NCBI GenBank assembly: GCA_947458455.1
Contig: CANGYJ010000009.1
Location: 124,001-188,000, forward strand
DNA length: 64,000 bases
From: Verrucomicrobiaceae bacterium
GTDB taxonomy: Bacteria > Verrucomicrobiota > Verrucomicrobiia > Verrucomicrobiales > Verrucomicrobiaceae
Reading direction: 5' to 3'
Below are positions 1-64,000 of the stretch, in pieces. Within the stretch, counting starts at the first letter, position 1; every line of letters begins with the position of its first letter. A model generated the notes under the pieces. It had not been told where the DNA came from, made no database searches, and saw only the letters and a list, made by a program, of their open reading frames with translations. A program made the position numbers and the translations under genes.

Positions 1-1
1 A

Positions 2-1567
2 TTGTATGTGTTGCTCGTTTTGACCGTGGCAAACCTCGCACTGGGGCTGGTGCATTTCAGCGGGCGCTGGGAATTTCATGTGGTGCCGGGCTTTGGGCGC
101 AGTTTTGGAGCGGGCCGCATCGGCGGCCTGTTCAACAATCCAAACCATCTGGCGGCGTTTCTCTCAATGGTGATGTTTCTGTGTGCGGGCTGGATGTGGT
201 TTGGCCGGGCGGGCGCGGCGCTGAGGTTGTTTTTGGGCTTTGTGATCCTGGCGATCGCCACGGGCACGGCGCTGACGGTGAGTCGAGGGGCTTTGCTGGG
301 CGTGGCGGTGGGTGCGGCAGTCTTTATGCTGCTGGCGCTGTGGCTGGTGTGGCACACGCAGCGGGCGCTTTTCAAATGGCTGCTGCTCGGTGGATCGCTG
401 CTGCTGCTGCTCGGCGGCGGGGTGCTTTACAAAGTGAACGAGGAGGCGATCCAGCGTCGCGAGGTCGGATCGCCGATGTCCGAGGATGTGCGCGGCAAGA
501 TCTGGAGCTCGGCGATGACGCAGCATGCGGAGCAGCCGCTGTGGGGAGCAGGTGCGCGGATGTTTTACTCCGGCAGCATCCAGTTTCGTGATCCGCGCAT
601 GACGAACTGGGAGGGCGACGCGCTCTTCGCTCACAACGACTACCTGCAAATGCTGGCGGACTATGGCTGGGCGGGCCTGGCGCTGCTGTTGATGCTGATC
701 GCCACGCATCTGTGGAATGGGATCGTGTTCATGAAGTGGTTCGCGAGGAGCAAATTTCCACGCACGGGCCGGCTCGGCAGCGTGACGCTTTCACTCGTGC
801 TCGGGTCGCTGGCCGCGCTGACGGCCACGATGGTGCATGCGCTGGTGGAGTTTCACTGGCACATCCCGGCGGTGATCCTCACGGGAGCCGTGATGCTCGG
901 TTTTCTGGCGAATCCGGGCATCGACGCGGATGGCCCGAAGCGACTCCGCGTGCCCGGTGTGCGTGTGGGCATTAAACTGGCCGCGATGGCGGCGAGCGCC
1001 GTGCTGGCCTGGGGCGCGGTGACCTGGGGCCTGGCGGATTTTCAAGTTGCGCAGGCCTATCTGGCGGGGAAGCAAAAGGATCAAGCGACCGCGCTCGAGC
1101 ATCTGCTGCGAGCAGCGGAGATCGATCCACGCAGCGGAGAGATTCAGTATCGACTTGGACTCGCCTACCTCGACAACTGGAGTCCGAAAAAAAGCCCCTC
1201 CGAGCAAAAACGCCTCATCGAAGCCGGACTGGCCGCTTTGACACGAGCCTGCGTTTTGAACCCCGCGAGCCATTACTACCAGCTCGCGAGAGCGGATGCG
1301 CTGGATGCCGCAGGCAAACATGACGAGGCCTTGTTAGCTATTCACCGGGCGATGGAACTGGCTCCACTGCACGAGGAACCCCGCGTGGCGCTCGGGAAGC
1401 ATTTCCACAATCTGCGACAGTTTGAAAAAGCCGAGGAAGCCTACCTGTGGGCACGCTCATCCAAGGCCTCCAACCCCAAAGGCACCGCGAACGGGAGCAG
1501 CTACTATGAGCAGATGCTGCGCGACACGGCGTATCTCGCGGAGTTGGCGAGGAAGAGGGCAGGATAG
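2..1567 (+). CDS. O-antigen ligase/polymerase-like membrane protein with C-terminal TPRs (5' partial)
   Basis: Reading is open to the window edge; the first possible start is a TTG at base 2, so the true start is probably upstream. Residues 1-340 hold many hydrophobic membrane segments separated by a large loop containing a FAHNDYLQMLADYGWAG stretch, typical of the Wzy_C/O-antigen ligase family that joins or polymerises lipid-linked glycans at the periplasmic membrane face. After a last membrane helix (about 320-345) the protein ends in TPR-like helices (about 350-500, e.g. AAEIDPRSGEIQYRLGLAYL). The downstream sugar transferase fits a surface polysaccharide role. The exact glycan substrate cannot be told. 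Confidence 0.75.
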   Translation: MYVLLVLTVANLALGLVHFSGRWEFHVVPGFGRSFGAGRIGGLFNNPNHLAAFLSMVMFLCAGWMWFGRAGAALRLFLGFVILAIATGTALTVSRGALLGVAVGAAVFMLLALWLVWHTQRALFKWLLLGGSLLLLLGGGVLYKVNEEAIQRREVGSPMSEDVRGKIWSSAMTQHAEQPLWGAGARMFYSGSIQFRDPRMTNWEGDALFAHNDYLQMLADYGWAGLALLLMLIATHLWNGIVFMKWFARSKFPRTGRLGSVTLSLVLGSLAALTATMVHALVEFHWHIPAVILTGAVMLGFLANPGIDADGPKRLRVPGVRVGIKLAAMAASAVLAWGAVTWGLADFQVAQAYLAGKQKDQATALEHLLRAAEIDPRSGEIQYRLGLAYLDNWSPKKSPSEQKRLIEAGLAALTRACVLNPASHYYQLARADALDAAGKHDEALLAIHRAMELAPLHEEPRVALGKHFHNLRQFEKAEEAYLWARSSKASNPKGTANGSSYYEQMLRDTAYLAELARKRAG

Positions 1568-1799
1568 CCGCAAAAGAGCGCAGAGATCGCAAAGAGAAGG
1601 GCCTGAGTGATTCTTCGCGTCATCATTCCTGGTGAATTCGCAGACAAGAAAAACCGCTTATATGACGCTAATATGACGCTGATAAAAGAGGGCCATCAGC
1701 GTCTCGTTAACGTCATATTAGCGGTGAACCAGACTCACCGCACGCATGATGCCCGAAGAATTTTTTTGCGGTCCTTGCGATCTTTTGCGGCCATTCCGT
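1566..1799. repeat. Nested inverted-repeat element filling a convergent gap
   Basis: Imperfect outer arms at about 1566-1598 and 1769-1799 share gccgcaaaaga and related text when one is reverse-complemented. Inside is a second inverted repeat with perfect 13-bp arms (1666-1678 and 1711-1723) followed by a further 5-bp pair (1679-1683, 1695-1699). The element begins at the stop codon of the upstream gene and ends about 9 bp from the stop of the convergent carboxypeptidase gene. No credible gene lies within it. Confidence 0.75.
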
Positions 1800-1808
1800 C
1801 AGCCGTGA

Positions 1809-2864
1809 TCAAGCCTTGAGCGCCCAATCCAGCAGGGCCTGCGCATCCTTCCAGACGCCGCTTTCGGTGTCGTTGAGGATGACGACGATGCGGCGGCGGC
1901 CGTTGCGCTCGCCGGTGGCGACGAGGCAGTAGCCAGCGGCATCGGTGTAGCCCGTTTTCATGCCATCGCAGTAGGAGGCGGTGCGCAGGACGCGGTTGGT
2001 GTTGGCGAGGTCGATGAACTTGCCATCGGGCTTTTTGAATTTGTAGGACTGCAGCTTCACGATCTCGCGGATCTCGGGCATTTTATCGGCCCATTTGGCA
2101 ATGACAGCGAGATCGCGGGCGGTCGAGTAGGGCTGATCATCGGTGAGGCCGGGAAGGCCGTGGGGATTGACGAAGTGAGTGTTTTGCAGACCCAACGATT
2201 TGGCCTTCTCGTTCATCTTCTCGACGAAGGCGGCCACGCTGCCGGCGTTGTCGCGAGCGAGAGCTTGAGCGATGTCGTTCGAGCTTTTCACGAGCACAGC
2301 GCTGAGGAGTTGATGGCGGGTGTAGGTCTCCCCTTCCTTGAGGCCGAGGCGCACGGGGGCGCACTGCGTGTCACTTTTCTCGACGGTGACGATTTGATCG
2401 AGGCTACCAGCTTCGACGACGAGGAGGCCGGTCATGATCTTGGTGGTGCTGGCGATGGCACCGCGCTTTTCGGCGTTCTTTTCAAAGAGGATGTCGTTGG
2501 AGGCGGGGTCGATCACGATGCTGCGATCGGCGGAGATGAGCGGGACGGGACCGCGGAGGTTTTTGATCTCAATCTCGCGGCGTACCTTTTTGAGCTTCTC
2601 CGTCTCCTCGGCGAGCTGGGTGAGCAGCGTCTTCTCCTTATCGGCGACGGCTTTTTCGCGGGCCTCCATCTGCCGCAGGGCCTCGGTGATTTGATGCTTC
2701 TCCTTGGCAAACTCCGCCTCGCGCTGCGTCATCGCGGTGAGCTTGGCCTGCACCTCTTCCTCACGCCAGCGGAGCTGCTCCTCGCGTTTCGGATCATCAC
2801 AGGAAGTGGCCGCTAGGCAGGCCACGAGGGCGAGCAGGGCAGTGCGTGTGGTGTGGGACTTCAT
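1809..2864 (-). CDS. D-alanyl-D-alanine carboxypeptidase (PBP5/6 family, peptidase S11), probable lipoprotein
   Basis: 351 residues from the ATG at 2864; an upstream in-frame extension lacks a signal sequence and is rejected. Residues 1-22 form a signal peptide ending in a lipobox-like ATSC, so lipid anchoring is likely. Residues 30-102 are a charged coiled coil, then the S11 penicilloyl-serine domain: S139-T-T-K142 (catalytic SxxK), SSN at 194-196 and KTG at 303-305. The family trims the terminal D-Ala from peptidoglycan stem peptides in the periplasm. The coiled-coil spacer before the enzyme domain is not part of the standard family. aroD lies 8 bp upstream on the same strand, so the two are probably co-transcribed. 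Confidence 0.9.
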   Translation of the reverse strand: MKSHTTRTALLALVACLAATSCDDPKREEQLRWREEEVQAKLTAMTQREAEFAKEKHQITEALRQMEAREKAVADKEKTLLTQLAEETEKLKKVRREIEIKNLRGPVPLISADRSIVIDPASNDILFEKNAEKRGAIASTTKIMTGLLVVEAGSLDQIVTVEKSDTQCAPVRLGLKEGETYTRHQLLSAVLVKSSNDIAQALARDNAGSVAAFVEKMNEKAKSLGLQNTHFVNPHGLPGLTDDQPYSTARDLAVIAKWADKMPEIREIVKLQSYKFKKPDGKFIDLANTNRVLRTASYCDGMKTGYTDAAGYCLVATGERNGRRRIVVILNDTESGVWKDAQALLDWALKA

Positions 2865-2872
2865 GGCGCGGA

Positions 2873-3583
2873 TCAGAGCTGGGGAAGGAGTTGTTTGAGT
2901 TCGGAGGCAGGCCACTGGCCGGGAGCGTTTGAGGTGCCAATGTAGCCGTAGTTGAGCAAACTGCCGCATTTTGCCAGCACGAGACGCGAGACGCGGCCCC
3001 AAGTGCCCATGCCCATCACCGAGATGCGCTGGCGATGCGGCGCGGAGGCCAGTTTCATGAGGCGGACGAGATCGTCCTGGCTGTTCAAGAAGGTGGCGAT
3101 CTTCACGCTATCGAGCCCGAGTGGCTGGGCGAAGGAGATGGAGCCCTCCAGCACCTCATCGGCGGGTGTGGCCTGGAAATCGTGGAAGGACCCGATGACG
3201 AAGGCACCTGCCGCGTGGGCTTTTTGAATCGTGCCCTGCATCTGCGCGGCGGTGCGCAGTTCGATGTCCACCAGCGCCGCGAGGTCCAGCAGCGGCTCGA
3301 TCATGGCTGCCCGGGCGGCGGGATCGGTGGGAGAAGAGCCGCCTTCAGACGGATGACGGCAGGTGAGCAGAAGCGGCAGGGTGTTTCCGGCCAAAAGGCG
3401 GCGGAGCTCCTCGGCAGGCAAGTTTAAAGTATCCAGCCGCAGCTCCACCACATCGCAGGTGGCCTCACGGGTGGCGGGATCGAGGCTCATCAGATGCTGG
3501 AGGGCCGACAGATCGCCCACGACCCCCACGGCGAGGGGCCGGGAGGAGAGGAGCAGGTTTTTCGAGGAAATGAGTTGTGGCAC
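2873..3583 (-). CDS. aroD: 3-dehydroquinate dehydratase, type I
   Basis: Starts with GTG at 3583; 236 residues, normal for the family. It catalyses dehydration of 3-dehydroquinate to 3-dehydroshikimate in the cytoplasmic shikimate pathway. Visible family marks are VELRLD (E47/R49), the GSFHDF strand with the catalytic-base histidine H134, the Schiff-base lysine K161 in DSVKIAT, and the late GRVSR segment. It is first in a two-gene unit with the downstream carboxypeptidase and is divergent from the sugar transferase gene. Confidence 0.9.
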   Translation of the reverse strand: MPQLISSKNLLLSSRPLAVGVVGDLSALQHLMSLDPATREATCDVVELRLDTLNLPAEELRRLLAGNTLPLLLTCRHPSEGGSSPTDPAARAAMIEPLLDLAALVDIELRTAAQMQGTIQKAHAAGAFVIGSFHDFQATPADEVLEGSISFAQPLGLDSVKIATFLNSQDDLVRLMKLASAPHRQRISVMGMGTWGRVSRLVLAKCGSLLNYGYIGTSNAPGQWPASELKQLLPQL

Positions 3584-3602
3584 AGGTTAGGTCTGTTATA
3601 AT
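3575..3602 (+). promoter_or_regulatory. Candidate sigma-70-like promoter for the sugar transferase gene
   Basis: A perfect TATAAT lies at 3597-3602, with TTGTGG 16 bp upstream at 3575-3580, in the short divergent gap before the start at 3647. The -10 is convincing and the -35 is weak. It overlaps the beginning of aroD. Confidence 0.4.
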
Positions 3603-3646
3603 TTCAGTAATCTTAATTAACAACCAACGTTTAAAACGCCCCAATT

Positions 3647-5041
3647 ATGCTTGGCCGAAAGCAAGAAATCAATTTGCAGCTCACGGAGATCTTCGACAGC
3701 GCCATCTTGGCCTTTTGTCTCTGGTCTAGCCACTACCTGCGCTCGCAGGTGGTGCCGCTGTTCATGCCAGAGGCCATCGAGATCCCGCCTTTTGAGCAGT
3801 TTTACTGGGTGCTGGCCGTCGTACCGCTTTTCACTCCCATCGCCCTCGAGGCCTGCGGCTTTTACTCCAACATCCACAACAAGACGCTGCACCGCTCCCT
3901 GCGGCAGCTTTTCGAGGGGCTGGTGATCATCGGCATGTTTGTGGGTGCCTGCGTGGTGTTCTTCAAATGGGAAGTGCCCAGCCGTGCCGTGGTGCTCTTC
4001 TCCGTCGGCCTCGGTGCCTGCGGCCTGCTGCTGCGTGAAAGCTGGCAGCGTGACCGACTGCGCCGCCGCCTGGCCTCTGGCAAAGGCCGCGAGCGAGTCA
4101 TCGTGGCAGGCCAGGAGCAGGACATTGAGAATTTCATCACCCACCTCACGCAGGAGCAACGGGCGGAACTCGATATCGTGATGAAATTCGACATCACCAC
4201 GCGGCCGGTGGGCGAGCTGGAATCCGCCCTGAAGGAGCATTCCATCAGCCGCGTGCTATTCGCGGTGCGTCATGTGCATTTCGGCCGCATCGAGGAGGCC
4301 GTGCAGGCCTGCGAAACCGTCGGCGTCGAGGCCTGGATCGCGGCGAACTTCTTCGAGACGGCCATCGCCCGGCCCACCTTTGATGTGATGGGCGGAAAGC
4401 TCATGCTCGTCTTCCACAGCACGCCTCAGGCCTCGTGGGAGCTGCTCTGCAAAGGCGCTCTCGATCGAATTGGCGCGGCTATTTTACTGGCACTCTCCTC
4501 TCCAGCCTGGCTCGTCGCCATCATCGGCATCCGTCTCGGCTCACGCGGCCCGGTGTTCTTCAAACAAGAACGTGCGGGCCTCTACGGGAAGCCTTTCACT
4601 ATGTGGAAGTTCCGCAGCATGCACACCGACGCTGAATCACGCCGCGCCGAACTGGAAGTGCACAACGAAATGGACGGCCCGGTTTTCAAGATCCAAAACG
4701 ACCCGCGCATCTTCGCCTTTGGACGTTGGCTGCGTCGCATGAGCATCGACGAGCTGCCACAGCTCATCAATGTGGTCCGCGGTGAGATGAGCCTCGTCGG
4801 CCCGCGACCGTTGCCCGTGTATGAAATCGAGCGCATCGAAAAGCACGCCCAGCGCCGCCGTCTCAGTGTGAAGCCCGGCCTCACCTGCCTCTGGCAAGTC
4901 ACCGGCCGCAATGGCATCAAGAACTTCGACGAATGGGTGGCCCTCGACCTCAAGTACATCGACAACTGGTCCCTCTGGCTCGATGTGAAGATCTTGGCTC
5001 AGACCTTGCCAGCTGTGCTGCGAGGCGCGGGAGCGAGCTGA
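3647..5041 (+). CDS. Polyprenyl-phosphate sugar-1-phosphate transferase (exopolysaccharide initiating enzyme)
   Basis: 464 residues. The N-terminus has four to five membrane helices (to about 150), followed by a Rossmann-like region (about 145-255), another membrane helix (about 270-295) and the bacterial sugar transferase domain. Family motifs are KQERAGLYGKPF near 305, the FRSM segment, DELPQLINVV near 367, SLVGPRP and GLTCLWQVTGRN near 410. Such enzymes transfer a hexose-1-phosphate from a nucleotide sugar onto undecaprenyl phosphate, starting exopolysaccharide or O-unit assembly at the inner membrane. The O-antigen ligase-like gene nearby supports this. The sugar is unknown. Confidence 0.9.
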   Translation: MLGRKQEINLQLTEIFDSAILAFCLWSSHYLRSQVVPLFMPEAIEIPPFEQFYWVLAVVPLFTPIALEACGFYSNIHNKTLHRSLRQLFEGLVIIGMFVGACVVFFKWEVPSRAVVLFSVGLGACGLLLRESWQRDRLRRRLASGKGRERVIVAGQEQDIENFITHLTQEQRAELDIVMKFDITTRPVGELESALKEHSISRVLFAVRHVHFGRIEEAVQACETVGVEAWIAANFFETAIARPTFDVMGGKLMLVFHSTPQASWELLCKGALDRIGAAILLALSSPAWLVAIIGIRLGSRGPVFFKQERAGLYGKPFTMWKFRSMHTDAESRRAELEVHNEMDGPVFKIQNDPRIFAFGRWLRRMSIDELPQLINVVRGEMSLVGPRPLPVYEIERIEKHAQRRRLSVKPGLTCLWQVTGRNGIKNFDEWVALDLKYIDNWSLWLDVKILAQTLPAVLRGAGAS

Positions 5042-5083
5042 AGCTGATTCCGCCGCATAAACACGCCTCGAGCAGGCGTTTGA

Positions 5084-6352
5084 ATGCGCCTCATGACACG
5101 CACCAGCCTTCTCTCCTTTGTTTTCGCTGCCTCATCGCTTCTCGCGCAGACGCCACGTCCTGGCGTGAATTATGATGAGGCGAAGGTGAGCAGTGATCCG
5201 CTGCCGGACTTGAAGGTGAAGACGGCGGAGGAGTGGATGAAATCGCGGCGTGGGGAGATTTTGAGGCTGTTTGAGCAGCATGTGTATGGCAAGACGCCCG
5301 CGAAGGTCGGCACGCCGAAGTTTGAGGTCACGGCAACGAAGGCGGATGCGCTCGGCGGGCTGGCGACGCGAAAATTCGTGCATGTCTCACTGCCGGAGCG
5401 TCCGGCGTGGAAGGGCATGGATGTGATGATTTACATCCCCAATGGCGTGAAGGCTGCGCCGTGCATGGTGGGACTGAGCTTTGGCGGCAATCATGCCGTG
5501 AGCACCGAGAAGGATGTGCCGCTCTCCAGCCGCTGGATGCGGGAGAGCAAGGAGAAGAACATCGTCGATCACCGGGCCACCGAGGCCACTCGCGGCACGG
5601 AAAGCAGCCGCTGGCCGCTTGAGATGATCCTCAAGGCCGGCTTTGCCGTGGCCACCGCCTACTATGGCGACATCGAGCCGGACCATGCAGATGGTTGGAA
5701 GGACAGCCTGCGTGCGGCGGTGAGCGCTGATGGGGCAAACACCGTGTGGAAAGACGGCGAGTGGGGGGCCATCGGGGCCTGGTCGTGGGGTCTGAGCCGC
5801 ATCGCGGACTATTTGCAAAGCGATGCGCAGATCGACGGCAAGCATCTGGCGGTCATCGGTCACTCACGCCTGGGTAAAACTTCGCTCTGGGCTGGGGTGC
5901 AGGATGAGCGCTTCGGCGCGGTGATCTCCAACAACAGCGGCGAAGGCGGCGCGGCGCTGATGCGCCGCGATTTCGGCGAGACGACGGCCATCATCACGAA
6001 GGCCTTCCCGCATTGGTTCACGCCGAAATACGCTACGTATGCCGGAAACGCCGCCGCGTGCCCCATCGACATGCACATGCTCATTGCCCTCGCCGCCCCG
6101 CGGCCAATCTACATCGCCAGCGCGGCGGAAGATCACTGGGCGGATCAAAAGGGCGAGTTCCTCTCCTGCTTCCACGCCCAGCCAGTGTATGCCCTTTTCG
6201 GCAAAAAAGGCACCGTCGTCGAGGCGCCGCCCGAAATCGACACGCCTGTGGGCGACTTCATCGGCTACCACAACCGCACCGGGAAGCACGATGTGACGGA
6301 TTACGACTGGAGCCAATACCTCGCCTTCGCGAAGCGGCACTGGGGGCTGTAA
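5084..6352 (+). CDS. Exported CE15-type glucuronoyl methylesterase-like hydrolase
   Basis: 422 residues with a signal peptide ending near residue 22 (SLLAQ). It is an alpha/beta hydrolase whose nucleophile motif GHSRLGK (about 258-264) matches the CE15 signature GxSRxGK; a following NNSGEGG segment and a late GKHDVTDYDW histidine could complete the triad. CE15 enzymes cleave 4-O-methyl-glucuronoyl esters linking xylan to lignin. An exported copy suggests plant polysaccharide breakdown. A second ATG three codons in is an equally good start. The next open frame continues in phase directly after the stop. Confidence 0.8.
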   Translation: MRLMTRTSLLSFVFAASSLLAQTPRPGVNYDEAKVSSDPLPDLKVKTAEEWMKSRRGEILRLFEQHVYGKTPAKVGTPKFEVTATKADALGGLATRKFVHVSLPERPAWKGMDVMIYIPNGVKAAPCMVGLSFGGNHAVSTEKDVPLSSRWMRESKEKNIVDHRATEATRGTESSRWPLEMILKAGFAVATAYYGDIEPDHADGWKDSLRAAVSADGANTVWKDGEWGAIGAWSWGLSRIADYLQSDAQIDGKHLAVIGHSRLGKTSLWAGVQDERFGAVISNNSGEGGAALMRRDFGETTAIITKAFPHWFTPKYATYAGNAAACPIDMHMLIALAAPRPIYIASAAEDHWADQKGEFLSCFHAQPVYALFGKKGTVVEAPPEIDTPVGDFIGYHNRTGKHDVTDYDWSQYLAFAKRHWGL

Positions 6353-6394
6353 ACAGCCGTCTTCGTACTCGGTGACCATGACAGCGTCAGCGGC

Positions 6395-7387
6395 ATGAGC
6401 CTGGCCTTTGCGGCTGGCACGGCGACCACGAATGAGGCCGTGGGCACCTACAACCTCGCGGTGAACCGCACCGGCACCTCCACGGGTGCGGCAAGCGTGG
6501 AGTATCGCGTGAATGGCGGCACCGCCGCAGGCAATGGCGTCGATTTCTCACTTGCCGAGGGCCTGCTGAACTTCGCCAGTGGCGAGACGAGCAAGACGAT
6601 CCCCACCGCCATCGTGCAAGACCAGCTCCCCGAGCAAGCGGAGACGATCATCGTGCAGCTGTTGAATCAAACCGGCGCAAACCTCGGCACCAGCTCACAT
6701 ACCTTGACGGTGAACAACCTCTCTATGCCGGAGGCGTTTAGCGATCCCGCCACGGCAGTGATCGCCACCGGAGCGACGCAGAATGGCCGCGTGATGCCGG
6801 GCGGCATTGCCACGAGTTATTGGTTCCAATTCGGCCTCACGCCCGTTTACGGCCAGGTCACGCCGGCGCAGAATCCCGCCGCAGGCATCGCCATCCCCGT
6901 CGCGCTCGAAACCGGCCTCAACACCGTGCAAATCGAAGTCACCGCACAGGATGCGGTCACCCTGCAACTCTGCACCCTGCAAATCACCCGCCCGCCCGGC
7001 TACACCCAATGGAGCGCCGCCGCAGGCATCACCGGCACCACGAATGTCGGCCCCCTAGATGACTTTAACGGCGGCGGCAGCGGAGCCCTTGAGCTCGACC
7101 GCACCACCCTCAACTCCCCCGGCCAGCCCATCAGCAGCCAGCTCCCACCAACCAGCGGCGGCTCACCCGAATGGTGCGCCATCTTCATCCGCCGCAAAGA
7201 CCATGCGCAGGCCGGCCTGACCTACACACCGCACTTCAGCGCCAATCTCGGCATCTGGCAGCCGAGCACCGCCACGCCCACCATCCACGCCGATGACGGC
7301 ATCTATCAGGCTGTGTGCATTCCGTATCCCGAGATCGAAGGGCAGCCTGCCAGATTCTTCAAGCTGGGCGTGTCTATGGCATCCTGA
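6395..7387 (+). CDS. Calx-beta domain protein, probably a 5'-truncated remnant of a larger surface protein
   Basis: 330 residues with no signal peptide or membrane segment. Residues 1-108 form a Calx-beta domain (TNEAVGTYNLAVNRTG near the start, a GVDFS segment and the ETIIVQLL strand). Residues 115-190 resemble a fibronectin-like surface module (SYWFQFGLTPVYGQVTPAQ). The C-terminus is unrecognised. Calx-beta domains normally occur inside long exported adhesins or hydrolases, so a cytoplasmic stand-alone copy is odd. The frame is open back to the CE15 stop codon, and the 42 intervening bases hold no start. It may be a decayed gene whose beginning was deleted. Confidence 0.5.
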   Translation: MSLAFAAGTATTNEAVGTYNLAVNRTGTSTGAASVEYRVNGGTAAGNGVDFSLAEGLLNFASGETSKTIPTAIVQDQLPEQAETIIVQLLNQTGANLGTSSHTLTVNNLSMPEAFSDPATAVIATGATQNGRVMPGGIATSYWFQFGLTPVYGQVTPAQNPAAGIAIPVALETGLNTVQIEVTAQDAVTLQLCTLQITRPPGYTQWSAAAGITGTTNVGPLDDFNGGGSGALELDRTTLNSPGQPISSQLPPTSGGSPEWCAIFIRRKDHAQAGLTYTPHFSANLGIWQPSTATPTIHADDGIYQAVCIPYPEIEGQPARFFKLGVSMAS

Positions 7388-7445
7388 TTCAGGAATCCCA
7401 ATTGTCACTTGCCGGGAGGCTTTGCCCCGTGTGTCATGAGAGATC

Positions 7446-8465
7446 ATGCCCGCGAAAAAAGCTGCTCCCAAACCTGCCAAGGCCCCCAAAAAGAAAATCC
7501 TCAACGTGCCCTTCTGGATCGGCTTTGATCTCGGCGGCACGAAGATGATGGCCACGGTGCTCGACAAGAATTACAAGGTGCTCGGCAGTGCCCGCAAATC
7601 CACGAATGGCAGTGACGGCGCTTTGAAAGGCAAAAAGAAGATGCTCAACGCCATCCACGAGGCCATGGAAAATGCCTGCGTGAACCCGAAGGGCCTCCAG
7701 GGCATCGGCATCGGCTGCCCCGGCCTCGTGAATCCCGAAAAAGGCATTCTCGTCTTCGCGCCAAACCTCGGCTGGCGAAACCTGCCGCTGCGTAAAATCC
7801 TCGAAACGGAGTTTCACCAACCCGTCGCCGTGCTCAACGACGTGGATGCCGGCACCTATGGCGAGTACGTCCTCGGCGCTGGCAAAGGTGCCCGCTCGCT
7901 GCTCGGCGTCTTCCCCGGCACAGGCGTGGGCGCGGGCTTTGTGTATGATGGAAAGCTCGTCATGGGCAAAACCATCTCCGCCATGGAACTCGGCAATGTG
8001 ATGCTTCCCGGCACCCACCTCGGCAGCACGGAATTTGGAGCCGTGATCCTCGAAGATCTCACCAGCCGTCTCGCCCTCGCCGCGAATGCCGGGGTGGCCT
8101 GCTACCGTGGCCAGGCCCCCGAGCTCGACCGCAAGACGCAGGGCTCTCTGCGCGACATCCGCAGCAAGGCGCTTGCCGCTTCCTTCCGTGGCGGCGAGGA
8201 GGCCACCATGATCCTCTTCCGCAATTCCGTGCGCTACCTCGGCATGGGCGTGGCGATGATCGTCAATCTCTTTGCCCCCGATCAGATCACCCTCGGCGGC
8301 GGCCTCGTCGAGGAACTTCCCGGCCTCTACATCCAGCTCCTCAAGGAAGAAGTCGAGCGCTACGCCATCCCCGAACTCGCCAAAGGCATCAAATACACCA
8401 TCGCCAAGCTCGGCGGGCAGGCGGTGGCCGCTGGAAGCGTCGCCTGGCTCCGCAATCAGGTCTGA
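7446..8465 (+). CDS. ROK-family sugar kinase (glucokinase-like) lacking the zinc motif
   Basis: 339 residues beginning with a Lys/Ala/Pro-rich tail of about 22 residues. The ATP-binding DLGGTK motif lies at 28-33, GIGCPGLVN follows, the catalytic NDVDAGTYGE is near 132, and the second phosphate loop GTGVGAG near 158. ROK kinases phosphorylate glucose or amino sugars at C6. The segment that normally reads GE-xGH followed by CxCGxxGC is here MELGN with no cysteine cluster, so structural zinc binding is lost and sugar choice may differ. The substrate cannot be assigned. Confidence 0.8.
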   Translation: MPAKKAAPKPAKAPKKKILNVPFWIGFDLGGTKMMATVLDKNYKVLGSARKSTNGSDGALKGKKKMLNAIHEAMENACVNPKGLQGIGIGCPGLVNPEKGILVFAPNLGWRNLPLRKILETEFHQPVAVLNDVDAGTYGEYVLGAGKGARSLLGVFPGTGVGAGFVYDGKLVMGKTISAMELGNVMLPGTHLGSTEFGAVILEDLTSRLALAANAGVACYRGQAPELDRKTQGSLRDIRSKALAASFRGGEEATMILFRNSVRYLGMGVAMIVNLFAPDQITLGGGLVEELPGLYIQLLKEEVERYAIPELAKGIKYTIAKLGGQAVAAGSVAWLRNQV

Positions 8466-8470
8466 ATCCT

Positions 8471-8567
8471 TCAGCAATCAGCAATCGTCATTCAACCCGC
8501 TTCGCCAAGCCGCCCCGCTCCAATCCGACCGCAGATTGCTGAATTCTGATTGCTGATTGTCGAAGTT
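8471..8567. repeat. Dispersed inverted repeat, family R1, copy A
   Basis: Starts 6 bp after the ROK stop codon. It begins with cagcaatcagcaatcg and ends with gattgctgattgt, so the ends pair as a hairpin. The inner text (ccgctccaatcc, accgcagattgctgaa) is shared almost base for base with copy B at 8963-9076, and the arms recur at 52705-52791. Confidence 0.85.
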
Positions 8568-8586
8568 CCTCATACCTCGCAGCCCT

Positions 8587-8952
8587 ATGAATGATAAAGC
8601 ATTCGATCTCGAAGACCGGCTGGTGGACTTTGCGGTGAGGATCATCACGCTGGTGGAATCCCTGCCAGCCACCAAAGCGGGGAACCATGTTGCGGGGCAA
8701 TTGATTCGCTCGGGAACATCTCCCGCACCGAACTATGGCGAAGCTCAAAGTGCAGAATCTCGGAACGACTTCATTCACAAGATGAAACTCTGCCTCAAGG
8801 AACTTCGGGAGACATTAATCTGGCTGAAAATCATCGAAAAGAAGCCTCTATGCACGCCTGCCAAGCTCGGCTCTATTCTGCAAGAGTGTCACGAGTTAAT
8901 CTCCATTTTTGTCAGCAGCATTCAGACCGCCGAGTGCCACAAGGAACGCTGA
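8587..8952 (+). CDS. Four-helix bundle protein (S23/intervening-sequence protein family)
   Basis: 121 residues from the ATG at 8587; the upstream TTG extension is encoded by the flanking repeat and is not used. The pattern (FDLEDRLVDFAVRII, an LIRSGTSPAPNYGEA turn, NDFIHKMKLCLKELRETLIWL) is that of the TIGR02436 four-helix bundle family, first known from insertions in 23S rRNA genes and related in fold to the Avd protein of diversity-generating retroelements. Here there is no rRNA gene and no reverse transcriptase. The gene is bracketed by two nearly identical R1 repeats. Molecular function is unknown. Confidence 0.85.
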   Translation: MNDKAFDLEDRLVDFAVRIITLVESLPATKAGNHVAGQLIRSGTSPAPNYGEAQSAESRNDFIHKMKLCLKELRETLIWLKIIEKKPLCTPAKLGSILQECHELISIFVSSIQTAECHKER

Positions 8953-8962
8953 TGCTTCTCTC

Positions 8963-9076
8963 CTTCAACAATCAGCAATCGACATTCATCAATCGACATT
9001 TCCCAAGCTCCACAACGCCACCCCGCTCCAATCCAACCGCAGATTGCTGAACTCTGATTGCTGATTGTTGAAGTTT
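8963..9076. repeat. Dispersed inverted repeat, family R1, copy B
   Basis: Starts about 10 bp after the stop of the four-helix bundle gene and runs to just before the next gene. It begins cttcaacaatcagcaatcg and ends gattgctgattgttgaag, giving near-perfect terminal inversion. It shares most of its interior with copy A in direct orientation. Confidence 0.85.
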
Positions 9077-9086
9077 AAAACGCCTC

Positions 9087-10646
9087 ATGTCCCTCCCCGC
9101 CCCGAAAATCACGCCCACCCCCGCCCCTGAGCACGCCGTCATCTACGTTGGCGCGGCTTCTGTTTCGATGATCATCGGCCTGCGAGGGGCGGAAAGGCTC
9201 CAGCGTGAGGATGTGGAGCATCTCGACCGGCCACTGCCGCTCGCCCGCGACATCTTTCGCAGTGGCAGCATCACTCGCAGCACCGTGGAGCAGGCCGTGG
9301 CCATCCTGCGTGATTACCTGCAGACGACGCGAGAGCTTGGCATCCCGCTCACGCAGGTTCGCCTCTTCACCACCAACATCCTTGCCGAGGCCGCCAACCA
9401 CGAAATCTTCCTCAACCGCCTGGAAATCCAGACCGGTGTCTCTCCCAGCCTCATCGACGACGGGAACATGACCCGCCTCGTCTTCCAGATCTCCCAGCGC
9501 CTGCTGAAAAAAAATCCCCGCCTTGCGCAGGGCCGCACCTTCGTCACCCACATCGGCCCCGGTAACACACGGGCGATGTACTTCGATCACGGCCGCCTCG
9601 CCGCTTACTCAAACTATCGCCTCGGTATCTTCCGTGCTCGCGAGGCCGTCTCCAGCAGCGATGAACTCGCCCCGCAAGCCATGCTTCACCTCGAGGAGCA
9701 GATTCGCGGCGTCGTCGATCACCTCGCACAGGATTACTCCGGGCACCAAATCGATCACCACGTCGCCACCGGCGCCGAGATTCAAAGCGTGGCCCCCAAG
9801 CTGGCCAAAGCACGCCAGGGAGCCTTCCAGGTGCATGAGGACGACCTCTCACGCCTCACCGAAAAGCTCGCCCGCATGACTCCTGACCAGCTCGTCCGCG
9901 AGCTGCACGTCCACTACACCGGCGGCGAGGGCATCGTGCCCGCTTTGCAGACAAATCTGGCCCTCGCCAAACGCTTTGGCGATCAATCCATCTGGGTGCC
10001 CGAGGGTGATTTCCACTTCGAGCTCATGCTCGATCTCATGACCTCCGGCTCCCGCACTGCCGTCTTCCAGGAAGAAGTCATGCAGTCAGCCTCTGAGATC
10101 GGTATGCGCTACAAAACGGACCGCAAACACGCCGAGCATGTGGCCCTCTTTGCGCAGCAGCTCTTCCGCGAGCTTCAGCACCTCCACGGCCTCGATCCGA
10201 AATTCGAACTCGTCCTCCGAGTGGCCGCCACGCTGCATGAAGTGGGCATGTTCATCAGCCCGCGTGAGCATCACAAGCACAGCCTCTACATCCTGCTGCA
10301 CACAGAAATCTTCGGCCTCAGCACCCAGGACCGCGAGCTCGTGGCCCTCCTCGCCCGCTACCACCGTCGTTACAATCCCGAGCCGAATCATCCCACCTTC
10401 TCCGATCTCAGCCGTGAAGACCGCATGATCGTGCTGAAACTCGCCGCCATCCTGCGCATCGCCGATTCGCTCGATCGCAGCCACGCCCAACGCGTCAAAT
10501 CCATCCAGCTTCGCCCCGAAGGCCCCCGTCTACGCATTCTGACTCACGGCATCGACGACAACACCATCGAGCAAATCGCCATCGACTCGAAGTGCGATCT
10601 CTTCCGCGAGATCTACGGCTACGAAGTCGTTCTGGCGAAATCATGA
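9087..10646 (+). CDS. Ppx/GppA-like protein with C-terminal HD domain, active-site motifs degenerate
   Basis: 519 residues. Residues 15-310 follow the exopolyphosphatase/guanosine pentaphosphatase fold (AEAANHEIFLNRLEIQTG, VTHIGPGNTRAMYF). The C-terminal 190 residues match the HD-like Ppx_C domain (KHAEHVALFA, TLHEVGMFI, HHKHSLYIL, ARYHRRYNPEP). In active enzymes the first region has a GEEEA and a DIGGGSTE-like loop; here these read DDGNMT and HIGPGN, so polyphosphate or pppGpp hydrolysis is uncertain and a sensor role is possible. It overlaps the next gene by ATGA, so the two are translationally coupled. Confidence 0.8.
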   Translation: MSLPAPKITPTPAPEHAVIYVGAASVSMIIGLRGAERLQREDVEHLDRPLPLARDIFRSGSITRSTVEQAVAILRDYLQTTRELGIPLTQVRLFTTNILAEAANHEIFLNRLEIQTGVSPSLIDDGNMTRLVFQISQRLLKKNPRLAQGRTFVTHIGPGNTRAMYFDHGRLAAYSNYRLGIFRAREAVSSSDELAPQAMLHLEEQIRGVVDHLAQDYSGHQIDHHVATGAEIQSVAPKLAKARQGAFQVHEDDLSRLTEKLARMTPDQLVRELHVHYTGGEGIVPALQTNLALAKRFGDQSIWVPEGDFHFELMLDLMTSGSRTAVFQEEVMQSASEIGMRYKTDRKHAEHVALFAQQLFRELQHLHGLDPKFELVLRVAATLHEVGMFISPREHHKHSLYILLHTEIFGLSTQDRELVALLARYHRRYNPEPNHPTFSDLSREDRMIVLKLAAILRIADSLDRSHAQRVKSIQLRPEGPRLRILTHGIDDNTIEQIAIDSKCDLFREIYGYEVVLAKS

Positions 10647-11560
10647 ACGCTCTCGCCCGCCTTTCGGCTGCCCTCCTGCTACTCTCACTCAGCGCCTTAG
10701 CAGGTGAGCCAAAGACGGTCCGCCTCCTCACCATCGGCAACAGCTTCTCCGCCAATGCCACACGTTACCTCAAGGATCTCTCGAAAGCGGGCGGGCATAC
10801 GTTGATCCACAACTCGCTCGTCATCGGCGGCTCCTCGTTTCAGGTGCATGCGGACAAAACGAAGGCTGAAGGCAAGGCCCGGCTTTACTCAGGTGGCCGC
10901 GATCTCATCGCCAATCTCACGCTCGACCACTGGGACTACGTCACCATCCAGCAGGCGAGCATCAAGAGCCACGTTTTCGGCACCTACCAGCCGCATGCGG
11001 GCTTTTTGCGGGATCTGATCATGAAACATGCGCCACAGGCGAAGCTGCTGATTCATCAAACCTGGGCCTATCGCGTCGATGATCCGCGTTTTGCCGTCAA
11101 AGCGCCGAAACCCGGCGAGCTGAAAACGCAGGAGGAAATGTATCGCGGCCTCACCGCCGCCTATGACAAGCTCGCAGCCGAGTTTGGCGCGAAAATCATC
11201 CCCGTGGGCGATGCCTTCTTCCAAGCCGACACCGATGCGAAATGGGGCTTCAGGCCCGATCCGAAGCCTTTCGATGCCAAAACGGCCAAACAGCCTGAAT
11301 TGCCGCTTCAAACGCACGCCCTGCATGTTGGCTGGGCTTGGAAGAAATCGAAGGATGGCAAGAAGACCGTCCTCAGCATGGACGGCCATCACGCCAACCT
11401 CGCCGGTGAGTATCTCGGTGCCTGCGTTTGGTATGAAGTGCTGTTTGGCGAGAGTCCAGCCGGCCTCAGCTTCATCCCCAAAGGACTCGAAGCGGAACAT
11501 GCCGCTTTTCTCCAGAGGACAGCTCATCAGGCGGTGACAAAGCGGCTCAAGGCTGATTGA
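10643..11560 (+). CDS. Exported SGNH/GDSL-like hydrolase (DUF4886-like)
   Basis: 305 residues from the ATG that overlaps the upstream stop (ATGA). A signal peptide ends near residue 20 (SALAG). Block I is TIGNSFSANA (nucleophile Ser in GNS), and the C-terminal MDGHHANLAGEYLGA supplies the late His block. The family covers esterases acting on acetylated or acylated glycans, and an exported one may deacylate polysaccharide. It is tail-to-tail with the cytochrome-like gene, 6 bp apart. Confidence 0.7.
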   Translation: MNALARLSAALLLLSLSALAGEPKTVRLLTIGNSFSANATRYLKDLSKAGGHTLIHNSLVIGGSSFQVHADKTKAEGKARLYSGGRDLIANLTLDHWDYVTIQQASIKSHVFGTYQPHAGFLRDLIMKHAPQAKLLIHQTWAYRVDDPRFAVKAPKPGELKTQEEMYRGLTAAYDKLAAEFGAKIIPVGDAFFQADTDAKWGFRPDPKPFDAKTAKQPELPLQTHALHVGWAWKKSKDGKKTVLSMDGHHANLAGEYLGACVWYEVLFGESPAGLSFIPKGLEAEHAAFLQRTAHQAVTKRLKAD

Positions 11561-11566
11561 GCAAAC

Positions 11567-12820
11567 TCATCGCCACCACGCAGGCAGATCACTCATCGTT
11601 TCCTTCAAGATCTCGCGGATCGAACGGCGCTCCTCAGCCGTGAGATGAGGCATCGAAGGCTGCGCATCCCGCAGCGCCTCTGCCATGCGGTAATAGACGC
11701 GGTCTTTGATCTCCTTCGGCGCATGCGTCCAGGTCTCCGTGTAAAGCATGAAACTGCAGCGGTGCCTGAAGAGCCGCGTCTTCAAATCGAGATCCTTCAG
11801 CGAGAGGCCGCGCTTGGACTTCCGGCGGTCTTCGAGAAAGTCCCGCGCATAGGCGGCATCCCCCTCGATGCCTTCGCGTGGAAACTTCGCCTCATCGGCA
11901 AACAGCACATACCTCGCGAAATCCTGCGCCCACACATCGATCTCCGCCAGCTCCGTGGAGCCGAGCATGCCTTTGCGATCATCTTTGAGCTGCCGCACCG
12001 TGTAAATGCCGCGCACGAGGCGGTTTTCGAAGCCGATCTGATGCTCATGAACGAGATGCGGCAGGATGTCGCTGGTGGGCATTAGGTGCTTCGCGAGATC
12101 CCACGTCTGGCCGGGGATGACATCGAGCTTTTCGATGTTACCGGCACCGCGGGCCAGGCCATAAACATTCGCCTTGTGACCAGCGATGTGATGCCCGCCC
12201 GTGAGATGCCAGCCGCCGAAGCGGTTCTCCAGCGGGATCTGATGTCCCTGCTCATCACGGCGATAGGTTTCGAGGCTCGATCCAGCCTGTGAAACGAGTA
12301 GCGATTCCGCAATGAGTCCCGGCAGCCGCTTCGTGGCCGTGCCGCCGTGGCAGTTGAAGCACTTCGTTCCCCGCTCCACCCGCGGGAACGGCCCGCCAGG
12401 TTGGGAACGGCCAAACACATAAAAGATCGGCCCCACCTCCGGATCTGCCGCCGCCACCTCCAGCACACCACCGGGCACAAAACCCACGTAAGTGTCCTCG
12501 TTGAAGAACAGCGCCCGCGGATTGCGTGGATTGATGATCTCGCTTTGCAGGCTGCTGGCAGAGAAAAGGAGGATCTGCGAGCTCACGGGGATTTTCAGCC
12601 CCTGGAGCAGGCTGCGCAGCAAGGCGTGATCACTGGAGGTATCCGGCTTGAACTCCCCTTTCTCGATTTGCTTTAAAAGAGCAGCGAATCGGTCCTTCGG
12701 CTCATGCTCGGCGTAGTTGTGCGGCGGCGCACGAAAATCCATCACCCGGTATGGCGTCTCCGCGCCCATGACGGACGAGCAGATTAGGCTCAAAAGCGGG
12801 AAAAAGATGGGGAGACGCAT
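11567..12820 (-). CDS. Exported monoheme c-type cytochrome-like protein of unknown function
   Basis: 417 residues from the ATG at 12820, where a clean signal peptide starts (MRLPIFFPLLSLICSSVMGA); the longer upstream frame has none. One CxxCH heme-binding motif, CFNCH, lies in RGTKCFNCHGGTATKRLPG, indicating covalent heme c in the periplasm. The remainder, rich in aromatic and His residues, matches no domain I recognise. Large single-heme exported proteins of this kind are frequent in the PVC group. The redox partner is unknown. Confidence 0.65.
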   Translation of the reverse strand: MRLPIFFPLLSLICSSVMGAETPYRVMDFRAPPHNYAEHEPKDRFAALLKQIEKGEFKPDTSSDHALLRSLLQGLKIPVSSQILLFSASSLQSEIINPRNPRALFFNEDTYVGFVPGGVLEVAAADPEVGPIFYVFGRSQPGGPFPRVERGTKCFNCHGGTATKRLPGLIAESLLVSQAGSSLETYRRDEQGHQIPLENRFGGWHLTGGHHIAGHKANVYGLARGAGNIEKLDVIPGQTWDLAKHLMPTSDILPHLVHEHQIGFENRLVRGIYTVRQLKDDRKGMLGSTELAEIDVWAQDFARYVLFADEAKFPREGIEGDAAYARDFLEDRRKSKRGLSLKDLDLKTRLFRHRCSFMLYTETWTHAPKEIKDRVYYRMAEALRDAQPSMPHLTAEERRSIREILKETMSDLPAWWR

Positions 12821-13071
12821 GCGTGGGTGACTCACGAGGCCAAACGTCCACTGCCGCCGCTGCCTCGCAATCTTTCTCTTGCCGATCCAAGCGAAACCCG
12901 GGTATCCGCCAACGATTACGGAACCTTTGCGAGAGGTCCAGCTTCTGCTTTCAATCATCAGTCCATCGCTCATCGCCGCCAAAAAGACCGCATCCGCCCC
13001 ATCGCCATCCGGAGCGATGCGTAGCAGAAAACGTCCGTTTTCCGAATCGAGCGACGGTGCGCTGAGTTGGA

Positions 13072-14364
13072 CTACGCGATGTGCTCGCCTTTGAGCACGT
13101 CATCAAGCGTCTGGCGTTCGCGGACGACGCTGACCTTGCTGCCTTCGACGAGGATTTCGGCGGGGAGCGGGCGGGTGTTGTAGTTCGAGGCCATGGTGAA
13201 GCCGTAGGCGCCGGCGCTCATCACCGCGAGCACGTCGCCCGCCTGCACCGGGGCGATGTCGCGGTTCTGGGCGAGGAAGTCGCCGCTTTCGCAAATGGGC
13301 CCGACGACATCGGCAAGCTCGGTCTGGCCGTTCGCGGGCTTGTTCACGGGCACAATTTGATGCCAGCCTTCGTAAAGCGTGGGGCGGATGAGGTCATTCA
13401 TGCCGGCATCCACGATCTTGAAGGTCTTGGCGCTGCCGCGTTTCTCGTAAAGCACGCTCGTGAGGAGCACGCCGGCATTGCCGACCATGAAGCGGCCGGG
13501 CTCGCAGAGGATACGCAGGCCCAGCGGCTGGAGCAGCGGCACCACGGCCTCAGCATAGGCCTGCACCGTGAGCGGATGCGTTTCGCTGTTTGATTCCCAC
13601 CAGGTGGACGCACCGGAGTCGAGGCTCTGCTTGTAATTGATGCCGATGCCGCCGCCGATGCTGAAGAACTGGATGCCGTAGAGACGCTGAATGTCCTTCA
13701 CCATGGGGATGACCTTCTCCACAGCTTCACGGAAGGGGGTGACGCTGGTGAGCTGCGAGCCGATGTGCATCTGCACGCCACGGATTTCGAGATGCGGGCA
13801 CTCTTTGGCCGCGCGGGCATACACATCGAGCACCTGATCGAAGTCGATGCCGAATTTGTTCTCGCTCTTGCCGGTGGTGATCTTGGCGTGCGTATGCGCA
13901 TCCACATTCGGATTCACTCGCACGGCCACGGGAGCTTTCTTACCGAGCTCACCAGCCACCTGATTGATGTAGCGCAGTTCGGCCTCGGATTCGGCATTGA
14001 AGCAGTAGATGCCTTTTTCGAGCGCGAATTCGATCTCGGCGCGGGTCTTGCCCACGCCGGCAAAGGTGCACTTCGCAGGATCGCCGCCCGCTTTAATGAC
14101 GCGGTAGAGTTCGCCCGCGGAGACGATGTCAAAGCCACCGCCGAGCTTGGCGATGGTGCTGAGGATGGCGAGGTTCGAGTTCGCTTTCACTGCGTAGCAC
14201 ACGAGGTGGTCGAGAGGGTCGAGCGCCGCATCGAGACGCTGGTAGTGGCTCGTGATGGTGCCCTTGCTGTAAACGTAAAGCGGCGTGCCGTGCTTCGCGG
14301 CCAGGGAGCCGAGATCGGTGTCTTCGCAGTGGAGGCGGTCGTTTTGGTAATGGAACAGGTGCAT
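13072..14364 (-). CDS. lysA: Diaminopimelate decarboxylase
   Basis: 430 residues from the ATG at 14364 (MHLFHYQNDRL). A fold-type III PLP enzyme that decarboxylates meso-diaminopimelate to L-lysine. Marks in order: YAVKANSN with the PLP lysine near 58, HIGSQL, the GGGIGINY phosphate loop, CEPGRFMVGNAG, and CESGDFLA with the cysteine contributed to the partner active site. It stands alone, with about 250 bp of featureless DNA before the next gene start. Confidence 0.95.
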   Translation of the reverse strand: MHLFHYQNDRLHCEDTDLGSLAAKHGTPLYVYSKGTITSHYQRLDAALDPLDHLVCYAVKANSNLAILSTIAKLGGGFDIVSAGELYRVIKAGGDPAKCTFAGVGKTRAEIEFALEKGIYCFNAESEAELRYINQVAGELGKKAPVAVRVNPNVDAHTHAKITTGKSENKFGIDFDQVLDVYARAAKECPHLEIRGVQMHIGSQLTSVTPFREAVEKVIPMVKDIQRLYGIQFFSIGGGIGINYKQSLDSGASTWWESNSETHPLTVQAYAEAVVPLLQPLGLRILCEPGRFMVGNAGVLLTSVLYEKRGSAKTFKIVDAGMNDLIRPTLYEGWHQIVPVNKPANGQTELADVVGPICESGDFLAQNRDIAPVQAGDVLAVMSAGAYGFTMASNYNTRPLPAEILVEGSKVSVVRERQTLDDVLKGEHIA

Positions 14365-14404
14365 GCGGGCCGTTCTCATAGGCGGATGCGGCGGATGCGC
14401 AAGC

Positions 14405-15655
14405 CTACGAACGGCTGCTCGTCATCACCACCATTTCGCCGCTGAAAGCTCCTGCGAACCACTGCTTCGCCGCGCGGAAGCCGCGGACGAGGGCATTATC
14501 AATCACCTCGCGGCAGCCGAGATGGGCAGCAAGCGCCTCCTCGATGCCGCGATAGCGCGGGCGCAACACCAGCAGGCTGCGCGGGCGGCTGTTTGCCTCC
14601 AGCCGCTGCGCGATGGAGGGATTCACGATGCCTTTGCACATCACGAGGCTGCTTTCCTCCAGCGGCAGGCTGCGCTTTGGGCCGAGGAACCAGGTGCGCC
14701 ATTCAAAACGAGGGTGTCCGAGCTCATCGAGCACGACGACGCCCCGCGTCCGCACCGGCACGCCCGCCGTGCGGCGTGCTAGGAAGGCCTTCGCGCCGCT
14801 TTGAGCCTCCGTTTTGTCCGCACGCGTATCGAGGATCAAATCCCGGCCCATCAGCATGCCAAAAATCATCAGGCGCAGCGACCAGCCAGCCATCAGCACG
14901 CCGATGACGATCAACACGAGTGCCACCGCCGCCCCCACCCACGGATGGATCGCCGCGCTGCCTACCACCACGGTCAGGATGGCCAGCTTCGCGAGCTTCA
15001 GCCCGGTATCGACGAGGCCAAAGGGCGAGAAAGCGATGAGCACATTGATCGCATGCGAGCTGAGCCACACGACGAGAAAAGCGGCCACCGCCACGGGCAC
15101 CGTGATCCATGGCGTGTGTACCGCTGAATCGGCGATGGAGGCCAGCGGCAGCATCGCCACGCCGGAGGATGCCTCACGCTGAATGCGATCCACTTGAGAC
15201 ATGGCAATGGCCACCAATGGCACAAAAGCCGTGCTCGCCACCAGGGCGCTCGCCTTGTCTTCGAACAGCTCGATCCAGTCGAGCGGCTTCTTCGCAATCG
15301 CCGGCACCATCGCGCCGAGGATGTCCTTCATCAGGCACAGGCCGATGAGGCCCAGACCAATGCCCCACACCAGCGGCTGGCAATACCAAGGCAGTTTGTC
15401 CCGCAGTTGCGCATTCGTCTTCCACCACGTCCAGGCACCGATCACACTGACGCCCAGCAACGGACTCACCGCCACGCCCGTGATCTCCGAGATGCCCTCC
15501 GCGATGCCCACGCCGGGCAGACGCACATCATTCACCCCGAGAGCGCTCGATGCCGCTGCCGTGGCGGCATTCAGCGGATCGGCTGAAGGCACCTCCTGCG
15601 CCACAAGCAGGCCGCAGAAGAGCAAAACAAGGCAGAGAATGAAACGAGAGTTCAT
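14405..15655 (-). CDS. Multi-pass membrane protein of unknown function
   Basis: 416 residues. It has a signal peptide (to about 19), then roughly six to seven hydrophobic segments between 60 and 285 (e.g. PLVWGIGLGLIGLCL, AAVALVLIVIGVLMAGW), and a soluble C-terminal domain of about 130 residues containing RTRGVVVLDELGHPRFEW. I do not recognise the family. lysA follows downstream on the same strand, about 40 bp away, so they could share a transcript. Confidence 0.6.
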   Translation of the reverse strand: MNSRFILCLVLLFCGLLVAQEVPSADPLNAATAAASSALGVNDVRLPGVGIAEGISEITGVAVSPLLGVSVIGAWTWWKTNAQLRDKLPWYCQPLVWGIGLGLIGLCLMKDILGAMVPAIAKKPLDWIELFEDKASALVASTAFVPLVAIAMSQVDRIQREASSGVAMLPLASIADSAVHTPWITVPVAVAAFLVVWLSSHAINVLIAFSPFGLVDTGLKLAKLAILTVVVGSAAIHPWVGAAVALVLIVIGVLMAGWSLRLMIFGMLMGRDLILDTRADKTEAQSGAKAFLARRTAGVPVRTRGVVVLDELGHPRFEWRTWFLGPKRSLPLEESSLVMCKGIVNPSIAQRLEANSRPRSLLVLRPRYRGIEEALAAHLGCREVIDNALVRGFRAAKQWFAGAFSGEMVVMTSSRS

Positions 15656-15759
15656 GGCTGGGAGAGCGCCAATGGCTGTGAATTCGGCGCGGTCCCATCA
15701 TGCATCTGAATTCGCCCGTCAGTTCCACTTTTTCGGCAAAATCTGAGGAGGGGGGAAGA

Positions 15760-15836
15760 GGTCAAGAACGGGTCAAAGAATGGTCAAGCAGGGCGCTTCT
15801 TGACCTGCTTGACGCTTTGACGGCGAAGCCTTGACC
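15760..15836. repeat. Stacked GTCAAG inverted repeats
   Basis: Three successive pairs can fold on each other: ggtcaag 15760-15766 with cttgacc 15830-15836, gtcaaag 15772-15778 with ctttgac 15815-15821, and perfect 10-bp arms 15783-15792 with 15804-15813. The element ends 3 bp after the stop of the minus-strand esterase gene. No T-run follows, so it is not a classic terminator. Confidence 0.7.
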
Positions 15837-15839
15837 ACC

Positions 15840-16739
15840 TCAACGCTTCAAATGCTTCGCGAAGAAATCCACAGAGCCGCTCACGCAGGTATCGAAAGCC
15901 TTCTGCTGGCCGAGAAACGCATGCGGTGCCTGGGGGATGAGCGTGAGGCCGGTGGGGATGCCGAGTTTGACGAGATCGGCACGAGCGTCGTCAGCGTGCG
16001 TGCTGGCGTCGTCGAGTTCGCCGGCCAAAAAGAGCAAAGGCGGATCGCTTTTGTCCAAATGATGACGCGGGGAGGCGAGGGCGTAGGTCTGCGGGATCGC
16101 GGCCTGGGAATCGCCAAGGAAGGTGCGGTAGAAGGGATCATCGGGCTTGCCGCTAAGTTCGCCGATGCGGACGCTTTCGAGATCGCTCTGCGCTCCCATA
16201 GCGATACCGACCTGCACGGCGCTGGAGTGTTCGGCGTGCCCGCCCTCGCCTTCGAGTTCCTTCACGCCACCGCTGGTGGTGAGCAGCGCGGCGAGATGAC
16301 CGCCCGCAGAGAGACCGGTGACGCCGATGGCCTTCGCGTTGATGCCAAACTTCGCCGCGTTCGCCCGCAGGAAACGCACGGCGGCTTTGCAGTCCTGCAT
16401 GGCGGCGGGAAACTTGGCCTCGCCGCTGAGCCGGTAGCTGATGGTGGCCGTCACAAAACCTTTTGCAGCCAAAGCCTGCGCGAGGTTCGCCATGTTGGAA
16501 CGCTCGCCCTTATACCAACCGCCGCCGTGGATGCAGAGGATGGCAGGCAGCGGTTGCGAAGTTGTTTTCGGCTTCCAGAGGTCGAGTTGCATCTCACGCT
16601 GGCCGTAGCGGGCGTAAACAAGGCCCGGATGGGCTTCGAGCGCGGCGGTGATTGCGGGTGCGAGCTTCGTGGGTGCGGGTTTCGGCTGCTGAGCCAAGGC
16701 AGAGAGCGTGAGGAGTGGGAGAAGGATGAGGTGGCGCAT
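15840..16739 (-). CDS. Exported alpha/beta hydrolase (esterase/lipase family, BD-FAE-like)
   Basis: 299 residues with a signal peptide ending near 17-19. HGGGWYKGER supplies the oxyanion hole, GLSAGGHLAAL is the nucleophile elbow, LFLAGELDD likely carries the acid and APHAFLG the histidine. Proteins of this layout hydrolyse acetyl or feruloyl esters on polysaccharides in the periplasm or outside the cell. The precise substrate is not deducible. Confidence 0.8.
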   Translation of the reverse strand: MRHLILLPLLTLSALAQQPKPAPTKLAPAITAALEAHPGLVYARYGQREMQLDLWKPKTTSQPLPAILCIHGGGWYKGERSNMANLAQALAAKGFVTATISYRLSGEAKFPAAMQDCKAAVRFLRANAAKFGINAKAIGVTGLSAGGHLAALLTTSGGVKELEGEGGHAEHSSAVQVGIAMGAQSDLESVRIGELSGKPDDPFYRTFLGDSQAAIPQTYALASPRHHLDKSDPPLLFLAGELDDASTHADDARADLVKLGIPTGLTLIPQAPHAFLGQQKAFDTCVSGSVDFFAKHLKR

Positions 16740-16770
16740 GGTTTTGAAAGGTGAAGGATGTGCGAAAGAC

Positions 16771-18135
16771 TCAAGCCAGCTTCCACGGCCCGCGCATCGG
16801 CCGCGTGAGCATGGCGGTGGTCTCGGGGTCGTCGAGAATCTGCTCCTTCACAGGGTCCCAGCGGAGTTTTTCGCGGTGGAGACGCAGGGCGATGTTCGCA
16901 AGGTGGGCGATGGTGATGCTGCGGTGGGCGTATTCGATGGGCGCGGCGGTTTTGGCACCATCTTGGATGGCGTCGATGAAGTTTCGGAAGTGGTCTTTGC
17001 TCTCGAAAAGGCGCACATCGCCCTCGGCGAGTGGTTTGCGGAATGCGACAGGCTGGATGTCGAGCTTGCCGCGATTGCAGAGGATGGTGCCAAGCTCGCC
17101 TTCAAAGCTAATGCCAGCACCAAAGTCCTGCTTGTCCTTCACGTGGACGGTGGTGCCATCGGCGTAGCGGTAGGCGAAGGCGAATTTCGGCGCGGTGGTG
17201 TAAAGGCTGCCGGGTGCGGGCCATTCGGCGCGGAGGTCGAAGAACTCCACCGGGCCGCTTTCATCCATGCCGAGTGCCCATTGCACGATGTCGAGATGGT
17301 GCGCACCGAAGTCGGTGATGTTTCCGCCGCTGTAATCATAGAACCAGCGCCAGTTCGAGTGCAGGCGAGCGGGACAAAACGGAGCTTCAGGCGCAGGGCC
17401 GAGCCACAGGTCGTAATTCAGGCCCTCAGGCACGGGTGTGGGAGCCGTCTGGGAAGCGCAGCCGTTGTTATCGCGATTGTCACTCGCCAAGCCGACGCGG
17501 ATTTGTTTCAGCCTGCCGATCTTGCCATTGCGGACATATTCGGCCGCCATGCGGAAGTGGACATCGCTGCGCTGCTGGCTGCCCGTCTGCCACACGACGC
17601 CGCTTTGCCGCACGACATCACTCATGAAGCGCCCCTGCGCGATGGTGAGGCTGAGGGGCTTCTCGCCGTAGATGTGCTTCTTGGCCCGAGCGGCAGCGAC
17701 GGCCTGCAAAGCATGCCAGTGATCCGGCGTGGCAATTTGCACGGCATCGACATCACCGCGTGCCAGCACCTCACGGAAATCCTCATGTGTGGCGCAGCCG
17801 GTGGTGCCGTAGGTTTTGTCCACGAGGCGCTTCGTGGGCTCACGCCCGAAGGTGCCCGCCTTTTTGATGAGCCCCTTGTTGTAACGATCCGACTCACGCT
17901 CCACATCGCACACGGCGATGACCTGCACGCGCTCGTCCTGAAGGAAATTCTTCAACACATCCGTGCCACGGCCACCACAGCCGATGAGTGCCAGCGTGGT
18001 GCGATTCGACGGAGCCACCGCGCCATCCTTGCCGAGGGCGGAGGATGGAATGATCGTGGGGAAACCAAGCGCCGCGCCTGCGGCGGTGCATTGCTGGAAA
18101 AACCGGCGGCGGGAGGTGACGGAATCGTGAGACAT
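16771..18135 (-). CDS. Tat-exported Gfo/Idh/MocA-family oxidoreductase
   Basis: 454 residues from the ATG at 18135. The N-terminus has a twin-arginine signal (SRRRFFQQ followed by an Ala-rich segment). The Rossmann fold opens with LALIGCGGRGTDVL, followed by ATPDHWHALQ and the conserved EKPLSLTI with its catalytic lysine. The C-terminal half carries the family's beta-sheet domain (DFGAHHLDIVQWALG). The family uses NAD(P) on sugars or inositols, and exported copies are abundant in the PVC group. It is the last gene before the exported esterase, 31 bp away, so co-transcription is likely. Confidence 0.85.
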   Translation of the reverse strand: MSHDSVTSRRRFFQQCTAAGAALGFPTIIPSSALGKDGAVAPSNRTTLALIGCGGRGTDVLKNFLQDERVQVIAVCDVERESDRYNKGLIKKAGTFGREPTKRLVDKTYGTTGCATHEDFREVLARGDVDAVQIATPDHWHALQAVAAARAKKHIYGEKPLSLTIAQGRFMSDVVRQSGVVWQTGSQQRSDVHFRMAAEYVRNGKIGRLKQIRVGLASDNRDNNGCASQTAPTPVPEGLNYDLWLGPAPEAPFCPARLHSNWRWFYDYSGGNITDFGAHHLDIVQWALGMDESGPVEFFDLRAEWPAPGSLYTTAPKFAFAYRYADGTTVHVKDKQDFGAGISFEGELGTILCNRGKLDIQPVAFRKPLAEGDVRLFESKDHFRNFIDAIQDGAKTAAPIEYAHRSITIAHLANIALRLHREKLRWDPVKEQILDDPETTAMLTRPMRGPWKLA

Positions 18136-18253
18136 GACGCGGCATAAACGGTCGCCACCCGGCGTTTGATCAAAGCGCCCTCTCCAAAACGTTCTTGACG
18201 CCACCGGGGTAATCCACCTAGCCTCCACCCGTTCAACACACTGCTTATCGCTT

Positions 18254-18976
18254 ATGAAAACACGCCTCCTCACTCCCGTCTGCGTGCTCCTGGCCTTCAC
18301 CAGCCTTTCCGCCCGCGAATTCACCGATGCCCAAGGGCGTAAGCTCGATGCCGAGATCGTCTCCGCAGCCGCTGGTCAGGTCAGCCTCAAACGAATGGCC
18401 GATGGCCGCCTCTTCAATGTGCCTGCCGCCACTTTCACTGAGGCGGATCAGAAGTTCATCGCCGAATGGGCGGCGGCCAACACGAAGTACAGCTTTGATG
18501 TGACCTATACGAAGAAAAAGCTCGGAGAGACCAAGCAGAAGTCGAACAACACGACTTACGAGCAGGAAACATGGATCTACAAAATCAACATCAAGAACCG
18601 CCAGCCACTAGCTGTGGGGGACTTGCGCGTCGATTACTGGTGCTTCCGCCGCGAGGATGGCGGTAAAGGAAAAGGCTCTGCACGCATCGAAACCTCAGGC
18701 AGCACGAATATTGCAGCCATCGCTGGCTCCAGCTCTGTCACAGTTGATACGTCTGAAATTATCCTGAACAAACAAAAGCTCGATGGTGGCTTCTATTACA
18801 TTAATGGAGCCAGCGCCATCCAATCCGACGGCATGGGCGGCCTCGCGGTGCGCGTTTTTGATAAAAACGGCAAAGAGATCCACAAATGGGCCACTAAGGA
18901 CGATCTCTTCGCCGCCGCCGTCGGTAAAACGAAGTCAGGTGGCTCAAACTCGGAGAGCACCTCCTCGCCGAAGTAG
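18254..18976 (+). CDS. Exported SHD1-like domain protein
   Basis: 240 residues with a signal peptide ending at LSA-REF (about residue 20). Residues 21-75 (REFTDAQGRKLDAEIV, DGRLFNVPAATFTEADQKFIAEW) match the SLA1-homology-1-like repeat common in exported PVC proteins. The middle and end form an unrecognised beta-rich domain and a Ser/Lys-rich tail. A TTGACG with TAGCCT 18 bp further on (18195-18224) is a weak promoter candidate. A strong hairpin terminator follows at 19008. Confidence 0.65.
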   Translation: MKTRLLTPVCVLLAFTSLSAREFTDAQGRKLDAEIVSAAAGQVSLKRMADGRLFNVPAATFTEADQKFIAEWAAANTKYSFDVTYTKKKLGETKQKSNNTTYEQETWIYKINIKNRQPLAVGDLRVDYWCFRREDGGKGKGSARIETSGSTNIAAIAGSSSVTVDTSEIILNKQKLDGGFYYINGASAIQSDGMGGLAVRVFDKNGKEIHKWATKDDLFAAAVGKTKSGGSNSESTSSPK

Positions 18977-19007
18977 TCACACGCCATTCCACCCTTGAAT
19001 TCTACCA

Positions 19008-19040
19008 CGCCGGGCCGCATAGGCCCGGCGTTTCTTTTGC
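19008..19040 (+). terminator. Rho-independent terminator
   Basis: The stem cgccgggcc / ggcccggcg with a short loop is followed by tttctttt, 30-odd bases after the SHD1 gene stop. Its presence argues against the earliest possible mfd start at 18995, which would translate through the hairpin. Confidence 0.8.
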
Positions 19041-19114
19041 ACTCCGCCAAACGAGCCGCCAGTCGCCTGAATAAACCGCCCACCACGCGTGCGCGGGGGG
19101 ATGCACTTGGCCTC

Positions 19115-22100
19115 GTGGATTTAGTGCTGGCGAAGAAGGAATTTAAATCGCGGACAGTGCTCGATCACGTCGCTCCACAGGCCTTTGGCTTCGCGGCGGC
19201 GTTGTTGGTGCGCCGAGCGGAAAAAACCAAGCGCCGCGTGTGGGTCCTCTGCCCGGAAGTGAAAACGCTGGACCATGTGCATGCCGAACTCGGCGTGTGG
19301 CAGTGCCCGGCGCTGTATTTTCCGCGTCTCGGCCACATCGTCCAAGGTGCCTTTGCGGACCCGGAAATGCTCGCTGAGCGCACCGCAGTGCTCAGTCGCA
19401 TGCTGGAGGGCGAATCGCCCGTCCTAGTGCTCTGCGCGGACAGCCTCGACGAACCGGCCCCGAATCTGGCGGAGATCACCGATCAGAAACGCATGCTCAA
19501 AGTCGGCGAGAAGCTGGATGTGGAAATTCTGCTCAAAGAGCTGACGGAGGCTGGTTACGAGCGTGTGCCCGTCGTCACCGAACGCGGCCAGTTTGCGCGT
19601 CGCGGCGGCATCGTGGATTTTTTCTCCTGGCAGGCCGAGGAACCGCTGCGCCTGGAGTTCTTCGACGACGAACTGGAGTCCATCCGCGCCTTCGATCTGC
19701 ACAACCAGTCGTCCATTCGTCGCCTCGATAGCGCAGGCGTCATTTTGACGATGAACGATGGTTCCGATGAAACCGGACTCGTTCGCCATCACCTGCGCAA
19801 AGACGATTTCATCATCCAGATCGAAGGCGAAGACACCTCTGAAGCTCACGCACGCATTCTCAGCGGTGCCGCCGAGGTTGAAGGCCTCGAAGATTTCTCC
19901 GCCGCCATTCATGAGAATCCGCTCGGTGTCTTCGATGCCTCCGACTTTGTGCTGCATGAGGCCCGCCGAGAGCTTTTCACCAGCCAAATCACGGAATGGC
20001 ACAAGGCAGGCTGGCGCACAGTCATCTTCTTCCACAACGAAGCCGAGCGGGAGCGCTTCAACGAGCTTCAGAGCAAACTGCCCTCGTCCGTGGAGACGAA
20101 GCTGGGGCTGCTGTATCGCGGTTTCACCGTTCCAGCCGCCAAACTGGCGGTTTTGACTGGCGCGGAGATTTTTGGCCGTCATCAGCACATCCGCCGCGTG
20201 CGCGGTTCGAAGCTCGACGAGGCCGAAACGCTGCGAAAAGCCCGCGATGTGCTCAGCGAGTTGCGCGAAGGCGATCTTGTTGTGCATGCCGAACACGGCA
20301 TCGGCCGCTACATGGGCATCGAAGTGCGTGACGGTGGTAAAAAGGAGGAGGTGCTCGTTTTGCACTACGCCGACAGTGCGAAGCTCTTTGTGCCGCTCGC
20401 CCACGTCCACATGGTCAGTCGTTACGTCGGTGTCGGCGGCAAAGCACCATCGCTCAGCAAGCTCACCGAGACACGCTGGAAAAAAACGCGGGCCACGGCC
20501 GAAAAGAGCGTCGAGGACTTTGCCAAACGCATGCTCAGCGTCGCGGCGGAAAGGCAGACGTTGAAGGCCTTCTCGCATCAGCCCGACACGAAATGGCAGG
20601 TGGAGTTCGAAGAGTCGTTTTTGTATCGCGAAACGCCCGACCAGCTCCGCAGCGCGGAGGAGATCAAACGCGACATGGAGGCCGAAAAGCCGATGGACCG
20701 CCTCCTGTGCGCCGATGTGGGCTTTGGGAAGACCGAGGTGGCCATCCGCGCTGCGTTCAAAGCGGTCATGGGAGGCCGTCAGGTCGCCATTTTGGTCCCC
20801 ACGACCGTTCTGGCCCGCCAGCATCACGAAAACATCCGCCAGCGCATGAGCGAGTTCCCCGTGACCGTCGAAATGCTCTGCCGACTGACGCCTTCGAACA
20901 AGGAACGCGAGATCGTGAAGGGCATCAGCGAAGGCACCGTGGACATCGTTGTGGGCACACATCGCGTGATCTCGAAGGATGTGCGTTTCAAAAATCTCGG
21001 CCTCGCGGTGATCGACGAGGAGCAGCGTTTCGGCGTGAAGCACAAAGAGAAATTTAAAGACCTCTTCCGGCTCGTCGATGTGCTCACGCTCAGCGCCACG
21101 CCCATCCCGCGGACTCTTTACCTCGCGCTCATGGGCATGCGTGACATGAGCACCATCGAGACGCCGCCGCCGAACAAGCAGGCGGTGATGACGCAAATCT
21201 GCCCTTATGACGAGCGCGTCATCAAACAGGCCATCGACACCGAGATCGAGCGCGGCGGGCAGGTTTTCTTCCTCCACAACCGCGTCGCCACCATCGAAAA
21301 AGTCGCGCAGCGCATCCGCGAGCTTTGCCCGAAAGCCCGGGTGGTCATCGGCCACGGCCAAATGGACAGCGAGCTGCTGGAGGACATCATGCACACCTTC
21401 GTCGATGGCGAGGCGGACGTGCTCGTGTGCACGACGATCATCGAAAGCGGCGTCGATATACCGAACGCGAACACCATCATCATCGACCGCGCCGACCGCT
21501 TCGGTTTGGCCGATCTATATCAGCTCCGAGGCCGCGTGGGCCGTGGCGGTGTGCAGGCGCACGCCTATCTCCTCCTCCCACGCGATGCCGTGACCGCAGG
21601 AGACGCCCGCAAACGCGTGAACGCCATCAAGCAATACGCCGGCCTCGGCAGCGGCTTCAAAATCGCTCTGCGCGACCTGGAGATTCGCGGCGCGGGCAAT
21701 CTGCTCGGCACCGAGCAGAGCGGCCACATCGCCGCCATCGGCTTCGATTTGTACTGCCAGATGCTCAAACAAAGCGTCGCGAGGATGCAGGGCCGCCGCA
21801 TCGCTCGTCCGGTCGAGGTGGGGCTGCGTGCCGACTTCCTGGTGATGAGCGAAGCGCTCATGCTCCAGGCCGCCAAAGGTGCCACGCCCGCATTTTTGCC
21901 CGCCACCTTCATCGAGGACGCCAAACTGCGCATCACCGCCTACCGCCAGCTCGGCGAGATCATGACACGCAAGGAACTCGACGAGCTGGAAGGCCAGTGG
22001 CGCGATCAATTCGGCGAAAAACTCCCTCACGCCGTCACCAACCTGCTCACCTGCGCCTCCGTCCGCCTCTCCGCCGCCCACGCCGGCATCAGCGATGTCG

Positions 22101-22234
22101 AGATCAAGGAGCGGAAGCTCATCCTGACGCGGAATGGCAAGCTCGTGATGGTGCAGGGCAAGTTCCCGCGTCTTTCCAGCGGCGCCGGCCATAAGCAGCT
22201 CGAAGAGGCGCTGGAGATGGTTCGGGGGATGTGA
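19115..22234 (+). CDS. mfd: Transcription-repair coupling factor
   Basis: About 1039 residues from GTG 19115 (alternatives: GTG 19124, TTG 18995). Mfd removes stalled RNA polymerase and recruits UvrA. Domains in order: UvrB-homology region (1-350, RRGGIVDFFSW), CarD-like polymerase-interaction domain (about 384-470, LREGDLVVHAEHGIGRYMGI), RecG-like motor with Walker A GFGKT near 535 and DEEQRFG near 634, second helicase lobe (VVIGHGQMDSELLED), QLRGRVGRG, and the C-terminal TRCF domain. I chose 19115 because the 18995 start lies before a terminator hairpin and the 19115 N-terminus is the usual length. Confidence 0.95.
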   Translation: MDLVLAKKEFKSRTVLDHVAPQAFGFAAALLVRRAEKTKRRVWVLCPEVKTLDHVHAELGVWQCPALYFPRLGHIVQGAFADPEMLAERTAVLSRMLEGESPVLVLCADSLDEPAPNLAEITDQKRMLKVGEKLDVEILLKELTEAGYERVPVVTERGQFARRGGIVDFFSWQAEEPLRLEFFDDELESIRAFDLHNQSSIRRLDSAGVILTMNDGSDETGLVRHHLRKDDFIIQIEGEDTSEAHARILSGAAEVEGLEDFSAAIHENPLGVFDASDFVLHEARRELFTSQITEWHKAGWRTVIFFHNEAERERFNELQSKLPSSVETKLGLLYRGFTVPAAKLAVLTGAEIFGRHQHIRRVRGSKLDEAETLRKARDVLSELREGDLVVHAEHGIGRYMGIEVRDGGKKEEVLVLHYADSAKLFVPLAHVHMVSRYVGVGGKAPSLSKLTETRWKKTRATAEKSVEDFAKRMLSVAAERQTLKAFSHQPDTKWQVEFEESFLYRETPDQLRSAEEIKRDMEAEKPMDRLLCADVGFGKTEVAIRAAFKAVMGGRQVAILVPTTVLARQHHENIRQRMSEFPVTVEMLCRLTPSNKEREIVKGISEGTVDIVVGTHRVISKDVRFKNLGLAVIDEEQRFGVKHKEKFKDLFRLVDVLTLSATPIPRTLYLALMGMRDMSTIETPPPNKQAVMTQICPYDERVIKQAIDTEIERGGQVFFLHNRVATIEKVAQRIRELCPKARVVIGHGQMDSELLEDIMHTFVDGEADVLVCTTIIESGVDIPNANTIIIDRADRFGLADLYQLRGRVGRGGVQAHAYLLLPRDAVTAGDARKRVNAIKQYAGLGSGFKIALRDLEIRGAGNLLGTEQSGHIAAIGFDLYCQMLKQSVARMQGRRIARPVEVGLRADFLVMSEALMLQAAKGATPAFLPATFIEDAKLRITAYRQLGEIMTRKELDELEGQWRDQFGEKLPHAVTNLLTCASVRLSAAHAGISDVEIKERKLILTRNGKLVMVQGKFPRLSSGAGHKQLEEALEMVRGM

Positions 22235-22273
22235 GCCGTTGCGCGGGAAAAACTTTGTGGCCCTTCGTCAGGC

Positions 22274-22519
22274 ATGACAATCACCCTGCCGCCCGCACTC
22301 GATGCTCTCGTGGTCAAAAAGATGGCCACCGGACTCTATGATGATGCCGCCGAGGTGGTGCGTGATGCGTTGCGACAAATGGAGGCCCGCGAAACGGCTT
22401 TGAGCTGGCTCAAAGATGAACCGATACGTGGATTTGATGGGCTAGACCGAGGTGACTTTGTCGAAATGGACCGTGACAGCTTTATGACTCACATTCGCTC
22501 TCGTCGGCCAGCTGCATGA
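22274..22519 (+). CDS. ParD-like type II antitoxin
   Basis: 81 residues. MTITLPPALDALVVKKMATGLYDDAAEVVRDALRQ-type sequence is the ribbon-helix-helix/CopG fold of ParD antitoxins; the C-terminal half would wrap the toxin. The stop overlaps the toxin start (ATGA at 22516), the standard coupled arrangement. Such antitoxins usually repress their own operon. The partner reading frame is broken. Confidence 0.8.
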   Translation: MTITLPPALDALVVKKMATGLYDDAAEVVRDALRQMEARETALSWLKDEPIRGFDGLDRGDFVEMDRDSFMTHIRSRRPAA

Positions 22520-22831
22520 CCATCCGGCTTTCATCCTCTGCGCTGGGTGACTTGCAGGAAATCGATGGCTACACGGCCCATCAATGGGGCGCAGTGCAGG
22601 CGGACCGCTATTTGGCGCTGCGGTGGGACAACTTCGAGAAGATTTCACCAAAGCCGGAACGCTGGGCTTCGCCCTGAACTACACGAGGAATGCCGTATTT
22701 GCTACGCCGGAAGGCATGCGATCCTTTATCGCATCAAGGAGGACCACATTGAGATCGGTCGAGTTCTGCATGAGGCGATGGATTATCCAAGGCATGTGGA
22801 GCGGTTGCTTTCAGACTCTGGAGATGATTGA
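22516..22831 (+). pseudogene. ParE-like toxin, frameshifted
   Basis: The frame starting at 22516 reads MTIRLSSSALGDLQEIDGYT and runs to DNFEKISPKPERW, then hits a stop. The characteristic ParE C-terminus (GLRPELHEECRICYAGRHAI, then LYRIKEDHIEIGRVLHEAMD) continues in the next frame and ends at 22831. The shift lies between about 22634 and 22665 and equals one extra base or two missing ones. Joined, the product would have about 104 residues, the usual ParE size. Either the toxin has been inactivated or there is a sequencing error. Confidence 0.75.
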
Positions 22832-22879
22832 AAGCACCAAACTGGCAAAAAACCTTCTTCCGTTTCGTTCCTTCGCCTT

Positions 22880-23206
22880 ATGAAAAATCTGTTCGCACTT
22901 TTGATCGTCGCTTTGGGCTTCGGGTGGTCGCTTTCCGCCAAAGACCCGACGAAGCGTGATCACATGCGTAATGCCATCGGCCATTTGGAAGCAGCTCAGA
23001 CAGCGAAGGAGCCGCTGACGAGCTTGCAGGCAGCTCGGCGAGAACTGGTCAAGGCGAAGACGAATAAAGAAGGCCAGCGAAAGGATGCCATCGAGTATGT
23101 GGACGAGGCGATTGCGCTTGCCCGGACAGGCGACTCGAAGGCCATGCAGGAGAAGATCACGAAAGCCATCAGCAACGTGAAATCGGGAATTGCTAGGTCG
23201 AAGTAA
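22880..23206 (+). CDS. Small exported helical protein of unknown function
   Basis: 108 residues with a signal peptide (MKNLFALLIVALGFGWSLSA) and a highly charged, mostly helical mature part with regular Lys/Glu/Ala spacing. No motif is recognised. It stands alone between the toxin-antitoxin remnant and a strong terminator about 150 bp downstream. Confidence 0.55.
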   Translation: MKNLFALLIVALGFGWSLSAKDPTKRDHMRNAIGHLEAAQTAKEPLTSLQAARRELVKAKTNKEGQRKDAIEYVDEAIALARTGDSKAMQEKITKAISNVKSGIARSK

Positions 23207-23359
23207 ACCCTGCTCACAAACACCTTACAATCGACTTACGGCCGCCTGACCCACTGCTTCACAGGCGTGGGAGACTGTAAAAATATTGTGAGCCGAACGG
23301 TCCCTATCAAAACTTTTCCCAAGAGTGGACCTTCTAGCTGTTGGTAACTCTGAAAGTGC

Positions 23360-23397
23360 TCCGGGGCGGATTGAGTGATCCGCCCCGGACTTTTTTT
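23360..23397 (+). terminator. Strong rho-independent terminator
   Basis: A perfect 12-bp stem (23360-23371 with 23378-23389; tccggggcggat and its complement), a 6-base loop and seven T residues at 23391-23397. It insulates the small exported protein gene from the DUF1501 gene. Confidence 0.85.
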
Positions 23398-23465
23398 GGC
23401 GCGAAAGTCCATGCCGCAAGTGGCAGAAAGACGGTTCGCATGCCGTTTAATGGCTCCGCATCGCC

Positions 23466-24923
23466 ATGAATCCGCTCCTCGAATTTCACCAGCACCAAAC
23501 ACGCCGCCAGTTTTTCGGAAACGTCGGCTTTCGGGCGGGCAACATCGCCCTCGCATCCATGCTGGGCCGTGATTTGATGGCCGCCGCTGGCCAGGCGCAT
23601 ACTTCCCTGCCGGGTCTGCCTCACTTTGCGCCGAAGGCGAAGCGCCTCATCTATCTGCACATGAACGGGGCACCCTCGCAGCTCGATCTGTGGGATCACA
23701 AGCCGGGGCTGGCGAAGTTTTTCGACAAGGATCTGCCGGAGAGCATCCGCAACGGCCAACGCATCACCACGATGACGAGCGGTCAGGCACGGTTGCCGGT
23801 AGCTCCGAGCATGTTTCAATTTACACAACACGGCCAGTGCGGCCGCTGGGTGAGCGAGCTGCTGCCGCACACGGCGAAGATCGTGGACGAGATCGCCGTG
23901 ATCAAAAGCGTCCACACCACGGCGATCAATCACGACCCGGCCTGTACCTTTGTGATGACGGGGAGCGAGGTGCCGGGCAAGGCGAGCATCGGTTCATGGC
24001 TAGCCTACGGCCTCGGCAGTGAGAGCAATGACCTCCCGGCCTTTGTGGTCTTCACCCCCACCTTTCCGGCTGCCAGTCAGGCGCAGGCGCTGTTCACCCG
24101 CATGTGGAGCAGCGGCTTTTTGCCCACCAAATACACCGGCGTGGCCCTCCGCGGCCAAGGCGACCCCGTGTTGTATGTGAAGAATCCTCCCGGCGTCGAT
24201 CCCAGCGACCGCCGTGCGATGCTTGATGCCGTCAATAAGCTCAATACGATCAACCACGCCCGCATTGGCGATCCTGAAATCCAGACACGCATCGCCCAAT
24301 ACGAAATGGCCTTCCGCATGCAAACGAGCGTGCCGGAGCTCACCGATCTGAGCAAGGAGAGCAAAGCCACCCTGGAGATGTACGGCCCGGATGTGAGCCG
24401 CAGCGGCAGCTTCACCCACAGCGCCATCATGGCCCGCCGGCTTATCGAGCGTGGCACGCGGGTGGTGCAGATCCTTCACCGCGGCTGGGACCAGCATAAT
24501 AATCTGCCCAAGCTCCTCCGCGGCCAGGTGGAGGACAGCGAGCGTGCCTGCGCAGCTCTGATCATGGATTTGAAGCAACGCGGCCTGCTCCAGGACACGC
24601 TCGTCGTCTGGGGCGGGGAATTCGGGCGCACCGTGTATTCGCAGGGCACCCTGACGAAGGACAATTACGGCCGCGATCACCATCCGCGCTGCTTCACCAT
24701 GTGGATGGCTGGCGGCGGGGTGAAAGGCGGCATCGAGCACGGCGAGACGGACGATTTCAGCTACAACATCACGAAGGACCCGGTTCACATCAACGACCTC
24801 AACGCCACCATCCTCCACCTCATGGGCATCGATCACCGGAAGTTCACCTTCAAATTCCAGGGACTGGAGCAGCGCCTGACCGGCGTGGAGGAGCATCATC
24901 CGGTCAAAGCCGTGCTCGCATGA
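23466..24923 (+). CDS. Tat-exported DUF1501 (sulfatase-fold) protein
   Basis: 485 residues. [20 protein letters not shown] is a twin-arginine signal. The body shows DUF1501 marks: [54 protein letters not shown] and [17 protein letters not shown], with the Asp/His metal-site residues of the alkaline-phosphatase fold. In the PVC group these genes are usually next to an exported DUF1549/DUF1553 cytochrome-like gene; that partner is missing here. The substrate is unknown. Confidence 0.85.
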
Positions 24924-25010
24924 CCTGCCGGACAGGAATTTCAGCAAGCAGGCACTTTCCGTTTGCCAACTGGAAGGCCTCATCTACCATCGCGGCCCAC
25001 CAAACGGTAA

Positions 25011-25087
25011 GGAGCGGTAGTTCAGTTGGTTAGAACGCCAGCCTGTCACGTTGGAGGTCGCGGGTTCGAGCCCCGTCCGCTCCGCCA
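25011..25087 (+). tRNA. tRNA-Asp (anticodon GTC)
   Basis: A full cloverleaf: acceptor GGAGCGG pairs with CCGCTCC, the D arm holds agttcagttggttaga, the anticodon loop carries GTC at 25045-25047, and the T arm has ggttcgag. CCA is encoded at 25085-25087. No intron. Confidence 0.97.
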
Positions 25088-25104
25088 GTTGGATGGATCA
25101 AATG

Positions 25105-25129
25105 ACCGCCGCCACCCGGCGGTTTTTTT
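25105..25129 (+). terminator. Rho-independent terminator after tRNA-Asp
   Basis: Stem accgcc (25105-25110) with ggcggt (25118-25123) followed by a run of T residues to 25129. It lies 18 bp past the tRNA end. Confidence 0.75.
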
Positions 25130-25142
25130 GTGGGCAGCCAGA

Positions 25143-26990
25143 TCAGCGAATGGCCCGTTTATAGAGCGATCTCTCTTCTGGAAACATGCGGGCACGTGGA
25201 TCGATGGCGCGGATGACCCCCGCCGCTTCCTCGCTGAAACCTGCGGTGGAAGCCACGGCGGCAAAAACAGCTCGCTGACCTTCCGTGAGAAGGTTCAAAT
25301 CCATGTATTGGAGATAATTGAGGGCCTGACGTTGGTCGTGGATGCGCAGGTAGCCGAGAGCCACCATGAGCTTGCGGTGATTGTCCTTCGGCTGGTTTTG
25401 CAGGAGTTTCATCGCCTTGCGCAGACTCGTCTCCACCTCGTGACCGACGAGCAGGCTAATGTAGAGTGATTGATCGAGGAACTCGCTGTCCTCAGGAAAA
25501 CGCAGCACGGCATCCTGGGCGGCCTGGAAATAGGATTCTGAGTTCCCATTCTTCAGACTGGCGGAGAGCAGACCGATCAGGGCCTCACGCTCGATGCGTG
25601 GGGACATGGCGTTGGCATTTCGCCGCGCCACGCGGATCGTCAACCGGTAGGCGTCTTCGGCAATGTCGAAATGGCCGCGCACATCGGCATACTCGGCAAT
25701 TTTTTGCAGCACCGGCAGGCGGCCCTCGTTCTCGGCCATCGTCTTGGCGGTGATGAGCAGGGCGCGGAGTTCCTCCGGCGGTTTGTTCATCACGAAGGCC
25801 ATGTGAGCGCGGAACATGGCGTGCGTGGTGCGGTCGAGAATTTTTTTCACCTGCTCGTCCTCAATGAGGCGCTCGATCTGATCAAAACGCTTCAGCATGG
25901 TGAGAGCGGTGAGGTAGTTCTCCAGAAGGCCCAGGTAAGACTTGGCGTCATCCTCAGAGAGTAGCGTCACGACCTCCAGCCACTGCTGCTCCTCGACGAG
26001 CCAGCGGATGAAGGGGACGAGCCTTTCACGCTTTTTATCCTTAAACTCCGCATAAGCCTTGTCGATGATGGCCTTCTTGCGATCGGGGTAGAGGCGGGAT
26101 TCCAGCTTCAAAGCGACCACCAGATGGCCGTCATGCGCCATGGGATGCTCCTTGAGCCGTTTCACCAAAGGAATCGAAATCTCAGAAGGCAGGCCTTCGA
26201 TGCTGATGAGGAATTCGAGCGCCTTCAGGCCATTGGCATCATCATCCTGGCCCAGTTTCCAGGCGGTGTTGATGCCATCATTGAGTTGCGAGGGGATGCC
26301 AGACTCCACCTGCACACGGGCGAAGCGTAGCTGTGATTCCTTGTCGTTAGGATTCTTCTCCGCAAAGCTGCGCATGATGTTCAGCAGCGCGGTATTGTTC
26401 TGCTTCTTGCCGTAGATTTCCTCCGCCAGCTTTGCCAGTGGGGCACTCGTGGGTTCCTGGCGCAGGAGCTTTTCGAGTTCCTTCTCCGCGTCTTTGTCGC
26501 GGCTGAGGTTCTTGAGAGCACGAACGCGGCGCATTTTGTCCTCCAGGGTCTCTGCTCCTTGATCCTTCAGCTTATCGAGAAAGAAGAGGGCGTGCTCTCG
26601 CTTCATGAGCGTGAAGAACTCGCTATTCAGGCGGATGGCCTCGACGCTGTGCGGGGCCTTTTGATAAGCCTCCTGCGCTTTGAAGACGGCGTTTGCCACC
26701 TGGCCGTTTTCCATCATATCCCGCGCCTCACGCACCATGCTCTCCGCCTGCGAGCTTTGATAAGAGTCCTGGATCGGCTTGGCATACAAAATGGCTGCGA
26801 CGAGCAGCGAAACGCAAAAACTCGTGATCAACGCCAGCGCCACATACCGAGCCAGCGGACTTTGCCGGTCTTTCTCGGCCACCGAAGCCGGGACGAGCCA
26901 GCGCCATGCCTGCACAAACGGGCGGATGAGCACATGACTGCTCTCAGGCGTGTGCTGCCGTGTCGGGTCGATGGTCTGGTTGGTCAGCAT
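25143..26990 (-). CDS. Membrane-anchored TPR-like repeat protein
   Basis: 615 residues. Residues 1-50 are cytoplasmic, one membrane helix follows at about 50-70 (YVALALITSFCVSLLVAAIL), and the rest is a long all-helical TPR-like solenoid (AREMMENGQVANAVFKAQEA-type repeats, VRALKNLSRDKDAEKELEKL, DIAEDAYRLTIRVARR) facing the periplasm if positive-inside holds. No enzyme domain is visible. It probably serves as a protein-interaction scaffold. It is transcribed towards tRNA-Asp. Confidence 0.65.
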   Translation of the reverse strand: MLTNQTIDPTRQHTPESSHVLIRPFVQAWRWLVPASVAEKDRQSPLARYVALALITSFCVSLLVAAILYAKPIQDSYQSSQAESMVREARDMMENGQVANAVFKAQEAYQKAPHSVEAIRLNSEFFTLMKREHALFFLDKLKDQGAETLEDKMRRVRALKNLSRDKDAEKELEKLLRQEPTSAPLAKLAEEIYGKKQNNTALLNIMRSFAEKNPNDKESQLRFARVQVESGIPSQLNDGINTAWKLGQDDDANGLKALEFLISIEGLPSEISIPLVKRLKEHPMAHDGHLVVALKLESRLYPDRKKAIIDKAYAEFKDKKRERLVPFIRWLVEEQQWLEVVTLLSEDDAKSYLGLLENYLTALTMLKRFDQIERLIEDEQVKKILDRTTHAMFRAHMAFVMNKPPEELRALLITAKTMAENEGRLPVLQKIAEYADVRGHFDIAEDAYRLTIRVARRNANAMSPRIEREALIGLLSASLKNGNSESYFQAAQDAVLRFPEDSEFLDQSLYISLLVGHEVETSLRKAMKLLQNQPKDNHRKLMVALGYLRIHDQRQALNYLQYMDLNLLTEGQRAVFAAVASTAGFSEEAAGVIRAIDPRARMFPEERSLYKRAIR

Positions 26991-27065
26991 AGTGGCTTGG
27001 CGGGACGTGAATGATATGACGCTGCCCGGATGGCGTCACGTTGAAATTTTGCCACAATCAGCCTC

Positions 27066-27632
27066 TCAAACCACTCGCGGCAGCACCTCGACCACATCCG
27101 CTAGGACGCGGCCGGAGCCGTGACGCAGCTCATTGCAGCGTCCGAAAAGCATCTGGCCGCTCGTAGCCCCTAGCAGATCGGCGAGCCGCTGATCCACAGA
27201 AAGGCGGAAATAGCCACGCGGATGGCTGGAATGCGGCACGGCAAACTGCTCCAGAATGGCTCCAAACGGCACGCGACCTTCCAAAACGAGCTTTTGAGCC
27301 TCCTCGGGCAGCAAATCGAGGTGGATGCCGATGGCTCCAAACTCCACCGGCTTTCCATCGCTGCGGCGGTGCAGCACGCTGGCACGCACGAGGTAGTTCC
27401 CGATGCGGGCACGAGCGGCCACATCGAGGTCGATATCGCTCGCGTGATACTCGCGAAGGCGCGGCGTCATGTCCTTCTCATGCACGAGCAGGCTCCGCTC
27501 CTGCTCGGCGAGCATCTCCGGCTCCACGAAGGTCACGCGTGGCCGCGTGCTGCCGATGCCGTAAAAGAAGATCAGCGGTGCCAGAATATCCTCGTCCTGG
27601 CGGACGGCGGTATTTTCAGGTGTAGCGGGCAT
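27066..27632 (-). CDS. UbiC/DUF98-like (chorismate lyase-fold) protein
   Basis: 188 residues from the ATG at 27632 (MPATPENTAV), which overlaps the upstream gene by 17 bp. The layout LVRASVLHRRSDGKPVEFG, then VPFGAILEQF, LFGRCNELR and ADVVEVLP resembles the chorismate pyruvate-lyase fold, with candidate Arg and late Glu active-site residues. True UbiC makes 4-hydroxybenzoate from chorismate. Similarity is by pattern only, so the reaction is not claimed. Overlap with the HemN-like gene implies co-expression. Confidence 0.45.
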   Translation of the reverse strand: MPATPENTAVRQDEDILAPLIFFYGIGSTRPRVTFVEPEMLAEQERSLLVHEKDMTPRLREYHASDIDLDVAARARIGNYLVRASVLHRRSDGKPVEFGAIGIHLDLLPEEAQKLVLEGRVPFGAILEQFAVPHSSHPRGYFRLSVDQRLADLLGATSGQMLFGRCNELRHGSGRVLADVVEVLPRVV

Positions 27633-28956
27633 ACTGGCGGTGTTGAGGCAGGAAAAAATCATGCAGCAGGCGGTCCACCTGGAGGAGACCATCACGCGTG
27701 AGCGTGACGCCATCGGCATCGAGCGTGGCAAAGCCTTCCTTCACGAGGGAATCAAGCTGCGGCCCGAAATGCTTCCGTGGGTCTTCGCTGAACTTCTCGA
27801 TGTAATGCGCCCACTCGCTGCGTCCGAGCTTCAACTTGAGAATGAACTCCCGCACGAAGCGATCCTCGTGAGTCGTCTGGTAGGCGCGGAAGATCGGCAG
27901 CTTGCCAGCATCCACGGCCTGCATGTAGGGTCCCACATCGGCCTGGTTTTGGTAATGCACCCCGCCGAGATGACCAAAGGAAGCCACGCCGCAGCTCAAG
28001 AGGTCCGCGCCGTCCCAAAGCGAGTCGCGATAGACGAATTTGATGCGCTTCGGGTCCTTAACGACCGTGTAGGCGCTCGTCACCGTGTAGCCAGCCTTCT
28101 GGAATTCATCGAAGGCGTAGCTCACCCAGTCGCGCTTCGTCTGCCAATCGGCCACCGGCGCGGTCACTTTGCCCTCGGCCTTCATCTGCTGATACATCGT
28201 CGTGTTGTACGGCACCTCCATCTGGTAGATCGTGACGGCGTCCGGCTGCATTTCGATGGCTTTGGCCACGCAGACCTTCCAGTTCGCCTCCGTCTCGTTC
28301 ATCATCCCGGCGATGAGGTCGATGTTGATATGCTCAAAACCGAGACTGCGGGCGAAATTATAGGCTTTGCCGATCTCGCCACTTCGATGAGCGCGACCGT
28401 TCGTCTCGAGGATGTGATCGTCAAAGTTCTCCACGCCCAGACTCAGGCGTGTGACGCCGACTTCGCGGATGCCGGTGAGCTTCGTTTCATTCAGCGTGCC
28501 TGGCTCCGCCTCGAAGGCCACCTCCTCCGCCTCATCCCACGGCACCAGTACCTTCATGCGATCCGTCAGATCCTTCAGTTGAGGCACCGAGAGATAACTC
28601 GGCGTGCCACCACCGAAATACACAAACTGCGCCTTCCGGCCCTTTAAGTAAGGCTGCGAGGCGAGACGCTCCATCTCACGCATGCCCGCGTCGATGTAGG
28701 CCTTGATCTCACCCGCGTTTTTATCGGTGTACACTTTGAAGTAACAGAAGTGGCAGCGCTTTCGGCAGAACGGAATGTGGAAATAAACTCCGAGTGGGAC
28801 GTTCACCGGGGCGGGCCTTTGCAGTACTTCCTCGACGACGTGAACCTGATCCGGCTTCCAAAAAGAAAACGGCGGGTAATTGGAGACGAAGTAGTTCCCA
28901 GCCTCGGTCTGTTCGACCTTCTTCTCGGCAGCGGGTTTTTCGAGGTTGGTTTGCAT
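27616..28956 (-). CDS. Radical SAM protein, oxygen-independent coproporphyrinogen III oxidase (HemN/HemW) family
   Basis: 446 residues from the ATG at 28956. The radical SAM cluster is CRKRCHFC (CxxxCxxC) in YFHIPFCRKRCHFCYFKVY, followed by FGGGTPSYLS, the EAEPGTLN strand, GVTRLSLGVENFDD and the HemN C-terminal domain (LKLGRSEWAHYIEKF, DGVTLTRDG). Such enzymes decarboxylate coproporphyrinogen III or act as heme chaperones or other tetrapyrrole enzymes; the family member cannot be fixed from sequence alone. It overlaps the UbiC-like gene. Confidence 0.8.
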   Translation of the reverse strand: MQTNLEKPAAEKKVEQTEAGNYFVSNYPPFSFWKPDQVHVVEEVLQRPAPVNVPLGVYFHIPFCRKRCHFCYFKVYTDKNAGEIKAYIDAGMREMERLASQPYLKGRKAQFVYFGGGTPSYLSVPQLKDLTDRMKVLVPWDEAEEVAFEAEPGTLNETKLTGIREVGVTRLSLGVENFDDHILETNGRAHRSGEIGKAYNFARSLGFEHINIDLIAGMMNETEANWKVCVAKAIEMQPDAVTIYQMEVPYNTTMYQQMKAEGKVTAPVADWQTKRDWVSYAFDEFQKAGYTVTSAYTVVKDPKRIKFVYRDSLWDGADLLSCGVASFGHLGGVHYQNQADVGPYMQAVDAGKLPIFRAYQTTHEDRFVREFILKLKLGRSEWAHYIEKFSEDPRKHFGPQLDSLVKEGFATLDADGVTLTRDGLLQVDRLLHDFFLPQHRQYARYT

Positions 28957-29108
28957 GGGGATAAAAGAGAAACGATGCGGAGGGGACAAATCTCAGCGCA
29001 AAGTCGGGAGGAGAGCCGTGAAGGTCAAGTGAAGGTCCGGCGGCTCGGCGGAGAGAGCGTGAAGTCAGTTGCGACATTTTTGCCCGGCACGTAGCTTTCC
29101 GGCCTTCG

Positions 29109-30020
29109 ATGCCGCTTTTCACCGTTTTCACCCCCGCCTACAACCGCGCCCATACGCTCCACCGCGCGTGGGAAAGCCTGAAGGCGCAGACGCTGAGGGA
29201 TTTTGAATGGCTCATCGTCGATGACGGCTCCACGGACGGCACCCAGGCACTCGTCGAGCAATATCAACGCGAGGCCGATTTCCCCGTGCGCTACTTTTTG
29301 GAGCCGCACCGCGGTGCCTGGGCCGTGCATAACGTCTCCATGCGGGAATCGAAAGGCGATCTCTGGATCAAGCTCGACTCCGATGATGGCTGCCTGCCGA
29401 ATGCGCTGGAGCGGCTGAAGCATCACTGGGACCGCATTCCCGACACCGAAAAGCATCGCTTCGCCGGTGTCACTGGCCTTTGCCAGGATCAGGATGGCCA
29501 GCTCGTCGGCACACGCTACCCGCTCGATCTGCTCGACTGCTCCGCCGCGGAGCTCGAATACCGCCACAAAGTGCGCGGTGAAAAATGGGGCTTTCTGCGA
29601 CTCGAAGTCGTGCGGCAGTTTCCCTTCCCCGAGAACCTTTCTGGGCATTACATCCCCGAATCCGTCGTGTGGTGTCAGGTGTCGAAAAACCATCTCACCC
29701 GCCATGTGAACGAGATCGTGCGCATCTATTGGGTGGACGCGCCCTCGCTCGTCACCGGCCGCCCCGATCCACGCCGCAATGCCGCCGGCCATCGCCTGTG
29801 GTGCCAAACGGTGCTCAATATAGAAAGCGGCTGGTTCATCACCGCGCCACTGCGCCTCCTGCGTGCCGCCGCGTTGTATGCACGCTTCAGCTTTCACACC
29901 GGGGCAAGCATCGGAAAGCAGTTCAGCGATCTCAAAACCCTTGGTGGCAAGCTCCTCTGGCTCGCCGCCCTGCCTCTCGGCACCGCGTTGTGGCTGCGGG
30001 ATCGCTGGACGTGGAAATAA
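29109..30020 (+). CDS. Family 2 glycosyltransferase
   Basis: 303 residues. The GT-A fold opens with FTVFTPAYNRAHTLHRAWES, then LIVDDGSTDGT (nucleotide binding) and the metal-binding KLDSDDG (DxD variant). No membrane segment is clear except a weakly hydrophobic C-terminus. It transfers a sugar from a nucleotide donor, probably for surface glycans. It is divergent from the radical SAM gene and is followed 2 bp after its stop by a repeat element. Confidence 0.85.
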   Translation: MPLFTVFTPAYNRAHTLHRAWESLKAQTLRDFEWLIVDDGSTDGTQALVEQYQREADFPVRYFLEPHRGAWAVHNVSMRESKGDLWIKLDSDDGCLPNALERLKHHWDRIPDTEKHRFAGVTGLCQDQDGQLVGTRYPLDLLDCSAAELEYRHKVRGEKWGFLRLEVVRQFPFPENLSGHYIPESVVWCQVSKNHLTRHVNEIVRIYWVDAPSLVTGRPDPRRNAAGHRLWCQTVLNIESGWFITAPLRLLRAAALYARFSFHTGASIGKQFSDLKTLGGKLLWLAALPLGTALWLRDRWTWK

Positions 30021-30022
30021 CT

Positions 30023-30088
30023 GTTCGTAGTTCGGGCTTTAGCCCGTTCAGGAGCCTCCGAACACGGCCTAAAGGCCGAACTACAAAC
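30023..30088. repeat. Dispersed inverted repeat, family R3, copy 1
   Basis: About 62-66 bp: gtagttcgggctttagcccg at one end and cggcctaaaggccgaactac at the other, so each half is itself palindromic and the ends pair. Begins 2 bp after the glycosyltransferase stop. A near-identical copy in the opposite orientation lies at 49359-49422. Confidence 0.85.
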
Positions 30089-30100
30089 AAAGGCGAGCTA

Positions 30101-31111
30101 TCACTTCGCCATCGCGAAGTCATCTGGCTTCAGGCCGGTCTTGTTGCCTTTGAAGCCGTACATCGTCGGCTGGTAATCACCCACGAGGGTCACATCCGCT
30201 TTCTCTGGCACGTCGAGGCCGAGACCCCAATACACGCCATTCACCACGAGGCGGCGCAGGCAAGCATCGGTAAGGTCCGTGGCAGCGCCCATGGTGGTGC
30301 AGAGGATCTTGTTCTCGCCGCCTTGATCGTTTTTCACGCCGCGTGCCCAGGCGACGGGCATCATCGGGCTGTTCACCTCCTGCTCGACCTTGGCCACCGT
30401 GGCCTTTTTGTGGCTCGCAGGCGCTGTGTCCGCCGTCATGCCTTGCAGCACCTGACCACGAGCCAGGATCACCGCATCGGCGGGGGGAGCGGCTTCATAC
30501 ACATCGCTGTTACCGAAGAGTCCCGTGATGCCGCGAAGCACCGGGTGAGAGGCATTGGTGGCTTCCAGGATGCCTTGGGTGGCCTCGACCTTGTGCTTGC
30601 CCCAGTGGCTCACCCAGGTCTCGCCGAGCACTTTTTTGCCCCAGCCGCCATCGGGGTTGTTCCAGTTCCAAGCGGCGAAGGGGCTGTCCTTCGGATAACC
30701 GCTGAAAGCATGCGTGCTCGTGCGCAGCGCAATGATCGGCACGCCGCGATTGATCGCCGCCTGGAATTTGCCGCTCGTGGCCACATCCCAATGGCGGAAG
30801 CGCAGCAGCATCACGATGGCATCCGCCGAATCGAGCGCCGCCGGATTCGAGAGACTGCCACCGGCGGCCGGATCAATCTCTCCCTTATCGTTCAAGCTGA
30901 AGAGCACCGTGCATTTGAAGCCGTGATGCTGGCTGAGAATCTTGCCCAGCATCGGAAGAGCCTCCTCACTGCGATACTCCTCATCGCCGGATAGCAGCAC
31001 CACATGCTTCCCATTGGCTTTTCCAGCCGGTTCATAGGTCACATGGTCAGCCGCAGGTGAAACTGCGGCAAAGGCAAAACTGGCGAGAAGGGCGAAAACA
31101 GATTTTTTCAT
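30101..31111 (-). CDS. Exported ThuA-like domain protein
   Basis: 336 residues from the ATG at 31111, with a signal peptide ending near 21 (VSPAA). The body has the ThuA/glutamine-amidotransferase-like fold: KHVVLLSGDEEYRSEEALPM, ADAIVMLLRFRHW, IALRTSTHAFSG and NASHPVLRGITG. ThuA proteins are linked to trehalose or other disaccharide use, but exported versions in the PVC group have no proven reaction. A second, different ThuA-like gene is at 35046. Confidence 0.75.
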   Translation of the reverse strand: MKKSVFALLASFAFAAVSPAADHVTYEPAGKANGKHVVLLSGDEEYRSEEALPMLGKILSQHHGFKCTVLFSLNDKGEIDPAAGGSLSNPAALDSADAIVMLLRFRHWDVATSGKFQAAINRGVPIIALRTSTHAFSGYPKDSPFAAWNWNNPDGGWGKKVLGETWVSHWGKHKVEATQGILEATNASHPVLRGITGLFGNSDVYEAAPPADAVILARGQVLQGMTADTAPASHKKATVAKVEQEVNSPMMPVAWARGVKNDQGGENKILCTTMGAATDLTDACLRRLVVNGVYWGLGLDVPEKADVTLVGDYQPTMYGFKGNKTGLKPDDFAMAK

Positions 31112-31195
31112 GGTGGTGGACGGACAGAATCTCACAAACGCGGGATGCGGTCAGGTTCTACATTCCACGTCATCCTGAATTCGCATGGGATGGAG

Positions 31196-31258
31196 CGGTG
31201 GAGTAGTGGAGTGATGGAAATCCAATCCCCACTACTCCACTACTCCACTACTCCCCCC
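31196..31258. repeat. Dispersed GGAGTAGTGG inverted repeat
   Basis: ggagtagtggagtgatgg is followed by ccactactccactactcc and a C-run. The halves can pair, with extra tandem copies of the 9-bp unit actccacta. It lies about 8 bp past the yraN stop, on the sense side of that gene. Confidence 0.75.
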
Positions 31259-31269
31259 CCACCCGCTCC

Positions 31270-31791
31270 TCACCGTCCCGCCATCGAGCTATCGGGAAGC
31301 TGGAAGGCATTCTCCATGATATTCACCTGAGGCAGTTCGCCGGGAATGAGCGTGATCTCCGCGATGTCGAAACGAAACGGCACGGGCCGCAGATCCACCT
31401 CCCGCAGCCAATCCTGCGCCCCGCGAATGATGAGACGCTGCTTATCAGGCCCCACGTTGTCTGCCGGACGACCAAAGGCGCGGCTGGTGCGTGTTTTCAC
31501 CTCCACAAAGGTCAGCGAGCCGCGATGCCGCGCGACGATATCCACCTCGCCACGGCTCACGCCGCGAAAATTGCGATGGAAGATGGTGCGACCATTTTGC
31601 CTCAACCACCGCGTGGCGATCCACTCGCCCATCACGCCGATCTCCGCCGTCGAAAGCCTACGACCGAGCAAAACGCGGTCAAAGCGCCGCTGCGGCCATG
31701 CTCGCAGCCAAATGCCCGCCAGCCGCACCCAGGGATGCCCGGTGAACCACCGCCGCAGCCAGCGCAGGCGTGCTGGAAGTCCCGCTCTCAT
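31270..31791 (-). CDS. yraN: YraN/UPF0102 endonuclease-fold protein
   Basis: 173 residues from the ATG at 31791, which overlaps the rnhB stop (ATGA). The YraN domain is clear: GEWIATRWLRQNGRTIFHRN, GEVDIVARHRGSLTFVEVKTR (E, D, ExK of the restriction-endonuclease-like fold), and KQRLIIRGAQDWLR. A 50-residue basic N-terminal extension precedes it. Function is unknown; rnhB-yraN pairing is common in bacteria. Confidence 0.85.
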   Translation of the reverse strand: MRAGLPARLRWLRRWFTGHPWVRLAGIWLRAWPQRRFDRVLLGRRLSTAEIGVMGEWIATRWLRQNGRTIFHRNFRGVSRGEVDIVARHRGSLTFVEVKTRTSRAFGRPADNVGPDKQRLIIRGAQDWLREVDLRPVPFRFDIAEITLIPGELPQVNIMENAFQLPDSSMAGR

Positions 31792-32405
31792 CCCAAATCG
31801 AGTTCCAACTGCGCCACCGGCCCAAAACTCCGCCGATGCTGCGGACACGGGCCATGCTGTTTCAAAGCCGCGAGGTGTTTCGGCGTGGGGTAGCCTTTGT
31901 GAATCTCAAAACCATACTGTGGAAACGCCTCCGCCAGCCTCAGCATGATCCGGTCACGCGTCACCTTCGCGATCACACTCGCCGCCGCGATGCTAAAACT
32001 GAGGCTGTCACCCTTCACCAGCGCCACCTGATGCAGCGGATACTTCTTCACCGGCTTTCCATCGATCAAAACCGCATCCGGCCTCGGATCGAGCGCCAGC
32101 GCCGAGCGCCTCATGCCTTCCCAAGTCGCCTGGAGAATGTTGATGCGATCAATTTCCTCCGGCTCGATCACGCAGCAATGCCAGCGGATGTTCGGATCGC
32201 CGGTGATCTCCTCGTAAAGCCTCTCGCGCTTCTTTTCCGTGAGCTGCTTCGAATCATTCAGCACCTCATGCGTGAAGCCCTTTGGGAGCACAACTGCTGC
32301 CACCGTCACCGGACCCGCCAGCGGCCCTCGGCCCGCTTCATCCACGCCCGCGATCACGCGAAAGCCCTCGCAGCGCAGTTGGTTCTCATGGTCGAGCGTG
32401 GGCAT
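31788..32405 (-). CDS. rnhB: Ribonuclease HII
   Basis: 205 residues. It cleaves the RNA strand of RNA-DNA hybrids and removes misincorporated ribonucleotides. The GVDEAGRGPLAGPV motif carries the first acidic pair, DSKQLTEKKRE follows, VLIDGK carries the next Asp, and SIAAASVIAKVTRD the last. It is translationally coupled to yraN and divergent from fabG. Confidence 0.95.
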   Translation of the reverse strand: MPTLDHENQLRCEGFRVIAGVDEAGRGPLAGPVTVAAVVLPKGFTHEVLNDSKQLTEKKRERLYEEITGDPNIRWHCCVIEPEEIDRINILQATWEGMRRSALALDPRPDAVLIDGKPVKKYPLHQVALVKGDSLSFSIAAASVIAKVTRDRIMLRLAEAFPQYGFEIHKGYPTPKHLAALKQHGPCPQHRRSFGPVAQLELDLG

Positions 32406-32452
32406 GGCGGTTCTTTTCTTGCGTCAGTGTGCTGACCTGTTTAAACACCTTC

Positions 32453-33199
32453 ATGGGAAAACTCCAAGATAAAGTCGCCGTCGTCACCGGTGCCGGACGC
32501 GGCATCGGCAAAGCCATCGCTGAAGCCTTCGCCGCCGAGGGGGCCAAAGTGGCCGTCGTGAGCCGCACGCAGGCCAATTCACAAGCCACCGCCGATGCCA
32601 TCAACGCCTCGCATCCCGGTGCCGCGAAGGGTTATGCCCTCGATGTGGCCGATGGCGCGGCCTGTCTCGAAGTCGGTAAGCAGATCCTCGCCGACTTTGA
32701 CCATGTGGACATCCTCGTGAACAACGCGGGCGTCACCAAGGACGGCCTTCTGCTGCGCATGAGCGAGGAAGATTGGGACGTGGTGCTCGATACGAACCTC
32801 AAAGGTGCCTTCAACATGGTGAAGGCCGTGCAGCGCAGTATTTTGAAGCAAAAAGGCGCTCGCATCATCAATGTCAGTTCAGTCATCGGTCTCATCGGCA
32901 ACGCCGGGCAGGCCAACTACGCCGCCAGCAAGGCCGGTCTCATCGGCTTCACGAAGTCGCTCGCCCGCGAATTCGCTGGTCGCGGGGTCACCGCCAATGC
33001 CATCTGCCCCGGCTTCATCGCCACGGACATGACCCATGTGCTCAACGACCAGCTCAAGGAAGAGATTCTCAAAAAGATCCCCCTCGCCGAACTTGGCCAG
33101 GCGGCTGACATCGCCGCTGCGGCGCTTTTCCTCGCCAGTCCGGATGCCCGCTACATCACCGGCCAGGCCATCGCTGTCGATGGCGGCATGGTGATGTGA
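32453..33199 (+). CDS. fabG: 3-oxoacyl-[acyl-carrier-protein] reductase (SDR family)
   Basis: 248 residues from the ATG at 32453; the longer upstream frame overlaps rnhB and lacks similarity. NADPH-binding TGAGRGIG at 12-19, NNAG, the catalytic INVSS serine, the YAASK tyrosine/lysine pair, and CPGFIATDMT match FabG closely. It reduces 3-oxoacyl-ACP in fatty acid elongation. No other fab genes are in the window, so a different short-chain reductase is possible. Confidence 0.85.
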   Translation: MGKLQDKVAVVTGAGRGIGKAIAEAFAAEGAKVAVVSRTQANSQATADAINASHPGAAKGYALDVADGAACLEVGKQILADFDHVDILVNNAGVTKDGLLLRMSEEDWDVVLDTNLKGAFNMVKAVQRSILKQKGARIINVSSVIGLIGNAGQANYAASKAGLIGFTKSLAREFAGRGVTANAICPGFIATDMTHVLNDQLKEEILKKIPLAELGQAADIAAAALFLASPDARYITGQAIAVDGGMVM

Positions 33200-33210
33200 T
33201 CAGACACGCT

Positions 33211-34317
33211 TCACTTCTGGTAGATCGGCAGGAAGTGATGATGCACCGAGAGACTCAGGAGCGCGAGTGACGTGGCATACACGCTGCCCGCGCTCTTTTC
33301 GTTACCATTGCGAGGGAACCAGTTTCCCTCGGCACTTTGGGCGCCGACGAGGATTTGCTCGGTGCGCTGGCGGGCGGTGGCGGCGTGATCACCGCCGCGC
33401 TGATACATGCCTTGGGCGTAGTAATAGCAGCCGTAGAAGAACCAAGGCTCGTTGATCTCCGGCGGGGATTTGAGCAGCCAGTTCGCACTGCCGACGACCT
33501 CCGGCGCATCGTAAAGACCGCACACTTGCAGCGATAGCAGACCGGCGGCGGTGGTGGAGAAGGTCTTGCGGCCGCCATACGGCTCGTAGCTGAAGGCGGC
33601 GTTGTCGCTCTTGGGAATGCCATTGGCATCCCGCTCGACCTGGTAACTGCGTTTGATGTAGGCCACAGCGTTGTCGATGGCATCCTTCGGCACGTCAAAA
33701 CCGGCGTTCTTCGCAGCGCGGAGGGACATGAGTTGCCAGACGCTCACGGAGATGTCGCTATCGCTGCTTTGCGGCTCGTAGCGCCAGCCGCCGCGATTCG
33801 CCTCGCTTTTGGACACCTGCTGGGAGCGGAGGATGAGCTTGATGGCACCGTCGAGCATGCCGCGCATGCGCTTGTCCGTGGCGTCATCCGGCGCATGACC
33901 GATCATTTCGGCGAGCATCAGCGTGATGATGCCGTGGCCATACATGCGGGAGCGGTCACTGCGGCCGAGGTAGCCGTTTTCGTCCGGCTCGATGCCTTCC
34001 ACGATGAAACGCAGCGCCTTTGCGGCGGCTTTGCCCTCCGGTGTGGGATCGCTCGGCATGTGGCCGACGCTGGCAAGGCCCATCAAAGCGAGCGAGGTCA
34101 TCGCCGCGCTGTGGGAGGGCAGATCGCCACGCTTCGGAATGTTGTTGGATTTTTCATCGACGATCAAACCGGCGGGTCGCTGCTGCGCCACGAGCCACTT
34201 CACGGCTTTTTCGACGGCGGCCTTCACTTGGGGTGAGATGAGCTCGGCTTTGGGAGATTGAGCGAGCACGCCGCAGGGCAGGCTGAGGGCGGCGAGGAGG
34301 CAAAGGAACGATTTCAT
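33211..34317 (-). CDS. Exported terpenoid-cyclase/prenyltransferase-fold repeat protein
   Basis: 368 residues with a signal peptide ending at VLAQ. An alpha/alpha toroid is suggested by repeated AVKWLVAQQ, AIKLILRSQQ, AYIKRSYQ and SANWLLKSP helices and by GGWRYEP and WFFYGCYYYAQGMYQ segments, as in the squalene-cyclase/prenyltransferase repeat family. Exported members in PVC bacteria are not known to be terpene enzymes. Function unassigned. Tail-to-tail with fabG. Confidence 0.7.
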   Translation of the reverse strand: MKSFLCLLAALSLPCGVLAQSPKAELISPQVKAAVEKAVKWLVAQQRPAGLIVDEKSNNIPKRGDLPSHSAAMTSLALMGLASVGHMPSDPTPEGKAAAKALRFIVEGIEPDENGYLGRSDRSRMYGHGIITLMLAEMIGHAPDDATDKRMRGMLDGAIKLILRSQQVSKSEANRGGWRYEPQSSDSDISVSVWQLMSLRAAKNAGFDVPKDAIDNAVAYIKRSYQVERDANGIPKSDNAAFSYEPYGGRKTFSTTAAGLLSLQVCGLYDAPEVVGSANWLLKSPPEINEPWFFYGCYYYAQGMYQRGGDHAATARQRTEQILVGAQSAEGNWFPRNGNEKSAGSVYATSLALLSLSVHHHFLPIYQK

Positions 34318-34353
34318 CGTGAGGCGTGGCTGAAACGAACGGTCGAAGCCGGA

Positions 34354-35037
34354 TTATGCGCTCATCCAGGGGATTTGCGGCTCGCCTTGGAGCTGCTTCC
34401 AATTATTGTAGGCCAGCATGCCGAAGAAGATCGGCGTGATCCAGCCGTAGCCGAGATACAAAAAGCCAGCGGCGAGCACCACCGCCGTCACGAAGCTGAT
34501 TCGCAGCGCCAGCTTGGGCCTGCCGGTGATGCCTGCGCAAAGCCGCCCGCCATCCAGCGGCACGATGGGCACCAGATTCAGGATCGCCCAAAAGATGCTC
34601 ACGAATACAAACTGGGCCGCGAGATAGGTGAACCACGAAATCGAAGGCTCGAGGATTTCGAGCAGGAAATGCACCGCCAAGCCTGCGGCGATTTGCAGAC
34701 CCGGTCCAGCCGCCGTGAGCAGGATGTCCTGCCCGCGAGTGAACCGCTGACTGCCCTGCGCAAAGCCGCCAAAGGCATACAGCACGATGCCCACGCGGCG
34801 ATCACCGAAGCTGCGCATCACCAAAGCATGCCCCAGCTCATGGATGAGCACGGAAAAGAAGGCCGCAATCATGAAAGCCACCAGCGCACGCATCTCGGCA
34901 GGCGTGCTGGCACCGATGGCGCCTCCGAGGAGGGCGGTATTGAGCCAGAACATCCATTGAATGAGGATGGGGAAGCCAAAGAGTTGGAAGCGAAGCATGG
35001 GAAGGAACAGAGCATTCATGCCGTTGGAGGAAAACAT
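34354..35037 (-). CDS. Site-2 protease family (M50) integral membrane zinc metalloprotease
   Basis: 227 residues from the ATG at 35037 (internal ATGs at 35019 and 34998 are possible). The zinc motif HELGH lies in FFSVLIHELGHALVMR, and the third ligand in NLVPIVPLDGGR, both within hydrophobic helices. The family cuts transmembrane or membrane-near substrates, often in regulated proteolysis. No PDZ domain is present. Divergent from the following ThuA-like gene, with only about 8 bp between starts. Confidence 0.85.
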   Translation of the reverse strand: MFSSNGMNALFLPMLRFQLFGFPILIQWMFWLNTALLGGAIGASTPAEMRALVAFMIAAFFSVLIHELGHALVMRSFGDRRVGIVLYAFGGFAQGSQRFTRGQDILLTAAGPGLQIAAGLAVHFLLEILEPSISWFTYLAAQFVFVSIFWAILNLVPIVPLDGGRLCAGITGRPKLALRISFVTAVVLAAGFLYLGYGWITPIFFGMLAYNNWKQLQGEPQIPWMSA

Positions 35038-35045
35038 CAAATCCC

Positions 35046-35972
35046 ATGCGCCTCATTCTCCTCACCGCCGCTTTCTCCATCGTCTCCGCCCACGCCGAGC
35101 TCACCTCCGAGCAGCAGCAGATCCCGCTGGAGGTGCCCGGTGACGCTTCCGCCGCAAAGATCGTCCTCCTCGCAGGCAGCCCGAGCAACAAACCGGGCCA
35201 GCATGAATACTTCGCCGGATGCGCCCTGCTCCGCGAATGGCTGGCGGCGGTGCCGGGCGTGGCGCCGGTGATGGTGGCGGATGGCTGGCCGAAAAATGAG
35301 GCGGTGCTCAATGGTGCCCGCGCCGTGGTCTTTTTCATGGATGGCGGCCCGAAGCTGCCTTTCCTCACGCCGGAGCGCCGGGCGATGGTGCAGGCGCTGG
35401 CGGATGCCGGAGCCGGTTTCATCGTGCTGCACCAGGCCGTCGATTGCCCGGCGGACCTCGCGCCTTCTTTTAAAGAGTGGTTCGGCGCGGCCTTCCAGTC
35501 GGACATCGGCTGCCGCGGGCATTGGGATGTGAAATTCGACTCCGTCAGCTCCCACGACGTCACCAGCGGCATGAAGCCCTTCGAGCTGCTGAAGGACGGC
35601 TGGCTCTACAACCTCCACTTTGCCGAAAAAGGCGTCACGCCGCTCCTCGCCGCCCAAATGCCCGATACCAGCCGCAAGACCGCTGATGCCAAAGCCCATG
35701 CCGGTCGGGCAGAAACCGTCGCCTGGGCCTTTGAGCGCCCCAATGGCGGCCGCAGCTTCGGCTTCACCGGCTGCGATCTCCACGCCAGCTGGGCCGTGCC
35801 TGAGCAGCGCCGCATGCTCGTGAATGCCCTGCTTTGGTCCGCCAAACTCCCCGTCCCCGCCACCGGTGCCGCCACAGATTCCCCCGTCGTTCTCACCAAA
35901 AACCTCGACCGGAAGATTTTCACCCCGAAAGCCAAAAAGCCCGCTCCAGCCGCCAAACCGGCCTCGAACTGA
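35046..35972 (+). CDS. Exported ThuA-like domain protein (second copy)
   Basis: 308 residues with a signal peptide ending near 17 (SAHAE). ThuA-like fold marks: KIVLLAGSPSNKPGQHEYFAG, VVFFMDGG, GAGFIVLHQAVDCP, SHDVTSGMKPF and ETVAWAFERPNGGRSFGFTG. A Lys/Pro/Ala-rich tail ends the protein. It is only distantly like the copy at 30101. Function unknown. Confidence 0.75.
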   Translation: MRLILLTAAFSIVSAHAELTSEQQQIPLEVPGDASAAKIVLLAGSPSNKPGQHEYFAGCALLREWLAAVPGVAPVMVADGWPKNEAVLNGARAVVFFMDGGPKLPFLTPERRAMVQALADAGAGFIVLHQAVDCPADLAPSFKEWFGAAFQSDIGCRGHWDVKFDSVSSHDVTSGMKPFELLKDGWLYNLHFAEKGVTPLLAAQMPDTSRKTADAKAHAGRAETVAWAFERPNGGRSFGFTGCDLHASWAVPEQRRMLVNALLWSAKLPVPATGAATDSPVVLTKNLDRKIFTPKAKKPAPAAKPASN

Positions 35973-36079
35973 GCCAGTGCTTCATCACCGTCACCAGGGT
36001 CACCGCAGTCAATCAGGTCCCTGTGGCGGCCATCACCTTGGATTTCAGGGTTCCTGAATGGTTTAGCTTTATTAAAAAC

Positions 36080-36108
36080 TTGCCATTTATACAAAAAACC
36101 ATAATTAT
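36080..36108 (+). promoter_or_regulatory. Candidate promoter of the secretion operon
   Basis: An AT-rich patch (36055-36120), conspicuous against GC-rich surroundings, lies just before gspE. TTGCCA at 36080-36085 and taatta/aattat at 36102-36108 are spaced 16-17 bp. The -10 is imperfect. Confidence 0.4.
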
Positions 36109-36141
36109 AGGGATTGTTGGGTAAATTTCGCCCCCCTTCCC

Positions 36142-37920
36142 ATGCTTCCCCTCATTGATCAAATCCTCGCCACCGCTGGCTGCGGTGACTCGCCTGCTGT
36201 CCGGCAGGCGGTTGAGGATGCCTGCTTCAACCAGACCTCCTTTGTCGATGCTGTGCTGGATTGCGAAGGCGTCCGCGAGCGGGATTTCCTCATGGCACTG
36301 GCCAAAACGCTCACGCTGCCGTGGTGGGAACCCAAAGAGGACGACAAGCCCGCCGAGGCTGGCATCCGCCGCCTGCTGCCTGCGGAGATCGCCTTGAGGC
36401 ATCGTTTGCTGCCGCTGTTCACCGAGCAGGCCGAAGGCGGCGAGCTCGAGGACACACCGCGCGCGCTGCACATCGCCACCTTTGATCCGCTGAACCTCGT
36501 GGCGCATCAACGCGTGGCCGCGAGCCTTTCGATGCCCGTCGTATGGCATGTGGGACCTCGCACGCGCATCGTCGAGGGCCTCCAAAAGCTCTACGGCCTC
36601 GGCGCAGATACGTTTGAGAAGATCCTGCGCGGCCGGGCCGATTGGGGTTCCGAAGATCTGAAGGACGAAGTCACCGTGCTCGATGAACCCGAGGACGAAG
36701 AAGCCAGCGTGGTGCGCTTTGTGAATCAAATCATCCGCCGTGGCCTCGATCAACGCGCCACGGACATTCATGTGGAGCCACAGCACGACCGCCTGCGCAT
36801 CCGCTACCGTATTGATGGCCGTCTCGAAGAGCTGCCGGTGCCGGAAAACATCAAATCCCTCCAGGCGTCCGTCATCGCCCGCCTGAAGATCATGGCGCGA
36901 CTCGACATCGCGGAGAAGCGCCTGCCTCAAGACGGCCGCATCAATCTCGAACTCGACGGCACGCCCATCGACGTCCGTGTCGCCACCATTCCCAGCGTGG
37001 AAGGCGAAAGCATCAGCCTCCGTCTCCTCGCCCAGCAGCAGGTCACACTCAATCGTCTCGGCCTCACCGATACGATTCGTCCCGTCATCGAGGAACTGCT
37101 GCGCCTACCCAACGGCATCATCCTCATCACCGGCCCCACCGGCAGCGGTAAATCGACCTCGCTCTACGCCTTCCTCACCGAGCTGAATCAGACCCATCGC
37201 CGCATCGTCACCATTGAAGACCCGGTGGAATACAAAATGCCCGGCGTCGTGCAAATCGCTGTGAAGCCCGAGATCGGCCTCACCTTTGCCGCCGGCCTGC
37301 GCAGCATTCTGCGTGGCGATCCGAACGTCGTCATGATCGGGGAAATGCGCGACCTCGAGACCACCGAGATCGCCGTGCGTGCCGCGTTGACCGGTCACCT
37401 CGTCTTGAGCACGCTGCACACGAATGACGCCATCGGCGGCATCTCGCGTCTCATTGATATGGGCGTCGAGCCCTTCCTCGTCAGCAGCGCCGTGCGGGCC
37501 TTCTTTGCCCAGCGCCTCGTGAGAAAGCTCTGCCCGCATTGCAAAGCGCCCGCCGAGGTCGAGGAGAGCTACTTGCGGTCCATCGGCTTCCCGGTGCAGG
37601 CACGCGGAAAAATCATGCGCGGCACCGGCTGCGAAGCCTGCCGTGGCAGCGGCTTCCAGGGCCGTGTCTCGATTTATGAAGTCGTTCTCGTCACGCATGC
37701 CCTGCAGCATCTCATCAACAGCCGTGCGCATCCCGCCGAGTTCATGAAGCAGGCTCTCAAAGACGGCTACATCCCCATGCGCGGCTACGGCTTCCAAAAA
37801 GTCCTCTCCGGCGAAACCACCATCGAAGAGGTCCTCTCCGTCACCGCTGCCGCCGAACGCCACGCGCCCTCTCCAGCCACTCCTGTCGCCGCCGCACTTC
37901 CCACACGCCTCGCCGCCTAA
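36142..37920 (+). CDS. gspE: Type II secretion/pseudopilus assembly ATPase GspE
   Basis: 592 residues. An N-terminal GspE_N-like domain (1-150) is followed by the hexameric secretion ATPase: RATDIHVEP with the Asp-box region, Walker A GPTGSGKST near 330, Walker B LRGDPNVVMIGEMRD near 390-404, the GHLVLSTLHTND His box, and a zinc site made of CPHC (about 463) and CEAC (about 496). It powers pseudopilus growth at the inner membrane. It is the first gene of a co-directional set running to 45422. Confidence 0.95.
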   Translation: MLPLIDQILATAGCGDSPAVRQAVEDACFNQTSFVDAVLDCEGVRERDFLMALAKTLTLPWWEPKEDDKPAEAGIRRLLPAEIALRHRLLPLFTEQAEGGELEDTPRALHIATFDPLNLVAHQRVAASLSMPVVWHVGPRTRIVEGLQKLYGLGADTFEKILRGRADWGSEDLKDEVTVLDEPEDEEASVVRFVNQIIRRGLDQRATDIHVEPQHDRLRIRYRIDGRLEELPVPENIKSLQASVIARLKIMARLDIAEKRLPQDGRINLELDGTPIDVRVATIPSVEGESISLRLLAQQQVTLNRLGLTDTIRPVIEELLRLPNGIILITGPTGSGKSTSLYAFLTELNQTHRRIVTIEDPVEYKMPGVVQIAVKPEIGLTFAAGLRSILRGDPNVVMIGEMRDLETTEIAVRAALTGHLVLSTLHTNDAIGGISRLIDMGVEPFLVSSAVRAFFAQRLVRKLCPHCKAPAEVEESYLRSIGFPVQARGKIMRGTGCEACRGSGFQGRVSIYEVVLVTHALQHLINSRAHPAEFMKQALKDGYIPMRGYGFQKVLSGETTIEEVLSVTAAAERHAPSPATPVAAALPTRLAA

Positions 37921-37923
37921 CCC

Positions 37924-37957
37924 AATTTTCAGTTTTCAGTTTCCAATTCTCAATTTG
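37924..37957. repeat. AT-rich tandem repeat at the gspE-gspF junction
   Basis: attttcagttttcagtttcc and a following ttccaattctcaattt form a short AT-rich tandem in a GC-rich operon. It begins 3 bp after the gspE stop and ends at the gspF start. Confidence 0.5.
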
Positions 37958-37959
37958 CA

Positions 37960-39195
37960 ATGCCCGCCTTCACCTACAGCGCCCAAGGTCCCTCCGGTCT
38001 CATCACCGGCGAGATCGCTGCGGCTGATCGTGCCGAGGCATTCAGCATTTTGGGACGCAAAAAAATCCAGCCCATCAAGCTCGAAGCCGCTTCCGAGGTC
38101 AAAACCACCTCGAAAGCCAAAACCAAAGCCTCCGCCGAGCCCATCACGAGCGGCCCCATCAAGCTCAATCTCGCCCAGGTCGTCCTCTTCATCGAAGAAC
38201 TCGCCGATCTCGTCAGCGCCGGCATCCAGCTCGAGCCCGCGCTCGCCACGATGGAGCGGCGTCGCGAGCTCTCCGGCATCAAAACCCTCGCCACCGTGCT
38301 GCGTGGCAAGGTGCGCGATGGCATGTCCTTCTCGAAAGCCGTCGCCTCGACGAGCCCCAGCTTTGGCAATCTCTTCTGCGCCCTCGTTTCCGCCGGCGAG
38401 GCCAGCGGCTCGATGAGCACCATCTTGAAGCGCCAGGCCGCCTACATGCGTTCGCTCGCCGCGCTGCGCTCCAAGGTGCTCGCGGCCATGCTGTATCCCG
38501 CGTTCCTCGTCGTCGCCGCCGTCGGCGTGTCGCTGATGTTTGTGCTCTACCTCATCCCGAAGCTCACTGAGATGCTCGACAGCACCGGTGGCAAGCTACC
38601 CTTCCTCGCGCAGGTCATGCTGAAGGCCAGCGAGGTCTTCAAATCGACATGGTGGATGTTCCTGATCGCAGGCATCGCCGGCTTCATCCTCTTCCGCGCC
38701 TGGCTCGCCCGTCCTGAGTCCGCCATCCCGTGGGCACGCTTCAAACTGCGCCTGCCGCTCTTCGGTGCCATCTTCAAGGCCCGCTTCTACGTCCAGTTCC
38801 TCGAAACGATGGCCAATCTCCTCGGCAACGGCCTCACCATCGTTCAGTCGATGCAGCTCACCCATCAGGCCATCGAGAATCCGCATCTCCAGCGCGAGTT
38901 CGAAGCCGTGCAGCGCCACGTCGGCGAAGGCGTGAGCCTTTCTCGCGCCCTCGACCGCAGCGGCCAGTTCCCGCCGCTGCTGCTCGACATGGTCAATGTC
39001 GGCGAACAGACCGGCGACATGCCCGCCGCCCTTTCCCGCGCCGCCGAACGCTTCGACCGCGAGCTCAGCAAGAAGATCGACACCCTCGCCGCCTGCATCC
39101 AGCCCCTCATCGTCTTCATCATGGCCGGCATGGTCGGCTTCATGGCCTACATCATGATGAGCACCATCTTCGAAACCATCAGCTCAATCAAATAA
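37960..39195 (+). CDS. gspF: Type II secretion inner-membrane platform protein GspF
   Basis: 411 residues. An N-terminal FTYSAQGPSGLITGEIAAADRAEA segment and two copies of the T2SSF domain (about 70-195 and 275-400) are each followed by membrane helices (AMLYPAFLVVAAVGVSLMFV, PLIVFIMAGMVGFMAYI). The usual GxxLxxAL and GExxG patterns appear (SAGEASGSMSTIL, NVGEQTGDMPAAL). It links the ATPase to the pseudopilus. A Lys/Thr-rich linker (45-60) is unusual but minor. Confidence 0.95.
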   Translation: MPAFTYSAQGPSGLITGEIAAADRAEAFSILGRKKIQPIKLEAASEVKTTSKAKTKASAEPITSGPIKLNLAQVVLFIEELADLVSAGIQLEPALATMERRRELSGIKTLATVLRGKVRDGMSFSKAVASTSPSFGNLFCALVSAGEASGSMSTILKRQAAYMRSLAALRSKVLAAMLYPAFLVVAAVGVSLMFVLYLIPKLTEMLDSTGGKLPFLAQVMLKASEVFKSTWWMFLIAGIAGFILFRAWLARPESAIPWARFKLRLPLFGAIFKARFYVQFLETMANLLGNGLTIVQSMQLTHQAIENPHLQREFEAVQRHVGEGVSLSRALDRSGQFPPLLLDMVNVGEQTGDMPAALSRAAERFDRELSKKIDTLAACIQPLIVFIMAGMVGFMAYIMMSTIFETISSIK

Positions 39196-39289
39196 GCCCT
39201 CCGCATCGTCCTCGTCCTCCTACTCGAACTCGTCCTCGATCCTTCCGCCCTCCGTCCACCACTCCAAAACTCCACCCCTCCACCTCACC

Positions 39290-39694
39290 ATGAAACACAC
39301 CCGCATCCACATCCCGCATCGTCGCGACGCGTTTACCCTCGTCGAGATGCTCCTCGTCCTCGGCATCATCGGCCTGCTCGTCGGCGTCGGCGTCGTCAGC
39401 TTTGGCGGCGTCCTCGAAGGCGGCAAGAACAAGACCGCGCTTGGCCACATCAACCAGATCCAGTCCGCCGTCCGCGCTTACGAAGTCGATTCGATGAAGC
39501 TGCCCACCACCTCGCAGGGCATCGGCATCCTCGTCGAGAAAGGCAAGCTCAAGAAGCTCCCCGTCGATCCCTGGGGCAACGCCTACCACTACCGCAAGCC
39601 CGGCACCAAGGACAAAGGCGGCTTCGACATCTACTCCGCCGGTCCCGATGGCATCGCCGACAACGCGGACGACGTGGGAAGCTGGCAGCTTTGA
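39290..39694 (+). CDS. gspG: Major pseudopilin GspG
   Basis: 134 residues. A 14-residue basic leader ends in RRDA before FTLVEMLLVLGIIG, so the prepilin peptidase site is A-F rather than the usual G-F, with Glu at mature position 5. The C-terminal pseudopilin domain shows TTSQGIGIL, DPWGNAYHYRKPG and a closing GFDIYSAGPDGIADNADDVG calcium loop, typical of GspG. It forms the pseudopilus shaft. The 94 bp before it is a pyrimidine-rich cgtcctc tandem. Confidence 0.92.
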   Translation: MKHTRIHIPHRRDAFTLVEMLLVLGIIGLLVGVGVVSFGGVLEGGKNKTALGHINQIQSAVRAYEVDSMKLPTTSQGIGILVEKGKLKKLPVDPWGNAYHYRKPGTKDKGGFDIYSAGPDGIADNADDVGSWQL

Positions 39695-39828
39695 TAAATG
39701 ACGAATGAGGAATTCAGAATGACGAATGAACTTCCAATGACCGAAGGCCGAATGGCGAGCGCCTCCGCTCGTCATTCAAGCTTCGTCATTCATTCCTCAT
39801 TCGCCATTCGCCATTGGTCATTCCCGCG
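39694..39828. repeat. Dispersed inverted repeat, family R2, between gspG and gspH
   Basis: atgacgaatgaggaattcag and gaatgacgaatgaa on the left are mirrored by tcgtcattcattcctcattc and catttggtcattc-like text on the right. It begins at the gspG stop codon and supplies the start codon and most of the leader of the next gene. Confidence 0.85.
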
Positions 39829-40258
39829 CCGCGGTTTCACCCTCATCGAAATCCTCGTCGTCCTCAGCATCATCTCTCTGATGCTCGGCATCTCGATCAT
39901 CAGCATCTCCGGCATCAAAGACGAAGATCGCCTCCGCCGTGCCGTGGCGATGATCGAAACCACGGCTCGCGACAACCTCCTCCAAGCCGTCAAAACGCAG
40001 CAACTCGTCACCATGCCACTCGCCGCCGGTTCGTTTGGCACCGGCTCTGATTTCAGCGGCATGCTCAAGATTCGCCGAGCCGGCGAACGCGGCTTCCGCG
40101 AGCCGAAACGCGGCGAAACCTGGGAATTCAGCCCCACCGGCATCTGCGAGCCCATCGAGGTCCGCCTCTCCGGCCCCGGCGGCACCGTCGAACTCGCCTT
40201 CGATGCCCTCACCGCCTGCGCCAAACGCAAAAGCCTCGATTTCAACGCCAAGTCATGA
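39698..40258 (+). CDS. GspH-like minor pseudopilin with repeat-encoded leader
   Basis: 186 residues. The cleavage site is RRG-FTLIEILVVLSIISLM with Glu at mature position 5, then SISGIKDEDRLRRAVAMIETTARDNLL, the usual pseudopilin helix. The leader is 46 residues, far longer than the 6-15 normal for the family, and is translated almost wholly from the R2 repeat, including its ATG. The start is therefore uncertain; no better in-frame start lies near the cleavage site. Ends in ATGA overlap with the next gene. Confidence 0.8.
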   Translation: MTNEEFRMTNELPMTEGRMASASARHSSFVIHSSFAIRHWSFPRRGFTLIEILVVLSIISLMLGISIISISGIKDEDRLRRAVAMIETTARDNLLQAVKTQQLVTMPLAAGSFGTGSDFSGMLKIRRAGERGFREPKRGETWEFSPTGICEPIEVRLSGPGGTVELAFDALTACAKRKSLDFNAKS

Positions 40259-40788
40259 AGCACACGAGCACAACTTGGAGCATCAAACCTCGCGCCAGCG
40301 TCCTGGAGTGCGCCGGCCCTCCGGCGCTTTCGGGCGTCGATTGGCCTGCGGAAAGCTCCAGAGGGCTGGAGCACTCCAAAACGCTCACGCGCCATTCGTC
40401 CGCTCAGGGTTTCGCCCTGCTCGAAATCCTCCTCGCCATCGCCCTCTTCGCGCTCGTCTCCGTCGGCATGACGCAGGCCATCGACGGCATCGCCAAAACG
40501 ACCACCGCGGCACGTCAGGAAGCCCAGGTGCTCCGCGTGCTCGAATCCGTGCTCGCGGAGGTGGCGCACCAGCCGGAGTTCAAGGCCAACAAGATCGACT
40601 TCCCCAAAACTGCCGATCACATCGACGCCAGCGCCACCATCGAAAAGGTCCGCCTCTTCACCCGCGACAAAGCAGAGCTCGACCACGTCTTCCGCGTCCG
40701 CGCCGAAGCGTGGATCAGCGACGGCCTCAGCCGCCGCATCGTCCGCACCATGGAAACCTATGTGTATTCACCCAACAGCCCGATCTAA
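40255..40788 (+). CDS. GspI-like minor pseudopilin with repeat-encoded leader
   Basis: 177 residues. The prepilin site is SAQG-FALLEILLAIALFALVSVGM, followed by the helix QAIDGIAKTTTAARQEAQVLRVLESVLAEV seen in GspI-type proteins. The leader is 52 residues and contains a dispersed repeat (40299-40383) read in frame. Since the leader is removed by prepilin peptidase, the insertion may be harmless. Overlaps the next gene by 29 bp. Confidence 0.75.
   Translation: MKHTSTTWSIKPRASVLECAGPPALSGVDWPAESSRGLEHSKTLTRHSSAQGFALLEILLAIALFALVSVGMTQAIDGIAKTTTAARQEAQVLRVLESVLAEVAHQPEFKANKIDFPKTADHIDASATIEKVRLFTRDKAELDHVFRVRAEAWISDGLSRRIVRTMETYVYSPNSPI
40299..40383. repeat. Dispersed inverted repeat inside the GspI-like leader
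   Basis: tcctggagtgcgccggccct at the left pairs with agggctggagcactcca at the right. The gccggccctccggcgc core is itself palindromic. It lies in frame within the leader coding region. Confidence 0.7.
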
Positions 40789-41440
40789 CGCATCCGGCTT
40801 CACGCTGCTGGAAATCCTGCTGGCACTGGTCCTCATCGGCCTGGTGCTCTCAGGCGTTTTCAGCGTCGCGGATGGGGCCATGCAGCTCGGAAAATCGATG
40901 GGACAGGCTCGCGTGGCCGAAACACGCATCTCGAACTTCGTCACGCAATGGCGCGACTACTTTGAAACCGTGCCTCCCGGCATCAGCCTCGCCGCTGGAG
41001 CCGAAAAAGCCGCCCGTGGCTCCTCCGGCAATCTTTTCATCCTCGGCAGCCAGATGCCCTTCGTGTGGGATCAACGCCTCAAGATGGCCGACGCCGTCGA
41101 ATTCGGCCTCGTGCGTGCTCCCGGGCCTGAAAAGACCCTCAACCTCGTCGTGCGTCATTTGAAGCGTCCGCTCGATGCCCGCCGCGACGACCAGTTCGAT
41201 ACCCTCGCCGAGCTTCCGATCCTCGAAAACCTCAAGCAAATGCAGTGGCAGTTCTACAGCCCCGAAGACAACAAGTGGTTCATCGACTGGGACCCCAAGA
41301 AGCGCCCCAAACCGCCCCTCTTCATCAAACTCCGCTTCGCCTTCCTCAACGACACGAGGGAGCATGAGTACACCTTTTGGGTGGCGGGTGATTTGAGTGG
41401 CCAGATCGCGCAGGTGCCTGCGGCGCCGGTTCAACAATGA
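40760..41440 (+). CDS. GspJ-like minor pseudopilin
   Basis: 226 residues with a short 13-residue leader and the site ASG-FTLLEILLALVLIGLVLSGVF. The C-terminal domain (residues 60-215) is beta-rich, with MQWQFYSPEDNKWFIDWDPKKRP typical of GspJ/PulJ, where the sequence compares composed strings. It would join the tip complex with the H, I and K proteins. It starts inside the previous gene and its stop overlaps the next start. Confidence 0.75.
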   Translation: MCIHPTARSNASGFTLLEILLALVLIGLVLSGVFSVADGAMQLGKSMGQARVAETRISNFVTQWRDYFETVPPGISLAAGAEKAARGSSGNLFILGSQMPFVWDQRLKMADAVEFGLVRAPGPEKTLNLVVRHLKRPLDARRDDQFDTLAELPILENLKQMQWQFYSPEDNKWFIDWDPKKRPKPPLFIKLRFAFLNDTREHEYTFWVAGDLSGQIAQVPAAPVQQ

Positions 41441-42921
41441 CGAATGACGAATTCAGAATGACGAATGAAGCTCCAATGACCGAAACAACGCCAACGAGCC
41501 GCCAGGCCCGTAGGCCGGGTGTGTTCGGCGCGGAAGACCTTCGTCAGCATCTCACGCTCTCCTCGCCGAATCACCCGGCTGGTTTGGGAGCATCCGCAGA
41601 CCACGACGTCTTCGTCATCGCCCCCTCACCTAACCTCTCCCCCGATGAACGCTTTATCAGCCAACGAGAATCATTGGCGGGGGAGAGGGACCTGAAAGCG
41701 CACTCCCTCTCCCCCGTCAACGACTCACAACCACAGGGCAGGATTCCATCGGGGGAGAGGGCTGGGGTGAGGGGCACAGCCAGCGATCTCACCGAGGCAG
41801 ACTGCATCTTTTCATCGCTCGAACACGCCACACAGCCGGGTAGTTCGGCGAAACAATCTTCTCCTGCTAACGACGCCGCATCCGCCGAACACACCCGGCC
41901 TACGACTCGACATTCGGATTTCGTCATTCCTTCGTCATTCGGATTTACTCATTCGTCATTCCCCAAGGGCTTCGTCATTCCTTCGTCATTCGCCATTCGT
42001 CATTCGTCATTCCAGCGCGGTTCTGCCTTGATCGCTGTCTTTTGGATGATCTTCGCGCTGGGCATGGTCCTCTTCGCCGCCACGAAGGCGCTGCATGGCG
42101 ACACCGAATACACGCGCATGATGCGCGGGCGCATTTACGCGAAGCGCTACGCGGAAACCGGCCTCGAACTGGCCCGCCATCCGGCGATGCAGCAGGACGA
42201 TCCGCTGCTGCACTTCAGCAGCGACATCGGCGGTGGCTTTGACGTGACGCTGAAAACCGAAGAGGCCCGCCTCAACATCAACTTCCTCCTCCAAAGCGGC
42301 GACAAGGTGCTGCTGCGCCGTCTGTTCACCCGCTGGGGCTTCAAGCCGGAGTTCACCACCGCGCTCTGCGATGCGCTGAAGGACTGGGTGGATGCCGATA
42401 GCAACGCCAGCCTCAACGGCGCGGAAAAACGCGAGTATCAAAAAGCCGGCTTCGAAGGCATGCCCTTCAATCAACCCTTCAAAGAGGTCGAGGACATGCT
42501 CCACGTGCGCGGCATGGACATCGTGAACGCCGAGCGCCCCGACTGGCGTGAGTGGTTCACCGTCTATGGCGATGGCCGCATCGACATCAATGACACCAGC
42601 GCCGAGATCATCTCCCTGCTCGGCGATGTGCCGATGGAACGCGTGCAGCCGATTCTGACGATGCGAAACGGCCGCGATGGCCAGCATCGCACGCGGGACG
42701 ATGTGCGCCTCGGCAGCGTGCCGCAGGTGGCGCAGATGCTCGGCGTCTTCAATCGCCAGACCGTGGCGCAGCTCACGCAGTGGATTCAATTTTCCGGCCC
42801 CATCCGTCGCATCGAAAGCGTCGGCTACCTCGGGCCCCTGAAACGCAAACTCATCCTCATCACGCAGGGCGGACAGGCCGTCTGGCGTGGTGAAATCCCA
42901 ATTCATGGCCAAAACTCGTAA
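41437..42921 (+). CDS. gspK: GspK-like tip pseudopilin with a 195-residue repeat-derived leader
   Basis: 494 residues. The prepilin-like site is QRG-SALIAVFWMIFALGMVLF at residues 195-196; after the helix come RIYAKRYAETGLELAR, EEARLNINFLL and DALKDWVDADSNASLNGAEK, which are typical of GspK, with a helix-hairpin-helix-like C-terminus. The first 195 residues are translated from nested dispersed repeats (41438-42013) and have no protein character. A functional start nearer the helix cannot be located, as only alternative codons are available. The pseudopilus tip role is inferred from family and order. Confidence 0.8.
   Translation: MTNDEFRMTNEAPMTETTPTSRQARRPGVFGAEDLRQHLTLSSPNHPAGLGASADHDVFVIAPSPNLSPDERFISQRESLAGERDLKAHSLSPVNDSQPQGRIPSGERAGVRGTASDLTEADCIFSSLEHATQPGSSAKQSSPANDAASAEHTRPTTRHSDFVIPSSFGFTHSSFPKGFVIPSSFAIRHSSFQRGSALIAVFWMIFALGMVLFAATKALHGDTEYTRMMRGRIYAKRYAETGLELARHPAMQQDDPLLHFSSDIGGGFDVTLKTEEARLNINFLLQSGDKVLLRRLFTRWGFKPEFTTALCDALKDWVDADSNASLNGAEKREYQKAGFEGMPFNQPFKEVEDMLHVRGMDIVNAERPDWREWFTVYGDGRIDINDTSAEIISLLGDVPMERVQPILTMRNGRDGQHRTRDDVRLGSVPQVAQMLGVFNRQTVAQLTQWIQFSGPIRRIESVGYLGPLKRKLILITQGGQAVWRGEIPIHGQNS
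41438..42013. repeat. Nested dispersed repeats (R2 around R12 around R6) in the GspK leader
   Basis: The outer arms are gaatgacgaatgaa-type text (41438-41480) and cattcgtcattc-type text (about 41914-42013). Inside lie perfect 22-bp arms at 41509-41530 and 41883-41904 (taggccgggtgtgttcggcg and complement). Inside those are ccctcacc...cctctccccc at 41622-41646 and its mirror gggggagagg...ggtgagggg at 41748-41774, with extra inner copies. This looks like successive insertion of different elements into one another. Confidence 0.85.
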
Positions 42922-44131
42922 ACCCACCTCCGAGCTACTGCTCCCCGGTGCCTCCGTCTGGCAAAGCTGGACCGGCATCGATGGCGAGCTGTGCCAACAG
43001 AGCGGCGAATTCACCGCCGATGGCAGCCGCTTTGGCAAAGACGCCACGCGCCGCGTGCTCGCCCTGCCTTCCACGCACTTCTGGGTGCTGCCCGCCTGGC
43101 TCAAAGGCGAGACCGAGCACCTCCGCAGCATGGCGCTGCTCCATCTCGAACGCATGGGCGTGAAAACAAACGAGGACGAGGCCAGCGTGCAGGTGCGCAG
43201 CATCGCCGGCAAGGAAGGCGCGAACCTCGCCCGCATCCTCGCACTCAAAGATCAGCCCGTGCCGCTGAGTGATACGACCTACCTTCCTGATGAGGTCACG
43301 CATCACTCGCTGTGCTACCCGATGGTGCAAAACAGCATCACGCTCTTCCGCGAACTCGGCCGTCTCGTCGTCGCCATCACCACTGGCTCGCAGCTCATTT
43401 ACTGCGCTCCACTATCCTCCACGCGTCTCGATGACCATGCGCTCGCCGAGCTGAACAACATCTGCCTCCAGCTCAGCTTTCAGGGCGTGCTCGCCCGCCT
43501 CGAAAGCATCGTGCTATGGATCGACGAGGGCGACCTCGGCAAGATCCAGCGCATCACCGGCCTCGCGCCCTTCCGCTGTGAAATGCCCGCGCCCACCATG
43601 CCGGAGCGCGGTGCGAGCCTGCTCATGCCGGAGGAGCTCGTGCTCGAACGTCAGCGCCAGGGCACACGCTCACGCACGCGCTTCCTCGCGATGAGCTTTG
43701 GCGCTGCTGCTGCCGCCGCCATCGCTCTCGTGGCCACGCTCACCGCCTTCGCTTTGAAGGAGCGGAACATGCTGCGTGAAAAAGTGGCCGAGCTGATGCC
43801 GCGTGCCTCACGCGTCATGGATCACAAGCGTGCGTGGATGGAGGCCGCGCCCGCCGTCGATCGTTCCGCGTGGCCGCAGCAGATGCTCATGCATTGCATG
43901 GAGCCGGAATCGTCCAAAGAAGTCCTGCTCACGCATTGGGAATGGACGCCCGAGATGCTTTGCCTCATGGGCCGCATGCCCAGCGCCTCTCTCGCGCTCG
44001 AATACACCCAGGCGCTGAAAGAAAGCGAAGCGCTCACCCACTTCGGCATCGATGGTCCGCCACCGCTCATCGCCGGTGATCAAAGCGCCACCTTTGAAAT
44101 GAAAGGAGGAGTCGCCCATGAAGAAGAGTGA
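42905..44131 (+). CDS. GspL-like inner-membrane assembly protein
   Basis: 408 residues from the ATG at 42905. A cytoplasmic N-terminal domain of about 245 residues (ALPSTHFWVLPAWLKGETEH, RELGRLVVAITTGSQLIYC) resembles the actin-like part of GspL/PilM. One membrane helix (about 255-280, AAAAAAIALVATLTAFAL) precedes a coiled segment and a periplasmic domain. It would couple GspE/F to the pseudopilins. Identification rests on order and architecture. Overlaps gspK and the next gene. Confidence 0.65.
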   Translation: MAKTRKPTSELLLPGASVWQSWTGIDGELCQQSGEFTADGSRFGKDATRRVLALPSTHFWVLPAWLKGETEHLRSMALLHLERMGVKTNEDEASVQVRSIAGKEGANLARILALKDQPVPLSDTTYLPDEVTHHSLCYPMVQNSITLFRELGRLVVAITTGSQLIYCAPLSSTRLDDHALAELNNICLQLSFQGVLARLESIVLWIDEGDLGKIQRITGLAPFRCEMPAPTMPERGASLLMPEELVLERQRQGTRSRTRFLAMSFGAAAAAAIALVATLTAFALKERNMLREKVAELMPRASRVMDHKRAWMEAAPAVDRSAWPQQMLMHCMEPESSKEVLLTHWEWTPEMLCLMGRMPSASLALEYTQALKESEALTHFGIDGPPPLIAGDQSATFEMKGGVAHEEE

Positions 44132-44699
44132 AAAAGTCCTCCTCGGCATCTTCGCCGTCATCTTCATCGGCGTCGCCCTCATCGGCGGCGGCGCATTCGC
44201 CTTCCGCGCCTACTTCGAGGTCCAGGACGAGGTCGAGCTACTGCGGGGTCGCCTCGGCTCGATGAACATCGCCGTTTCTCAAGGCACCGAGTGGGCTGAA
44301 AAGAACACCTGGCTTGAAGAAAACGCCCCCGGCTTCACCAGCAACAAGGACGCTAGCGCCAAGCTGCTCGAAACCGTCACCGCCGCCGCGCAACAGCACG
44401 ATCTCACCATCGGCGGCACCGAACTCCTCGAACACACCCGCGCTATCGGCACCGATGGCTTGCCCGTCGAAGACGAAGAGGAGAGCCACTTCGAGAAAGC
44501 CAGCATCAAGACCACCCTCACCGGCGTCAGCGAGCAGGCCTTTTTTACCTGGCTGCACACGCTGCAGCAGCCGAAGAGCTTCATCGGCATCACCCGCCTC
44601 CAGATCAACCCCGCCGGCTCGAACAAGACCATCAACGCCGAGGTCGAGTTCACCCAGTTCTACCACGAGAAGAGCGTGCCGAAGGTCACCAAGAATTGA
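44118..44699 (+). CDS. GspM/PilO-like inner-membrane protein
   Basis: 193 residues. A membrane helix at 8-30 (LLGIFAVIFIGVALIGGGAFAF), a coiled segment, then a ferredoxin-like domain with TGVSEQAFFTWLHTLQQPKSFIGITRLQINPAG, characteristic of PilO/GspM. It is the expected partner of the preceding GspL-like protein. The start overlaps the upstream gene by 14 bp, so translation is coupled. Confidence 0.65.
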   Translation: MKKSEKVLLGIFAVIFIGVALIGGGAFAFRAYFEVQDEVELLRGRLGSMNIAVSQGTEWAEKNTWLEENAPGFTSNKDASAKLLETVTAAAQQHDLTIGGTELLEHTRAIGTDGLPVEDEEESHFEKASIKTTLTGVSEQAFFTWLHTLQQPKSFIGITRLQINPAGSNKTINAEVEFTQFYHEKSVPKVTKN

Positions 44700-44731
44700 T
44701 TTATGATTTACGATCTACGATTTATGATTTG
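44699..44731. repeat. Short ATTTATGATTTACGATCTACG repeat (R4) at the operon's last junction
   Basis: tttatgatttacgatctacg is followed by atttatgattt directly after the GspM stop. It provides two possible start codons (44696 TTG and 44703 ATG) of the last gene. Confidence 0.6.
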
Positions 44732-45422
44732 GGCCGTCATTGCGGTCAATCTGGTCCATGCGGTCCCCGCCGCAGAACCCGTCGAGTTCCCCAAACTCGA
44801 AGCCTACGCCTTCCTCTGGCAGCGCAGCCTTTTCACCACCAAGGACCTCCCCGCGCCCGATGCGCCTGCCGGACCGAGCTTCGCAGACAACCTCAGCCTC
44901 TCCGGCGTGTATGAGCTTCAAGGAGAGGTCGTCGCGCTCATCGTGGACAAAACGACCTCGCAGGTCTTCCAGGCCAAAATCGGCTCCGAGAACGAGATCG
45001 GCGTCAAAGTGCGAAAGATCGACGGCGAGATCACCAGCGCCAAAATCCGCGTGCAGCTCCAAAAAGGCGATCAAGTCGGCTGGGTGACCCTTTCCGATGG
45101 CATCGGTGCCCCTTCTGAAACCATCGCGCCCGCTGGCGTCCCTGCCGTGGCCCAACCCGGCCTGCAAACCCGCCAGATGCCCGCTCCCGCCGCGGCTTCC
45201 GCCGGTCTTTTGCTGCCTCCGAATGCCCCCGCCGCTCTCCGCGGAGACATCCCGCAGATCCCCACCATCACGCCCGAATCCACGCCGCCGATGAACCGCC
45301 GCCTTTCGATGCCCGCGCCTTCCCCGACGATCCCCCAAAGCCCGCCCCCCAGCGCCCCGCCACCTCCCGTCGCCGTGCCACCCGCCCAGCAAGTCGATGG
45401 CATCCCGCTGCCACCGCCGTGA
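44703..45422 (+). CDS. Exported proline-rich protein ending the secretion operon (possible GspC-like adapter)
   Basis: 239 residues. MIYDLRFMIWAVIAVNLVHAVPAA acts as a signal peptide, but its first residues come from the R4 repeat. Residues 45-115 (LSGVYELQGEVVALIVDKTT, KVRKIDGEITSAKIRVQLQKGD) form a small beta-domain similar in plan to the homology region of GspC/PilP, and the last 90 residues are Pro/Ala-rich, ending in PLPPP. A role linking the assembly platform to a secretin is an inference from position. Confidence 0.5.
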   Translation: MIYDLRFMIWAVIAVNLVHAVPAAEPVEFPKLEAYAFLWQRSLFTTKDLPAPDAPAGPSFADNLSLSGVYELQGEVVALIVDKTTSQVFQAKIGSENEIGVKVRKIDGEITSAKIRVQLQKGDQVGWVTLSDGIGAPSETIAPAGVPAVAQPGLQTRQMPAPAAASAGLLLPPNAPAALRGDIPQIPTITPESTPPMNRRLSMPAPSPTIPQSPPPSAPPPPVAVPPAQQVDGIPLPPP

Positions 45423-45491
45423 GGGGCTATCTTGTCGGCCCGCTGGTGCTTTTGGATATTATTGATTAGGCCAACCTCATTATGAATCGGT

Positions 45492-46367
45492 CTATTGCCC
45501 AAGTTTGGGAATCTTATTGAGTAAAGCAGGTGGCAGCATTGGCTTCTCTGCAATCTGCGTCAGGTGTTTCACCAGCATCTCCATTTCGACTGTATCCAAA
45601 TAGGGTGCCAGCCTTTGCTTAACATCATTCACATAAGTCATTTTTTCCTGAGTGGTCGCATGAGGGTTATTGAACACATAAATGGGATTACCTTGGCGGG
45701 CTTGGTACAGAGCGTCGATCACGGCTGCTTCCTTCTGCTCGGTAAATCGCGCCGATTTATTGCCTAGTGCTAGTTTGAATTCCTGCGTTCTTTTGCGCTC
45801 TTGTAATGTACTCTGCCAATATTTGATTCGATTGTAGTTCTCATCACCCACCGCTGTTTTGAGATCAGATGTCTGTTGGCTAATCTGGGCAGAATTAGCT
45901 GCGCCTTGGTCCGCATGTTTAATAGCTTCTGGCCTTGCGAGTGACAAGGCCATCTCTGATTTAAGCATTTGAAATACTTCCTCACTGAGGTCGTCAGATA
46001 ATCCAAGCGATTTCAAGAAGGCCAGATAGTCAGCCTTGTTTCTATACATATGAACATGAGCTATATTGGAGATATCGCCTGATTTCACAGCATTAATTAG
46101 AGGAAGAACCTTAGCGTAGTCGCTCCTCGCTTTGGCCATTATCCGGGCGTTTTTAGCTTCAGGTGTCTCTATCGCCGCCTTGGAAATGGTCTGAGTCGTT
46201 GAGATTGGCGCAGAGAGCTTTGCCTGACTGTTTGAATTGTCAGAATCACTTTTCAACTCAACACTCTCTTCAGTTCCATTGTTAAGTCCATCAATGTGTC
46301 CTTGTAAGATCGAAAAAGCACACACGAACAACCCAATTCCCATTAGGATTAGCAGCTTGGTTTTCAT
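45492..46367 (-). CDS. Membrane-anchored hypothetical protein in AT-richer DNA
   Basis: 291 residues from the ATG at 46367. An N-terminal hydrophobic segment (MKTKLLILMGIGLFVCAFSI) acts as signal or anchor, then a Ser/Asn-rich linker and a helical domain (DYAKVLPLINAVKSGDI, LSDDLSEEVFQMLKSEMALS, NRIKYWQSTLQERKRTQEF). I do not recognise the family. Codon use and base content differ visibly from the neighbours, as for the next gene. A perfect 34-bp palindrome lies 40 bp before its start. Confidence 0.55.
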   Translation of the reverse strand: MKTKLLILMGIGLFVCAFSILQGHIDGLNNGTEESVELKSDSDNSNSQAKLSAPISTTQTISKAAIETPEAKNARIMAKARSDYAKVLPLINAVKSGDISNIAHVHMYRNKADYLAFLKSLGLSDDLSEEVFQMLKSEMALSLARPEAIKHADQGAANSAQISQQTSDLKTAVGDENYNRIKYWQSTLQERKRTQEFKLALGNKSARFTEQKEAAVIDALYQARQGNPIYVFNNPHATTQEKMTYVNDVKQRLAPYLDTVEMEMLVKHLTQIAEKPMLPPALLNKIPKLGQ

Positions 46368-46405
46368 GAATTTCAAAGATGTGGATATTCTCTGTCGTAT
46401 CAATT

Positions 46406-46439
46406 AGCGCCGTGTTACACGCGCGTGTAACACGGCGCT
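46406..46439. promoter_or_regulatory. Perfect 34-bp palindrome
   Basis: Two 17-base arms (46406-46422 and 46423-46439; agcgccgtgttacacgc and its complement) meet with no spacer. It lies between two minus-strand genes, 13 bp past the end of one and 39 bp before the start of the other. It has no T-run on either side, so it is either an operator or a hairpin between cistrons. Confidence 0.6.
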
Positions 46440-46451
46440 GGCATTTCGACT

Positions 46452-47117
46452 TTACATGTTTTGTAAATCTTGGATCTGCTGCTGAAGTGCTTCAATTTGT
46501 TGATTATTTGAATCAATCTGCTGCTGAATTTGATCAAGTTGCTGTTGAATGTTTGTCACATCTTGTGAGAAGGCGTTTACTGCATTCTCAAATCCAACAT
46601 AGGCTACTTCTACATCAGCAAGAATTTGGGACTGAAGTTCCATATTGAAAGTTACGGCCGCCATAGCTTGAAGGATTCCATCAGCCTGACTCGCTAGCTG
46701 TGCAGAATCATCAAAATATGAAGGCGATTCTGGATCCAAGCTAGCCATCGCAGAGGCATTATCGGCTAATGCTTGGGTTAGGCCTGCTAGCTCCGACTCG
46801 AGGGCTTGAAGAGCGCCAGACGCAATCACAAATGCTTCGGCCGACGCTGCCAAACCTGCTTGTTCCTCGGCAAGGTCTGCTTGAGCATCGGCTAGTTGCT
46901 CTAGGAGCGGCGCTTTGGCAGCGGCCAGTTCTTCATTAGCATTTTGTAATGCAGAAATCTGTGATTGAAGGTCCTCGACTGACTGCGAGTTGCCAACATT
47001 GGGCAGCATCAATAAGAGTCCAAATAGCAGGATGAATACAGTTGAGGATACGTTTTGCATCCAACCGCATTTAACTAAATCTTGTGACCCGATTAGCTTG
47101 GTTTGGTATGTTTTCAT
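46452..47117 (-). CDS. Exported coiled-coil protein
   Basis: 221 residues from 47117, or 202 from the ATG at 47060, which places the signal peptide (STVFILLFGLLLMLPNVGNS) directly at the N-terminus. The mature part is coiled coil: VEDLQSQISALQNANEELAA at the start and a Gln-rich end (NIQQQLDQIQQQIDSNNQQI, then EALQQQIQDLQNM). No enzyme domain. Resembles exported spacer or lipoprotein-like coiled coils. It may be transcribed with the next gene, 84 bp on. Confidence 0.6.
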   Translation of the reverse strand: MKTYQTKLIGSQDLVKCGWMQNVSSTVFILLFGLLLMLPNVGNSQSVEDLQSQISALQNANEELAAAKAPLLEQLADAQADLAEEQAGLAASAEAFVIASGALQALESELAGLTQALADNASAMASLDPESPSYFDDSAQLASQADGILQAMAAVTFNMELQSQILADVEVAYVGFENAVNAFSQDVTNIQQQLDQIQQQIDSNNQQIEALQQQIQDLQNM

Positions 47118-47296
47118 ATGTTTGTGTTTGTGTTTTCGCGTGTTGCATTTTTCTGGGGGTAAAGGCTCGTTTGTGTGTGTTTGGAGTGAAATTTAAAACT
47201 GCATATAATCACTCAGGCCTTATTTCACCACTGACTGAACTAACCTTCGTCCAAGTGTTAGATGGCTGATTTTTCCATTCGTGAGAGCTGCGGAAA

Positions 47297-47443
47297 ATGT
47301 ATCGTGTCAGTATAGTCTGGCGCAGCATCGAAGGTGAGAATGCCCCATTCTTTTTCATAGACGCGGCACACATAGATTTCGCACTGATCGAGAAGCTTGA
47401 AGAAGTTATGCACGCGTTAGCAGACTTGCACCCGAACATCTGA
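47297..47443 (+). CDS. Possible small protein or decayed gene, 48 residues
   Basis: An ATG frame reads MYRVSIVWRSIEGENAPFFF and ends DLHPNI at a TGA; the same frame then stays open for another 53 codons to 47605. The composition looks protein-like (IDAAHIDFALIEKLEEVMHA), but there is no similarity I can name. The rest of 47118-47921 shows no convincing gene. The short ORF could be real, an interrupted gene, or chance. Confidence 0.25.
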   Translation: MYRVSIVWRSIEGENAPFFFIDAAHIDFALIEKLEEVMHALADLHPNI

Positions 47444-47921
47444 AATGGTGTAGCGGTGTCCGAAGTAGTATCAACAGAACCTAGGACGCTCAAATACCAA
47501 CGTGGAGCACAGTCTAAAACGTCATCAAAGATACAAACGAACTTTTCTGTGAACGAGCCGCTTTACAACTTTCGGCTCTCTGCCTTCTACGCGGTAAATT
47601 ACTGAATTGAAGCTCAAGAGCTTTTCCCAGCAATACTCTTCTCTCATCCAGGTAGTTAGCCGGGGTGTGCATTGGCCATGAGAGGTTGGTCTGCATGATT
47701 TTTGCGAGGAATTACTTTCATATAATTCGGAGCGTGGGTTTTCGTATATGTTTTTTTGACTACTGTTTATTCACAGATGTTACTGCTGCATAAGTCCGCC
47801 ATATCATGGGGGCGTTTCATACGCTCTTCGGCCTACGCCCTCAGTCCTTTTCAAAATACGTAGGTCTGCCGCTCTTTTCGGCCCATTGCCAAGCCAACAA
47901 GACCATTTACACTCGCCGTCG

Positions 47922-49235
47922 ATGACCAACCGCCGCCATTTCATCACTGCCAGCGCTGCCGCGCTCACTTTGCCGTCGTTTCATCTCTTCAGTGCTGATG
48001 CGAACAAAACGTATCGCACCGCCATCATCGGCTCCGGCTGGTGGGGGATGAACATCTTGCGCGAGGCCATCGCCAGCCGCCGCATCAAGGTCTGCGCCGT
48101 GTGCGATGTGCATGAGGACGTGGTCTCGAATGCCGCTGATGAGATCAACGGCCTCAACGGTGATGACCCGAAGACCTACCAGGACTTCCGCGACATGCTG
48201 ACGAAGGAAAAGCCGGAGATCGTCATCATCGCCACGCCGGATCACTGGCATGCGCTGCAAACCATCGCCTGCTGCCAGGCCGGGGCGCATGTGCTCGTCG
48301 AAAAACCCACCGGGCACACCATCGGCGAAAGCCAGGCGATGGTCAAAGCCGCCCGCGAGGCTGGCGTGGTCGTGCAGGTGGGCCTTCACCGCCGCATCGG
48401 CCCGCATCACGTCGAGGCGATGAACTTCCTCAAATCCGGTGCCGTGGGCAAAGTGGGCATGGTGCGTGTCTTTGCGCATAGCAAAGGCGGCCACGAAGAG
48501 CCCCGACCAAACAGCCAAGTGCCCGAAGGCATGGATTGGGACCTGTGGTGCGGCCCGGCTCCTTTGCGTCCCTTCAACACCAAGCTGCACCCCGGCGGCT
48601 GGCGGAACTTCCTCGACTACGCCAACGGTACGATGGGCGACTGGGGCGTTCACTGGCTTGACCAGATCCTCTGGTGGAGCGGTGAGAAAGGCCCGAAAAA
48701 AGTTTTCTGCACCGGCGGGCGCAACATCGCCGGCCCCGCCGTGCTCAATGAGAAGGAACAGACCACCGACTCACCGGATCATCAGGTGGCCACCTTTGAG
48801 TTCGAGCAGTTCACCGCCGTGTGGGAGCATCGCAAATTCGCCGGCAACGACAGCGAGAAGCACGGCATCGGCGCCTACTTCTACGGCGAGAAAGGCGTGC
48901 TTCACATCGGCTGGCGCGACGGCTGGACCTTTCACCCCGCGAATCCGAAGGACGGCGAGAAACACGGCAATCACCAGCTTCAAGAGCCCGACGGTCATAA
49001 CATCGCCCTGCTGTGGGCCGACTTCATCGACGCCATCGACAAGAAGCGTAAACCGGTGGCCGACATCGAAAGCGCCCACCGTTCTTCCTGCCTGCCCATG
49101 CTCGGCATGCTCAGCTACAAAGCCGGCCGCAGCATCCAATGGGACGCCGACAAAGAACAAATCATCGGCGATGCCGAAGCCTCCAAACTCCTCCGCCGCG
49201 AGTATCGCGGCGAGTGGAAGTATCCCGAGTCGTAA
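47922..49235 (+). CDS. Exported Gfo/Idh/MocA-family oxidoreductase (second copy)
   Basis: 437 residues from the ATG at 47922. The Tat-like signal begins MTNRRHFITASAAALTLPSF. The nucleotide-binding site is TAIIGSGWWGMNIL, with ATPDHWHALQ and the catalytic lysine motif LVEKPTGHTIGE. C-terminal domain strands include GDWGVHWLDQILWW. It shares the family with the gene at 16771 but is clearly divergent. Substrate unknown, probably a sugar or cyclitol. Confidence 0.85.
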   Translation: MTNRRHFITASAAALTLPSFHLFSADANKTYRTAIIGSGWWGMNILREAIASRRIKVCAVCDVHEDVVSNAADEINGLNGDDPKTYQDFRDMLTKEKPEIVIIATPDHWHALQTIACCQAGAHVLVEKPTGHTIGESQAMVKAAREAGVVVQVGLHRRIGPHHVEAMNFLKSGAVGKVGMVRVFAHSKGGHEEPRPNSQVPEGMDWDLWCGPAPLRPFNTKLHPGGWRNFLDYANGTMGDWGVHWLDQILWWSGEKGPKKVFCTGGRNIAGPAVLNEKEQTTDSPDHQVATFEFEQFTAVWEHRKFAGNDSEKHGIGAYFYGEKGVLHIGWRDGWTFHPANPKDGEKHGNHQLQEPDGHNIALLWADFIDAIDKKRKPVADIESAHRSSCLPMLGMLSYKAGRSIQWDADKEQIIGDAEASKLLRREYRGEWKYPES

Positions 49236-49358
49236 GCCCTTCATGACGAGCCAGGGGCTCGGGAAGTATTCCAGAGCTTTAACTCGCATTTCTCACCCCC
49301 AGGTACCTGGGGGCGTTGATTGAAACAACGAACACGCCGAGCAGGGCGGTGATGAGCT

Positions 49359-49422
49359 TGTAGTTCGGCCTTTAGGCCGTGCTTGGACACTCCTGCGCGG
49401 GCTAAAGCCCGAACTACGAACA
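49359..49422. repeat. Dispersed inverted repeat, family R3, copy 2
   Basis: Opens with gtagttcggcctttaggccg and closes with cgggctaaagcccgaactac; its reverse complement matches copy 1 at 30023-30088 over almost its entire length. The rest of 49236-49544 holds no gene. Confidence 0.85.
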
Positions 49423-49510
49423 TCCTGCGGGCGATGATGGGCGATTCGTGGACGCCGAGGCGGAAGAGCACGGTGAGGGCTGCTGCGAAGCCGCCAAGCG
49501 AACTGCTGGA

Positions 49511-49548
49511 GTACATTTGTCATTCGCCATTCTGGTTTCGTCATTTAC
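49511..49548. repeat. R2-family fragment at the 3' end of the large exported gene
   Basis: tttgtcattcgccattctgg and tttcgtcattta. On the minus strand it reads taaatgacgaa, so it starts at the stop codon of the gene at 49545-52667. Confidence 0.65.
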
Positions 49549-52500
49549 TCCACCACCATCTCGCCCTTCATGACGAGCCAGTGGCCGGGGAAGGTGCAGA
49601 TGTAGGGGTATTTACCTTTTTCGGTGGGGGCGGTGAAGCGGAGGGTCTCGCTGTCGCCTTGGTTGAGCATCTGGGTCTTGTGCAGAATCTGCGGGGAGTC
49701 GGGGATGAAGCCTTTGGCGAAGCCGTCGGGCGTTTTGGCCATTTCGTTGCCGGCCATGCCGACTTCGTCCGCCGCGCCGGGCTGGACGATGAGGAGATTG
49801 TGCGGGGTGACGTCGGGATTTTCGAAAACGAGCTTCACGGGGGCTCCGGGGGCCACTTGGAAGGAGCGCAGGTCGTAGAGCAGGCGCTCGGGGATGGTCC
49901 TGATGGTGATGGTTTGCAGGCCGGGCTGCGCGTCGAAGGGGTTCGGCGGCTCGGGCTTCTTCTTTTTCGCCATGAGGGCGGGCTTGGTGGGCTCGCTGTC
50001 TTTGAGGAACTTTTCGAGCTCGGGATGCTTCTGCCGGAAGGCGGTGTTGCCCTTCCAAAGCGGCTGCAGCGTGTGGCTGTCGAGCGAGGTGCGCAGCGCG
50101 TAGGTGAGGTAAGGGTCCATCGGGTGCTTCAGCAGATTGAGCGCGGCCTCCAAGGCCTCCGGCGTGCCGATGTAACTCGCCGCGATGGCCGCTTCGAGGC
50201 GCACTAGGCCGCTGGGGTCGTTGGTGAATTTTGACAAAGCATTCGCGGCTCCTTTCGCGCCATCTAGATGACTTGAGTGGATTGCGCTCCAGCGGAAGCA
50301 ACGCGCAGCCGTGGCACGAGCATGGACATCAGTGCTACTCGTCAAAGCTAAATGGCAATTGAAGAGAGCCATTGTTAATTCTGTCCCAAGAGTTGCTGAC
50401 TTAATCAGAAGAGATTGTGACTCGCTCAGGTTGGTAAAGTTTTGGGTGAGCCATTCGAGTTCAGCAACTAGCGCCATGTCCATTTTTCGGGAATCGGCCG
50501 ACGCTTTATTGATCGCAGCCGTTACTGCATTCACATCCCTCTCCCTCAACTCCACCTTCGCGCGATAGCGCGTGCGGTAGTTCTCGCTCTTCAGCAGGTC
50601 GAGCAGCTCGGGGATGCTCGCTCCGGCGATTTTTGGTGCGGCTTCGAGTTTTTGATCCTTCGCGGTGATGCGCCAGATGCGGCCGGATTTTTTGTCGCGC
50701 CGGGTGTCGCGGAGGGAGTATTGGGCGTGGCCTTTGACGGGGTTGTACCAGTCGGCGATGTACATCGCGCCGTCGGGGCCTTGCTGGATGTCCACGGGGA
50801 TGAAGCTCAAATTCGTGCTCTGGAAGACGATGCCGACTTTCTTTTCCTCGAAGTGCGTGTCGTGCTCCACCCACTCGTGCAGCTCGACTTCGTTGGTGGG
50901 CTTGTAGCGCACGCGCATGAAGTGTTTTTTGTCGCGCAGCTCCTTCGGCCAGTGGCTGCTGGTGAGGAATTCCTGGCCGCAGGTGCCGCTGTAGGCGGGG
51001 AAGTAGTTGCCGGCAGGCACGTGGATGTCGGGATAGGGCGCATTGAGCGCGTGCACGGCGCTGGCGAAGACGGGATGGCTGCCGACGTGGAAGCCCCAGT
51101 CGTCGAAGGTGATGCCCCAGGGGTTCGTGCTCAGGTAACTGCCAAAGGCGAGCAGGCGACCAGTGGCGGGCGTGTAGCGGAAGAAGCTGCTCTCGCGGGC
51201 ACGGACGGGGCCGTAGGGCGTCTCGACCTGGCTGTGATGGAAGATGCTCTCGCGGAAGATGAGATCGCCCTCGGGGCTCCAGACGAAGTCGTGCAGCGCG
51301 TGGTGGCTGTCCTCGGTGCCGAAGCCGGTGAGGAGTTTTTCGCGGTGGTCGGCCTTGCCGTCGCCATCGGTGTCTTTGAGGAAGGTCAGATGCGGCTGGT
51401 CGGAGACGAAGACGCCGCCATTGCCGAACTCAAAGCTGAGCGGGATGGCGAGCTTGTCGGCCCACACGCTGCATTTGTCGGCGCGGTGGTCGCCATTCGT
51501 GTCTTCGAGGATGAGGATCTTGTCCTGCGGCGCCTCGCCCGGCATGATTTGCGGGTAGGTGGTGCTCGTGCTGACCCACAGGCGGCCTTCGCCATCGAAT
51601 CGAATGGCGATGGGCTTCACGAAGAGTTCTGGAAAGTCTTCTTCGCTGGCGAAGAGGCTGACTTCGAAGCGCGGGTCGATTTTGAAGGCTTTCAGTTCAT
51701 CGGCGGGAGAGACCCATTCGTTGATGGGGCGGTCTCCGGTGATGACGGGGAGTGGGTCGGTGCGGGAGTCGTCTGGGGGGACCGGATTGACCTGATTGAC
51801 TGGATTGACGGATGCCCAAATGGCCTCATCTCGTGCTTTGGTCATCTGGAGGAGCTTCTTGAGCTCTCCGGGGAAATTCACAACGCCGTAGGGCTCCATG
51901 CGGCCGCCTTTGATGTAGTAGTAGTTCAGCGGGCGGTAGTGCTGGAAGAACTTGTCCTCCTTTTCGACGACGGCGGCACGGACGGCTTCGTTGAGCTTCG
52001 GCGGGGTTTCTTGCGTGAGCTGGTTGTAGAGGCGCTCGGAGAAGAGGCGGTAGCCTTGGGTGTTGAGGTGGACGCCGTTGGTGGTGTAGTACGAGGTTTC
52101 AACTCGTTCAGTCACGGGTTGAAAACCCGTGCTACGAACGTCCGCAAAGGCCACTTTCTCGGCCGCAGCGACCTTTGCCATCGCATCGGAGTACCTCTCG
52201 ATCTGGGCATTGAGATGCTCGTGGGGCTTTTCGGCGGCGGTGGGGCTGACGAGGACGATTTTCGGCTCGGAGGTGCCGTTGTAGCGGTGGGCCTTCAGCT
52301 CGATGAGGAAGGCTTTGAGGAGCGTCTCGAACTCGGCGAGGCCCTTTTCGCCTTTGAAGCTCTCGTTGAAGCCAAAGGCGGCGAGGATGACGTCGGCCTT
52401 ATGCTCGGTGAGGTGTTGGTTGAGGCTGCCAAAGCCATCGGGGCGGGGGCGCAGGGACACTTCATCGGCGGACCAGCTCAGGTTGCGGAAGACGAGCTTC

Positions 52501-52667
52501 TCGTTGGCAAAGCGTTGGTGCATGAGGGCCTCGAACTGGCCGTCGTCGCGCATGCGGTCGAAGAGCGAATTGCCGATAAAGGCGATGCGAGTGCCGGGTT
52601 TCAACTCCAGCGGGAGCTGGGCGAAGGCGGGAATGACAAGAAGGAGGCTGAGGAGGAGACGCTTCAT
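49545..52667 (-). CDS. Giant exported SGNH/propeller/HEAT/cupredoxin protein (PVC-type membrane-bound dehydrogenase family)
   Basis: 1040 residues with a signal peptide ending at PAFAQ. Residues 17-225 form an SGNH domain (AFIGNSLFDRM, AAFGFNES, NGVHLN), residues 330-690 a PVC-type beta-propeller (FVKPIAIRFDGEGRLWVSTS, DTDGDGKADHREKLL, GPDGAMYIADWYNP), then HEAT-like helices (700-890) and a C-terminal cupredoxin with H956, C1024, H1029 and M1033 as type-1 copper ligands. Related proteins end in a CxxCH heme domain instead. The SGNH block V has Asn for Asp. A dispersed repeat encodes the loop before it. A cytochrome gene lies 142 bp upstream. Confidence 0.85.
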   Translation of the reverse strand: MKRLLLSLLLVIPAFAQLPLELKPGTRIAFIGNSLFDRMRDDGQFEALMHQRFANEKLVFRNLSWSADEVSLRPRPDGFGSLNQHLTEHKADVILAAFGFNESFKGEKGLAEFETLLKAFLIELKAHRYNGTSEPKIVLVSPTAAEKPHEHLNAQIERYSDAMAKVAAAEKVAFADVRSTGFQPVTERVETSYYTTNGVHLNTQGYRLFSERLYNQLTQETPPKLNEAVRAAVVEKEDKFFQHYRPLNYYYIKGGRMEPYGVVNFPGELKKLLQMTKARDEAIWASVNPVNQVNPVPPDDSRTDPLPVITGDRPINEWVSPADELKAFKIDPRFEVSLFASEEDFPELFVKPIAIRFDGEGRLWVSTSTTYPQIMPGEAPQDKILILEDTNGDHRADKCSVWADKLAIPLSFEFGNGGVFVSDQPHLTFLKDTDGDGKADHREKLLTGFGTEDSHHALHDFVWSPEGDLIFRESIFHHSQVETPYGPVRARESSFFRYTPATGRLLAFGSYLSTNPWGITFDDWGFHVGSHPVFASAVHALNAPYPDIHVPAGNYFPAYSGTCGQEFLTSSHWPKELRDKKHFMRVRYKPTNEVELHEWVEHDTHFEEKKVGIVFQSTNLSFIPVDIQQGPDGAMYIADWYNPVKGHAQYSLRDTRRDKKSGRIWRITAKDQKLEAAPKIAGASIPELLDLLKSENYRTRYRAKVELRERDVNAVTAAINKASADSRKMDMALVAELEWLTQNFTNLSESQSLLIKSATLGTELTMALFNCHLALTSSTDVHARATAARCFRWSAIHSSHLDGAKGAANALSKFTNDPSGLVRLEAAIAASYIGTPEALEAALNLLKHPMDPYLTYALRTSLDSHTLQPLWKGNTAFRQKHPELEKFLKDSEPTKPALMAKKKKPEPPNPFDAQPGLQTITIRTIPERLLYDLRSFQVAPGAPVKLVFENPDVTPHNLLIVQPGAADEVGMAGNEMAKTPDGFAKGFIPDSPQILHKTQMLNQGDSETLRFTAPTEKGKYPYICTFPGHWLVMKGEMVVE
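51778..51813. repeat. Short tandem GGATTGACNGGATTGAC-like repeat inside the exported gene
   Basis: accggattgacctgattgac followed by tggattgacgg: a near-8-bp tandem in frame, translated as VNPVNQVNPV between the SGNH and propeller domains. Confidence 0.55.
52091..52143. repeat. Dispersed repeat (STGFQPV type) inserted in the SGNH coding region
   Basis: Perfect 8-bp arms cacgggtt (52113-52120) and aacccgtg (52124-52131), with the outer text tttcaactcg and gctacgaacgtc. Translates in frame as RSTGFQPVTERVETS, a sequence that recurs in unrelated PVC proteins because it is a mobile repeat. Confidence 0.75.
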
Positions 52668-52704
52668 GGGGTAGAGCTTTGAAGTTACGAAAAGCCTTGG
52701 CTTG

Positions 52705-52791
52705 AAACTTCAACAATCAGCAATCGACATTCCGAACGTCCCTGCGCCAGAAACCGCAGAATGAAGAACTCCCATTGCTGATTGTTGAAGG
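52705..52791. repeat. Dispersed inverted repeat, family R1, copy C
   Basis: Ends acttcaacaatcagcaatcg and cattgctgattgttgaag pair as in copies A and B; the interior differs. It lies just past the stop of the cytochrome gene on its sense strand. Confidence 0.8.
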
Positions 52792-52809
52792 GAGAAGCGG
52801 GATCACCTC

Positions 52810-53382
52810 TCACGGCGCTCCCGCTTCCTGAGCCTGCTTCTGGCTTTCGGCATCGAGCTTGGCGATGGGATAGGGGACTTCCTGGCCGTTGGCGGGCATG
52901 CGGAGGACGACGTTCGCGCCATCAAGGCGGACGAAGCCGGCGCGGATGGTTTTGCCTTCGAGATTCGTCCAGCTCATGATGGGCGGGAGGGATTTTTTTG
53001 GCGCGGCAGGCGTGGTGGAGGCGACGGCGGGTTTGATGCCGGGGAGGATGGCGCCTTCCTTGATCCAATCGGTGAGCTTGCGGATGTCGTCGCTGGAGAG
53101 CTGGTCCTTGGGCGGCATGTGCTTCTCGTGGCTCTCGTTGACGATGACTTCGAGGAAGTGGCTGCCATCGGGATTGCCGGGGCGGATTTGAGCCACGTCG
53201 TTGTCGGCGATGTCGAGCTTGAAGGTTTCGAGGTCGTCAAAGACGAAGCCAGCTTTGCGTTTGCCGGTCTTTTCGCTGTGACACTCGTAGCAGTTCTTTT
53301 CGAGAATGGGCTGGATGTCCTTGTTGAACTCCACGGCGGAGGCCGCAGCGGTGGTGAGAAGCAGGAGGCAGAGGGGTTTCAT
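52810..53382 (-). CDS. Exported c-type cytochrome (PSCyt1-like) with SHD1-like tail
   Basis: 190 residues with a signal peptide ending ASA-VEF. The heme site CYECH lies in FNKDIQPILEKNCYECHSEKTG, the planctomycete-cytochrome-C pattern; HMPPKDQLS supplies the axial methionine. Residues 130-185 (SWTNLEGKTIRAGFVRLDGANVVLRM-like) resemble the SHD1 domain. It sits upstream of the cupredoxin protein on the same strand, so the two may form an exported electron-transfer pair. Confidence 0.85.
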   Translation of the reverse strand: MKPLCLLLLTTAAASAVEFNKDIQPILEKNCYECHSEKTGKRKAGFVFDDLETFKLDIADNDVAQIRPGNPDGSHFLEVIVNESHEKHMPPKDQLSSDDIRKLTDWIKEGAILPGIKPAVASTTPAAPKKSLPPIMSWTNLEGKTIRAGFVRLDGANVVLRMPANGQEVPYPIAKLDAESQKQAQEAGAP

Positions 53383-53420
53383 GGGCGCGTGCCGGTGGAA
53401 CGTGGCTCAAGCTCGTTCGC

Positions 53421-55565
53421 TTAGTTCTGCGAGACCTTTTTTCCGCCTTCGAGTAGGCGCTCGAGGCTTTGATCCGGCTTCACGCCTTTCTTGAGGGCGG
53501 CGGCGTAGGATTCGCGGGCCTTGTCCCACTGCGGCGGGTCCCAGGTGGCGTAGAGGACGGCGAGATTGAAGTGGGCCTCACCGTGGTTCGGATCGATGGC
53601 GAGGGCGGTTTTGAACTCACGCTCAGCCCGCTCCATGAGGCTGAGCTTGGTGGCGATGATGCCGAGGTAATGACGGGCGCTGGCGTTCTGCGGACTTTTA
53701 TCGAGGCTCTTTTCAAAGAAGGTCATGCTGTCCTTCCAGCGCTCCTGCTTGAAGTAGGTGACGGCCATGGCGTAGGAGGCGTTGGCGTTGTCGGCATCGT
53801 AGGCGAAGGCCTTTTGCAGGGCGGCCTCGGACTCGGCGTATTTGCCGGCGCGTTGCTGCGTCATGCCGAGGCCGATGAGGGCGTCCATGTTCTTCGGTTC
53901 GGTGCGGAGGGCGTCCTCGTAAATTTTAGCGGCGCTGGCGAATTCGCGGTTGTTGTAGGCCTCGCCGGCGCGGAGAAGCAGCGTGGTGATGGTGCCGGGC
54001 GCGGGCATGCTGCCGGTGGCCAATGGCGAGGCGCTGGCGGCGATGAGCGTGGCCTGCACGCCATTGCTGCCGATGAGTTCCTTGGCGGCGGGATCTTTGA
54101 AGAGCTTTTCTTCATCGGGGCTGAGGGTCATGCGGGTGTTTTTGAGTTCCTCGACCTGCTTCAAGAGATCCGTGGAGGCGTTCTCCATCTTCGAGAGCTG
54201 GGCGATGATGAGGTCCTTGGCCTGCTGCTGGCGGTTTTGCAGGCGAAGCTGGCGCATGATGATGCTGCGCAGCATTTCGTTCTCCTGAGTGATGAGGGCA
54301 TTTGGCTCGCTGGTGCTGGGTGCAGCGGCGGGCATCTCTTTGAGTTCCTTCATCTGGCGGGTGAGATCGGCAACCTGCGTCTGATAGGTGGCGCTTTCCT
54401 GGCGCAGGGCGGTGAGCTGGCCCTGAAGTGTGGTGACCTCGCCACGCAGCTTCGTGATCTCTTCGTCCTTGCGGGTGACATCGGCCTTGAGCGTCTCCAC
54501 CTGCTTCTGCGTGGCGGTGAGTTCTTTTTGAAGGCGTTCGTTTTCGGCGATGAGCTTCTTCATATCCCCGCTGGCGGATTTTTTCTTCAAAGCCTCCACT
54601 TCAGCCTGGAGGCCAAGGGTTTTGGCGGAGGCGGCGTCACGCTCCTTCATAGCCACCTCGCGGCCTTTCACAGCTTCATCGCGCTCTTTGACGAGCTTTT
54701 CGCGTTCGGCATCGAGCTTGGCCTTTTCCTGGTTCACGGCGGCAAAGCTATCGCTGGTGGTTTTGAGTTTTGCGGTGGCATCGGCGGCGGCTTTTTCGGC
54801 CGCAGCGAGCTGGCGGGCGTTCTGGGCCATCTCCGCTTCCACGGCGGCTTTCTGCTGCTTCAAGGCATCGAGCTGGTCGGCGGCGGCACGACCTGCCTCG
54901 ACCTCGTTTTGCATGCCGAGGATGGCCTGTTCGAGAGCAACGGCCTTTTTCGAAAGCGCGGCGTTTTCGCTGCTCACGCGGGTCATCTCGCCAGCGGCCC
55001 AGTCATGCCATTCGCCCCATTTATTGAGGTCAATTTCGAGGTTCTTTTTATCGGCTTCGAGCTGGAGCATCTTGCCGCGCATCTTGCTTTCCCAAGTGCG
55101 CAGCAATCCATCCAGGCTGGGGATCTCGCCAGAGTCCTGCACAGGGCCGCTCTGCGGTGCCTGAGGCATGATGGCTTGAACATTGGCTTGGGCGTTGGCC
55201 TGCGCTTGGGCGGTGATGCGGGCTTTTTCGAGTTCCATCGCGGCCTGCGAGGCGGCCGCGTTTTTGGATACACTTCCTTCCAGCCGGACGATGGCGGTGG
55301 CGATCGTGCGCTGCCGATTCATCCGCGTCTCGACCTCGTAGGTGGGATAATTTTTCTCGATGGTTTCATAGAGCGAGGCCGCCTCTTTGTATTTGGCGAG
55401 CGCTTGATCGATTTCGCCGCTCTTTTCGAGGCGACCGGCTTCGTTGTAGATGACAAAGCCGTTGAAGTGGAGGTCTGAGGCACCACCGAGCGACTGCGCA
55501 TGGCTACGCGGAGCGGTCAGCAGTCCTGCAAAGGCCAGCAGGAGGGCGAGAAACAATCGGTTCAT
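53421..55565 (-). CDS. Exported coiled-coil and TPR protein
   Basis: 714 residues from the ATG at 55565; the longer upstream frame lacks a signal. The signal peptide ends at SHAQ. A short helical TPR-like region (30-75) is followed by a very long coiled coil (about 130-450, e.g. LKQQKAAVEAEMAQNARQLA) and three to four TPRs (about 540-700: AGEAYNNREFASAAKIYEDA, ALIGLGMTQQRAGKYAES). Such proteins act as envelope scaffolds. The cytochrome gene follows 39 bp downstream. Confidence 0.7.
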   Translation of the reverse strand: MNRLFLALLLAFAGLLTAPRSHAQSLGGASDLHFNGFVIYNEAGRLEKSGEIDQALAKYKEAASLYETIEKNYPTYEVETRMNRQRTIATAIVRLEGSVSKNAAASQAAMELEKARITAQAQANAQANVQAIMPQAPQSGPVQDSGEIPSLDGLLRTWESKMRGKMLQLEADKKNLEIDLNKWGEWHDWAAGEMTRVSSENAALSKKAVALEQAILGMQNEVEAGRAAADQLDALKQQKAAVEAEMAQNARQLAAAEKAAADATAKLKTTSDSFAAVNQEKAKLDAEREKLVKERDEAVKGREVAMKERDAASAKTLGLQAEVEALKKKSASGDMKKLIAENERLQKELTATQKQVETLKADVTRKDEEITKLRGEVTTLQGQLTALRQESATYQTQVADLTRQMKELKEMPAAAPSTSEPNALITQENEMLRSIIMRQLRLQNRQQQAKDLIIAQLSKMENASTDLLKQVEELKNTRMTLSPDEEKLFKDPAAKELIGSNGVQATLIAASASPLATGSMPAPGTITTLLLRAGEAYNNREFASAAKIYEDALRTEPKNMDALIGLGMTQQRAGKYAESEAALQKAFAYDADNANASYAMAVTYFKQERWKDSMTFFEKSLDKSPQNASARHYLGIIATKLSLMERAEREFKTALAIDPNHGEAHFNLAVLYATWDPPQWDKARESYAAALKKGVKPDQSLERLLEGGKKVSQN

Positions 55566-55760
55566 GGCGGGAAAGGGGCTTTTTCGGAGAGAGGGGGCGG
55601 TGATCTTACCGCCTGCCTGGGTTTTTGGCAATGACCTTGGCAAAGACGGCCCTTGCGTGGCGTGAACCGTGACAAAAGCGGCCCGGAGCTTGCTGACATC
55701 CAGATGGGTGTTTAAGCTTCGTGAACCTTTCTTGTATCTCCTTCTGACCCACGCCTCACC

Positions 55761-57137
55761 ATGACCGAGCACACCTATGTCCTCGAAACGGCCGGGAACT
55801 GCACGTTCCCTTTGCCACTGAGACGCTGCTGGCCCGCCAAGCCGCTAGCGCCGCACGGGTGCCAGACACAGAGGCCATGCACCCACAGCGGATGCAGGCC
55901 TTGAAGCAGCTCGCGGCGAAAAGAGCTGAGTTCGATGAGCTAAGCGCTCGTTTAAAAAGCGAGCGGGATGACTTGGCCGTCATCGAAAAATCTCTCCTTT
56001 ATCAGCAGGCGCAGGAGCTCGATGCGAAGATCGCCACGGCGGTCAAAAAGCTCATCGAGGCCGAACAGCGCCTGCAAAGCTCCACCACCGCGGCGGAGGT
56101 GGCCACACGCCAGATCGCCAGCAGCGTTGAGCAGCAGCAAGCCACCGCGCAAACCGTCACCAACACGCAGGCAAAGCTTTCACGCTGCCGCACGGAAGCG
56201 ACGGCGGCCCGCGCACACCTCACCGCTGATCAAGCCGCTCTCTCTGAGGCACAGGCCAAGAACCGCGTGGCGGCGGAGCAGCTCGGCATCCTGCGTGCCG
56301 TTGCTCATGAGCAGGAAAACGATACGCCACGCTCCAGCAGCAAATGGAGGTCGTCCGCCTTGAGCACCGCCAGCTCATCGACGAATACCGCACGGCCACG
56401 CAAAACCTCACCGAAACCACGCAGAGCATCGAAACCGTCTACGAGCAGCAGAGCGTGGCTTTGACCTCCCTCAATGCCACCCGAGGCGAGCTAACCACCC
56501 TCCAGGCTCAACACGCCGCCGCTGGTGAAGACTATTCCAAGCAAGGCAAACTCCTCGCCGCTCTCCACGAGACCGTTTGAGCAGTCAGAGCACGCTGGCC
56601 GCCCTCAAGCAGCAGATCGCCAGCGGCGAGGCCGCTCGGGATGAGGCACTCGCTCATGAAAACGCAGCCTGCGAAAATCATGCGTCTCTCACCACGCAAG
56701 CCAGCGAGCTGCAAGCCAGCCTCGAAAGCCTCCAGCAAGCCGAGCAGGCTCAGCGCCAGCGCCACGAAGAGATCACGAAGGAAGCCACTGAACTCGAAAC
56801 GAAGCACACGGAACGCCAGCAAGCCCTCGCGGCTCAGGCCGCCGAAACGCAGCAAAAGATCGACGAACTCGAAAACCGCCTCGCCGCTCTCGAAGAATGG
56901 CTCCTGCGTATGCAGGACTGCCACAAGCGCCTCGCCGATCTCCCGCCTGAACCATTGGAGGCTCGCAACGTGCGCAACGAGATCGAGATGGCCATGGCCT
57001 CCCTAAGCCACCTGCTTTCCAGCCGCCCCCGCGTGGCTTTCCGTCCTCCGGCTGCCGCGCTAGCTCACCCCACGCAAGAAGCCCGTGCAGGACGCATCAC
57101 CGGCACCTTTACCATGCCGGATAAACCTGATACCTAA
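55761..57137 (+). pseudogene. Coiled-coil protein gene interrupted by three frameshifts
   Basis: Reads MTEHTYVLETAG in frame from 55761, then continues in successive frames: ELHVPFATETLLARQAASAA (to about 56317), KRYATLQQQMEVVRLEHRQL (to about 56570), and SQSTLAALKQQIASGEAARD to the end at 57137. Each shift is one base missing, at a G-run (55794-55796), an A-run (56315-56319) and near accgt (56572). Joined length is about 459 residues of coiled coil. No known domain. Either a decaying gene or homopolymer sequencing errors. Confidence 0.75.
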
Positions 57138-57730
57138 CCCCTGCGCTGCCTGAACACGGCCACCCAGCGATCGACGGATTTGCCAGGGGCGTCTTTGAGG
57201 GCACGGCTGGCCTTGTTTCGCCGGTTGCTCACCACTTCCATGCCCAGCGCTTCCAGCGCCCGCAGCGCCAGGCGGTGCTCCACATCGAAATAGCTCGTGA
57301 TCACCAGCATGCCGTCCGGTCGCAGTTTCGCGATGCCTTGATCAAAGATTTTCTTCCACAGCTCCTGGCCGTGCCAGAAGTTCTGATGGCGCATGAAGAC
57401 CATGTTGAAGTCATCCCCCAGTTCCTTGTGCTGATCGATCTTCGTGGCGTCCTCGATCAGGAACTCCGCCGGGAGATGACCATGCGTCTCGCGAGCCTGG
57501 CGGATCTCGCGAATGCGGATGTCTGCACCCACCATCTCCACCGCGCCGCCTTGGGTGAGGTCGGAGCCTAACTGGATGAGCGTCTCCGCCTCGTCGCAGC
57601 GTCCGCAGGCCAGATTCAGGATGCGCATGTCCTTCTGCCCCGCAGCGAGATGCGGAGAAAGCGAATCGTGGAGAAGCGATTGGAGCTTCTCCATGTCCTG
57701 CTGGATCGGATTGAGAGACGGGTCGGTCAT
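57134..57730 (-). CDS. Class I SAM-dependent methyltransferase
   Basis: 198 residues from the ATG at 57730. The SAM-binding motif I is RILNLACGRCDEAETLI, followed by MVGADIRIREI, the FLIEDATKID acidic strand and DDFNMVFMRHQNFWHG. No substrate domain is recognisable. Tail-to-tail with the broken coiled-coil gene, overlapping by 4 bp. Confidence 0.75.
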   Translation of the reverse strand: MTDPSLNPIQQDMEKLQSLLHDSLSPHLAAGQKDMRILNLACGRCDEAETLIQLGSDLTQGGAVEMVGADIRIREIRQARETHGHLPAEFLIEDATKIDQHKELGDDFNMVFMRHQNFWHGQELWKKIFDQGIAKLRPDGMLVITSYFDVEHRLALRALEALGMEVVSNRRNKASRALKDAPGKSVDRWVAVFRQRRG

Positions 57731-57816
57731 GAACACAGATGGTCATTTGAAAGCACGAAATGCTTTGTGCATCAACGAATTGACGCTGCCAAAAGCACGG
57801 GCTGACTCGAAAACCC

Positions 57817-58344
57817 ATGCGCCCCCTTTTCTTGCTCCTCGCCACACTCGTCACCCTTTCAGATGCCATCGCGCAGTCTCCAGCCGCCAAGCTCCGCGTC
57901 GCCACGCGAAACCTCGAACCCTTCTCCTTCGACAAGGATGGCCGCCGCGTCGGCTTCGCGACGGAACTTTGGGACCAGCTCTCCCGTGAGACAGGCCATG
58001 AATACGAAATCCAGGTGGTGAACTCCGCCTAGGAGATCATCGACGCGGTGAAGAACAAGACCGCCGATGTCGGCGTGGGTGCCATCAGCGTCACTTCGAA
58101 GCGCGAGGAGGTGATCGACTTCTCCCAGCCCTTTTGCGAGTCCGGCCTCCAGGTGCTCATCGCGGGCGGCGGCGGCAGCTTTGCCGGCAACATCTTCCAG
58201 CTCATCAAAAACCTCTTCAGCCTGGAGCTCATCGGCATGTTCCTCCTGCTCATGGCCGCCATGTTCGTCATCTCCCACCTCGTTTGGCGCTACGAGTACA
58301 AGGTAAATGCTGACCGGGAGGCGGTCCACTTGGCTCAGCCGTAA
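57817..58344 (+). pseudogene. GluR0-like substrate-binding/channel gene with internal stop and lost 3' part
   Basis: A signal peptide (MRPLFLLLATLVTLSDAIAQ) leads into a periplasmic-binding domain: KLRVATRNLEPFSFDKDGRR and TELWDQLSRETGHEYEI. The frame meets TAG at 58030-58032, then continues in the same frame as EIIDAVKNKTADVGVGAISV, EVIDFSQPFCESGLQVLI and one membrane helix (LELIGMFLLLMAAMFVISHL), ending at 58344. Intact members have a pore loop, a second helix and a second binding half, all missing here. Confidence 0.75.
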
Positions 58345-58560
58345 CGATGCAGTCGAAGAGCATTTGGCACCGGCAAAGCGGGCACCGTACGGTGTAGGCG
58401 CATTTGCCAAAATGCGTTGCGGCGTTCTCGTGCTGGCGAACAAGCCTACGAGCATGCCTCGCAGCTTTCGACTGCCTCGTCACGACTCAGGATGCCCGAT
58501 TCTATCGAAAACCGCGCCGGAGGCATTCGTCATTCGGTTTTCGTCATTCGTCATTTCTTC
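58345..58560. repeat. Repeat-filled gap
   Basis: About 216 bp with no gene. The right end (about 58530-58556) holds R2-type text (gtcattcggttttcgtcatt, cgtcatttcttc) starting about 8 bp after the SNF2 gene stop on its sense strand. The left part (tgcgttgcggcgttctcgtg, acgagcatgcctcg) looks like another dispersed element. Confidence 0.6.
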
Positions 58561-58561
58561 T

Positions 58562-61500
58562 TCACACCCTCTGCGCCTCAATATCGAAGAGGAACTCGAA
58601 GTCTTCCTTCTGTAGCAGGTTCGTGAAGCCGCCTTCGCCGAGGACGTTGCTGATCATGAGGTTCTTCTTCTGCTGAAGGGTCATGATCTTTTCCTCGATG
58701 GTGCTGCGGGTGAGCATGCGGTAGGCGATGACGGGTTGCGTCTGGCCGATGCGGTGGGCTCGGTCGATGGCCTGGTTTTCGACGGCGGGATTCCACCACG
58801 GATCGTAAAGGATGACGTAGCTGGCGGCGGTGAGGTTCAGACCGCTGCCGCCGGCTTTGAGGCTCAGCAGGAAGACGCTGGCCTTGTCGTCTTCTTGGAA
58901 GGCCTTCACGATGCCCGCACGATCGGTGCTGGCACCCGTGAGCCAATGGAAGGGCAGTTTCATTTCCTCCAGCTTCGTGCGGATGATTTTCAGCATGCTG
59001 ACGAACTGGCTGAAGAGCAGCACCTTGTGGCCTTCGGCATGAAGTTCTTCGATGCGCTCGAGCGTGGCAGTGAGCTTGGCGCTTTCCTCGTTCTCGGCGG
59101 TCTTATCGACGAGGCTGGGATGGCAGCAGATCTGGCGGAGTCGCGTCAAAGCCTGCAAAAGGGCAAAGCGGCGCTTATTCACCATGTCGAAGCCGCTGCT
59201 GCTGAGCACGAGCATCTGGGCGCGGGCAAGTTCTTCCTTGTACAGCTCGGCCTGGCGACCGCTCATCTCGCTGATGAGCGTCTCTTCAGTGCGTGAGGGC
59301 AAATCGCGGGCGACCTGCGATTTCGTGCGGCGGAGCAAAAACGGCCGCAGGCGTGCGGCGAGGCGTTCGCTGGCTTTGGTGTCTTTGCGGCGGTCGAAGT
59401 TGCGGTGGAAGTAATTGCGATCTCCGAGTGCACCGGGCGTGGCGAAGGTCATCAGGCTCCACAGATCGAGCAGGCGGTTTTCGAGCGGTGTACCACTCAA
59501 AACGAGGCGGTTATCCGCACGGAGGCCGCGGGCGCTGCGGGCGGTCTGTGAGTCGGGATTTTTGATGTGCTGACCTTCATCGAGGATGCAGGCCAGGAAG
59601 CGGATGAGGGCCAGTTCCTCGCCGAAACTACGGAGCTGGGCGTAATTGAGCACCAGCACATCGATCTGCTCCTGCACGACTTTGAGGTCGAAAAGGTCGC
59701 GATCATGCAAAACGAGCACGCGAAGATGCGGAGCACCTTTTTTGAACTCCAGCGCCCACACATCGAGCACGGATTTCGGGCACACGACGAGGATCGGCAG
59801 ATGCGGGCCGCCTTCGGGCTTGCGAGATTTGAGCCACAGCACCCAGGCGATGGCTTGCAGCGTCTTACCGAGACCCATGTCATCGGCGAGGATGCCGCCA
59901 AAGCGGTTCAGCGTGAGGTAGGTGAGGAATTGATAACCCTCCACCTGATAGGGACGCAGCGTGACGGTGAGCTCGGCGGGCACGGGCGGATTGGCGTTGA
60001 GCTTGGCCTCCTCCATGCGCTGAACGATTTTTTCCCAGGCCTTGGGATTGACGATCTCCACGGCTTTTTCCTGCGCGAGCTGCCGCCAGTGCAGGCGATG
60101 CGTGTCACTGCCCTCGGCCTCCAAATCAATGCCGAGGCTGTCGAGCATGGCGATCTGCTCATCGCTGAGTTCCAGCTTCACGCGACGCCAGGAACCATCG
60201 GCAAGGCGGACGTGCTCGCCTTTTGCCGCGAGGAGACGGCGGATGTCGGCGGGCTTCAGGTCCGCACCTTCGATGTCGAAAACGATGCGCAGGTCCAGCC
60301 AGTCGATATCACCGCCTTGCTTCGCCTCAAGGCGCACGCGGGCGATGAGCGGATCGGCCAGGATGGTGATGAGCTGCTCATCGGCATCGAGTTCGATGTT
60401 TTCAGGCAGCGTGGTGCCCCACTGATGAAACCACTCCGGGAAATCTTTTGCCATGCGATGGCGGAAGCTGCTGGATTCGAAGTCCCACGCGAAGCGGCCC
60501 TCCTGCACGATGCGTTCCGCGATGCGCAGCGCATCGCGATCACGCACGACGATCTCTTCGCCCTCCTCGACATCGCGGACGAGGGGCGACCAACCACGCG
60601 GAGTGAGCACCTCACGGGCTCGTGCATCGGCACCGATGGCTTCGAGCTTGAAGGTGGCATACTCCGTGCCACCGCCTAAGGGGGAACGGGCCTTGCACGC
60701 GGCGGTGATTTTGACGCGCAAGGCCTCATGCTTGACGCGTGAGGCAATTCCCGGCGGCACAGGCACCTCCAGGCCGCTGAGGAAGGTGATGCCCTCGGGC
60801 GATGCGATGGCATCGATGGGCATCGTGATCTCATTTTCGATCAAAGACTCATCTCCCAGCCACGGCGGGCCATTGAAGACGTGATCGGCGGAAAGATAGA
60901 GCGTATCCACACCCCGCAGGATGCGCAGCGGCAGCGGCGCGGTCTCCCCGGCGGCGGTGACGAGCCTCAGCAGGAGCTGGCGGCCATCATCACTCTCGCG
61001 GCTAGCCCACAGTAGCGACTCCTCGATGCGCTCAAAGGGCACCTCGTCACGCGTGAGGATCAGCTCTTGCATCGCCACCTTTTGAAACAATCCAGCGAGC
61101 CAGGCTCCATGCGCCTCGCCCTCCAGGCGGAAAGGCCCTGCCGCTCCGCCCTCGCTCTGGCTCATGCAGGCATGCAGCAACAGCTCGGAGGCTGCCGAGG
61201 TGCTGATCAGTCCCTCGCGCAATTGCTTCCCATAGCGATCCACCTCCAGCGGATGCACATTCGCAAATTCGGACTCCTCTTTGCCCAGATCACGCACCTG
61301 AAGGCGTGCCTCATGCACATTCACCATCAAGCGAAACTCCAGAGAGCGGATGCGCGGCGGCATCTTCGCGATGCGGGATTCGTTGAACTGCCGGATACGT
61401 GTCCGCCACTGCGGCACCGTGCTCTCATGACGCCAGTCCTTCAGCGAATCCCGCGTGCCCTCCACATCCGCGATGCCGCGCAAGAAAGCCGGCACGACGA

Positions 61501-62062
61501 GCCCCTTATCCGCCAGCGCTACGGCGATGAAATTCCAAAACTGCCGCAGCGTCTTTGGCTGCTCCGGCCACAGGGTGATCGGCTCCGTGGTCTTGATCTG
61601 CCACTTCGCTTGCAAGCGCACCATGTCCTGGTCGAAAATCTTGCCCGTCAGCGTGACGCGCTCATAGCGCTTCTCCACCTTCGCGAGGTAGTTCTCCTCA
61701 TCCGTGGTGAGCGGGCGTCCGAGCTTCTCGGTGATGAAGTCTTCAAAGTCTTCCTCCGCCGCATGCGGAGCTGGCAGCGTGCCACGTGCCTCACGGCGCT
61801 GCACCGCCACGAGCGAGGCGCACAGCGCCAGATCATCCAGCGCCTTGTCACCCACATCGCACTCACCCAGCCAGCCACGCGGCGTTTGCAGCCAGCGCAC
61901 GTTCGCCCCCTGCTTGTCCAGCTTCACCTCCGCCATCATTTCGTCTTCGAGGAGGTCGATGCCTTTCACCGCATCATCATCGACGAGCCGCTCCGCCTCC
62001 TGGCGCAGGCGTGAGTCGAACTGCAAAAGCAGCGTGGGAATGGATTCGGTCAGGTTGGGCAT
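58562..62062 (-). CDS. SNF2-family DNA-dependent ATPase/helicase
   Basis: 1166 residues. The N-terminal half (1-650) is a large unassigned region. The motor has Walker A DDMGLGKTLQAIAWVL near 730, motif II DEGQHIKN, SGTPLENRLLDLWSLM, LLFSQFVSMLKIIRTKLEEM, and motif VI QAIDRAHRIGQTQPV; the end is LQQKKNLMISNVLGEG. SNF2 motors translocate on double-stranded DNA and remodel nucleoprotein. Bacterial members are widespread and some belong to defence loci, but no nuclease or methylase is seen here. Confidence 0.9.
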   Translation of the reverse strand: MPNLTESIPTLLLQFDSRLRQEAERLVDDDAVKGIDLLEDEMMAEVKLDKQGANVRWLQTPRGWLGECDVGDKALDDLALCASLVAVQRREARGTLPAPHAAEEDFEDFITEKLGRPLTTDEENYLAKVEKRYERVTLTGKIFDQDMVRLQAKWQIKTTEPITLWPEQPKTLRQFWNFIAVALADKGLVVPAFLRGIADVEGTRDSLKDWRHESTVPQWRTRIRQFNESRIAKMPPRIRSLEFRLMVNVHEARLQVRDLGKEESEFANVHPLEVDRYGKQLREGLISTSAASELLLHACMSQSEGGAAGPFRLEGEAHGAWLAGLFQKVAMQELILTRDEVPFERIEESLLWASRESDDGRQLLLRLVTAAGETAPLPLRILRGVDTLYLSADHVFNGPPWLGDESLIENEITMPIDAIASPEGITFLSGLEVPVPPGIASRVKHEALRVKITAACKARSPLGGGTEYATFKLEAIGADARAREVLTPRGWSPLVRDVEEGEEIVVRDRDALRIAERIVQEGRFAWDFESSSFRHRMAKDFPEWFHQWGTTLPENIELDADEQLITILADPLIARVRLEAKQGGDIDWLDLRIVFDIEGADLKPADIRRLLAAKGEHVRLADGSWRRVKLELSDEQIAMLDSLGIDLEAEGSDTHRLHWRQLAQEKAVEIVNPKAWEKIVQRMEEAKLNANPPVPAELTVTLRPYQVEGYQFLTYLTLNRFGGILADDMGLGKTLQAIAWVLWLKSRKPEGGPHLPILVVCPKSVLDVWALEFKKGAPHLRVLVLHDRDLFDLKVVQEQIDVLVLNYAQLRSFGEELALIRFLACILDEGQHIKNPDSQTARSARGLRADNRLVLSGTPLENRLLDLWSLMTFATPGALGDRNYFHRNFDRRKDTKASERLAARLRPFLLRRTKSQVARDLPSRTEETLISEMSGRQAELYKEELARAQMLVLSSSGFDMVNKRRFALLQALTRLRQICCHPSLVDKTAENEESAKLTATLERIEELHAEGHKVLLFSQFVSMLKIIRTKLEEMKLPFHWLTGASTDRAGIVKAFQEDDKASVFLLSLKAGGSGLNLTAASYVILYDPWWNPAVENQAIDRAHRIGQTQPVIAYRMLTRSTIEEKIMTLQQKKNLMISNVLGEGGFTNLLQKEDFEFLFDIEAQRV

Positions 62063-62237
62063 GCAGCGTGGTTCACGCCCGCGACAAATCCGTCACGAGC
62101 GAACCGGCACGCTAGCAGGGCAATCGGCCTTGGAAAGGGCCGTGACGGTGTTTTTTATGTGACGCGGCGGTGAGAGGCTTCGGAAATTTTCAAAATTCAG
62201 CCTTCACGGGGATGAGCATTGCAACCTAGCAGGCCGC

Positions 62238-62465
62238 ATGGCATCGTCAGGCATGCTCAAGACGTCAAATCCACGTTCCAAGGCCGCCAAACCTGCTGAC
62301 AAGGCCCCGAAACGCAAAAGCGCGGCGCAGCGCTTCCGCGAACTGCCTCTAGCGGAGCGTAGAAAGCGGCTGGAGGTGTTCTTTGACGACGTTCAAGGCC
62401 AATGGGAAGGCGGCCCCAAGTCAGGCGCGGTGGATTACCTGATTCAACTCCGACGGGAAACATGA
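62238..62465 (+). CDS. Putative antitoxin of a PIN-toxin pair
   Basis: 75 residues. A basic Lys/Ala-rich N-terminus is followed by AAQRFRELPLAERRKRLEVF and an acidic/aromatic end. No classical DNA-binding fold is recognised. The assignment rests on the ATGA overlap with the PIN-domain gene, the usual antitoxin-first order. Confidence 0.55.
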   Translation: MASSGMLKTSNPRSKAAKPADKAPKRKSAAQRFRELPLAERRKRLEVFFDDVQGQWEGGPKSGAVDYLIQLRRET

Positions 62466-62896
62466 GACATTTCGCCGACGCCAGCTTCATCGTATCCTCT
62501 TGCGCGGATGATGAGCACACACCCCTGGCGCGGTCGTGGTTCCGCCGGAATAGCCACACGGTATTCACTTCGCGTCTGGCCTTGTTTGAGGCCGAAAATA
62601 CCATCCTTCGCATGCGCGTGTCCCAACGGCTGACTGAGGAGAAGACATTCAAGACCCTCGAAAACCTCAAGCGTGCCCAGCTCGAAGGCTTCATCGAGCT
62701 CTGGGAAGTGCCCGTGCGCAGGCTATACCCAGCTGCGCGTCGGCTCAGCCTGCATCACAACAAAATCAAAAGCTATGGAGCGATGGACATCCTGCACGTC
62801 GCCAGCGCCCTCGACATGCGCTGCAATGTTCTGCTGACATTTGATGAGCCGCAGGCCGAGCTGGCGCGTGCCGAGGGGCTCAAAACGCCACTCTAG
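62462..62896 (+). CDS. PIN-domain ribonuclease toxin (VapC-like)
   Basis: 144 residues from the ATG at 62462; the longer frame overlaps the antitoxin gene. PIN acidic residues are visible: D6 in MRHFADASF, E in LFEAEN, D in AMDILHVASA and D in LLTFDEPQ. VapC toxins cut tRNA or rRNA and are blocked by the partner antitoxin. All four acidic positions appear intact. Confidence 0.8.
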   Translation: MRHFADASFIVSSCADDEHTPLARSWFRRNSHTVFTSRLALFEAENTILRMRVSQRLTEEKTFKTLENLKRAQLEGFIELWEVPVRRLYPAARRLSLHHNKIKSYGAMDILHVASALDMRCNVLLTFDEPQAELARAEGLKTPL

Positions 62897-62907
62897 CTGT
62901 CGGTCTC

Positions 62908-64000
62908 ATGCTCACCCCCGTCATCACTCCCGAAGGAATCCTCACGCTGGAAGGCGCGGCGGAGTCGTCGGTGGAGCGAAAGATGAGTGCGTGTGATGGG
63001 GCGGTGCCCCTGCTGCGGCTGCTGGCCGCCGAGCTGCACGAGGCGGAGCTGGAGCCGCCGTTTCGATGGCTGCGGGAGTGGGCGCAGCGGCTTTTCACAC
63101 GGCTTTGCCAGACAAAAAGCACCGAGCAGCTTCCGGTGCCTTCACTGGAGGAACGCACGGCCTTCCTCGCCACCATGCCACCTTTCATCGGAGCGGAGCA
63201 TGTCACGGCGGAAGTGCTGGAGCGCTGGTGGCTCGATCTCGCGGCGCACATCGCGCAAATCGCCACGCAGGGTGTCGAGGCGTGGCTGCGAGAGGAATGC
63301 CCGGCGTGGCATGTCGTCGGGCGCGTGAGCTTTCACCTCGCGGAGAACAAGACGGACACGCAGCGGCCTTTTGCGTTTCTGGCGACGTTTACCGAGAAAC
63401 TCAGTGCCACCGGTCAGCCGCAGCATTTGCCACTGGCGCGGGCGCTTCAGCTTTATGCCGGGCAGAAGGATCAAACGGCGCTCAATGCGCTGCTGGAGCC
63501 GGTGAGGCTCGCCGCAGACAAATCCAAGCTCCTCCGCGAATGGCTGGAGTCGAAGCGGCTCTTCCAACCGATGGCGATGTCGCCTCAGGAGGCGTATCGC
63601 GTGCTGCGTGAGACCGCCGTGTTCCAGGAAAGCGGCATCATCATGAAGCTGCCGGACTGGTGGAAAGCCGGCAAGACCACGCGGCCCACGGTCGCCGTCA
63701 CCATTGATGCGCCGAAGAAGACCTCGCTTCATGCGGGCACGTTGCTGAGCTTCAAAATCGAGCAAAGCCTCGATGGCGAGCCGCTCACTCCTGCCGAACT
63801 CGAAAAGCTCCTCAGCGCCGATACCGGCCTCGTTTCGCTGCGCGGCAAATGGGTCGAGGTGAATGGCGAGCGACTCCACCAAGTGATGGAGCATTGGCGA
63901 CGCGTGCAAAACGCCACCGGTGAGGGCGGCATCGGCTTCCTTGATGGCATGCGGCTCCTCGCGGGCTTTGGCGAGGCCAAAACCGCCGCTGAGGCCGAGC
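62908..64000 (+). CDS. SNF2 helicase-associated protein, N-terminal part (3' partial)
   Basis: The frame opens at ATG 62908 (MLTPVITPEGILTLEGAAES) and is still open at the window end, so at least 364 residues. RPFAFLATFTEKLSATGQPQ and the following LPLARALQ..LLEPV..A..S, ESGIIMKLPDWWKAG and FLDGMRLLAGFG segments resemble the N-terminal DUF3670-type region of large SNF2 helicases. A second SNF2-type protein therefore lies next to the first. Twelve bases after the PIN gene stop, so possibly co-transcribed. Confidence 0.7.
   Translation, partial: MLTPVITPEGILTLEGAAESSVERKMSACDGAVPLLRLLAAELHEAELEPPFRWLREWAQRLFTRLCQTKSTEQLPVPSLEERTAFLATMPPFIGAEHVTAEVLERWWLDLAAHIAQIATQGVEAWLREECPAWHVVGRVSFHLAENKTDTQRPFAFLATFTEKLSATGQPQHLPLARALQLYAGQKDQTALNALLEPVRLAADKSKLLREWLESKRLFQPMAMSPQEAYRVLRETAVFQESGIIMKLPDWWKAGKTTRPTVAVTIDAPKKTSLHAGTLLSFKIEQSLDGEPLTPAELEKLLSADTGLVSLRGKWVEVNGERLHQVMEHWRRVQNATGEGGIGFLDGMRLLAGFGEAKTAAEAE

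Follow-up and report, generated by a model that had tools for sequence, protein, structure and literature searches.

Intergenic repeats appear to have become translated front ends of exported proteins in Prosthecobacter-like bacteria

Can a non-coding repeat lying between two genes become the front end of the protein encoded downstream? This question is raised by a locus in the window (the whole stretch of 64,000 nucleotides that we analysed, most likely from Prosthecobacter) in which T2SSE, T2SSF, T2SSG and T2SSK homologues stand in order and which, from Pfam matches and the comparison with relatives, is a type II secretion operon with pseudopilins (Table 1). N_methyl matches were found in GspG, GspH, GspI and GspJ, that of GspI falling below the Pfam cut-off in one run and above it in another. 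The gspL position, the gspM position and the last gene gave no Pfam match, and no pilin motif was found in the last gene. A preliminary description had placed repeats at nearly every junction of the operon. Our results show them at six of the nine junctions from gspE to the last gene, F/G being a weak case; the other three (I/J, K/L and L/M) are gene overlaps in which no repeat was seen, and none was seen in the short leader of GspJ. The start codons of gspH, gspK and the last gene do lie within repeat sequence, as had been described. The leader sizes given (46, 52 and 195 residues) are also right, but the one of 52 residues belongs to GspI, which starts outside any repeat, and the one of 195 residues to GspK.

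Table 1. Genes and repeats of the operon in window coordinates; leaders and starts are as predicted.
Feature	Position	Strand	Support
gspE (T2SSE ATPase)	36142..37920	+	Pfam T2SSE 5.8e-127
E/F junction, degenerate TTTTCAG heptamer array	37926..37955	+	7-nt periodicity; 3 genome matches
gspF	37960..39195	+	Pfam T2SSF
F/G junction, CACTCCAAAACTCC heptamer-like stretch just 5' of gspG start	39257..39284	+	similar stretches elsewhere
gspG, leader 14 residues	39290..39694	+	Pfam T2SSG and N_methyl
element A copy 1, inverted repeat of AATGACG heptamers; source of gspH start and most of leader	39697..39828	+	
gspH, leader 46 residues, then FTLIE cleavage motif	39698..40258	+	N_methyl
gspI, leader 52 residues; start overlaps gspH stop (ATGA)	40255..40788	+	N_methyl
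palindrome GGAGTGC..GCGCTTTC within gspI leader	40302..40380	+	21 genome matches, hairpin
gspJ, short leader, start inside gspI	40760..41440	+	N_methyl
element A copy 2, left arm; source of gspJ stop (TGA) and gspK start (ATG)	41436..41484	+	
gspK, leader 195 residues	41437..42921	+	Pfam T2SSK_1st
nested insert in element A loop, inverted CGTAGGCCGGGTGTGTTCGGCG pair around CCCTCACC/CTCTCCCC repeat (41621-41774)	41509..41904	+	
element A copy 2, right arm(s), CGTCATT heptamers, in-frame open, RHSSFVI-type peptide to cleavage site	41907..42015	+	
gspL position	42908..44131	+	same order in relatives whose contig extends there
gspM position	44118..44699	+	same order in relatives
M/last-gene junction, GATTTAT/GATTTAC heptamer array; source of last gene's start codon and first residues	44698..44730	+	
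last gene, conserved protein, Sec-type signal peptide (by eye), repeat-derived N-terminus	44703..45422	+	

Periodicity of 7 nt was scored at each junction against 500 shuffles. It was equalled by a single shuffle at E/F, by two for the left arm of J/K, and by none at G/H, at M/last gene or for the right arm of J/K; the heptamer units AATGACG, TTTATGA/TTTACGA and TTTTCAG are present. At F/G the periodicity is weak and not significant (46 of 500 shuffles were as good), and stretches similar to its motif precede ATGs in L218 and at 31192-31215 of the window on the minus strand. The repeat of the gspI leader is a palindrome with no heptamer array (372 of 500 shuffles). Each junction had been thought to carry a repeat of a different kind, which does not hold: the repeats at G/H and J/K belong to one family, element A (49 nt, 94% identical). 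Genome-wide counts, which include the window's own copies, some of them overlapping, and cover every pattern other than the F/G motif, gave 46 matches for the core of the AATGACG element, 21 each for the gspI palindrome and for GGGGGAGAGGG..GAGGGG, 18 for GTAGGCCGGGTG and 13 for ATGATTTACG; TTTTCAG gave 3 at <=3 mismatches, the E/F copy included. Reversed patterns, used as controls, had no genome match for any repeat pattern counted, and on this and the shuffles we rejected chance repeats. Hairpins are stable at G/H (z -5.4) and in the gspI leader (z -6.1). Furthermore, with genes called by our own unvalidated script, 32 of 34 placeable copies of element A lie between tandem genes, against a window baseline of 30 of 46 pairs (p 0.0025).

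The same junctions were then compared in relatives, as had been proposed, and near-empty sites or sites with a different repeat were found at GspH, GspI and GspK; the relatives are mostly draft MAGs, and related species do not count as independent cases. At GspI the leader length varies between 11 and 227 residues, differing repeats often filling it. In 37 of 38 genomes an ATG stands in frame at the upstream stop with no in-frame stop after it, the exception being L094, where the gspH and gspI matches are fragmentary. The 18 GspI junctions longer than 40 nt (a nineteenth, that of L094, having been excluded in advance) hold no stop in 1042 in-frame codons, whereas the other two frames contain 30 and 23. 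This retention of the frame, together with the ATG at the upstream stop, indicates that the long GspI leaders are very probably translated. To our knowledge, leaders of 195 to 227 residues, as found here, far exceed any known pilin leader.

Could the long N-termini instead be annotation artefacts, the repeats being untranslated spacers and translation beginning at an unusual start codon near the cleavage site? A passage of Di Nocera 2013 cautions that a REP at a predicted N-terminus may lie outside the gene (PMC3733652), and L085, L088 and L089 have GspK inserts that clearly do not code, together with a local start. We nevertheless consider this explanation quite improbable, and rejected it as the main one, because of the GspI frame data and because the nearest in-frame ATG, GTG or TTG in the window lies 28 (GspH), 52 (GspI) and 85 (GspK) residues from the cleavage site, with none closer. 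Initiation at non-repeat codons close to the cleavage sites of these three genes thus seems unlikely.

The GspI junction shows turnover in length and in the element present. L080, with a leader of 12 residues, and L081, with 31 residues and a 57-nt palindrome, are near-empty sites; among the nearest relatives, the window and L066 share one element and L061, L062, L064 and L065 carry others. Since close species bear different elements, descent from one insert in a common ancestor was rejected. A tree of GspE, F and L, with support near zero at some nodes, requires 16 changes of junction-length class but only 3 of the simple short/long state, so it is uncertain how many times inserts were gained separately. 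This turnover also bears on the idea that the repeats are retained as regulators, hairpins or heptamers tuning cistron coupling or mRNA stability. The hairpins at G/H and in the gspI leader are compatible with the setting of translation levels, and no more than compatible; the element at a given junction, however, differs or is absent between close species, and the GspI leader has only 12 residues in 15 genomes, which makes a regulatory reason for retention unlikely.

GspK and GspH obey the start rule of GspI only in part. An in-frame open ATG stands at the upstream stop in only 15 of 38 GspH junctions (L076 excluded) and in only 22 of the 31 GspK junctions longer than 40 nt; as these 15 and 22 were counted only if open, their zero in-frame stops are no proof alone. 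The GspK inserts of L085, L088 and L089 (277-382 nt) contain 8-12 in-frame stops, so that translation there must begin 12-15 residues ahead of the cleavage site; L082 and L096 are ambiguous cases. The K junction spans 32-581 nt, and mature GspK is constant at 297-299 residues where complete. The nested gspK insert is missing from L064, L061 and L065, which serve as the comparison with the window; L064 has two additional heptamers at J/K, and there the third ATG is the in-frame one. Near-empty GspH sites are found in L068 and L073. Starting from internal ATGs, the gspH leader would have 39, 33 or 28 residues, and GspH leaders in the genus often have about 28, contrary to the 6-15 that had been taken as usual.

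The sequence of the leaders is looser than that of the mature protein, yet under some constraint. In leaders, 45% (GspH) and 53% (GspI) of single-base differences are silent; for the first 60 codons of the mature proteins the shares are 74% and 87%, and for random changes 23-26%. This comparison is biased towards silent changes by amino-acid alignment and mutational bias. The position of the leaders between random changes and mature codons is a further argument for translation, and free drift was rejected on a recount, their silent share being about twice the random one. That same excess could mean that the long leaders are under selection for a function in their own right, such as targeting or pilin interactions: the GspI leaders of L086 and L088 differ by 15 silent and 5 amino-acid changes, and GspH leader pairs among L066, L061 and L063 by silent changes only (4 in total). 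We hold such a function to be very improbable, as the mature parts are far more constrained (33 and 1 for L086/L088), the bias of the comparison acts in its favour, and short leaders suffice in many congeners. The earlier suggestion that leaders tolerate inserts is, on the other hand, supported by the varying junction length, the constant mature GspK, the frame kept in GspI and the looser leader codons.

From these data we consider it probable that small dispersed repeats at co-directional gene junctions have given rise to translated, cleavable leaders. Palindromic and heptamer repeats would settle between co-directional genes; where a start codon is tied to the upstream stop, by an ATGA overlap or a few bases away, as several in this operon seem to be, any insert between start and cleavage site would become translated leader. 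Inserts would persist if in frame and stop-free, because prepilin peptidase should remove the leader, for which the exact sequence is less important than it is for the mature protein. What we infer from the sequences is initiation at the first ATG, cleavage of the leader and the way in which the repeats spread. Heptamer arrays suit this scheme particularly well. Because 7 is not divisible by 3, such an array encodes the identical heptapeptide in all three frames. A CGTCATT array reads (RHSSFVI)n with no stops; an AATGACG array has one stop and one ATG per 21 nt, and a GAATTCAG unit abolishes its in-frame stop, giving MTNDEFRMTNE. Read in this way, a single palindrome can supply an upstream stop, a downstream start and an open leader. 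Stop-free arrays are common (69% of all 7-mers); arrays containing both a stop and an ATG are rarer (4.5% of 7-mers).

Repeat-derived leaders are not confined to pilins or to this operon. Proteins with the heptamer palindrome of element A in their signal peptides include a parvulin, an HtrA-like protease and a sulfatase; tolerance had been proposed to be greater in prepilin leaders than elsewhere, but Sec-type signal peptides hold the same repeats. A right arm with R and H replaced would yield a hydrophobic Sec-type core. The six Sec-captured arms are more hydrophobic than the best frame of each uncaptured element (18 of about 25; p 0.014), or than 103 pooled arm-frames (p 7e-5), in a test that is partly circular because captured genes were recognised through such arms. 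Gene starts inside element A at L017, L024, L030, L205 and L207 were judged ordinary, a plausible start lying near or beyond the element end; L006 (ResB-like) is ambiguous. Tentatively, the AATGACG inverted repeat may be a portable, frame-indifferent donor of N-termini, providing the upstream stop, the downstream start and an (RHSSFVI)n stretch that would serve as hydrophilic prepilin leader or, its R/H codons lost, as Sec signal peptide; Prosthecobacter would then have drawn export signals repeatedly from one repeat family. More generally, intergenic repeats in Prosthecobacter-like bacteria appear to have repeatedly become translated front ends of exported proteins, among them the disposable leaders of three components of the secretion system. 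If so, this would be a concrete, testable path by which non-coding repeats give rise to new N-termini, and donor elements, insert-free species and likely functional products would all be found within one genus. It suggests how non-coding repeats can become protein export tags, that cleavable leaders behave rather as intergenic DNA would if it came to be translated, and that the reading of 7-nt arrays is the same whatever the frame; gene starts called within repeats may be real. In literature searches at the level of titles and abstracts, nothing was found on repeats of this kind, either in pseudopilin leaders or in signal peptides.

Heptamers also form the cyanobacterial STRR sequences and the hairpins of the tRNA-Leu intron. 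TAACTGA heptamers are described from Beggiatoaceae, cyanobacteria and Bacteroidetes, lying in one genome mostly before start codons, with indels between two close strains mostly in 7-nt steps (PMC4679880). The arrays here share with TAACTGA and STRR repeats the 7-nt tandem unit, the multiple copies and the mostly intergenic location near start codons; TAACTGA itself, however, is not among the units here, and whereas those repeats are mostly intergenic direct repeats, the arrays here are inverted, lie over stop and start codons, and some would be translated. Rickettsia palindromic elements (RPEs) are described as dispersed palindromic repeats in frame within protein-coding genes (PMC10969869, PMC3733652). 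Our inserts resemble those of Rickettsia in behaviour, in that a palindrome lies in frame in a coding gene with the host protein conserved around it; they differ in lying in cleavable N-terminal leaders and supplying start codons, in that the main element is a heptamer array, and in belonging to an unrelated phylum. Very long leaders of varying length before the cleavage site are reported for Streptococcus sanguinis type 4 pilins, with no repeat origin described in the accessible part of that report (PMC10191384), unlike here. MITEs, such as the Coxiella QMITEs, are presented as non-autonomous inverted repeats yielding in-frame fusions (PMC5896051); inverted arms are present here, and no target duplication was evident by eye in L080/L081. 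GTAG REPs, according to PMC3733652, are palindromes that lie where neighbouring genes are unidirectional or convergent; their ends can give a stop codon, and they occur in the PVC group. GTAG is found near one end of the nested GspK pair and of the L081/L065 GspI insert, and element A showed no such end; unlike a 20-40 bp REP hairpin, the GspK pair (CGTAGG ends) has its arms 352 nt apart. Y1_Tnp, a possible sign of the RAYT transposases associated with such REPs, has 12 matches in the genome, counted genome-wide irrespective of repeat flanks.

The window's genome, 5.35 Mb in 28 contigs, likely belongs to Prosthecobacter, since its gspF has its nearest named relatives in Prosthecobacter sp. and Verrucomicrobiaceae MAGs, with a few labelled Akkermansia muciniphila. 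The preliminary description placed repeats at nearly every junction of its type II secretion operon, and indeed six of the nine carry them (E/F, F/G, G/H, the I leader, J/K and M/last gene), while genes overlap at the remaining three (I/J, K/L and L/M). At most 2 of 500 shuffles equalled the heptamer periodicity at E/F, G/H, both J/K arms and M/last gene; the repeat at F/G has the weakest support, 46 of 500 shuffles being as periodic. The six repeat families are dispersed through the genome (46, 21, 18, 21, 13 and 3 matches, some overlapping and the window's own counted), and reversed-pattern controls gave no match in this genome for any of them. The repeats are hence real, but not of a different kind at each junction, as had been proposed: G/H and J/K share element A, an inverted repeat of AATGACG (left arm) and CGTCATT (right arm) heptamers, over 49 nt at 94% likeness. 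Element A occurs twice in the operon's 9.3 kb, where its 37 genomic copies would predict 0.06 (P 0.002, for a locus picked after the fact).

Location and evidence for the operon and for proteins with element A at the N-terminus (G000, the window's genome; C, its contigs; L, fetched loci)
Feature	Location	Strand	Evidence
Type II secretion operon, gspE to last gene	window 36142-45422	+	Pfam matches for gspE, F, G, H, I, J, K
Two genes at gspL and gspM positions	within 36142-45422	+	Position; no Pfam matches
Last gene of operon	after gspM position	+	Sec-like signal peptide, judged by eye
Parvulin-type PPIase	L016:666-1532 (G000 C11)	minus	Sec-type signal peptide written in element A heptamers
HtrA-like PDZ protease	L206:1493-2641 (G000 C6)		Element A in frame ahead of signal core
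PPC-domain protein	L214 (G000)		CGTCATT arm in signal peptide
SnoaL-like probable lipoprotein	L210 (G000)		CGTCATT arm in signal peptide
Protein of unknown kind	L009 (G000)		CGTCATT arm in signal peptide
Sulfatase	L201 (G000)		Right arm only; start codon just before arm

Of 47 same-genus genomes, 38 had a good GspG match and gave an operon for comparison, some of them on contigs that end early. In 37 of the 38, an in-frame ATG lies at the stop codon upstream of gspI and no stop intervenes before the prepilin peptidase cleavage site; the exception is L094, whose gspH and gspI matches are fragmentary. Once this locus is dropped, the 18 GspI junctions longer than 40 nt show no in-frame stop in 1042 codons, whereas the other two frames hold 30 and 23. 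The same open ATG was found in 22 of 31 GspK junctions longer than 40 nt and in 15 of 38 cases at GspH (L076 dropped). In the window, the GspK junction has 0 stops in frame and 7 and 4 in the others (chance ~0.004), and no potential start (ATG, GTG or TTG) comes closer to the cleavage sites than 28 residues in H, 52 in I and 85 in K. These patterns suggest that long repeat leaders are probably translated from the ATG at the upstream stop, with the firmest support at GspI. Non-coding insertion also occurs: the long GspK inserts of L085, L088 and L089 are interrupted by 8-12 stops in frame, and a local start is found 12-15 residues ahead of the cleavage site.

Comparison of the same junctions in close relatives likewise supports repeat leaders at this operon as real, most strongly at GspI. 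Fifteen genomes have a GspI leader of 12 residues and four one of 11 (with 14 as an alternative in one of the four); in the remaining genomes having an ATG it spans 20 to 227. Among the window and the genomes close to it, the elements that fill long leaders differ: the window and L066 have a GGAGTGC palindrome, L061 has TTTATGA heptamers, L062 has heptamers of AATTCGG type, and L065 and L081 (57 nt) have a GTAG-bearing palindrome, the last with a near-empty counterpart in L080. On a GspE, F and L tree with almost no support at some nodes, length classes change 16 times and the simple short/long state 3 times. At J/K, about 400 nt of nested repeats occupy the element A loop in the window and are missing from L064, L061 and L065; mature GspK has 297-299 residues in every complete case.

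In compared pairs, which are not independent of each other, silent and amino-acid differences number 32 and 39 in H leaders and 23 and 20 in I leaders, versus 140 and 49 (H) and 83 and 12 (I) over the first 60 codons of the mature part; random changes are expected to be silent in 23-26%. By these counts leaders are looser than mature parts, yet probably not neutral.

The reading properties of heptamers are suited to this use. Any 7-mer in tandem gives one heptapeptide common to all three frames. CGTCATT arrays read RHSSFVI, free of stops, and AATGACG arrays read MTNDE-stop-R, so that stop and start come back every 21 nt. A GAATTCAG unit turns this stop into F, giving the MTNDEFRMTNE seen in the window's GspK. 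The L064 J/K junction has two heptamers more than the window, and its in-frame ATG is the third.

Across the genome, 32 of 36 copies of element A examined lie between tandem genes, as called by our own codon-usage script (in three, L013, L205 and L213, the called gene ends are far from the element), with one divergent, one convergent and two not placeable; the window baseline is 30 of 46 gene pairs (p 0.0025). As H and K have flanking DNA in common, the K copy dropped out of this count. By eye, element A lies in frame in a protein N-terminus in 8 of 33 tandem copies, H and K included. Besides the pseudopilins, five proteins carry it in frame, start codon included (L016, L206, L214, L210 and L009), and a sixth, the sulfatase L201, has the right arm only. 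Tolerance of insertions in pseudopilin leaders, as first proposed, agrees with their looser sequence, but it is not confined to them, as Sec-type signal peptides (assigned by eye and hydropathy) hold element A too. In the two pilins the arm retains R and H and is hydrophilic (best 12-residue hydropathy 0.9-1.0); in six Sec-type signals these residues are mostly gone (1.8-2.9).

Of 30 fetched loci with parvulin homologues, the 21 best (L225-L245) were read: five have a repeat-derived signal peptide (G000, G014, G016, G039 and G031), and the N-termini of the other 16 are unrelated, ordinary signal peptides for the most part; G031 is distant from those of the other four genomes that the operon tree includes. 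Of 30 HtrA-like loci (L255-L284), 20 have an element A N-terminus in frame and 10 do not, by eye; L256 and L257 could use an ordinary signal peptide from a later ATG. A GspG paralogue (G000 C13 ~45017-45439; in L215, read in L188) has a leader with a heptamer repeat of TTTACGA type (NHKSKIVNHKS). In the operon's last gene, CAGTTCT heptamers make up the signal peptide of L094 and L096, and a GGAGTGC palindrome precedes the signal core in frame in L071 and L082. Repeat-derived leaders are thus wider than the type II secretion operon and than first thought.

In-frame palindromes have been described in Rickettsia (PMC10969869, PMC3733652), GTAG REPs, which are often found between tandem genes, can provide a stop codon (PMC3733652), Beggiatoaceae have heptamer arrays ahead of start codons (PMC4679880), and ATGA-overlapping gene pairs are translationally coupled (PMC6728339, PMC10666635). 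A limited search found no description of repeats serving as prepilin leaders or signal peptides; the phenomenon is a variation, itself new, on known in-frame palindromes and heptamer arrays.

Of 288 genomes sampled across the phylum, 28 (in 19 of 151 genera) have AATGACG arrays; the reversed pattern used as control matches 7 other genomes of this sample, so arrays of other heptamer units also exist. The window's genome has a long perfect AATGACG tandem array at C12:146278-146363 (ten overlapping pattern matches) and 12 matches to Y1_Tnp, the REP-type tyrosine transposase family, as candidate mobilisers. An additional CATTCGT array lies at window 58524-58555, and CACTCCA-type stretches resembling the one before gspG directly precede ATGs at window 31192-31215 (minus strand) and in L218.
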